A stretch of 33,723 bases of DNA, taken from positions 1-33,723 of the IMG/VR virus record IMGVR_UViG_3300008952_000167; one strand, written 5' to 3'. Each line of letters starts with the position of its first letter. The first letter of the stretch is position 1. The stretch comes from a virus. The notes below the pieces were generated by a model. That model had not been told where the DNA came from and searched no databases. It saw only the letters and a program-made list of their open reading frames with translations. Positions 1 through 33,723 of the stretch are shown one piece after another. A program made the position numbers and the translations under genes.

Positions 1-556
1 CTTCTATTTCTTTGATCATTCTTTCAAGATGTTCTTTATGTTCTTGCATTTTAGTGTCTTGCATATGATTGTAAGAATCTATATGTGCTAACATTTCATC
101 TTGCATTACATCCTTTTTTCTATTTTCGGCAATCATTTCATCTTGTTCTTCAGTTAATGATAGCAGCTCTCTTAATTTTCTTGATTGTTCTGCATCAGTA
201 TCATAATGTACTTTCTCGCTGATCATTTTTTCCAATTTAACGTTTGCTATTCCATCGTTTGGAATAAATCTCCATATATATCCACGACCATTAACAATTC
301 CAAAAATTGTTTGGGTTACTCCAATTTTAACTATGGTTGCTGGACAATCGTCCAGATATACCATATCTCCTTCTTGAAAATGTGGATCTAATTTGAAAGC
401 TAAACCGTGGGCCAAATTAGTAGCAAAGTCCTTGAACCACAAAAACACTACTACAGATATTAATATTCCAATCCATGGCAGGATTAAATCTGTCATTTCT
501 GGTATTAATACTGATAACTGTTGTGCTTGTTGTTCAAGAACTGCTGCTTCATCCAT
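1..556 (-). CDS. MscS-like membrane protein with coiled-coil tail (3' end beyond window)
   Basis: I translated this by eye from the ATG at 556; 185 codons are visible and the frame is open to the window edge. Residues about 22-45 form one hydrophobic membrane helix. Residues about 42-108 resemble the pore-lining helix and beta domain of MscS: the order of NLA-x-G, F-x-x-GD-x-V, a V-x-x-I-G turn, a T, a G and IPN-x-x-I matches E. coli MscS closely. Residues about 115-185 are charged, helical and probably coiled-coil. MscS normally has three membrane helices and a C-terminal vestibule; here only the pore helix and beta domain are recognisable. It is the last visible gene of the leftward tail block and its ATG overlaps the previous stop (TAATG), so it is probably translated with the baseplate genes. 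A role as a channel is inference. Confidence 0.75.
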   Translation of the reverse strand, partial: MDEAAVLEQQAQQLSVLIPEMTDLILPWIGILISVVVFLWFKDFATNLAHGLAFKLDPHFQEGDMVYLDDCPATIVKIGVTQTIFGIVNGRGYIWRFIPNDGIANVKLEKMISEKVHYDTDAEQSRKLRELLSLTEEQDEMIAENRKKDVMQDEMLAHIDSYNHMQDTKMQEHKEHLERMIKEIE

Positions 557-744
557 TAAATCTTATTCCTTCTTTTTTCTTCTTCTATGCGATCATTTTC
601 TTCTTTAATATGTGCTGATAGCAATTGAGTATATATTTCTAATTCATATGGCATCATATTCTCTATTTCTGTTAAACTATATTTATGATGTTGCATCATT
701 GCAAAGTTTAATGTATAATAGTTTTGAAGATTGTTATGACCCAT
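556..744 (-). CDS. Small gp51-like baseplate hub assembly protein (tentative)
   Basis: A 62-residue, mostly helical, acidic-then-basic protein. Its centre has the pattern L-T-E-I-E-x-M-M-P-Y-E, then a helix ending in a run of E, R and K. Short proteins with this pattern directly follow gp26 in marine T4-like phages and are often labelled gp51, the catalyst of hub assembly. T4 gp51 itself is about four times longer, so the name rests mainly on position. The gene begins two bases after the gp26 stop and its TAA overlaps the next ATG by one base, indicating translational coupling on both sides. A tail-assembly chaperone function would also fit. Confidence 0.55.
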   Translation of the reverse strand: MGHNNLQNYYTLNFAMMQHHKYSLTEIENMMPYELEIYTQLLSAHIKEENDRIEEEKRRNKI

Positions 745-746
745 AG

Positions 747-1460
747 CTATGCGAAAAAATTTTGTAGGCCCTCCACTGGTAATTTTTCTTTATGTCCACA
801 TGCCTGACATACATAATCTAATTCGTATGATAGTTTCGGCATAGTATCAAAGAATTCTCTTACTTCATTAAATTGTGCCTGCGTTAGGCTTTCAAAAAAA
901 TCAGATTTTTCTTCCTCATTATAATCATCTAGTCTGTATGTTTCTGTTGTATCATATACACAATCTACACAATTTTCTATAATTTTAAATATTCCTTCTA
1001 CGTTATTTTCATCTATGTCTTGACCTTGCAATTCATTCATCATTTCTACTTTGGGGTATCTCATTATGAGACCAACATCATCAGATAGTTTTATTTCAGT
1101 TTTATGATTTTCTCCTTTTTCTACTTTTACTTGATCTAATGGAATTACAAATTGATTTACAGTTTCACATTCAGGACATGCAAATCCTATTTCTGATTGT
1201 TCTCCAACAGATTTTGCTCTTAGATTTAGAAAAATGTATTCCATATCAAACATTGGCAATTGATCTACATCTATATCTTCTGTGACACAATTGTTAATGA
1301 TTTGTTTGGTTGCATTTACCATATCACGTTCTTCATTTGATTCCATTGCCATTAAAAGAATTTTTTCTTCTTTGACTAGGAAAGGTCTATAGTTTAAAGT
1401 TTGTCCTGTTGATTCTAATGTTAGTTCATAAGTAGGACTTACTAGTTTTGGTAATGCCAT
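747..1460 (-). CDS. 26: Baseplate hub subunit gp26-like
   Basis: A 237-residue protein whose N-terminus (residues 1-45) carries the typical gp26 signature of a proline-rich start, Y-R-P-F-L-V-K-E-E-K and L-L-M-A-M-E-S. T4 gp26 is about 208 residues. In T4 this protein belongs to the central baseplate hub assembly. Four cysteines form two CxxC pairs at C95/C98 and C218/C221, which look like the two halves of a zinc ribbon brought together in the fold; a third CxxC lies at 164-167. It sits between the gp54-like gene and the small gp51-like gene, in the same order class as T4 26-51. A ribosome site (AAAGGAG) precedes the ATG. Confidence 0.85.
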   Translation of the reverse strand: MALPKLVSPTYELTLESTGQTLNYRPFLVKEEKILLMAMESNEERDMVNATKQIINNCVTEDIDVDQLPMFDMEYIFLNLRAKSVGEQSEIGFACPECETVNQFVIPLDQVKVEKGENHKTEIKLSDDVGLIMRYPKVEMMNELQGQDIDENNVEGIFKIIENCVDCVYDTTETYRLDDYNEEEKSDFFESLTQAQFNEVREFFDTMPKLSYELDYVCQACGHKEKLPVEGLQNFFA

Positions 1461-1475
1461 AATATAATACTCCTT

Positions 1476-2177
1476 TTACATACTTGGTGCGCCTTTGAAG
1501 GCGTATTGATCATAAGTTAATGTTGTAGAGAAGGTTTGTAAACCTTCGTTGTCAAAATTAAGTGTTATTTCACTTAAACTTATTGGAAAAGCGTCTTTTA
1601 CATCTATAGTTCCTATTCTATATCCACTGTGGCTATCGGGTTCGCTTCTTGTTTTGTTGTTACCTAGATCTGTGTGTGTGGGGTTGTTATAACCTACATC
1701 TTGTGCATTTGTTAATATATGTATTTCTACTCTTGATTTGTAATCTGCATGCCATCCTATAGTATGAGTATCTGAGTGTTCTACCATATTTATCCAGGAT
1801 TCAAAGAATTTTCTTTCAAACATTTTATCATTTGTTATTAGTATTTCTAATTCTAAATCTCCATGACTTGATTCATATGGAAATTTTCCCACAGGTCCAT
1901 AGGCAGAGAAATCGGAGGTTGAAATATCTTTAGATGGTATACTTGCAGAACGACAAAAGAATCTTAAATTTTCATTCCAACTTGTTTCAAATGATTCATT
2001 CCATCTAGGTTTATGTTCTGATTCACTCATTAAGGCTCCTAGAAGTTCTTTAAATTTATTTCCATCGCTACTACCTTGCTTCCAAGAAGGATATATTCTA
2101 ACATCAAAGTGATTGCCATGATTTATTCCGTGTGATTTATTCAATCTTGCGGCGAAGTCGTTTATGCTAAATCCCAT
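1476..2177 (-). CDS. 54: Baseplate tail-tube initiator gp54-like (tail-tube fold)
   Basis: A 233-residue protein of the tail-tube family. The N-terminus (F-A-A-R-L-N ... N-H-F-D-V) resembles the start of gp54 and gp19. The centre (residues about 75-105) has the 'C-x-x-A-S-I-P' strand followed by the G-x-F-P-Y-E strand, and the C-terminus ends with P-I-S-L-S-E-I-T-L ... T-F-S-T-T-L-T-Y, the usual end of a tube-subunit fold. T4 gp54 is about 320 residues and gp19 about 163, so size is between them. Gene context with gp26 and gp48 favours gp54, the layer on which the tail tube polymerises. I start at 2177, not the in-frame ATG at 2192, because GGGAGG lies 7 bases upstream and the start overlaps the previous stop as TAATG. 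Confidence 0.72.
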   Translation of the reverse strand: MGFSINDFAARLNKSHGINHGNHFDVRIYPSWKQGSSDGNKFKELLGALMSESEHKPRWNESFETSWNENLRFFCRSASIPSKDISTSDFSAYGPVGKFPYESSHGDLELEILITNDKMFERKFFESWINMVEHSDTHTIGWHADYKSRVEIHILTNAQDVGYNNPTHTDLGNNKTRSEPDSHSGYRIGTIDVKDAFPISLSEITLNFDNEGLQTFSTTLTYDQYAFKGAPSM

Positions 2178-2728
2178 TATGCTTCCTCCCAAACTCGTTT
2201 TCTTCTAGCTTTTTTAAATCTATCAGCAGGTATCCAAACTGCTAAGTCCCAATCTTCTACTGCTAAATTTAAGAATCTGCTTTTAACATTTGACATTAAA
2301 TATGTTTTTACTGTTCTTTTCAATTCATTTAATGGTAAACGCCTGTGGACTCTATCCCATGTTATATTTATTCTTGTTCTATCTGACATATTATTATTTG
2401 TTAAATATTCTTTAAGTATTTCTAATATATCTGCTCTGGATTCTGGTCTTAAATAGTGTAGATTGAAGCCTGTAAATCCGTTTTTATTATATTCTAATGG
2501 TATGGTTAAAGGAAATGTATCATAGAATGATAGCGATTCTTTTAATTTTGGATCATATTGAAACATGTACATTCTTCCTAACATAGGCCTATTTACTAAT
2601 CTTTTTGTATCTGCTAGAAATCTGGATGGTGTTATATTTAGAGCTTGAGCCTGCTCTTGAAGCCATTCTTCTGATAGTTGTTGGGCTCTTTCTGCTCTAT
2701 TGCGTAATATTTGAAAAGGAGTATTCAT
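2177..2728 (-). CDS. Putative structural/assembly protein of unknown function (183 aa)
   Basis: I do not recognise a named T4 counterpart. The first 30 residues are helical and basic/acidic mixed. Residues about 47-95 carry a distinctive block: M-L-G-R-M-Y, then Y-D-P-K, then F-Y-D-T-F-P-L-x-I-P-L-E, then G-F-x-G-F-N-L-H-Y-L-R-P. The C-terminal third is rich in arginine, lysine and tryptophan, ending in a basic tail. Blocks like this occur, from memory, in hypothetical virion-region proteins of marine T4-like phages. It overlaps gp4 by four bases (ATGA) and the gp54-like gene by one, so it is made with head-completion and tube-base proteins. A role in head completion or tail-tube assembly is inference. 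Confidence 0.7.
   Translation of the reverse strand: MNTPFQILRNRAERAQQLSEEWLQEQAQALNITPSRFLADTKRLVNRPMLGRMYMFQYDPKLKESLSFYDTFPLTIPLEYNKNGFTGFNLHYLRPESRADILEILKEYLTNNNMSDRTRINITWDRVHRRLPLNELKRTVKTYLMSNVKSRFLNLAVEDWDLAVWIPADRFKKARRKRVWEEA
2185..2190 (-). promoter_or_regulatory. Ribosome binding site GGGAGG deciding the gp54-like start
   Basis: GGGAGG on the minus strand lies 7 bases before the ATG at 2177. It supports that start over the upstream in-frame ATG at 2192, which would place this site inside the coding region. Confidence 0.7.
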
Positions 2729-3168
2729 ATTTTAAACCTTTTTAGATTATTGTCTGTTAAAATTTGAAATGACCAACCATATCTATTACAAAATGCTTTT
2801 GCGGCTTTCCATTTATTGTTATTTATTTCTATTTCTGCCATTTCTCTTAAAAATTTTTTAGTTATTCGTTTAGGTGTTTTCTTTTTCTTGAATAAACTTT
2901 TTGGTTTTACTTCAAATATAAATTTTTTTTCTCCATCTTTAGTTTTTAATTTGGCATAAAAGTCAGGAAAATATTTATGTTTCTTTTTGTCTACTGTGGA
3001 ATAGTAGGGTATTATTATTTCTTCACTAGCCCATTCTAATACAGAAGGGTTTTTATCAAAAAGAATCATAAATTTCTTTTCTAGACCTGACCTGTGATAT
3101 ATCTTAGTATGGTCTCCTTTATATTTATAAATATTCTTAGGCACAAAATAGCCTGTATGATACTTCAT
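2725..3168 (-). CDS. 4: Head completion protein gp4 (gp50)-like, PD-(D/E)xK fold
   Basis: A 147-residue protein close to the T4 gp4 length (about 150). The opening H-T-G-Y-F-V-P-K-N with K-Y-x-G, then Y-R-S-G-L-E, L-E-W-x-S-E-E-I-I-I-P-Y-Y, and Y-F-P-D-F-Y are family hallmarks. Gp4 completes the DNA-filled head before tail joining. Catalytic-type residues of a PD-(D/E)xK nuclease are visible: E30, P68-D69 and E86-V-K88, an arrangement like that of TnsA. I start at the ATG at 3168 because the family consensus begins there; an in-frame TTG at 3207 would add 13 residues. A late-promoter core ends six bases upstream, so the transcript may have almost no leader. It heads the leftward block. Confidence 0.88.
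   Translation of the reverse strand: MKYHTGYFVPKNIYKYKGDHTKIYHRSGLEKKFMILFDKNPSVLEWASEEIIIPYYSTVDKKKHKYFPDFYAKLKTKDGEKKFIFEVKPKSLFKKKKTPKRITKKFLREMAEIEINNNKWKAAKAFCNRYGWSFQILTDNNLKRFKI
3126..3133 (+). promoter_or_regulatory. Late promoter core TATAAATA, rightward (gp48 block)
   Basis: A perfect TATAAATA on the plus strand, inside the palindrome ATATTTATAAATAT (3121-3134), which also gives TATAAATA on the minus strand (3129-3122). The expected start would be near 3139, giving gp48 a leader of about 57 bases. The promoter lies inside the opposite gp4 coding region. The CATAAATA at 3166-3173 is an alternative with a shorter leader. Confidence 0.5.
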
Positions 3169-3173
3169 AAATA

Positions 3174-3181
3174 TATTTATA
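3174..3181 (-). promoter_or_regulatory. Late promoter core TATAAATA, leftward (gp4 block)
   Basis: A perfect TATAAATA on the minus strand, inside the 14-base palindrome ATAAATATATTTAT (3167-3180) plus the next base. The T4 late core spans about -13 to -6, which would put the transcript start at or next to the gp4 ATG at 3168. The match to the T4 gp55-dependent core is seen; use as a promoter is inferred. On the plus strand the same palindrome reads CATAAATA, one mismatch from consensus. Confidence 0.5.
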
Positions 3182-3183
3182 AA

Positions 3184-3189
3184 AGGAGG
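3184..3189 (+). promoter_or_regulatory. Ribosome binding site AGGAGG deciding the gp48 start
   Basis: AGGAGG lies 6 bases before the ATG at 3196. It is the strongest ribosome site in the region and shows that gp48 starts here and not at the in-frame ATG 102 bases upstream, which would run through the divergent promoter region. Confidence 0.85.
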
Positions 3190-3195
3190 AATTTT

Positions 3196-4314
3196 ATGTT
3201 TTTGCAATTACCTTTACTTTTATCTATGTCTCCAGAGGAGGAGATTGCTGCTACTGTTGCACAAGAAATAGAAAACGCTAATAAAAGGGTTTGGGCAGAA
3301 GCAGTAAGAGGTCCATTAAGAGAAATAAACGAAAAGATTGCAGCGAATAGAACTACTAGACTTCGTGCGTATACAGCTTCAGGTAATAAAGTTAATTCAT
3401 TACTTGCTCCAAATGTTGATGAAGCTCCTAATCAACTTAGAATAACTCCGTATGGAGAAGATAAGGACCAAATAGATAGACAAAAATTTATTGTTGGTAT
3501 GTTAGGTAATAAAGGCGATAAATTAGAGTTGACGATTAAAGATAAGAATGGAAACGATGTTACAGTTGATAAGAAAAATTGGAAAAATAAAATATTAAAT
3601 TTTATTACACCTGCTGTTCCTAAATCTGTAAAGGGCGGATCTATGTATTTTCCAGCTCCTGAATTACAAACTACATATAACTTTTCTTGGGAGCAAGATC
3701 AAAATAAAGCTGTTGCAAAATTAGCAGAGATAGGATCATTTACTGATGCTGTTAAGGGTTTGAGTGAAGGTGGAGGAGTAGGATCTATAGCTGGTTTAGT
3801 TGCTTCTATGTCAAAAGATAATCCAGATCTTATTTCACAAACATTATATGGTAATAATAGAGTTGCTTTTAATGAACCAGTCCAACAATATTTTAAAGGA
3901 ATAGATGTGAGAACGTTTAGTTTTACTTGGAAGTTTATTCCTAAGGATAAGAGAGAGTGGACTACTGTACAAGAAATAATAACAAGACTTAATCAGTATT
4001 CCCATCCAGAGGTTATGACTGGTGCTAATTCTAAATTTTATAGGTATCCTGCAGAATTTGGTTTAGAATATTTGTTTTATAAGGATGGTAAACTTAAGGA
4101 AAATAGGAATTTGCCTAGAATAGGAAGATGTGTTTGTACTAGTGTTGATGTTAATTATGCTCCAAATAGATTAGTTACACATGAAGATGGAGAACCAATT
4201 GAGATAGATCTTTCTTTAGCATTTACAGAAATAGAAAAGTTGGAAAGAAAACAATTTGAGCCTTACCATCCACATCGTAAAGATAAAGAAACAACAGCAT
4301 CTGGAACTTTTTAG
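3196..4314 (+). CDS. 48: Baseplate tail-tube cap gp48-like
   Basis: A 372-residue protein (T4 gp48 is about 364). With gp54 it forms the tube layers that join the baseplate hub to the tail tube. The second half shows the tube-like strand patterns: Y-F-P-A-P-E-L, the stretch V-A-F-N-E-P-V-Q-Q-Y-F-K-G-I-D-V-R-T-F-S-F, then F-x-P-K-D-K-x-E, and the end pattern C-V-x-T-S-V-D-V-N-Y-A-P ... P-I-E-I-D-L-S-L-A-F-T-E, typical of gp48 in T4-like phages. The N-terminal half is glycine-, alanine- and charge-rich. It is the first gene of the rightward block, with a strong ribosome site, and is followed 8 bases later by the gp53-like gene. Confidence 0.85.
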   Translation: MFLQLPLLLSMSPEEEIAATVAQEIENANKRVWAEAVRGPLREINEKIAANRTTRLRAYTASGNKVNSLLAPNVDEAPNQLRITPYGEDKDQIDRQKFIVGMLGNKGDKLELTIKDKNGNDVTVDKKNWKNKILNFITPAVPKSVKGGSMYFPAPELQTTYNFSWEQDQNKAVAKLAEIGSFTDAVKGLSEGGGVGSIAGLVASMSKDNPDLISQTLYGNNRVAFNEPVQQYFKGIDVRTFSFTWKFIPKDKREWTTVQEIITRLNQYSHPEVMTGANSKFYRYPAEFGLEYLFYKDGKLKENRNLPRIGRCVCTSVDVNYAPNRLVTHEDGEPIEIDLSLAFTEIEKLERKQFEPYHPHRKDKETTASGTF

Positions 4315-4322
4315 GGGGAATT

Positions 4323-5912
4323 ATGCCATTTCAATATTATCCTAAAATCAATTATAAGTTAAATAATAAAACATATCCTGTCACAGATATTTTAAAAAGA
4401 ATAAGAGGAAAACCTTCTACTATAACACCATTACATTATGAACAGGATATGATAGATAGCAATTTACGACCGGATAATGTTGCTTCGATGTTGTATAATA
4501 ATTCATATTATGATTGGGTTGTTATGCAATCTAGTAAAGTTGTTAATCCATCTAGTGATTGGCCGATTAATTCTCAAGTATTTTCTGATTATATAGAGCA
4601 AAAATATCCAGATGAAGTTATAGTGTTGGATGATAATTTCTTTTCACAACAAAAGATAATTACAGAGATGGAACAATTTCAAATGGAAACAAAAAATATT
4701 TTAAAGGTTAACTCATTTAAATCTTCTTTAAATAAGTTTTATATTCATACTATTCCGCATAAGACTTCTATTACTGATTCTTTTTGGGATCTTGATAATG
4801 ATGGGGATGGTAATATATATTCTAAGAGATTAAATTCCTTTTTGTTGTTTTTAAATTATATGCATGATGATTGGTTTGATTATATAGATGTATTTAAAAA
4901 TGAGATGGAGATTGCATATGCAGAAATTACATCTAGCAATATTGTATTTTTTAAGAGAGAGTTAGATAGATTCATACAATTTTTGATTCTTACTGTTGGT
5001 CAATATAGTAGTTATATAGGAAATAATACTTTTTTTATTGGAGGGGAGATTGTTAGAGGATCCACTACGGGATCTACAGCAATAGTTAAGTCGTTTAATC
5101 CTAACACATTGGAGCTTATTATTGAAGATAGAAGTTCAGATTTTGAAGAAGGTGAAACTATTAGAGGCTTAGAGTCTAAATCATCTTTTGATTATGTTGG
5201 AGATAATTTAAAAAAGGAATATTTAGCATCATATAATAATAAATCATCTGGTTCTATTTCTGAATTGAATTATTATTCTTTTACATTTAGTCCTATTGCT
5301 TCTTTATTATTAGAAGAAAATGAAAAATGTGTTTTTGGTAATAATGATTATTTTGAAATTGATACTATATATGCACCAGATTCTAGTGGAGTTAGTAAAT
5401 TAAAGTATAAGGATGGATTATCGGCTTTGCCTAGTGTTGGTACTGTTTTTACTGGTTTGAGTTCTAATATGTCTGTAGAAGTTGTTTCTATTTCTATTTC
5501 AGGATTCATTGATTATAAAAATATTGCCATTCAGAATTCTGATTCGGTTATAGTATCAGATATTACTACTTCAAATGCAGCAGCAGTAGAATCTTTTGAT
5601 ACATCTATTAAATCTTATGGTGCGATTAGAGACACAAATGGAACATTTCATATTTTAGATATTAATGATGTTGATTCTTTAGTAGATTTAGAAACACCTG
5701 TGTTGTCTAAGATAGGAAAAACATATGGACTTTTAAGTTCTGTTGTTTTATATGAAACTGTTTCCAGTCAATCAGAAATATTTGTTATTGAAAATAAAAG
5801 TTATTTACAGTATGAAATAGACAAAAACGAAGAAAATCAATTAATAACATATTTAAAACCAGAAGTAGTGGATAATTATGTGCAGGAATTTATAAATTTG
5901 ATAGGAAGTTGA
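4323..5912 (+). CDS. 53: Baseplate wedge protein gp53-like, extended
   Basis: A 529-residue protein; T4 gp53 is about 196. Residues 1-100 match the gp53 wedge pattern: an N-terminal Y-P-x-I, then R-P-D-N-V-A-x-M-L-Y-N-N-S-Y-Y-D-W-V-V-M, a W-P segment and Y-I-E-x-K-Y-P. Gp53 locks wedges onto the hub. The added C-terminal two thirds is beta-rich. Residues 156-165 carry the calcium-loop-like string DLDNDGDGNI. Residues about 237-290 form a G-S-T-T-G-S-T-A-I-V module followed by an F-E-x-G-E-x-I-x-G strand, also seen in the gp7-like protein. The ribosome site is GGGGG/GGGGA just before the ATG. The gene ends one base before the gp27-like start. Confidence 0.78.
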   Translation: MPFQYYPKINYKLNNKTYPVTDILKRIRGKPSTITPLHYEQDMIDSNLRPDNVASMLYNNSYYDWVVMQSSKVVNPSSDWPINSQVFSDYIEQKYPDEVIVLDDNFFSQQKIITEMEQFQMETKNILKVNSFKSSLNKFYIHTIPHKTSITDSFWDLDNDGDGNIYSKRLNSFLLFLNYMHDDWFDYIDVFKNEMEIAYAEITSSNIVFFKRELDRFIQFLILTVGQYSSYIGNNTFFIGGEIVRGSTTGSTAIVKSFNPNTLELIIEDRSSDFEEGETIRGLESKSSFDYVGDNLKKEYLASYNNKSSGSISELNYYSFTFSPIASLLLEENEKCVFGNNDYFEIDTIYAPDSSGVSKLKYKDGLSALPSVGTVFTGLSSNMSVEVVSISISGFIDYKNIAIQNSDSVIVSDITTSNAAAVESFDTSIKSYGAIRDTNGTFHILDINDVDSLVDLETPVLSKIGKTYGLLSSVVLYETVSSQSEIFVIENKSYLQYEIDKNEENQLITYLKPEVVDNYVQEFINLIGS

Positions 5913-5913
5913 T

Positions 5914-7317
5914 ATGAATGAAATTAGAACAGGAACAGTTTCTATTCAATCAATAGAATTGATAAAAGATTATACTACAACACCAGTGTCCTTGAATAAT
6001 ATTTTTTTAGAGGTAAACTTATTTGAAGACATATATTCAGATTCTGTGTCTGGTAATATATTGGTTGCTGATACTAGTAATATCATTTCCAATTATCCTG
6101 TTAGAGGAACTGAATTTTTAAAAATTAGAATAATGAGTGATATTACTAGTATAATTGTAGATAAGATTTTTAGAATATATGAAATTAGTGAGAGAAGACA
6201 ACTTAGTCCTGGTCAAATAGTTTATATTATTAATTTTATATCTGTTGAAAAGATTATGAATTCTGATTTTATAATATCACAATCATTTCCCAGAACTACT
6301 ACTAGTAATGTAGTGAAAAGTGTATGGAAACAGTTTTTAGAGCATTATAATTCTAAACATGCAGTTGTTTATCCGACAACTCATTTACCTACGGCCAATT
6401 TAAATTATATTAATACATTTATTGGAGGACAAAATTCTTATGTTTCTAGTGATGAATCATTTGATGTGTTCAATAATAATAATATGTTTAATATCGAAGT
6501 TCAAAAAACAAAATATATATCAGATTTTATTATTCCTGGATGGTGTGTTTATTCTACCATTCATTGGTTAGCATCAAGATCTGTAGCTGAAAATAGAAGA
6601 GGATCTAATTTTTTATTTTTTGAAACACTAGAAGGTTTTAAGTTTGTTTCCTTAGAATCTTTGTTTGTTATCGGAAAAGAAAGAATAACCGTAGATAATA
6701 CTCGCATTTATAATTTTACTGGTATACCACAAACAGCAGATGAATTTCAAAATATGATGGGTCAGAGATATATTTCTTCATTTAATGTTGTACAAAGTCC
6801 TAATTTGATAGAGAATGTGAAGATGGGTATGTATTCTAGTAAAATGATACAACATGATTTGCTTAGAAGGAGTTATGATATTATTGAATTTGATTATAGA
6901 CAATCATATTTAGATAGTATTAATTATAAACATACATACAGGCATGTTTATCCACATGTTCATTTAAACGAAGAACCATTAGCTGAAGTAGACGTTTCTG
7001 TTAATAATTATGATTCTAGTTCTCATACTTTTTATCAGACAAAACCAGAGAATGATGATTATTCATATTTGTGGAAACAAAGTAGAATATCACAACTTCA
7101 ACAGTTAGAAAATATAAAATTGGAATTAACTATAGATGGATATATTGATATATATGCTGGACAAGTGATACAGGTAAATATTGGTGATGCCAGACGTGGA
7201 GGCAATAATGAATTAGATTCTTTATATTCTGGAAATTATATAATTACAGGATTAAGACATAAAATAGATAAAAATAAATATGAAGTAGTGATGGAAGTGT
7301 CTAAGGATTCGTTTTAG
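5914..7317 (+). CDS. 27: Baseplate central hub gp27-like
   Basis: A 467-residue protein (T4 gp27 is about 391). Residues about 28-75 hold the hub-domain signature: N-I-F-L-E-V-N-L-F-E-D-I-Y-S-D-S-V-S-G-N followed by D-T-S-N-I-I-S-N-Y-P-V-R-G-T-E and L-K-I-R. The C-terminus ends with a beta domain including I-Q-V-N-I-G-D and the stretch L-Y-S-G-N-Y-I-I-T-G-L-R-H-K-I, as in VgrG and gp27 hubs. Gp27 forms the trimer that holds the gp5 spike below the tube. It directly precedes the gp5-like gene, as expected for a hub and spike pair. The start is one base after the previous stop, with GGAAG as ribosome site. Confidence 0.82.
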   Translation: MNEIRTGTVSIQSIELIKDYTTTPVSLNNIFLEVNLFEDIYSDSVSGNILVADTSNIISNYPVRGTEFLKIRIMSDITSIIVDKIFRIYEISERRQLSPGQIVYIINFISVEKIMNSDFIISQSFPRTTTSNVVKSVWKQFLEHYNSKHAVVYPTTHLPTANLNYINTFIGGQNSYVSSDESFDVFNNNNMFNIEVQKTKYISDFIIPGWCVYSTIHWLASRSVAENRRGSNFLFFETLEGFKFVSLESLFVIGKERITVDNTRIYNFTGIPQTADEFQNMMGQRYISSFNVVQSPNLIENVKMGMYSSKMIQHDLLRRSYDIIEFDYRQSYLDSINYKHTYRHVYPHVHLNEEPLAEVDVSVNNYDSSSHTFYQTKPENDDYSYLWKQSRISQLQQLENIKLELTIDGYIDIYAGQVIQVNIGDARRGGNNELDSLYSGNYIITGLRHKIDKNKYEVVMEVSKDSF

Positions 7318-7325
7318 GAGTAAAT

Positions 7326-8504
7326 ATGAAAGGTTTAGATAAATTTTGTTGGTGGTTTGGAGAAGTTGAGGATATAGATGATCCTTTACAGGTGGGTAGA
7401 TGTAGAGTTCGTATTTTGGGTTATCATACAGATAATAAACAGAAAATACCTACCAATACTTTACCTTGGGCTTATCCTATGATGCCTGTTAATACACCAC
7501 AAAAGTCTGTTCCTGCTGGACTTGAAGTAGGAACATGGGTATTAGGTTTTTTTCAAGATAATGAAAATGCTCAACAACCAATCATATTAGGTGCTACTAA
7601 TTATGGATATGAAGGTGATGAGGTTAATACACATCAATTAGCTCGTAATTATAATATAGACACAACTAAATTTTATCAAATGAGGAGAGAGAATTTAGAT
7701 AGTTTTGAGATTAATAATGAAAATATAGTAGAACCAAATTTAATGGGATATTCTGAATATCCTTTAAATAAGGTGGAAGAAAGTCTGTCAGGACATCTTA
7801 GTGAGATTGATGATACTCCTGGTCATGAAAGATTGACAAAAATGCATAAGTCTGGTACCATAGAAGAAATAATTCCTGATGGTACCAAAGTAACTAAAGT
7901 GGTAGGAGATGAGTATCAGATAATATTGAAAGATAATAATATACATATTCATGGTAATTGTAATATATATGTGGAAGGAGATTCTGTACAATCGTCAAAT
8001 CAACTTACTCTTTTACAGGAAAAGTTAAATTTGGCGTCGTCTGATCCAGATGATAGTGTAGTTTTAGCTACTAAATTGAAAGAAGTTTTAGGGGATTTAA
8101 TAGATTGGTGTGATAATCATACACATCAGGTACCGGAACATGATCATTCTATTCCAAATCATGATCACACATTTACTATACCTGCACATAGTCATACTAT
8201 AGGTTCTCATAGTCATGGTCTTTCAGGTACTTCTCATAATCATGGAATTACTACTGCTGATGGATATGTTACTTCTATTTCAGCAGCTTCTTCTGGAGGA
8301 ACTGTTGGTACCAATTCTGCATATAGTAGTGGTAATTCTACAACATGGTATTCTACTACAGATGAAAAAGAAGATTTGAAAACCGAACTAGAACCAGAAG
8401 TTACTTTAACGACTATTGAAACTCTTGATTCGACAAAAGAGAAGAATGATGATGAGATATATTTTAGTAAAAAGGTAAAAATTTCAAGTAATGGAGATGT
8501 ATAA
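7326..8504 (+). CDS. 5: Central spike protein gp5-like, no lysozyme domain
   Basis: A 392-residue protein; T4 gp5 is about 575. Residues 1-95 are the gp5 N-terminal OB-fold, with W-F-G-x-V-E-D, D-P-L-x-x-G-R-C-R-V-R-I-L-G, L-P-W-A-Y-P and G-T-W-V-x-G-F-F-x-D ... P-I-I-L-G. In T4 a lysozyme domain follows; here residues 98-165 are a short linker with no lysozyme signature. Residues about 166-225 look like the start of the spike beta-helix (V-x-G-D and I-H-G-N-x-x-I-Y-V-E-G-D). Residues 265-306 hold six HxH motifs (265/267, 272/274, 279/281, 288/290, 295/297, 304/306), like the metal-binding needles of phage spikes and of T4 gp37. The last 85 residues are serine- and glutamate-rich. Confidence 0.85.
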   Translation: MKGLDKFCWWFGEVEDIDDPLQVGRCRVRILGYHTDNKQKIPTNTLPWAYPMMPVNTPQKSVPAGLEVGTWVLGFFQDNENAQQPIILGATNYGYEGDEVNTHQLARNYNIDTTKFYQMRRENLDSFEINNENIVEPNLMGYSEYPLNKVEESLSGHLSEIDDTPGHERLTKMHKSGTIEEIIPDGTKVTKVVGDEYQIILKDNNIHIHGNCNIYVEGDSVQSSNQLTLLQEKLNLASSDPDDSVVLATKLKEVLGDLIDWCDNHTHQVPEHDHSIPNHDHTFTIPAHSHTIGSHSHGLSGTSHNHGITTADGYVTSISAASSGGTVGTNSAYSSGNSTTWYSTTDEKEDLKTELEPEVTLTTIETLDSTKEKNDDEIYFSKKVKISSNGDV

Positions 8505-8507
8505 ATA
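8500..8507 (+). promoter_or_regulatory. Late promoter core TATAAATA before gp25
   Basis: A perfect TATAAATA overlapping the end of the gp5-like gene. The expected transcript start is near 8513, leaving a short leader that carries the ribosome site AGGAG before the gp25 ATG at 8529. The motif match is seen; activity is inferred. Confidence 0.6.
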
Positions 8508-8528
8508 TTACTATATAGGAGAGGTTAT

Positions 8529-8927
8529 ATGCCAATCGGGACGATTGATAGTTATTCTGATATAGATATGGATTTGGGGTTTCATCCATTGACTAGAGAT
8601 TTGAGAAAGAAAACTAAAGAAACTGCTATCAAACAATCTGTTAGAAATTTACTACTAACTTCTCCAGGAGAAAGGTTGTTTAATCCTGGTTGGGGTTGTA
8701 ATCTTAGAGGTTTTTTGTTTGAACCTATTAGTGAAGTTTCTGCGATTGAAATTAAAGAAATGGTGAATCTTTCATTGTTGAATTATGAACCTAGGATTGA
8801 GGTTATTGATATTCTTGTTGTTCCTATGATAGATAGGGATGGTTATGATATATTTTTATATTATAAATTAAGAGAAACAACTACAGTTATTAATCAAACT
8901 GTATCATTAACAGAGAGGGTACGATAA
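8529..8927 (+). CDS. 25: Baseplate wedge protein gp25
   Basis: A 132-residue protein matching the GPW/gp25 family in length (T4 gp25 is 132). The signature L-L-T-S-P-G-E-R-L-F-N-P-G-W-G-C-N-L-R-G-x-L-F-E-P lies at residues about 40-66, and a conserved P-R-I-E-V-I-D-I strand follows at about 91-98. Gp25 nucleates the contracting sheath and joins gp6 and gp53 in the wedge core. It has a late-promoter core and an AGGAG ribosome site upstream, and its TAA overlaps the gp6 ATG by one base. Confidence 0.95.
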   Translation: MPIGTIDSYSDIDMDLGFHPLTRDLRKKTKETAIKQSVRNLLLTSPGERLFNPGWGCNLRGFLFEPISEVSAIEIKEMVNLSLLNYEPRIEVIDILVVPMIDRDGYDIFLYYKLRETTTVINQTVSLTERVR

Positions 8928-10735
8928 TGGCTGAATTAAATATTAGTGATCTTGATTTTAATAGCATAAAGGCTAATTTTATTGAATATATGGAATCTCA
9001 AGATGATTTTAATGATTATGATTTTGAGGGCTCTGCGTTAAATACGTTAATGGATTTATTGGCTTACAATACATATCAGAATTCGTTTTACCTGAATATG
9101 ATTGCCAACGAGATGTTTTTGGATACATCTACTACTAGAGAAGCGACAGTTAGTATAGCTAAACATTTGGGATATGTTCCTAATTCAATTTCTTCCTCTA
9201 CTGCTATAGTTAATATGAATGTAACTATTCCTTATACAGGTAATGATACTGTTGAAGTTATTAGTGTTCCTAGACATACAAAATTTACAGCAACACAAAA
9301 TAATATTACTTATGACTTTTTGACTGATAATATATATTCTTCTAGTAGTTATATAGATGCTGGTGGTAGAACGTTTACATTAGAAAATGTTAGTTTAGTA
9401 GAAGGATCATTGTATGAGTTTAATTATATTGTAAATATTAATGAAGAGGAACAAAGATTTTTAATACCTGCTACTAATGTTGACACAGATTATTTAGACG
9501 TATCAGTAGCGACATCATATGCAAATCCAAATGAAATTTTTACTTATAATAAAGCCGATTCTGTTGTTGGTTTGAGTGGTGAAGATTTGGTATATTTTTT
9601 ACAGGAAGTAGAAGAAGGAAAGTTTGAAATTTATTTTGGTGATGGGTTTTTAGGAAAAAAATTGATAAATGGAAATCTTATAATGATGAAATATATTGTT
9701 ACTAATGGTTCAGTTGCAAATAATATAGGTCTTGTAGATTCTGAATTAAATCCTGCCTTTTTGTTAAGTGGAACAATTCCTTATGGAAATAGTTCTACAG
9801 GAGACGCAGTTATTAGTGTTGTTTCTCCTTCTAGTGGAGGTAGTGAGGGATCTGAATCAATTGATTCTATTAAATTTAAAGCTCCTAAAGTATATGAGAG
9901 ACAAGAAAGAGCAGTTGTAGTTGAGGATTTTGTATCTCTTATTCAAGAAAATTTTTCTAATATTGCTGCCATTAAGATTTGGGGCGGAGAAGATAATATT
10001 CCTGCATTTTATGGTAAAGTTTTTATTTGTATTAAACCAGAATCTGGATTAAAGTTGACAGATAGTGAAAAATATTCTTTAGAAAGTCTTATAAAAAAAT
10101 ATAGAGTTGTTACTATTAGTCCAGAGATAGTAGATCCTGAATTTATATATATGGGAGTTAGTTCAATTACTAAATACAATCCTAATCTTACAATTAAGAG
10201 TGCTGGAACTTTACAAACAGAAATTACAAATAGCATAAAGACATTTGGAATAGAGCAGTTGGGAATGTTTGATGTAGATTTTAGATTTTCTTCTTTTACT
10301 TCTATGATAGATAATGTCGATGATAGTATTGTTAGTAATAGTACATCTATCACATTAAAAAAGAAAATTTATCCTTTGTTTAGTGGAACAAAACAGTCTT
10401 TTAGTATGATGTATTTTAATGCTATTCAACCAGGATCTTTAAAAAGCAGTACCTTTACAGTATATGGAAATTCTTATGAATATCATCTTGTTGATGATTA
10501 TAATGGAAATGTTGTTTTAATGTACGAAGATAATATAATGAATACTGATGTCGGTGATATAAATTATGCATCAGGTATTATTTCTTTGAATCCATTTAAT
10601 ATGGAGGAGTCTGAGTTAGGTGATCATGTTAGTTTTACTGTTATTCCTTTGGGTTCAGATGTTAAGGGATTTAACGAGCAAGTCTTACTTATAGAAGAAG
10701 AAGATATATCTATTTCAGTTGTAGAGGATAATTAA
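8927..10735 (+). CDS. 6: Baseplate wedge protein gp6
   Basis: A 602-residue protein (T4 gp6 is about 660), of the gp6/gpJ baseplate family. The N-terminus shows the usual helix pair, with D-F-E-G-S-A-L-N-T-L-M-D-L-L-A-Y-N-T-Y-Q-N-S-F-Y and N-M/I-A-N-E-M-F-L-D-T-S-x-x-R. Around residues 300-345 is the family block R-Q-E-R-A-V-V-V-E-D-F ... I-A-A-I-K-I-W-G-G-E. Gp6 dimers form the inner ring that carries the wedges. The start overlaps the gp25 stop (TAATG). It is followed two bases later by the gp7-like gene. Confidence 0.93.
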   Translation: MAELNISDLDFNSIKANFIEYMESQDDFNDYDFEGSALNTLMDLLAYNTYQNSFYLNMIANEMFLDTSTTREATVSIAKHLGYVPNSISSSTAIVNMNVTIPYTGNDTVEVISVPRHTKFTATQNNITYDFLTDNIYSSSSYIDAGGRTFTLENVSLVEGSLYEFNYIVNINEEEQRFLIPATNVDTDYLDVSVATSYANPNEIFTYNKADSVVGLSGEDLVYFLQEVEEGKFEIYFGDGFLGKKLINGNLIMMKYIVTNGSVANNIGLVDSELNPAFLLSGTIPYGNSSTGDAVISVVSPSSGGSEGSESIDSIKFKAPKVYERQERAVVVEDFVSLIQENFSNIAAIKIWGGEDNIPAFYGKVFICIKPESGLKLTDSEKYSLESLIKKYRVVTISPEIVDPEFIYMGVSSITKYNPNLTIKSAGTLQTEITNSIKTFGIEQLGMFDVDFRFSSFTSMIDNVDDSIVSNSTSITLKKKIYPLFSGTKQSFSMMYFNAIQPGSLKSSTFTVYGNSYEYHLVDDYNGNVVLMYEDNIMNTDVGDINYASGIISLNPFNMEESELGDHVSFTVIPLGSDVKGFNEQVLLIEEEDISISVVEDN

Positions 10736-10737
10736 TA

Positions 10738-13700
10738 ATGTTGAAAAATAAACATATTCTTTCTCCACTTATCAAAAGTCAATTACCAGAACATATGGTA
10801 TTTGACTTTGATAAGTTTGATGGAATGAATTATACTAAATTTGTTTCTTTGGTAGAACATTATTATAAATGGCTAGAAAGAGAGTATGAACCTAATATTG
10901 AATATTTTAAATCTGTTTTAGTAGATGAATTAAAGAATACTAAAATAATGGATGTTGAACCAGATATTGGTTCAGTTTATAAACAAATTTTAAAATTACA
11001 GCAATATCGTGATATAGATCATACTGCATATTCTATGTTACGAATGTTTGACTCTGAATATGCTTCTAATATTCCTTCCAATTTATTAGTAGATAGATCT
11101 AAATTAATTAAAAATATTAAAGATTTTTATCAATCTAAAGGATCTGAAAAGTCATTTGAATTTTTATTTCGTATTTTATTTGATTCTACCATTGAGTTTG
11201 AATATCCACGTGATAATGTTTTAATTCCTTCTGGGGGAGTTTGGAATGTTCCGTATTCTCTTAGAATTATTCCTCCTTCTGAAAATAATGCAAATAAAAC
11301 TTCTATAGATGATTTATTATCTATAGAAGGTTATATCATTAAAGGTACTTCTAGTAATGCTACTAGTATTGTTACTTCTAGCAGAGTTATAAAAACTTCT
11401 ACTATTACATATTGTGAACTTTTTCTCGATAATAATGAAACTAAAGGTGTTTTTGAAGGTGATGAAAGTGTAGTTTTTATAAAAGAAGATAATAGTATTG
11501 TTAAATTATTTAATGGTAAAGATCCTGTTACAGGATTCCTTTTAGCTGGTATTCAATCTATTGATATTATTGATGGAGGATATGGATTTAGTGAAGGACA
11601 GAAAATTGAAGTTGCTTGGAATTCTAATATAGTAATAGATGGATCATATTCGATTGTTAATTCAGATAATTCTTCTGGTGCAATTATAAAAATTGATAAA
11701 TTAGGAAAAGGAAAAATTGAAACTGTTTCTATAAGTAAAAGGGGATCAGGTTATAGTAAGTTTGATTCCATTCATATAGTTAAAGATTATTTTCAAGTAT
11801 ATGATTTGCGTATTACAGAAGGTTATGATATTGAAGATTTGATAGGATTAAGAATTGTAGGTAATATTACAAAAACTACTGCTATAATTAGAAAAATAGA
11901 TATAAGAACTGGTAGAATATGGTTTGATGATGAAAAAAATGTTGGATTTAAAACAGATGAAAATGAACAAAGATGGTTTGGTGGAGAATTTGTTTATGAA
12001 GATTCTCGTAAAATTACCTTTAGAATTGTTAAGACTGTTAAGATTGAAGGTTATGGAGCTGATATATTAGTAACTGATGTAAATGAAGATGGAGAAATTC
12101 TTGCGATTAGTGTTATTGATGGTGGTGCTGGTTGGGAATATGTCCCTGCCGCATATGTTAAATCAGAAACAATTGCGGAAGACGGAACAGTAGTTACTAG
12201 AGGAAAGGATGCTATCATTTCTTTAGGGAGTAAAAGTATAGGATCTGCTAAAGTTGTTAGTATGGAATCTCTTGGTGTAGGATATAAAATAGAAAATGCC
12301 AATCAATATACAATTCCAGGAATTGATGCTACTTTTAATATAGGAGTTATACAACAATATCCTGGATCTGCTAGTGGTTCTTCTAATATTAGCGGAATGT
12401 CTAAAATTCATGATGGAATCTATTATCAGAATTATTCTTATGTTATTAAAACTGATATTCCTAGTAGCGAATGGAAAGATATAGTTAAAAAATTAATACA
12501 TCCTGTTGGTACCAGAATGTTTTCTTCTGTTGTTATTAGGATGAGGACAGCAGTTCCGATTTCCTTCAGTATTCCTGAAAAACTACTTACATTAAAGAAA
12601 CATATTGATTACAGACAAATTTTAATACATGGGTATCAGAGAAATAGGAAAGCAGGATCAATACAAAATATTAATGAGTTTGGTTTTATGTCTGCAAGTG
12701 GTGGTGATGATCCTCTTTTCTTTGCTAGTGGGGGTTTGGGTGGAACTGCAGGATTATCTTTTAATGTCAATGAGAGTGAACAAGTATTATTAAATTCTGA
12801 TTCTGATCCGCCAATTACTGCTGAAGACTTATCTCAAAATTCTAGCTTGGAGTTTAATTCGGAAGGTTCTCTCAATTTTATTAAAAATTTAGGTTTGAAA
12901 GATGGAGAATCAGTTCGTGGTACTGATCCTATTGGTACTGAGTTTAGTCATACTTGGCCTACTTTAAAGGCAGATGTTGGTGAAACACAAGATCCTGGAG
13001 AAATTGGTTATTATTATCAAGGAAGAGATTTTCCCGGAATAAAATTGTTATTAGGTTGGGAGCGTAAAGTATTTCCATTAAAAATGTCTCCTACTGCTAT
13101 AGAGGATAGATCAGATCAACAGTACACATTGATACAACCTCCACAACCAATATTATATCATCTTGATTTGGGTGTTAGATTTCCTGAAACTCTAGAAGAA
13201 GATATGCACGGTCCTATCAGTAATAAGCCTGAAGCTATTTTACATACTAGAATTACACAATCAAGATTAGATAATACAATTGAAGTATTTCCTAGACCAC
13301 ATATAGTTTCAAAGTTATATGGTGATGCAACAATAGATCTTAAATCTGAAGTGGCATATCAGGTAGTTGCCAAAGAAAAAATAGAGAAAGATGTTCATAT
13401 ATTACGATCTAAAGTGATATGGCCATTTGTTACAGATGCTTCATTAGAGTCACATTTTGAGAATGAATTGGATTATGAATTATATGCTGATAGTACGATT
13501 AAGGATGTTTCTATTCCTAGAATAATACATCAATTAGTTGTTAAGGAAAATATTGATAAGGATATTCATACATTACGATCTAAAGTGATATGGCCATTTG
13601 TTACAGATGCTTCATTAGAGTCGCATTTTGAGAATGAATTGACTTATGAATTATATGCTGATAGTACGATTAAGGATGTTTCTATTCCTAGAATAGTGCA

Positions 13701-15231
13701 TCAATTAGTTGTTAAGGAAAATATTGATAAGGATATTCATACATTACGATCTAAGGTAGTATGGTCATTTGTTACAGATGCTTCATTAGAGTCGCATTTT
13801 GTAAATGTTCCGTTGGTTATTGAATCTAAGTCTGATAGTAGTTTGGAAGTTGTTTCAAGTGTACAAACAATGTTGTCAAATATACTTAAAACGGAAGCTA
13901 AGATAGATTTTGAAGCTTCACGATCTAAAGTAATATGGCCATTTGTTACTGGTGTTGAATTGGATTCTTATGATTCTTCTTCTCTTTCAGTTGAGTTGAA
14001 ATCTAAATTACCATTTGCTATTAATTTTGATACTCTTGGATTAACTAGAGGAGTAATAAGAAGTCTTGTTACTAATGAATTACAACCAGAAGATACTATT
14101 TATACTAAAAAGTGGTGGAGTACAGATAAGTTGCCATTAGATGCTACTTTAGTTTTTGATAGAAGACGTTATCCTAAAAAGATGGTTGACCAGGATACTT
14201 GTGAAATTAAATCTAGTGAAGGTTATATTACATTCAATAAAGATAAGCAGATAGAAATAGTATCTATTTCAAAAGAAGATGTTTTTGATAGTTTGTTAGT
14301 CTTAAAAGGTCAAGATCCATTAGAAAGATTACCATTAGATGCTACTTTAGTTTTTGATAGAAGACGTTATCCTAAAAAGATGGTTGGTGGTGAAACATGT
14401 GAAATTAAAGATGGATTTATGATTATTAGTAGGGATGATGGAGTAGTTCCGGTAAATTCAAAGGGACCTGAAAGGGATCAAGATGATATTCCAGGAGGAG
14501 TTTTAACATTTCCTATTGAGAGTAAAGGTGAATTTGATTTTGATATTAAACAAGAAACAATTGTTTCTTTTGCTAGTCATAGAAGACCAAAGACTAGATT
14601 TACTAGAGGTATTAATAGTATAGATCGATTTGTTTCAAATGCTGATAGAACTAATGGCAAATTTGTAATTGATTATTTAAAATATTCTACTATTGCAGGA
14701 TATGCTTCTACTGATGTAGGAGGACTTAATGAATATCATGTTAGTTTAGGTGTTGATAATACTAGAGATTTATTATTTTTAAATACTCATGGAGAATCGG
14801 TTGGACTTAGAACAGGTGAGGAAATATTACCATTTCAAACCAGTAATATGACAGAAGATAATAATAATATTCCCTATCAAGAATTGAATAGATTAGATAA
14901 TGCTGGACCTGCAAAAGAAGAATATATAGGTCAAGGCTATGAAGAAGATGGTCAAGTTGGTGTTCCACTTGCTGGAGATACGTTTTGTATAAATAATAAT
15001 GGTGTAAAGGAACAAATATCGTTTGCTTATTCTATGGAAGCAAATGAAAGTTTAACTTCTTTCGGAAGAAGAAAGCAATTTCCTGGACAGGTAGATTTTA
15101 TTGATGATGTTTCAGGAGATAATAATAATACAACTATAGAGAACTTCAAAACGATTAATAATGAAGTTTGGAATGAGGAAATTGGTAAAATATATATGCC
15201 TGAGGGCTATGTTAGAAGTTTTAGGGTTTAA
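10738..15231 (+). CDS. Large baseplate wedge protein, gp7-like by position
   Basis: A 1497-residue protein; T4 gp7 is 1032. Position between gp6 and gp8 makes it the probable gp7, the wedge initiator; sequence support is weak. Residues 1-150 are helical and include L-P-E-H, the Y-Y-K-W-L-E helix and F-Y-Q-S-K-G-S-E-K-S-F-E-F-L-F-R-I-L-F, a block common in large T4-like structural proteins of marine phages. Residues about 195-520 are beta modules with repeated G-x-G-Y/W turns. Residues 890-1061 hold three copies of a 57-residue repeat, with part of a fourth at 1062 and part of one before 890. Residues 1132-1151 and 1198-1217 are a second identical duplication. The C-terminus has a loosely structured, glycine-rich character. 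Confidence 0.72.
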   Translation: MLKNKHILSPLIKSQLPEHMVFDFDKFDGMNYTKFVSLVEHYYKWLEREYEPNIEYFKSVLVDELKNTKIMDVEPDIGSVYKQILKLQQYRDIDHTAYSMLRMFDSEYASNIPSNLLVDRSKLIKNIKDFYQSKGSEKSFEFLFRILFDSTIEFEYPRDNVLIPSGGVWNVPYSLRIIPPSENNANKTSIDDLLSIEGYIIKGTSSNATSIVTSSRVIKTSTITYCELFLDNNETKGVFEGDESVVFIKEDNSIVKLFNGKDPVTGFLLAGIQSIDIIDGGYGFSEGQKIEVAWNSNIVIDGSYSIVNSDNSSGAIIKIDKLGKGKIETVSISKRGSGYSKFDSIHIVKDYFQVYDLRITEGYDIEDLIGLRIVGNITKTTAIIRKIDIRTGRIWFDDEKNVGFKTDENEQRWFGGEFVYEDSRKITFRIVKTVKIEGYGADILVTDVNEDGEILAISVIDGGAGWEYVPAAYVKSETIAEDGTVVTRGKDAIISLGSKSIGSAKVVSMESLGVGYKIENANQYTIPGIDATFNIGVIQQYPGSASGSSNISGMSKIHDGIYYQNYSYVIKTDIPSSEWKDIVKKLIHPVGTRMFSSVVIRMRTAVPISFSIPEKLLTLKKHIDYRQILIHGYQRNRKAGSIQNINEFGFMSASGGDDPLFFASGGLGGTAGLSFNVNESEQVLLNSDSDPPITAEDLSQNSSLEFNSEGSLNFIKNLGLKDGESVRGTDPIGTEFSHTWPTLKADVGETQDPGEIGYYYQGRDFPGIKLLLGWERKVFPLKMSPTAIEDRSDQQYTLIQPPQPILYHLDLGVRFPETLEEDMHGPISNKPEAILHTRITQSRLDNTIEVFPRPHIVSKLYGDATIDLKSEVAYQVVAKEKIEKDVHILRSKVIWPFVTDASLESHFENELDYELYADSTIKDVSIPRIIHQLVVKENIDKDIHTLRSKVIWPFVTDASLESHFENELTYELYADSTIKDVSIPRIVHQLVVKENIDKDIHTLRSKVVWSFVTDASLESHFVNVPLVIESKSDSSLEVVSSVQTMLSNILKTEAKIDFEASRSKVIWPFVTGVELDSYDSSSLSVELKSKLPFAINFDTLGLTRGVIRSLVTNELQPEDTIYTKKWWSTDKLPLDATLVFDRRRYPKKMVDQDTCEIKSSEGYITFNKDKQIEIVSISKEDVFDSLLVLKGQDPLERLPLDATLVFDRRRYPKKMVGGETCEIKDGFMIISRDDGVVPVNSKGPERDQDDIPGGVLTFPIESKGEFDFDIKQETIVSFASHRRPKTRFTRGINSIDRFVSNADRTNGKFVIDYLKYSTIAGYASTDVGGLNEYHVSLGVDNTRDLLFLNTHGESVGLRTGEEILPFQTSNMTEDNNNIPYQELNRLDNAGPAKEEYIGQGYEEDGQVGVPLAGDTFCINNNGVKEQISFAYSMEANESLTSFGRRKQFPGQVDFIDDVSGDNNNTTIENFKTINNEVWNEEIGKIYMPEGYVRSFRV
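13405..13920 (+). repeat. 171-base tandem repeat within the gp7-like gene
   Basis: Copies begin at 13405, 13576 and 13747, and a shorter one begins at 13921. Copies 1 and 2 differ at about 5 of 171 bases by eye; copy 3 diverges after the first third. Each encodes 57 residues starting R-S-K-V with a W-x-F-V-T-D-A-S-L-E-S-H-F core. The bases just before 13405 resemble the end of the unit, so a worn copy precedes the array. Silent and replacement differences together suggest recent duplication. Confidence 0.92.
14131..14386 (+). repeat. Direct repeat pair of 58 bases, 198 bases apart, in the gp7-like gene
   Basis: 14131-14188 and 14329-14386 both encode L-P-L-D-A-T-L-V-F-D-R-R-R-Y-P-K-K-M-V. 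They are identical from their fourth base on. The segments after each copy share C-E-I-K and then differ, so this is a 66-residue duplication with a diverged second half. Confidence 0.88.
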
Positions 15232-15263
15232 AAATAGTTACTAAATAATAATATACTATTAAG

Positions 15264-15269
15264 AAGGAG
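15264..15269 (+). promoter_or_regulatory. Ribosome binding site AAGGAG of gp8
   Basis: AAGGAG 8 bases before the gp8 ATG at 15278, in the 46-base gap after the gp7-like gene. The gap also holds CTAAATAA (15241-15248), two changes from the late core, which I regard as only a possible promoter. Confidence 0.65.
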
Positions 15270-15277
15270 AAAATTAA

Positions 15278-17269
15278 ATGCCTGCTATAATTACAAATAA
15301 ATTTAGATTTTATAACGCATATCAGTTCATGGAGAATTTTAAGGATGTTCCAGTTCAAGATTCTGGTGCTGATGGCGATCCTAATATTGGTCTAAGTAGA
15401 TCAAAATTTTATCTTTTTGTTGGTAAATCTACACCATGGGATGAAAACGATGGATTTTTACAACCGAGATTGACTGGATCTCAGCATAATGGTGATCCTG
15501 TTGGTACTAATTATCCGTTTGTTGCTGAAGCTGGACTTCCAGGTCCTGCTGCTGAACAGTATAATGATCCTGCTACAGTTTGGGAAACTGCTGATGAGGG
15601 AAGTGATACTAATCCTCCAACTCCATATGATACTGTTTCTAATGAAATGCAAACATGGGATGAAATCTTAGCAGCCAAAAATATTGGTTCTGCTGATGTT
15701 TCTTTTGTTATTCCTAGATATGATTGGATTTCGGGTGAAACTTATGCTGCTTATGATGATGCTGATACGTATTTATTTGAAAAACCGTTTTATGTATTGA
15801 ATCGTGATTATCGTGTTTATAAGTGTATTGATAATAATAATAATGCAACTGTTACTGACGAACCATCTACAACAGAAGATGATAAGTATATAAAAACTAG
15901 TGATGGATATATCTGGAAGTTTATGTATTCTATTTCTCCTGCTGATGTTGTTAAATTTGTTACTCCTGAATGGATTCCTGTTCAGACAATTTATAATTAT
16001 GATGAGAAAGTTGCTAATTCATATCAATTAGCTCAGAGTAATGTTCAGACTAATGCGGTTGATGGAGATATTACTCGTTTAGTGTCTATTGCTGCTGCTA
16101 ATGTTGGTGCTCCTGCTGCTGATGCAAATTATACTATTGAGGGTGATGGTAATAGTGTTCCTGCTATACAAACTAGTGGACAATTAGCTATTGATAGTGC
16201 TGTTATTGTAGGAAATGAAACTCCTTTCCGTGGTGATATTGTAGTATTGACTAGTGATGGCAGTTCTGCAGCTAATACAAGAGCAGTTGTTTCTCCGCGT
16301 GGTGGACATGGATTTGATCCAGTTCGTGAATTGGGCGGTTTTTATGTAATGGTTAATACTCGTTTAGAGTATGATCAAAGTGGAAGTATTTTTGTTGATA
16401 ATGATTTTCGTAAGATTGGTCTATTGTCTGATCCTTTAACGCCAGCCGGTGGTCATATTACTTATGGCGATAGTGGTGATAATCTGATTGGTGGTATAGT
16501 AAATTTAATCACGGATGCTAGTCTTGTTGATATTACGACACAAGTATATAATCTAGCTGATGTTCCTGCTGGATTTTATTCCGGTGTAGCAGTACTTGGT
16601 GGTAACGGTAGTGGTGCAACGGTCGATTTTCAAGTGGAAGTTGACACAGGTGCTGTTCTTCCAGCTTCAATAGTTGTGAGAAATAGTGGTATTGATTATA
16701 CGGTTACTGATAATATTTCATTTGATATACCAACTCAAGTAGTTAATACTGCCAATGCTGGTAGTGCAATTCCTACATCTGGTGCATATGGTATTACTTC
16801 TGTGTTAGGTAATGTTACGGATTCTCGTCGTATTCCAGGAGAGGTCTTTGCTGAGGCAATTGCAGATCAACGGGCAGTAATTACAATTAGTAATGCATTG
16901 ACTGATAGTGAGTGGGATTTGTTGGAATTGGGTGTTGATGGACTAGTAGATTTTGAAGTTGCAAATGCTACTGGTGGCTCTGCACGTATTCTTAATGTAG
17001 TGCGTCCAACTGGTTATGATCCAACGGAATCTGGTAATGCCGGTAGTGCTGGCGGAACTTTATATGTTGCTGGTGTAACTGGTACAATTGCTGCTACTAA
17101 TGCCTTAACTATTACTACTGATGGTGATGATGTTGGGGTTACTGTTGCTACATTTACAGATGCTGCTTTATTGCATGATAGTGGTGATATTCTTTATGTT
17201 GAGCATAGGCGACCGATTGTACGTGCCTCTGATCAAATTGAAGATATTAAATTAATTATTGAATTTTAA
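15278..17269 (+). CDS. 8: Baseplate wedge protein gp8, with large internal insertion
   Basis: A 663-residue protein, about twice T4 gp8 (334). The N-terminus has the gp8 pattern: I-I-T-N-K-F-R, then Y-L-F-V-G-K-S-T-P-W, then P-P-T-P-Y-D-T-V ... W-D-E-I, V-I-P-R-Y-D-W, Y-R-V-Y-K-C-I and T-x-D-G-Y-I-W-K-F-M-Y-S-I-S-P. The last 20 residues (R-R-P-I-V-R-A-S-D-Q-I-E-D-I-K-L-I-I-E-F) match the gp8 C-terminus. Between about residues 250 and 620 lies a beta-rich, glycine- and alanine-rich region not found in T4. Gp8 sits on the wedge between gp7 and gp10. Codon use here has more CGT and GC than the neighbouring gp7-like gene. It is followed 13 bases later by the DUF4815-type gene. Confidence 0.92.
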   Translation: MPAIITNKFRFYNAYQFMENFKDVPVQDSGADGDPNIGLSRSKFYLFVGKSTPWDENDGFLQPRLTGSQHNGDPVGTNYPFVAEAGLPGPAAEQYNDPATVWETADEGSDTNPPTPYDTVSNEMQTWDEILAAKNIGSADVSFVIPRYDWISGETYAAYDDADTYLFEKPFYVLNRDYRVYKCIDNNNNATVTDEPSTTEDDKYIKTSDGYIWKFMYSISPADVVKFVTPEWIPVQTIYNYDEKVANSYQLAQSNVQTNAVDGDITRLVSIAAANVGAPAADANYTIEGDGNSVPAIQTSGQLAIDSAVIVGNETPFRGDIVVLTSDGSSAANTRAVVSPRGGHGFDPVRELGGFYVMVNTRLEYDQSGSIFVDNDFRKIGLLSDPLTPAGGHITYGDSGDNLIGGIVNLITDASLVDITTQVYNLADVPAGFYSGVAVLGGNGSGATVDFQVEVDTGAVLPASIVVRNSGIDYTVTDNISFDIPTQVVNTANAGSAIPTSGAYGITSVLGNVTDSRRIPGEVFAEAIADQRAVITISNALTDSEWDLLELGVDGLVDFEVANATGGSARILNVVRPTGYDPTESGNAGSAGGTLYVAGVTGTIAATNALTITTDGDDVGVTVATFTDAALLHDSGDILYVEHRRPIVRASDQIEDIKLIIEF

Positions 17270-17282
17270 TTAGGAGAATAAG

Positions 17283-20200
17283 ATGCCGAAAGTTGATTTA
17301 AATAAAGCTCCATATTATGATGATTTTGATGAAGCGAAGAATTATCATCGTATATTATTTCGCCCAAGTTTTGCTGTGCAGGCTCGGGAGTTGACCCAGG
17401 CTCAATCAATTTTACAAAATCAAGTAAAACGTTCGGCTGATTATTTTCTCCAAGATGGTGATTATGTAGTTCCTGGGGAATTAATATACGATGTTCATTC
17501 TAGTTATGTTTGTATAGTTAAAAATCAAGATGTCTCCGATTTATCTAGTATAGTCGGAGACATTGTTGGTGAAGAGGATGAAGAGGAGTCTGAAGGTATA
17601 GTAGATAAAGGGGTGAGAGGAAGAGTTTTTGCTGTTTCTGAAACTGATATAGCAGCAAATCATCCTTCAACTTTATTTGTTTCTATAATAAGACATGGAG
17701 GAATTAACGGAACAGAAGTTAATTTTAGGGAAAATAGAAAAATTTTTGTATGGAATGAAGATGGAACAAAGAAAATAGATGCGATTGGAGATTTTGAAGT
17801 CGGAACTGTAGGATTTGGTTCTGTTGCTAATGCAAATATTCCTACTCCTGTAGGAACAACATCAGCGGCTACTGTAAAGAAGGGTGTGTATTATATATCA
17901 GGTCACATGGTCAATGTGGAAACTCAAACTATAGTTTTGGACAAGTATACTAGTATACCATCATATAAAGTAGGATTAAATGTTTCTTATGAATTTGTTG
18001 ATGAGATAGATGATTCTGATTTATTAGATAATGCAACAGGTGCGCCTAATTACTTAGCTCCTGGTTCTCATCGTTTGAAAATAGATTTGATATTGGGAAA
18101 GAAAACATTATATTCAACAGATGTAGAAGATTTTGTTGAGTTGATCCGAGTTGATCAGGGAAATATAAGAAAGAGAATAGATTATCAATCATCTCCTGTT
18201 TTATGGAGTAAGTTGGCAGAAAGAACATATGATGAATCTGGAAATTATGTTGTTGATCCGTTTAATACTGAAGTTCGTGAATATTCAGCAAGTTTAACTG
18301 ATCATTTAAATCGTAAGGGAGTTACAATTCCACCAGAACATCTTTATAGTACAGATGAACAAAAAAATGAATTAATAAGAGATTATGAAGATAAGATTGC
18401 AATTGGATTTGATCCTGGTAAAGCTTATGTAAAAGGTCATAGTGTAAAAACACATTCACAAATTTATATTGATGTTGAGAAAGCAAGAGATACAAAAACA
18501 CTTGCAAGTAGTGGATCATCAGAAACTAAATTTGCAAATTATGGTAATTATATTTTAGTTAAAAATTTAAACGAATTGGATGGCGGAGAAAATTCGGGTG
18601 CAAAGCATGACTGGAAAACTTTTAATTTTTCTGATGAAAATGGAACAATTGATGATGCATTTCCTTTAGTGGATTTATATTCTGCTGACAATTATCCTAT
18701 AAAAATAGGAACTGCTAGATTAAGAGATATACAAATAGCCGATATATCAGATCCTTTAATTTTTGATTCTGAAGATGGAACTACGGATATTACTCCAAAC
18801 TATAGAGTATATCTTTTTGATATTTCCACGGAAGAAAGTTGGGATAAAGTTGGAAGAATTATTTTAGGAGATTATAAAGAAAATATTATTTCATCATTGT
18901 CTTCTACTACAGCCTGGAGTGCAAACGCTAAAACTGCATTAACTACTATTGACGGAGACATTTTATTTACTGATGGTGGTGATCTGTATAGTATTTCTGG
19001 TGGGTCCGGTGAAGGTGCTGAGATAACTATTTCAGATTCAGATGGTAATTGGAATGATATAACTATTACGGATGGCGGAGAGCATTATGAGGAAAATGAT
19101 TTGCTATCTTTAAAATTTTCTGTGGGGGAGACGGAATTTAGTAGAACATATCAAGTTACTGCTGTGGCTGATGCTGACAGACAAGAAATAAATTTGAAAG
19201 GTAGTAACGCTTCTGCTTCCCAATATGATACTTCATTTAACAGTTTAGTATATACGTTGAGTAAACAAAATATTAGTGAAGTTAGTGGTGTTTCTATTTC
19301 TAAAACAAGACAATCATTTAGTGTTTCTGCTATAGATGTCAATGGTGAAAACTCTTTGGTTTTGATACTTCCTTCCAATAAACAGAAATTTTTTCAACAT
19401 ACATCTTCCCATGAAATAATTGTTTATGGTTCTTATTATGATGCTCTAACTCAATCGTCTACTCAGAGAATATTTAAAGCAGATGAAATAGATAATGTTT
19501 TATTATCTGATAATAATAGGAAGATGTCTATAACGTCTGACTCATTTCTGGTTGATAGCAATTTGGGAACGTATGTGGTTGTTTGTGATGTAATGAATGG
19601 CGGGGAAGTGAATGATAATAATAGAAAAAACAAAATTTTAAAATTTTCTCAAGAAGTTATTAAACCGACAGATTGGATTAATAATACTTTTATTTTAGCG
19701 AAGGGTGATGTTTTGGATCATACCTTTAGGGCTTTTGCAGTAAGTAGTGAAACATGGAACGGACATACAGTAGATGGATATAGATATGCAAAATATGATG
19801 GAGGAGGATTTTTAGATAGTGGAGCTTTGAAAGATTTGGAATCTGGTGATTTGATAGACATTACAGGTAATATTACTGTAAACACAGGACAAGAATCAGA
19901 AAAATATGGATTAGGAAGTGTTGTGATTTCTGATCCTCCTACAACAGATATAATATTATTTTACCATTCGTTAGAACATTCATCTGGAGATTATATGAAT
20001 GTTCAATCATATCCAATTAATGCTGAGTTCTATAGTGAAGGATTCGGAGATGATTATTCGACTCATAATTCTATTGTATTTAAATATGAAGATATTCCGG
20101 ATTTGATTGATAAGACTGGTGAATCTGTTAGATTAGCAGATTCTATAGATTTTAGACCTTTGATTGAAGGCACAAATCTAAAAGGAAAATCACATTTGCC

Positions 20201-23200
20201 TACTGAATCAAATATTTCAATTAATTCTTTAAAATATTATCAATATAGAATTGATAAAGTTTATATTGATACTACTGGAGAATTTAGAGTTAAAAAGGGA
20301 ATTCCTGCTGATTCAGAGCCTCCTATTCCAGATGATCCTAGAGAAGGTATGGCTTTGTGTTTAGTTAAATTATCTCCATACACATATAGTACCCGTGATG
20401 TGGAAGTTGTATTTTTACAGAATCGAAGATATACAATGAAAGATATTTCTAGATTAGAAAAAAGAATAGAAGCGATAGAATATTATAGCAGTTTATCTTT
20501 GTTGGAAAATATGACGAATATTTTAGATTTGGGTGATCATGTATATAAAAATGGGTTTTTTGTTGATGGGTTTTTAGGACATAATATAGGAGATACTAAA
20601 GATAAAAAATATTCTGCTTCTATAGATTCTAGTAATAGAGAATTAAGACCTATGTTTGATATGAATAATTTAAATCTGAGTAGTACTGATAGTAATAATA
20701 TTGTTTATATGACTGAAATGGAAGATGATAGTGGTACTGCTATTTCTGTAAATTTAATAACTACTGCTGATGGTATAGGAAATATTAATACTGCAACTGC
20801 AGATGGTACTTCTTTAGCTATTCCTACTCAAACAGGTCATGGTACTTTAAAATTATATCCGAGTAGTGATGATTGGAAATCTTTAAAATCTCGTCCAGAA
20901 ATAGTTTCAAATAGAAAAAAATTATTTGATTCTGTAAAAAATTTAGAAGCTGAAAATTCTCAATTTGGGATTTGGAATGAATGGGAAAAGCATTGGTCTG
21001 GATTGTCTGTAGGAAATGATTTTGAAAAGGAAAATACAATAGGAGTCACAGATGCAGATGAATTTTTAACAGATGTTGGTAATCAAACTGAAACTAGAGA
21101 AATATTAGGAAAAACGGTTGTAACTAATTATACTCCTTTCATTAGGGAACAGCGTATTGATTTTGAAGCATATGGATTGACTGCAAATGCATTACATAAA
21201 ATATATATTGATGATTATTTAGTAACAGAAGTTGCTCCTGTAGTTGATGGAGAGGATGAAGATGTTGCAGAATCTATAGTTACTACTAGTAGTGGTTCTT
21301 GTAAGGGATATTTTATTATTCCTAATTCTGATGAAAATACAAGTAGTGATACAAAGTTTAGAACAGGAACTAGAAAAATACGATTAGAAAATAGTACTAG
21401 CGAGAATGGAAATGTTACTGTTAATTCTGTTGCGACTGCTGATTTTAGTGCAATTGGGATTGTAGCGGAAGATTGGATTGATGGAATTAAAATTCCTGAA
21501 TATGTTGTTACAGCGAATAAGAGAGGATTATATCAAGAATTTAAGATACGATCTCCATTATTTTTAAAGAATGTTAAATTGTTTTTAAAGAATGTAGCTG
21601 CAAATAGTGAAATTTATGTAGAAATTATTAATTCTGTAGAAGGTTTGCCTGGAAATAGAATAATTCCTTTTTCAGAAAAAAGAGTAGTTGTGGGATCTTC
21701 TGATGTAGATGAAATAGTTAGTATTCCTAAACAAGTAGATGGTACAACTACATATGCTGTTAATGAGGGTGGTTTAAATATTGAATTTGATGAACCAGTA
21801 TATTTACCTAGTGGTGATTATATGCTTGTTATTTCATCCAATTCAAATGAAACTGCAGTATGGACAAATAATAGAGAGACTCAACTTCCAGGTAATGGTA
21901 TGGGGTCATTATCTGATTTATCTTCAAATGAAAATGCAATAAGCTTAGTAAATACATCAAATTATATTTGTGCTGAATTTTATAAATATCAGTTTAAAAC
22001 TGATCCTGTTAATGTTGAGTTTGAATCAGATAGTTTTGAGGATGTTTTATTATCTTCTAATCCACTAAAATCTTCCAATGGTGTTGGTGATGAAGATTTT
22101 TTAGAAGTGTATTATCCCAATCACGGATTTGAAGTAAATGATCGTGTAAAATTTACTGGACTAAAGGGTAGGAAATCTTATGTTTTAGCTCTTGATTCAT
22201 CTCCTGATTCTAGTATATTAAAAACCAACATAAGTATTGATAATAATAATTATTATGTTATAAAACAGGGTTCCAATAGTAATGAAATAATTGTTTTTAG
22301 CACTGAACTCACACAAAGTTCTGGTCTGGTTAACGGTGCTACATTTAATTATAATGATGTAGAGTATACGATTAATAGTTATACAGAGAGTGATAATTAT
22401 TTTAATGGAGGAGTAACAAAAGAAGTTTTTGAGAATAGTACTGGTCATTTAATAACCGCTGTCGATACTGATAGATTTTTAATTCAAAATTCAAATTTTA
22501 ATTTTGGACTTTCTGGGCATGGTCCAGTTACAGTTGTAGAGAATGAAATAACTGTTATAAATCCTAAATATAAAGTAGACGTTTTTAATTTCATATCACA
22601 AGAACTTACTCCTTCTGTTGTTGGAAGTAGAATATATGAAACTTTTGTTGAATGGCAATATTGTATTGATGGAAGTACCTGGATAGATTTTGATATTAAT
22701 AGTAATGTTTATTTAGATGATTCAGTGTATCTTGAATCAGAAGATTTAAAACTAAAAGCAAAATTAATTTCTCCTAATGAAGATTGGACTCCAATGATAG
22801 ATACTGAAAGATTAAGTGCTATATTAATTAGAAATAGAATTAATTCTGTGAATACAATTAAAAATTCTTTAATAGAATCTGGAATAGGTGCTGATGATAT
22901 AGGAAAAGTAAGACATATAGAAATTAATGATGGTTATGGAGGATCAGGTTATAATGAAAATGAAGAATATTTACATTCTGATTCAGCAACTAATAAAATT
23001 ATAAATATGACTGATGATGTTTCATCTGTTCCAAATTCTTCTGGTTTAAAATTGCTTATTCCTAGTGGAGGAGTTTTAGGAATGGAGGGAAGTGCTGCTG
23101 ATGCAGAATTTGGTGATGATGAGACAGGACAATTGGATAATATAATTATTTCTAGTCCTGGAAAAGGATATGAGCAAGGAGATCAATTATATTTGTTAAA

Positions 23201-23657
23201 AGATAATGATACTATGGATACTATTTCTTATCCAGATGTTGCAAGAATAACTGTTATTGATGTTTTAAATGAAGATGAGTATTATCTAGAAGAATATGGT
23301 TCCTCATCATATATAACTAAAAAGGTACAATTAAATAATACTGCAAATTCAATATTAGTAATATTAGATGGACTTTTTCCTGGAGATTCTTCAATAAAGG
23401 TTTATTGTAAAACGGAATTATCATCACAAACTTCTGATTTTAAATATAGAGAAGTTACATACAGAAGTAATATAAATAATGTTATAGATTTAAATTCGGC
23501 ATCAGCTTCCGGTGAGTATGTCAGAGATATTAAATATGAATTAAATCAATTATCTAATTTTGATTTGTTTAATATAAAGATTCTGTTTAGTTCTTCTAAT
23601 ACAACTAAAGTTCCTAAAGTTAAGAATTTAAGAGTTATCGCTTTAACTGAAATTTAA
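17283..23657 (+). CDS. Giant structural protein with DUF4815-type N-terminus
   Basis: A 2124-residue protein. The start, with P-Y-Y-D-D-F-D-x-A-K-N-Y and L-F-R-P-S-F-A-V-Q-A-R-E-L-T-Q-A-Q-S-I-L-Q, then D-G-D-Y-V-V-P-G, is the DUF4815 signature of marine T4-like virions. Residues about 1050-1080 hold the helix Y-T-M-K-D-I-S-R-L-E-K-R-I-E-x-I-E-Y-Y-S-S-L-S-L-L-E, a known companion motif. Residues about 1285-1380 form a beta domain with a G-Y-F-I-I-P-N strand and F-R-T-G-T-R-K-I-R-L; about 1420-1530 another carries the P-L-F-L-K-N-V-K-L-F block and L-P-S-G-D-Y-M-L-V-I. By position it could do the job of gp9/gp10, linking baseplate to fibres; that is inference. Its TAA overlaps the next ATG. Confidence 0.85.
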   Translation: MPKVDLNKAPYYDDFDEAKNYHRILFRPSFAVQARELTQAQSILQNQVKRSADYFLQDGDYVVPGELIYDVHSSYVCIVKNQDVSDLSSIVGDIVGEEDEEESEGIVDKGVRGRVFAVSETDIAANHPSTLFVSIIRHGGINGTEVNFRENRKIFVWNEDGTKKIDAIGDFEVGTVGFGSVANANIPTPVGTTSAATVKKGVYYISGHMVNVETQTIVLDKYTSIPSYKVGLNVSYEFVDEIDDSDLLDNATGAPNYLAPGSHRLKIDLILGKKTLYSTDVEDFVELIRVDQGNIRKRIDYQSSPVLWSKLAERTYDESGNYVVDPFNTEVREYSASLTDHLNRKGVTIPPEHLYSTDEQKNELIRDYEDKIAIGFDPGKAYVKGHSVKTHSQIYIDVEKARDTKTLASSGSSETKFANYGNYILVKNLNELDGGENSGAKHDWKTFNFSDENGTIDDAFPLVDLYSADNYPIKIGTARLRDIQIADISDPLIFDSEDGTTDITPNYRVYLFDISTEESWDKVGRIILGDYKENIISSLSSTTAWSANAKTALTTIDGDILFTDGGDLYSISGGSGEGAEITISDSDGNWNDITITDGGEHYEENDLLSLKFSVGETEFSRTYQVTAVADADRQEINLKGSNASASQYDTSFNSLVYTLSKQNISEVSGVSISKTRQSFSVSAIDVNGENSLVLILPSNKQKFFQHTSSHEIIVYGSYYDALTQSSTQRIFKADEIDNVLLSDNNRKMSITSDSFLVDSNLGTYVVVCDVMNGGEVNDNNRKNKILKFSQEVIKPTDWINNTFILAKGDVLDHTFRAFAVSSETWNGHTVDGYRYAKYDGGGFLDSGALKDLESGDLIDITGNITVNTGQESEKYGLGSVVISDPPTTDIILFYHSLEHSSGDYMNVQSYPINAEFYSEGFGDDYSTHNSIVFKYEDIPDLIDKTGESVRLADSIDFRPLIEGTNLKGKSHLPTESNISINSLKYYQYRIDKVYIDTTGEFRVKKGIPADSEPPIPDDPREGMALCLVKLSPYTYSTRDVEVVFLQNRRYTMKDISRLEKRIEAIEYYSSLSLLENMTNILDLGDHVYKNGFFVDGFLGHNIGDTKDKKYSASIDSSNRELRPMFDMNNLNLSSTDSNNIVYMTEMEDDSGTAISVNLITTADGIGNINTATADGTSLAIPTQTGHGTLKLYPSSDDWKSLKSRPEIVSNRKKLFDSVKNLEAENSQFGIWNEWEKHWSGLSVGNDFEKENTIGVTDADEFLTDVGNQTETREILGKTVVTNYTPFIREQRIDFEAYGLTANALHKIYIDDYLVTEVAPVVDGEDEDVAESIVTTSSGSCKGYFIIPNSDENTSSDTKFRTGTRKIRLENSTSENGNVTVNSVATADFSAIGIVAEDWIDGIKIPEYVVTANKRGLYQEFKIRSPLFLKNVKLFLKNVAANSEIYVEIINSVEGLPGNRIIPFSEKRVVVGSSDVDEIVSIPKQVDGTTTYAVNEGGLNIEFDEPVYLPSGDYMLVISSNSNETAVWTNNRETQLPGNGMGSLSDLSSNENAISLVNTSNYICAEFYKYQFKTDPVNVEFESDSFEDVLLSSNPLKSSNGVGDEDFLEVYYPNHGFEVNDRVKFTGLKGRKSYVLALDSSPDSSILKTNISIDNNNYYVIKQGSNSNEIIVFSTELTQSSGLVNGATFNYNDVEYTINSYTESDNYFNGGVTKEVFENSTGHLITAVDTDRFLIQNSNFNFGLSGHGPVTVVENEITVINPKYKVDVFNFISQELTPSVVGSRIYETFVEWQYCIDGSTWIDFDINSNVYLDDSVYLESEDLKLKAKLISPNEDWTPMIDTERLSAILIRNRINSVNTIKNSLIESGIGADDIGKVRHIEINDGYGGSGYNENEEYLHSDSATNKIINMTDDVSSVPNSSGLKLLIPSGGVLGMEGSAADAEFGDDETGQLDNIIISSPGKGYEQGDQLYLLKDNDTMDTISYPDVARITVIDVLNEDEYYLEEYGSSSYITKKVQLNNTANSILVILDGLFPGDSSIKVYCKTELSSQTSDFKYREVTYRSNINNVIDLNSASASGEYVRDIKYELNQLSNFDLFNIKILFSSSNTTKVPKVKNLRVIALTEI

Positions 23658-23863
23658 TGAAAATAAAAGATAATCCTACTTTAATCAGGGATATTGAATC
23701 TGAAGCTGTTTTAGGTGATTCACAATCTTATGATAGATTTATTAATAAAGCTAAGATTAAAAAAAAGGAAGAAAGGATGATGAGGAGAATTTTTTTTGAA
23801 CTTAAAGATATTAAAGATAGACTTATTGTATTAGAAAAGAGAATGGAGAGCTTAGATGAGTAA
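23657..23863 (+). CDS. Small coiled-coil structural/assembly protein (68 aa)
   Basis: A 68-residue protein. It opens with M-K-I-K-D-N-P-T-L-I-R-D-I-E-S-x-A-V-L, an R-D-x-x-x-x-A-V/I-L pattern I recall in small proteins of the fibre region of marine T4-like phages. Residues about 28-68 are strongly charged with leucine/isoleucine spacing, probably a coiled coil. The start overlaps the giant gene's stop (TAATG) and its end overlaps the next gene by eight bases, so it is probably made in step with its neighbours. A linker or chaperone role for fibres is inference. Confidence 0.7.
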   Translation: MKIKDNPTLIRDIESEAVLGDSQSYDRFINKAKIKKKEERMMRRIFFELKDIKDRLIVLEKRMESLDE

Positions 23864-25106
23864 CTTTCAGGTCGGCAACAATATTATAATTACAAATGTT
23901 AATGCAAGTTACTGGAATAATGGTTCTTGGACACTTGATGATGTTAGAAGATGGATATTCGGTACCCCGGGAGTCACTGGTAAGATTATTATTCCGCAAG
24001 GAGAGTGGAATGAAACTGTTTTTAATTCATTTAAGAACGCAAATGCTAATTATCAGATTGGGTATATATACCAACCATCTACCGTCACATCTGCGAATAT
24101 TGTTACTGAAGATTGGTCATCTTCGATGGAAGAAGGTCCTTACCTTACTATATTAATTCTAAATTCTGCTGATGTGTCTAACATGAATTCTACTTTTTCA
24201 GAATATACTTGGTATAATGATCCAGAAGTTTGGTCAGATTTGCCAGATACTACTAATAAATTGTTTAGATTTCCTAGGGCTACTAATGCTAGGTTGGAAA
24301 GTAAGACAGCAGGTAATGAAGGCTTATTAGCTTTAAATAGAGATACGAATCAATTATCTTTTATTGATACCACTTGGGCTTCAGTAAATGGTATAATAGA
24401 TCCGTCTACTTCATCTACATTTTCTTCTTTGGTGACACAAGTTACTGATTCTGAATCATTTGGATTGGTTGAACTAACTACTAGTGGCGGAGCAGTATCA
24501 GATCTTACTGCAGGGTCTAATGTAACTTGGATAGGAACTGGTTCCGCAACTGGCAATAATTATAATGCAGTTTATTATCCAGGCACCACTTCCTCGGGAA
24601 ATGCTATGCCATATGGACATCAACAACCTTACATGCCAGGCTTTGGAACTCATAACGGTGCTATTGAACATGCTTGGAGTAATAGTGTATATAATAATCG
24701 TACGTATGCACCGATAACTGCAGTATTACAGAAAAGATCGGAGCCGACGACTTACCAATATAGTAATAATTGGGAATCTGCATGGTGGTTGCAAGATGGT
24801 AGTCAGGATAGTGGAGAAATTCTTATTATAAAGTTGATGGATGGAGTCAGTTGTACGATGGTAACTTGTAGAAATAGTGTTCAAGTATCAAATTATAATG
24901 CTGGAGGAATCATTACTGTTTGGAAAAATCTTGTATTTGGTGAGGACAATAGTATAATTTCTGCAGACTTCGCTGGAACACATGCTCTACTTGGCGGTTC
25001 TGACTTTGGAACAACATATTTCACAGACGAGCCTCAACAATATTTAATGTTTACAAGAAGTGGTGCTACAGGTTGGTCAAGGTTAGAAAGAATACTACTA
25101 CTGTAG
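23856..25106 (+). CDS. Unrecognised tail/fibre-region protein (416 aa)
   Basis: I do not recognise this protein. It has no signal peptide or membrane helix. The N-terminal third is rich in tryptophan, asparagine and aromatic residues (for example D-V-R-R-W-I-F-G-T-P-G-V near residue 29). Residues about 155-235 are small-residue rich, like phage fibre shafts. The last 150 residues are beta-type with W-W-L-Q-D-G-S and C-x-x-V-x-C, ending in W-S-R-L-E-R-I-L-L-L. The pattern suggests a trimeric fibre or tip protein. A GGAGAG site lies 8 bases upstream of the start, inside the previous gene. It is followed by a 43-base gap and another fibre-type gene. Confidence 0.65.
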   Translation: MSNFQVGNNIIITNVNASYWNNGSWTLDDVRRWIFGTPGVTGKIIIPQGEWNETVFNSFKNANANYQIGYIYQPSTVTSANIVTEDWSSSMEEGPYLTILILNSADVSNMNSTFSEYTWYNDPEVWSDLPDTTNKLFRFPRATNARLESKTAGNEGLLALNRDTNQLSFIDTTWASVNGIIDPSTSSTFSSLVTQVTDSESFGLVELTTSGGAVSDLTAGSNVTWIGTGSATGNNYNAVYYPGTTSSGNAMPYGHQQPYMPGFGTHNGAIEHAWSNSVYNNRTYAPITAVLQKRSEPTTYQYSNNWESAWWLQDGSQDSGEILIIKLMDGVSCTMVTCRNSVQVSNYNAGGIITVWKNLVFGEDNSIISADFAGTHALLGGSDFGTTYFTDEPQQYLMFTRSGATGWSRLERILLL

Positions 25107-25149
25107 CAATAAACTAATTCCATTTATTGATTAATTTGGAGATAATTGT

Positions 25150-26343
25150 ATGAGTAAAACTATAAAATTATTAAGAGGCACTAATGAAAAGTTGTCAGAT
25201 TCTAATGTTAGACTTAATTTTGGTGATGGTCAAATTGTATATGATACTACTAATGAAGAACCGAATTTTTTTATGAATCAAAATGGAATATTAACTAGAT
25301 TTAAAATAGAAGATGATGACAGTATTCTTCCTGGGCAAGGATCAGATGTTCCACTTGGTGGTGGATCTGGTGGATCTGGTCAATCTGATACTGGACCAAT
25401 TAATGTTTTGTTTTGGGGAATTGGCTCACTTGTTAATCTTCCTGAACTTGCATCTTCTATGCAAAATTTTAATGATTTGGTTGCGAATGATTCCGACCAG
25501 ATCGCCAATCAGAGTGGTGGTGAACCTTATAGTAGTGATAGTACTTTTCAACATATGTATTCGGGTACATCCGATATGACTTCTGCTACTTTGGATGCTT
25601 TTCGTGGATCCGGATATGAGGATAATTACGCTTTGCCATATGTAGGAGATAGTGGTAGAACTAATTTTGGAGATGGTGGACCATGGGATGTGATGGTAGT
25701 GGGTATGAATTACGGTACCGAAGGTACTTATAATCAGTTAGCCTGGCAACATATTGTTGATAATCGAATACCAATTATTCTCATGATGTATGGCCATACA
25801 AATTGGGGACTAGGTTGGAACGTGAATATACCAAATCCTGGTGCTGGTACTGAACAGGTTGTTGATTACAAAATATCTCATGGCGGTACGTATGAGAGTA
25901 TGTATTATTATCACGGACAATGGTCTCTTAATGAAGAGGATCGCCTTGCTGGTTTAGAATCATTTACAAGGGGAATACTTCCAAACTCACCGGAGTATAG
26001 AGGCCTTTATGCCATAAATACGAATATGAGTATCGTACCACCTTCATTGGGCGTAGATAAGTATGGAAAATTTGATCACCATTCCAGTAACATCTCCAGT
26101 AATATTACCATGGCCTCCTGGAATGTTCTGAATTGGGTTAAATATAATGATTTTTTGCAACCCGGAGGTAATGATAGATTGATGAGAAGGGTTGATTTGA
26201 ATTATTATCACGGTGCACCGGTGCTTAATGACCAAATGGGTGAGACCCAGGGTCATTATGCTCCGAAACGTTTATTATTAAATTCAATATATTGGTGTGC
26301 TAATCGCTTACCAGATCCTGATAATGCAGTAATAGTACCTTAG
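25150..26343 (+). CDS. Fibre protein with ThuA/class I amidotransferase-like C-terminal domain
   Basis: A 397-residue protein. Residues 1-55 have the short N-terminal attachment motif of phage fibres (K-T-I-K-L-L-R-G-T ... G-D-G-Q-I-V-Y-D), similar to those at 29884 and 32745. Residues 70-80 are a flexible glycine-serine linker. From residue 84 the pattern changes to an alternating alpha/beta fold: I-N-V-L-F-W-G at the start, P-W-D-V-M-V-V-G near residue 176, I-P-I-I-L-M-M-Y-G-H near residue 208, and a final helix L-L-L-N-S-I-Y-W-C-A. This order resembles ThuA-like and other class I amidotransferase-like domains. The usual nucleophile cysteine is not evident, so a binding role is as likely as an enzyme. 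Confidence 0.68.
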   Translation: MSKTIKLLRGTNEKLSDSNVRLNFGDGQIVYDTTNEEPNFFMNQNGILTRFKIEDDDSILPGQGSDVPLGGGSGGSGQSDTGPINVLFWGIGSLVNLPELASSMQNFNDLVANDSDQIANQSGGEPYSSDSTFQHMYSGTSDMTSATLDAFRGSGYEDNYALPYVGDSGRTNFGDGGPWDVMVVGMNYGTEGTYNQLAWQHIVDNRIPIILMMYGHTNWGLGWNVNIPNPGAGTEQVVDYKISHGGTYESMYYYHGQWSLNEEDRLAGLESFTRGILPNSPEYRGLYAINTNMSIVPPSLGVDKYGKFDHHSSNISSNITMASWNVLNWVKYNDFLQPGGNDRLMRRVDLNYYHGAPVLNDQMGETQGHYAPKRLLLNSIYWCANRLPDPDNAVIVP

Positions 26344-26352
26344 GAAATAGAT

Positions 26353-29300
26353 ATGTCAATAAGATTATTAAGATTTAATTTACAAAAAGAGATAATAGAA
26401 GAAGAAGAAGTTATAAATTCTGCTATTCCCTTTAAGGATTTAACAGATTATTTAAATAAAGGTTATTTGTATAATACTCCATGGAATACATTTATAAATT
26501 TATCAAATGCTTCTAGAATGGAAGGCTCTATAATATTGGATAAAGATAATAAAATTGTTAGAGTTCCAACTACTCCAGAAGTTTATGAAATTCAAGTTAA
26601 ATTAGTAAAGTCCAATGATGTTATGAGGTTAATGTTTAAAAAGGATATTAACGATGATGAATCTTGGTCACTTTTAAGTGGAAAATCTTATGAAACTACT
26701 GATAATGAATTGGAAGGATCTCATTTGTCTATAAAAAGTGGTTGGAGATATAGGTTTGTTCCTGTTGATGGTGATCCATTAGTGATTGATGGCAATTCTG
26801 ATCCAGAAGATTTTAGATTTAATTTTTCAGGACTTAATCATGGTCATTCTAACCTTACATCTAGTGGAAATTTAGGTGATAAGAGTGTAGCTTATACTGA
26901 GAGTGGAATTGGTAGTGGGTTTTTTAGATGGAACTTAGATGGTACCGTACATGAGGAATCAACAAGTTATATAGAATTTGCTGTTGATCATTATTGTAGC
27001 AACTTTGATGAGAATGATCCAACCGGTTGTATATATAATCAGCAGATAGTTGGAATTGTAACTCCAGCTCAAAAAATATATAATATAATGGTTTGGAATC
27101 CACAAAAAATAATGATAGATGATGTTGAATATGTAGAAGATTATACAGAAGGAAATAGACCATTTTCTTTATCTAATGAAATTGGAGTTATTTCTGATAG
27201 AAGATTTACAGGAGAATCTGGATTATCATGGACTAATTATTTATTAAAGTCTTTAGATATAGTAGCAGATAGCATAACATCTGATTCTACTGTTACTATG
27301 ACTGCTATTGAAGGTGAAGGAAGTACTTCTGATGGATCATTTGATATTACTCCTGTATGGGATGGAGATGGACATGGAAATATTAATATAACTGGTGCAA
27401 ATATAGTAATAGATGGTACAAATGAAGATTTGTTAGGACCAATCACTTTAAGTCCAGCATCACATACCTTTTCACAAGGTTCAACTGATACGAAATCATT
27501 TACTATTAGTTATGCTGATGATACTGCACCATATTTAATCTCAAATGGCGAGGAAACGTTTACTGGTAATGTGTCTATTTCTTATAGTGTTACAGATCCT
27601 GAGAGTAGTAATAATATATTAAGTAAAGTATATAATTTACCAATGAGTGTAGTGGTAGGTAATCTGGAAGCTGAATTATCTGTTGGTGCTTCAACGTCCA
27701 CTTTTTTGACTGCAGGTGAACAACATGATCAAGGTAATACTACTTCAAGTTCTAGGGATTATCCTTATTATTTAACTAATAGAAGTGTTGATGATACTAT
27801 TACTATTGAATCAGTAGCTATTACAAATAATACTTTCAATCAAAATGTTTTGGTAGGTTATCCAGATTATAGTACCAGTTTAGTAGGTCTTGAGATTGAA
27901 GGACAAGACCAAAAAATTTGTCGAGTTTATAGCGTTAATAACGAGACTAGTGATTCGGATTCAGCAACTATTACGATTACATATAATTCTATAAGCAATT
28001 CTACTTCAAGAACAATGTCGTGGGGTATTACATGGTATCGACAATCAAGTGGATATTGGGTGTATAGTGGTGGAATTACTATGGATACTCCTACTTGGAC
28101 AGCAGATGAGGGTGATGGTGGTTCTAATGAAATTATAACTCTCACTAATGATTATCGTAAATGGTGGTCTACTAGTTCAAGTACTATTACGTATCTAGCT
28201 ACTACTGCATATGAGGGAACTGGTGATTCCGATTTTACTATTAGTGGTAATAGTGGCAATATTGCTGCTGATGGTACTAAAAGTGTGACAGTAGGATGGA
28301 ATACTAGTTTGGCTGTTGGTAATTATAGTTTAACAAAAGAAGAAGTTTTTAGTACTGTTGGTAATGTATCTAGATCTGGTGGACCAGCAAGTCTTACTAT
28401 AAATGAAGCAGAAGTAACATATGATACAGATGGAACTCTTTCTATGTCATGGAGTTATCCAGATCCAGAGAATACGAGTACTAGATATAGATCCGGTACT
28501 AAATGGTATTATACTGCAAGTGAGGCTTCAACACTTATTGGTGCTGTAGTAAAAAATGATCAGAGTGAAGTAAGATTGGTTACGTTGCATGGTAGTCAAC
28601 GCACACTTCAAGGTGGAGAATTATGGACTTATTTGAACACATCTTTTGCTGCTATGGATGGTAATTTCCCACAGACTAGATCATATCATTTTCGTGATGG
28701 AGTGTCAGGAAACGATGCTGGAGTAGGGGGAAACAGTGCAGTTAAGACTTTGACATTTTCGACTCCAGGAACTTCACAACAAGTAGCTAATGTATCGAAT
28801 GATGCATCATGTGATTCGCCGATCAATATTGCTCAGGGGAGTCATACAGGAACAGCAACGATTTCTAATACACATGCAGATCAGTATTTTACAGGAGGAA
28901 GTTATACTATTAATACTCCTACACAAGCAACTCATCAACTCAGTCAAGGATATGCAGCATCTGTTGGTTCAAAAAGTACTAGTTGGGGATTGGGTGTGAA
29001 AGCATATGGTATGCAGTATGGTAGTAGTTATACTATAAGTGGTGCTGGATTATCCGATGTAACTGTTAATTGTCAGCATAGATGGAGTGATGCAACTGCA
29101 TTTACATGTAATATTACTGGCTCATCAACTGTTAGTGTATCTGTTTCTGCTGCCGTTAATGGAAATATTAATATTTCTGCCTCAGCCTTTACAGTTAATG
29201 CAGCAATGGCTTGGACAATGGCTCATAATTGGTCCCCTACTCAAGTTGGAATTGATCAAATATCAATTACCTTTGCTGCTATAAAGACTGGCGACTCTCA

Positions 29301-29547
29301 AGGGTGGAATCCGTCTTACAGTGCTTCTCCGTCAGGTGGAGATGATCTTTTTGGTAGTTCAGGAACTAAAACGTTTAATGTTGGTAGTGCAGGTAATCAA
29401 TACATAACAGGTATTTCGGATGGAGATAAAGTTGGAGTTAGGGCTATTGTAAAGGGAACTCCTTTTGGTACAGATGGAGAAAACCTAATTTCCGATAATG
29501 AACATACTTTCCATCAAGATTTATGGATATACCAGTTTACAAGTTAG
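26353..29547 (+). CDS. Large adhesin/fibre protein with beta-sandwich repeats (1064 aa)
   Basis: A 1064-residue protein rich in Ser, Thr, Gly and Asn. It opens with M-S-I-R-L-L-R-F, reminiscent of the fibre N-terminus but shorter. Residues about 45-270 look like one globular domain. From about residue 300 there are successive beta-sandwich-like stretches of the type S-x-T-x-T-I-T-Y and G-x-Y-S-L-T, resembling Ig-like adhesin modules, but without the clear identity needed to name a family. The last 250 residues are unusual in being small-residue rich with several tryptophans, and end in a short globular tip. No signal peptide is seen. It begins ten bases after the preceding stop. Likely a receptor-binding or decoration protein; name not assignable. 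Confidence 0.65.
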   Translation: MSIRLLRFNLQKEIIEEEEVINSAIPFKDLTDYLNKGYLYNTPWNTFINLSNASRMEGSIILDKDNKIVRVPTTPEVYEIQVKLVKSNDVMRLMFKKDINDDESWSLLSGKSYETTDNELEGSHLSIKSGWRYRFVPVDGDPLVIDGNSDPEDFRFNFSGLNHGHSNLTSSGNLGDKSVAYTESGIGSGFFRWNLDGTVHEESTSYIEFAVDHYCSNFDENDPTGCIYNQQIVGIVTPAQKIYNIMVWNPQKIMIDDVEYVEDYTEGNRPFSLSNEIGVISDRRFTGESGLSWTNYLLKSLDIVADSITSDSTVTMTAIEGEGSTSDGSFDITPVWDGDGHGNINITGANIVIDGTNEDLLGPITLSPASHTFSQGSTDTKSFTISYADDTAPYLISNGEETFTGNVSISYSVTDPESSNNILSKVYNLPMSVVVGNLEAELSVGASTSTFLTAGEQHDQGNTTSSSRDYPYYLTNRSVDDTITIESVAITNNTFNQNVLVGYPDYSTSLVGLEIEGQDQKICRVYSVNNETSDSDSATITITYNSISNSTSRTMSWGITWYRQSSGYWVYSGGITMDTPTWTADEGDGGSNEIITLTNDYRKWWSTSSSTITYLATTAYEGTGDSDFTISGNSGNIAADGTKSVTVGWNTSLAVGNYSLTKEEVFSTVGNVSRSGGPASLTINEAEVTYDTDGTLSMSWSYPDPENTSTRYRSGTKWYYTASEASTLIGAVVKNDQSEVRLVTLHGSQRTLQGGELWTYLNTSFAAMDGNFPQTRSYHFRDGVSGNDAGVGGNSAVKTLTFSTPGTSQQVANVSNDASCDSPINIAQGSHTGTATISNTHADQYFTGGSYTINTPTQATHQLSQGYAASVGSKSTSWGLGVKAYGMQYGSSYTISGAGLSDVTVNCQHRWSDATAFTCNITGSSTVSVSVSAAVNGNINISASAFTVNAAMAWTMAHNWSPTQVGIDQISITFAAIKTGDSQGWNPSYSASPSGGDDLFGSSGTKTFNVGSAGNQYITGISDGDKVGVRAIVKGTPFGTDGENLISDNEHTFHQDLWIYQFTS

Positions 29548-29580
29548 TATAAAAAACGAACAATATAAAAGGAATTTAAT

Positions 29581-29868
29581 ATGGCAGAGATAATAAATGA
29601 TGTTTTGCTTACGGACACTTTTGATGAGTGGCGTACTAAAACTAATGGAATTATAAATAAAGTGAATGTTATGAATTTAAGTGAAGATACTTTAACGTTA
29701 AAGGAATCTTCTGCTCCAGTGAATCCAGAGGATGGATATTCTACTCTTTGGGTTTCTATAGCTGATGGAGATCCTACATTAAAACTTACGGTTACAAATA
29801 CTGCTGAAGGTTCTGTTGTGGTTAAAACGTATACGGTTACACTTACACCAGATTCTTCAGAAGAATAA
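29581..29868 (+). CDS. Short fibre-associated protein (95 aa)
   Basis: Residues about 9-30 have T-D-T-F-D-E-W-R-T-K-T-N-G-I-I-N-K-V-N, a motif that in marine T4-like phages usually starts longer fibre proteins. Here the rest is only a small beta domain of 55 residues ending P-D-S-S-E-E. It could be a fibre connector or cap, or a leftover of a longer fibre. It has AAAGGAA before its ATG. The next gene starts 15 bases later with a strong ribosome site. Confidence 0.68.
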   Translation: MAEIINDVLLTDTFDEWRTKTNGIINKVNVMNLSEDTLTLKESSAPVNPEDGYSTLWVSIADGDPTLKLTVTNTAEGSVVVKTYTVTLTPDSSEE

Positions 29869-29870
29869 AT

Positions 29871-29876
29871 AAGGAG
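29871..29876 (+). promoter_or_regulatory. Ribosome binding site AAGGAG of the repeat fibre
   Basis: AAGGAG 7 bases before the ATG at 29884, in the 15-base gap after the 95-residue gene. The same gap reads AATAAATA over the previous stop codon, one base from the late core; I treat that as chance. Confidence 0.6.
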
Positions 29877-29883
29877 AAAATAA

Positions 29884-32214
29884 ATGGCTAATAAGATTAC
29901 GATTAAAAGAGCTATAGGCGATCAAGCTGCATCTAATCCAGATTCCAGCGTTCTTTCTACAGGAGAATTGGCTTATAGTTATAATAATATGGTATTGACA
30001 AGTTCTGGATCAGGAAATCCTGCACAAGATCCTAGTGAAGGTAATAATACCGGTTCTGGTAAATTGTTTATTGGTGGTGCTGATGGAACAGAATCAGTTG
30101 TTATTGGTGGAGCGTATTACACAGATAAAATTGATGAATTGCTCACAGGTGTAACTGCTGGTGCTACTTCTGCTTCAAAAGCTTTGGTTGTTGATAGTAA
30201 TAAAAATATTACAGGATTGGGTGATGTCACTTCTGCTGGTAATGTTACAGCATCTGCTGGTAGTATTAATGCTAATGTGGCAGCAATTGCTGCAGAAGTA
30301 AGTGATCGTACTGCTGCTGATACAGGATTACAATCTAGTATTGATGCCATGGATACTGCATATAAAGCTGCAGATACAGCATTAACAACTAGTATTAGTG
30401 ACATGGATACTGCATACAAGGCTGCAGATACAGCCGCGGCTGTTGTTGCTAGTAATCTAGTGGCTGCAGAAACAACTGCACGTACTGCTGCTGTTTCAGC
30501 ATTACAAGATGATATTGATGACGAAATAACTGACCGTGCTGCTGCCGTTTCTGCTGAAGCATCCACACGTAGTGATGCAGATACAGCATTAACAACTAGT
30601 ATTAGTAACATGGATACTGCATATAAAGCTGCAGATACAGCGTTAACAACTAGTATTAGTGACATGGATACTGCATATAAAGCTGCAGATACAGCATTAA
30701 CAACTAGTATTAGTACAGAAGCATCCACACGTAGTGATGCAGATACAGCATTAACAACTAGTATTAGTAACATGGATACTGCATACAAGGCTGCAGATAC
30801 ACAATTACAATCGAATATTGATGCTGTTGAAGCCGCAGCTGGTTCTGGTACTGCAGTAACTGCGTTGCAAACTGAAGCAGATGCAATCGAAGCTGGTGTT
30901 GGTTTAAATGCAGATGGCAGTTTTACACAATATGATGAATCAAATTATATGGATGATGAGACTACATTAAAAGATGCTGTTGAAGCTTTAGATGCAGCCG
31001 CAAAAGCTATAGATACTGCATATAAATCTGCTGATTCAACATTAACAACTAATCTTGCTGCAGAAATAACTGACCGTGCTAGTGCTGTTTCTGCTGAAGC
31101 ATCCACACGTAGTGATGCAGATACAGCAATTAATACTAGTATTAGTGACATGGATACTGCATACAAGGCTGCAGATACAGCATTAACAACTAGTATTAGT
31201 GACATGGATACTGCATACAAGGCTGCAGATACAGCATTAACAACTAGTATTAGTAACATGGATACTGCATACAAGGCTGCAGATACAGCATTACAAGATG
31301 ATATTGATGATGAAATATCTGACCGTGCTAGTGCCGATTCAACATTAACAACTAATCTTGCTGCTGAAGAAGCTGCACGTATTGCTGCTGATGGTATTTT
31401 TACTAGTGGTATTGCTACTAATGTAACTAATATTTCATTAAATGGTGCGGCTATTACTACAGAAGAAACTACCCGTGCTGCTGCTGATACAGCAATTAAC
31501 ACTAGTATTAGTAACATGGATACTGCATATAAGGCTGCAGATACAGCAATTAACACTAGTATTAGTGACATGGATACTGCATACAAGGCTGCAGATACTG
31601 CTGAAGCATCCACACGTAGTGATGCAGATACAGTGCTAACAACCAGTGTTAATACTATCAATGCTGCTACTAATACGATTAGTAGTAATTCTGGAAATAT
31701 TACTCCTAGTAGTGTTAACGGAAGTTTCTCAATTCTTGGTACTAACAATGAAATAGAAACATCAGGTACTGCTTCTAGTATTACAGTCGGTTTACCAAAT
31801 GATGTTACTATAGCTAATCGTTTAACTGTTGGTGAGAATGTTATAATTACCGGTGACTTGACAGTAAATGGTTCACAAACTGTAGTGGATTCTACTACAG
31901 TTCAGATTGCTGATAAGACTTTCCGTATTGCTAGTGGTGCTGCTGATGATCCAACTATGGACGGATCTGGTATTGAATTGGGTGCTTCTGGCTCACATGC
32001 ATTATTATGGAATGATGCTAATGATGTTTGGAAGACTGGTACTTTAGATGGATTTCAAGCTAGTAGTGGTGTCCTCTTGCTTGGCACTAATGGTGTTACG
32101 GTAAGATCTGGTACATACGACTCCAGTGGCAATGTGGTAAATGCTTCTGCAAATGCAGTGGATTTTGGCGGAGCGGCTGTTACTAATTTCACAGTTGATG
32201 GTGGAAATTTTTAA
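29884..32214 (+). CDS. Long tail-fibre protein with 18-residue repeats (776 aa)
   Basis: A 776-residue fibre. Residues 1-60 are the attachment motif (K-I-T-I-K-R ... S-T-G-E-L-A-Y-S ... G-K-L-F-I-G-G). Residues about 150-585 are a shaft of 18-residue repeats with unit D-T-A-L-T-T-S-I-S-D-M-D-T-A-Y-K-A-A; I counted ten exact D-T-A-Y-K-A-A-D and one variant, plus four E-A-S-T-R-S-D-A-D inserts. Regular hydrophobic spacing and many A, T and D residues suggest a trimeric coiled-coil shaft. The C-terminal 150 residues, with G-D-L-T-V-N-G-S-Q-T-V and D-K-T-F-R-I-A-S-G-A, look like a beta-type tip found in many marine phage fibres. A strong hairpin terminator follows 12 bases after the stop. Confidence 0.88.
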   Translation: MANKITIKRAIGDQAASNPDSSVLSTGELAYSYNNMVLTSSGSGNPAQDPSEGNNTGSGKLFIGGADGTESVVIGGAYYTDKIDELLTGVTAGATSASKALVVDSNKNITGLGDVTSAGNVTASAGSINANVAAIAAEVSDRTAADTGLQSSIDAMDTAYKAADTALTTSISDMDTAYKAADTAAAVVASNLVAAETTARTAAVSALQDDIDDEITDRAAAVSAEASTRSDADTALTTSISNMDTAYKAADTALTTSISDMDTAYKAADTALTTSISTEASTRSDADTALTTSISNMDTAYKAADTQLQSNIDAVEAAAGSGTAVTALQTEADAIEAGVGLNADGSFTQYDESNYMDDETTLKDAVEALDAAAKAIDTAYKSADSTLTTNLAAEITDRASAVSAEASTRSDADTAINTSISDMDTAYKAADTALTTSISDMDTAYKAADTALTTSISNMDTAYKAADTALQDDIDDEISDRASADSTLTTNLAAEEAARIAADGIFTSGIATNVTNISLNGAAITTEETTRAAADTAINTSISNMDTAYKAADTAINTSISDMDTAYKAADTAEASTRSDADTVLTTSVNTINAATNTISSNSGNITPSSVNGSFSILGTNNEIETSGTASSITVGLPNDVTIANRLTVGENVIITGDLTVNGSQTVVDSTTVQIADKTFRIASGAADDPTMDGSGIELGASGSHALLWNDANDVWKTGTLDGFQASSGVLLLGTNGVTVRSGTYDSSGNVVNASANAVDFGGAAVTNFTVDGGNF
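30349..31633 (+). repeat. Array of near-identical 54-base repeats in the fibre gene
   Basis: The 54-base unit encodes the 18 residues D-T-A-L-T-T-S-I-S-D-M-D-T-A-Y-K-A-A. Adjacent copies are often identical in bases apart from tataaa/tacaag at the Y-K codons. Longer inserts (E-A-S-T-R-S-D-A-D, and a variable section near 30800-31080) break the array. Such identity favours unequal recombination and change of copy number. Confidence 0.9.
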
Positions 32215-32225
32215 TTAAATTAATA

Positions 32226-32261
32226 AAAGATTGATAGGAACATATGTTCCTATCAATCTTT
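32226..32261 (+). terminator. Strong intrinsic terminator hairpin
   Basis: A perfect 36-base palindrome centred on CATATG (32241-32246), each arm 18 bases, so about 15 pairs plus a small loop. It is followed by CTTTTG, and the 3' arm itself ends in CTTT, giving a T-rich run. It sits 12 bases after the repeat fibre's stop codon and before a late-promoter core, so it separates two transcripts. Confidence 0.82.
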
Positions 32262-32281
32262 CTTTTGAGGATTATAAAACG

Positions 32282-32289
32282 TATAAATA
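32282..32289 (+). promoter_or_regulatory. Late promoter core TATAAATA before the 129-aa gene
   Basis: A perfect TATAAATA directly after the terminator. The expected start is near 32295, leaving a 27-base leader with AAGGAAG (32303-32309) before the ATG at 32322. Its place between a terminator and a gene makes it the best supported promoter in the right half. Confidence 0.65.
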
Positions 32290-32321
32290 TACTATATTAT
32301 GTAAGGAAGTTAAAATATATT

Positions 32322-32711
32322 ATGAGTTTTGAACAAGAAGCAAATATTGAATTGCAAGAACATGTAGGAGATAGTGCTCCACAAGAACGTTATTTGAAAA
32401 TTTTATTACAAATTACTCAAACCAAAATTAATGAGTTAATGGCCACTTCTATTAATCAAGAAGGAAAATTTGTTACACAGATTGGTTTGTTAAATGATAA
32501 AATAAGTGAATTAGAAAATTTTATTAATGAACAAGATTTAAGTTATAAAGAACAATTGAAGAATAAAGAAACTGATTTACAAAAATCTAATAAAACGAAT
32601 ACTAAATATAAAAAAGAAAACGAAAATTTCAAAACTGTAGTGAAAGAGTTGACTTCAGAGATTAATGAGCATAAATCTGAAATCAGTAATTTGAAAAAGG
32701 CTAAATCTTAA
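32322..32711 (+). CDS. Coiled-coil protein between two fibre genes (129 aa)
   Basis: A 129-residue protein starting M-S-F-E-Q-E-A-N-I-E; in-frame codons upstream to 32244 are hydrophobic-basic and overlap the terminator and promoter, so I reject the longer start. Residues about 1-60 are helical and acidic; residues about 60-129 are a strong coiled coil with heptad leucine/isoleucine and long E, K, N and Q runs, ending K-K-A-K-S. There is no cysteine or membrane helix. The own promoter and the flanking fibres suggest a fibre-assembly chaperone, in the style of T4 gp57A, or a structural spacer; both are inference, and the sequence does not resemble gp57A by eye. Confidence 0.7.
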   Translation: MSFEQEANIELQEHVGDSAPQERYLKILLQITQTKINELMATSINQEGKFVTQIGLLNDKISELENFINEQDLSYKEQLKNKETDLQKSNKTNTKYKKENENFKTVVKELTSEINEHKSEISNLKKAKS

Positions 32712-32744
32712 TCATATTCAAAAAGAATTATAAAGGAATTAAAT

Positions 32745-33723
32745 ATGTCTAATGAGATAAAACTTAAAAGAAAAGTAGACGTAGTTGGCGCACCTTCATC
32801 TAGTGATTTATCATTGGGTGAACCAGCAATTAATACTGTTTCTGGGAAATTATATATAAAAGATAATGATGATATTGTTGTAGATCTATCTTCTAATATT
32901 ATAGATGTAACAGTTGTCAATTCTGAATTTTATTTTAATGGGGTTCGACCTAATGATATGATTTTGGTAAAGGGTCAATCCTATTTATTTAGACAAGCAG
33001 ATAATTCTAATTCGGGTCATGTACTCACAGTAACAGAAGATGTATCTAATACATCTCCTGTTGTTCTTGGTGTAACAACACAGGCTGATGCTGTAGAATA
33101 TACTCCCCCATTTGATTCATTAGAGACTGTTTATATAAATTGTTCTACACACGAAGATTATGGAATTCCTATTAGATTTAGTAGTGTGGGAGGAACTGTT
33201 CATTCTAGTTTTGTACCAGAAACAGAAAATATTAATTTAGGTACACCTCTTAATAGTTTTGGTTCTCTTTATCTTGCTAATGAAAGTTTGCATATTGGTG
33301 ATACAGTTATAAGTGTTAGCGAAAGTGGTGATTTAAAATTTAATGATAAGAAAGTAGCTATTTATGATAGTAGTGGAAATTTAAGTATTGATGGTTCTAT
33401 TACAGTTACGGGTGGGGTAGATGCAGATTCATTAACATTACCAGACGGAGCTGTAACCGTAGCTACAACTGCGTCAACTACAACTACTACAACTACTACA
33501 GAAAGTACATTAGAAACTGGTCTTGTATCATATTATAAGATGGATGGTGATTGGACTGATTCTAAGGGATCAAATCACGGAACTGATGATGGAGGCCCAG
33601 CTACTGCGATTCTTGCAACTTTTGATTCTAGTAGTAAAAAATTGGGAACTCATGCAGGATCTTTTGATGGCGATAATGGGCGTGTTAATCTAACTAAAAG
33701 TTCTGATTGGGATATATTTTCAG
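32745..33723 (+). CDS. Fibre protein with LamG/ConA-like lectin domain (3' end beyond window)
   Basis: I translated this by eye: 326 codons open to the window edge. Residues 1-50 are the attachment motif (E-I-K-L-K-R ... S-L-G-E-P-A-I-N-T ... G-K-L-Y-I-K-D). Residues about 55-240 are beta-type shaft with I-N-L-G-T-P-L-N-S-F-G-S-L-Y-L and S-I-D-G-S-I-T-V-T-G-G, common in marine phage fibres. Residues 245-252 are eight threonines in a row, a linker. From about residue 258 a LamG/ConA-like fold starts: L-V-S-Y-Y-K-M-D-G-D-W-T-D-S-K-G, then H-A-G-S-F-D-G-D-N-G-R-V. This fold binds sugars, which suits receptor recognition. The ribosome site AAGGAA lies about 6 bases upstream. Confidence 0.85.
   Translation, partial: MSNEIKLKRKVDVVGAPSSSDLSLGEPAINTVSGKLYIKDNDDIVVDLSSNIIDVTVVNSEFYFNGVRPNDMILVKGQSYLFRQADNSNSGHVLTVTEDVSNTSPVVLGVTTQADAVEYTPPFDSLETVYINCSTHEDYGIPIRFSSVGGTVHSSFVPETENINLGTPLNSFGSLYLANESLHIGDTVISVSESGDLKFNDKKVAIYDSSGNLSIDGSITVTGGVDADSLTLPDGAVTVATTASTTTTTTTTESTLETGLVSYYKMDGDWTDSKGSNHGTDDGGPATAILATFDSSSKKLGTHAGSFDGDNGRVNLTKSSDWDIFS

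Follow-up and report, generated by a model that had tools for sequence, protein, structure and literature searches.

Channels of the MscS type guard cells against bursting. Membership of the MscS superfamily is defined by homology to a segment of approximately 87–90 residues, which comprises the pore-lining helix and the upper vestibule (beta) domain (PMC4560390). TcMscS from Trypanosoma cruzi (PDB 9bgq, 9bgt, and 9bgu) was described as a minimal functional unit; it is without TM1 and the alpha/beta cage, still has TM2, and is still gated by tension (PMC12334622). Several viruses carry mechanosensitive channel genes, including the MscS proteins of the giant viruses Sylvanvirus and Aureococcus anophagefferens virus (PMC6163359) and a virus-borne MscL interpreted as osmoregulatory (PMC13288924). 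In the sea-ice Paraglaciecola phage PANV1, gp51 gives an HHpred match to MscS with a weak single-helix prediction, and no function was proposed for it (PMC9239159). None of these proteins has a tested role in the literature we found, and no phage role has been described there for an MscS-like protein, as the first-pass annotation of the DNA studied here had stated. Among lysis proteins, holins are divided into classes with three helices, with two helices (N-in/C-in), or with one helix (N-in/C-out) (PMC9636201). The pinholin S21-68 of the lambdoid phage phi21 dissipates the proton motive force through heptameric channels of ~2 nm, and the class III holin T of T4 carries a large periplasmic domain (PMC9636201). 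In the paper on the methylophage Melnitz, we found no holin annotation, and its authors propose that a curli pore takes the place of a pinholin (PMC9004378). Sequence comparison and structural models point to the protein reported here, c0, as a new and very small MscS-type protein that T4-like phages encode, with a putative function.

The window, which is the whole stretch analysed, is a 33.7-kb IMG/VR fragment (33,723 nucleotides), and all features described in it lie on the minus strand. The open reading frame of c0 (positions 2–556) is a real gene with a complete 5' end, and its 3' end runs off the window after 185 visible residues. The closest relatives end 0–17 residues beyond this point, so the window copy is missing a short tail at most, with the stop just outside the window. 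Directly upstream are the genes of a gp51-like baseplate hub assembly catalyst of 62 aa (556–744; phrog_634, 4.3e-26) and a gp26-like baseplate hub protein (747–1460; PF12322 T4_baseplate, 1.5e-69; phrog_150, 1.8e-75), and the same-direction upstream genes further include those of a tail-tube-type protein, a DNA end protector, and a head-completion protein. The stop codon of the gp51-like gene and the start codon of c0 overlap by one base in TAATG (554–558), the coupling to baseplate genes that the first-pass annotation had read from the sequence.

Hydropathy analysis predicted one membrane helix in c0 (residues 23–41; 434–490), which aligns with TM3 of MscS and corresponds to its TM3a part. 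It is followed by the invariant pair K42-D43 (428–433; 44 of 44 aligned members) at the junction corresponding to TM3a/TM3b, by an MscS-type beta domain (residues 62–110; 227–373) with the invariant residues E62-G63-D64 and N100, and by a C-terminal coiled-coil helix (residues 121–184; 5–196), which replaces the alpha/beta cage of MscS. The AlphaFold model calculated with an alignment of 44 family members (A2) has a pLDDT of 90.9 and consists of a helix (residues 3–55), five strands (residues 65–68, 71–78, 82–89, 92–99, and 108–110), and the coiled-coil helix, with the strands and the coiled-coil helix common to both AlphaFold models of c0. The TM1-TM2 sensor paddle and the cytoplasmic alpha/beta cage of the E. 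coli protein (EcMscS) are absent. The architecture that the first-pass annotation had proposed, with a pore helix, a beta domain, and a coiled-coil tail, and with two of the three usual membrane helices missing, thus agrees with hydropathy, profile comparison, and modelling.

Comparison of the c0 profile (44 members) with 36 proteobacterial MscS TM3-beta segments by hhalign gave an E value of 7.3e-8 (probability 94.6%, score 48.6), collinear over ~75–84 columns from TM3 to the IPN motif. Among 400 shuffled decoys, the best score was 23.8 (mean 12.8, standard deviation 2.75; maxima of 22.4 for column-shuffled and 23.8 for segment-preserving decoys), and the reversed alignment scored 11.7. In the Foldseek search of the PDB with the c0 model, all of the best 50 matches were MscS-family chains (best E 2.1e-4). 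VIA comparison of the c0 models with EcMscS gave Z scores of ~9–10 over 87–89 residues (rmsd ~2.6–3.5 Å), where unrelated matches begin at Z 7.0–7.5. Profile comparison and fold search thus both returned MscS and not an unrelated protein. The sequence identity to EcMscS is ~18%, and the two proteins are homologous and in register between TM3 and the IPN motif. Other searches gave weaker results. The window c0 alone matched no Pfam family, its top PDB match was the MscS of H. pylori (E 0.24), and it scored 12.9 bits against PF00924, under the curated cut-off of 20.2, which is a detection threshold and lies outside the published superfamily definition. PF00924 was the only Pfam family matched by many c0 members (10 of 44, best E 6.4e-4). 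The hmmsearch of A2 against the PDB did not list MscS and placed an unrelated protein first (E 0.024), and hhalign of A2 against EcMscS alone was weak (E 0.008, probability 5%). The relation is therefore a distant one, since its signal is weak without a large MscS alignment and the window copy falls below the Pfam cut-off. Judged by profile and model, c0 belongs to the MscS superfamily, its homology covering the pore-lining helix and the beta domain of the published definition.

Relatives of c0 are encoded on at least 188 IMG/VR contigs (26 from a pattern search, extended to 188 by tblastn). The best 80 were fetched and yielded 77 distinct proteins and loci, a biased sample in which context counts are inflated by near-copies. 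Invariant residues in A2 (n = 44) include P27, K42-D43, G51, E62-G63-D64, I75, G79, F85-G86, W95, N100, K107, K110, H117, and D119. Of the motif residues by which the first-pass annotation had recognized MscS, GD and the asparagine of IPN are retained throughout, and the proline is replaced by Ala, Ser, or Gln in some relatives. The length of the coiled coil differs between members. The dN/dS values were 0.04–0.14 in 13 of 14 pairs, with dS saturated for the most distant ones, and the outlier of 0.31 is a near-identical pair; the window copy and its nearest relatives gave 0.05–0.09, also with saturated dS. From these sequence comparisons, the family is under strong purifying selection. The flank preceding the helix contains on average 0.45 Lys/Arg residues, versus 3.44 in the 20 residues after it, and this positive-inside bias predicts an N-out/C-in orientation for 76 of the 77 members, the same as that of TM3 in MscS. 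Each of 16 long contigs carries exactly one copy. The 342,607-base viral contig L039 has a single copy, the same gene as that on the 139-kb and 76-kb contigs L037 and L038; it may be a relative of far greater size or result from faulty assembly.

The carriers are uncultured T4-like phages, probably marine. The large terminase of one carrier (L057) is closest, among isolates, to those of Methylophilales phage Melnitz (73%) and Pelagibacter phage HTVC008M (70%), and such terminase relatives make marine heterotrophs the likely hosts. The isolates HTVC008M, Melnitz, Mosig, C48C1, and Syn19 have no c0, and the absence from HTVC008M, Melnitz, and Mosig indicates that c0 is dispensable for lysis in general. 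Searching 50,697 phage isolate records for the family returned nothing at E ≤ 1 except 36-bit matches in Bacillus phages, and EcMscS as query returned only host-like or unannotated short records. No relative was detected by the profile A1 search of cellular genome contigs. In BFVD, three viral proteins share the c0 fold, A0A516MLU7 (129 aa; E 2e-9, 32% identity), A0A1B1IQW5, and A0A516LVN0, none with a name or a studied role.

TcMscS resembles c0 in combining TM3 with a beta domain and in having no alpha/beta cage (VIA Z 7.3–9.2 to the phage models); it is a heptamer from a cellular eukaryote that keeps TM2 and an N-terminal helix, whereas c0 has TM3 alone and an added coiled coil. The giant-virus MscS proteins share the c0 fold and are longer (261–651 aa), with three helices predicted in that of Aureococcus anophagefferens virus, and PANV1 gp51 resembles c0 in its published description. 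The c0 family is the smallest MscS-type channel subunit that we found, with one pore helix and a beta ring, and is reduced below TcMscS, the smallest functional MscS that we found described; it poses the question whether TM3 and the beta ring alone suffice for an MscS pore. The nearest functional analogue of the putative c0 pore is S21-68, a small phage protein of the lysis phase, which differs in having two helices (N-in/C-in) and no beta domain and is not homologous. Like c0, the T4 holin T has one membrane helix and belongs to a T4-like phage, but its N-in/C-out orientation and periplasmic domain are opposite to the N-out/C-in orientation and cytoplasmic domain predicted for c0. With one helix in this orientation, c0 fits no known holin class.

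ATAAATA is the late-promoter motif of T4-like phages. In 24 of 77 loci, it was found no more than 60 nt upstream of c0, and in 24 of 30 loci, at the same distance from its frequent neighbour c1, compared with approximately 1.2 and 0.5 expected from a background of 0.016 per 60 nt. It is not present upstream of the window c0, which is carried by the coupled baseplate operon. The structural operon in the window and the motifs in the relatives both point to late production, in line with the earlier reading. At some starts, ATAAATA lies only 10–13 nt before the ATG and no ribosome-binding site is evident (c1 in L018, L019, L023, L025, L051, L066, L069, L094, and L102; c0 in L056, L075, L092, and L043), which suggests that the late mRNAs at these starts are leaderless.

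Analysis of the gene neighbourhoods revealed that c0 occupies many slots. An Rz-type spanin and/or an endolysin lies within six genes of c0 in 26 of the 77 loci (the window copy is not among them), where c0 is typically flanked by c1 and c2; neither is found within this distance in the other 51. These 51 comprise the gp26/gp51 slot (7 loci), the terminase slot, mostly between TerS and TerL (7), a lipase neighbour without c1 (5) or together with c1 (2), c2 alone beside c0 (3), c1 and c2 with no spanin in range at a contig edge (2), and other contexts (25). When a nearby lipase, c1, or c2 is counted along with spanins and endolysins, the association covers 38 of 77 loci. The spanin-labelled cluster c6 includes longer non-spanin members, which leave the spanin count unchanged, as each is either encoded on the other strand or adjacent to a true spanin. 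The loci in lysis cassettes belong mostly to one clade of the c0 tree, and the tree requires at least 19 changes of context; c0 therefore moves often. The first-pass annotation had linked c0 to gp26/gp51 and considered it as a part of the tail facing the membrane. The translational coupling in the window and the same slot in those 7 loci would fit a component of the tail or virion that faces the membrane or takes part in DNA entry. In other loci, however, c0 lies away from tail genes, in lysis, terminase, lipase, and unrelated slots; the position after gp51 in Mosig holds the unrelated c2, and Syn19 has just a 46-aa gene after gp26, followed by a very large gene. We regard this reading as highly improbable and rejected a general role of c0 in the tail or virion, since no more than 7 of the 77 loci show the gp26/gp51 slot; the baseplate link is local to some loci.

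In the main lysis lineage, virion protein genes are followed by an endolysin (GH19 or GH108), an i-spanin, an o-spanin lipoprotein, c1, c0, and c2, with DnaJ, peptide deformylase, and ClpA-like genes downstream of c2. The cassette proteins were identified as i-spanin (phrog_739, 1e-11), o-spanin (phrog_812, 3.5e-12), GH108 (PF05838, 5e-30), and GH19 (phrog_181, 2e-69), and additional o-spanins with lipoboxes occur near c0. The lysis-type association recurs in separate branches, with c1 and a lipase in L045 and L046, c2 in L040, L041, and L050, and a lipase in L090, L092, L093, L099, and L101; the c0-neighbour lipase belongs to PF01764 (4e-26). In the L041 genome, the spanin cassette holds c1 and a lipase, and c0 is paired with c2 elsewhere. 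Class 3 lipases (PF01764) beside c0 or within spanin cassettes (L046:6884–7651, L092:8398–9171, and L233:6542–7357) are possible phage lipases of the lysis step. An alanine-rich repetitive protein of 531–597 aa is inserted between c1 and c0 in some lysis cassettes (L055:6286–7878, L073:6100–7890, and L075:6113–7903).

The neighbours c1 and c2 are both small conserved membrane proteins and belong to no named holin family. The c1 family (80–145 aa; L052:7695–7976, L018:5689–5970, and L233:6292–6534) has one membrane helix, lies in or beside the lysis cassette, and has no match in isolated phages. The c2 family (80–130 aa, PHROG 10198; L055:8398–8745, L041:7726–7986, and L106:4968–5240 in Mosig) has a two-helix outline with GAGAAWFGLY in the second helix, and from its predicted topology it is a candidate holin, both for pelagiphages and for T5-like Vibrio phages. 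Pelagibacter phage Mosig carries c2 but no c0, with c2 placed exactly in the interval from gp51 to the small gene preceding the next large gene, and ~350 Vibrio phages likewise have c2 without c0. The c0 and c2 genes are neighbours in two different arrangements, and both are found on four of the five c0-bearing contigs of at least 115 kb, sometimes ~26–30 kb apart; this co-occurrence led us to reject c0 as a simple replacement of c2, at which the Mosig slot had hinted. Profile comparison detected no kinship of c1 or c2 to c0, and their origin as truncated c0 copies was rejected, the values obtained (E 0.007 across 28 columns; E 0.1 across 16) being in the range of shuffled decoys. By inspection, it is also unlikely that c2 represents TM1-TM2 split off from MscS, since the N-in/C-in hairpin predicted for it is oriented the wrong way.

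The computed results for c0 cover its homology and domain composition, its predicted topology and late-promoter motifs, the selection acting on it, and its synteny with spanin and endolysin genes; from these we infer its oligomer number, pore activity, gating, and part in lysis. We propose, with confidence near even, that c0 forms a pore in the inner membrane late in infection and serves the lysis phase by depolarising the membrane or controlling turgor. Like MscS, it would most likely assemble into a small ring-shaped pore of the host inner membrane, its N-terminus facing the periplasm and its beta ring and coiled coil lying on the cytoplasmic side. A small oligomeric pore is the natural inference, because the activity for which TM3 and the beta ring are best known is the pore that they form in MscS and TcMscS; with TM1-TM2 lost, the remaining helix may or may not form a pore. 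The role in the membrane step of lysis, one of those raised by the first-pass annotation, gains support from the gene neighbourhoods, in which c0 lies near a spanin and usually an endolysin, or beside a lipase, c1, or c2, and this lysis context is why a late role in depolarisation or turgor is favoured. In one lineage, c0 is encoded within the lysis cassette, between the one-helix c1 and the two-helix, holin-like c2. The cassette endolysins (169–282 aa) have no predicted membrane helix and would be cytoplasmic, in contrast to the SAR endolysin that pairs with S21-68. A pore of MscS size is too small to release them, so c0 is not a canonical holin and would more likely depolarise the membrane or regulate turgor around the firing of a large-hole holin, perhaps c2. 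Against a lysis-phase pore stand the 51 loci with neither spanin nor endolysin within six genes, the concentration of lysis-cassette loci in mostly one clade, the placement of c1 and c2 outside the named holin families, the lack of c0 in isolated relatives, the baseplate operon of the window copy, and the topology opposite to that of the T4-type holin. Tentatively, T4-like phages may have taken over the bacterial MscS core and stripped its tension-sensing paddle, obtaining a one-helix ring pore as a lysis trigger or timer in the inner membrane, a non-holin depolarisation encoded with endolysin and spanins. The absence of a holin annotation in the Melnitz paper (PMC9004378) leaves a gap for which c0, c1, and c2 are concrete candidates.

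The MscS homology is also consistent with an osmotic safety valve, in which late c0 vents solutes as host polymer degradation and phage synthesis raise turgor, preventing early bursting; it would thus prolong the productive period, protecting the cell instead of aiding its killing. In favour of a valve, tension still gates TcMscS, which likewise has neither TM1 nor the alpha/beta cage (PMC12334622), an osmoregulatory role has been ascribed to virus-borne MscL (PMC13288924), and c0 occupies many late-gene slots, as expected of a free-standing fitness gene. However, c0 lacks the TM1/TM2 paddle helices that sense tension in EcMscS, and a valve does not predict its recurrent placement by spanins, endolysins, lipases, and small membrane proteins. 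We consider this alternative, raised by the first-pass annotation as relief of host turgor, less likely than a lysis-phase pore. If the pore or the valve reading is true, c0 would represent a new lysis trigger or timer, or a virus-made pressure valve.

In a further reading, the MscS core would have lost its pore function. The single remaining helix, the bulky W40-F41 at the positions of A110-L111 in EcMscS, the variable length of the coiled coil, and the frequent neighbours c1 and c2 would suit a membrane-anchored scaffold or regulator that uses its beta ring and coiled coil to hold or inhibit a partner in an antiholin-like manner, the partner being c1, c2, or a spanin. The strong constraint on the beta-domain signature and the pore helix, together with the many c0 loci without an adjacent c1 or c2, argues against such a regulator, which we consider improbable.

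Two further gene arrangements were observed in these phages. In some genomes with c0 and c2, there is also a gene pair whose first member resembles a MotA/TolQ/ExbB proton channel (PF01618; 8e-8 in L231) and whose second encodes a one-helix protein at the ExbD position (L231:8773–9869, L232:2328–3412, and L234:9374–10458). The TerS-TerL slot holds varied cargo in related phages, namely an MscS-like protein, a dioxygenase with a tryptophan halogenase, or an F5/8-type C domain protein (L057, L072, and L087; L111:13198–15157 in HTVC008M; L112:25762–27795 in Melnitz).
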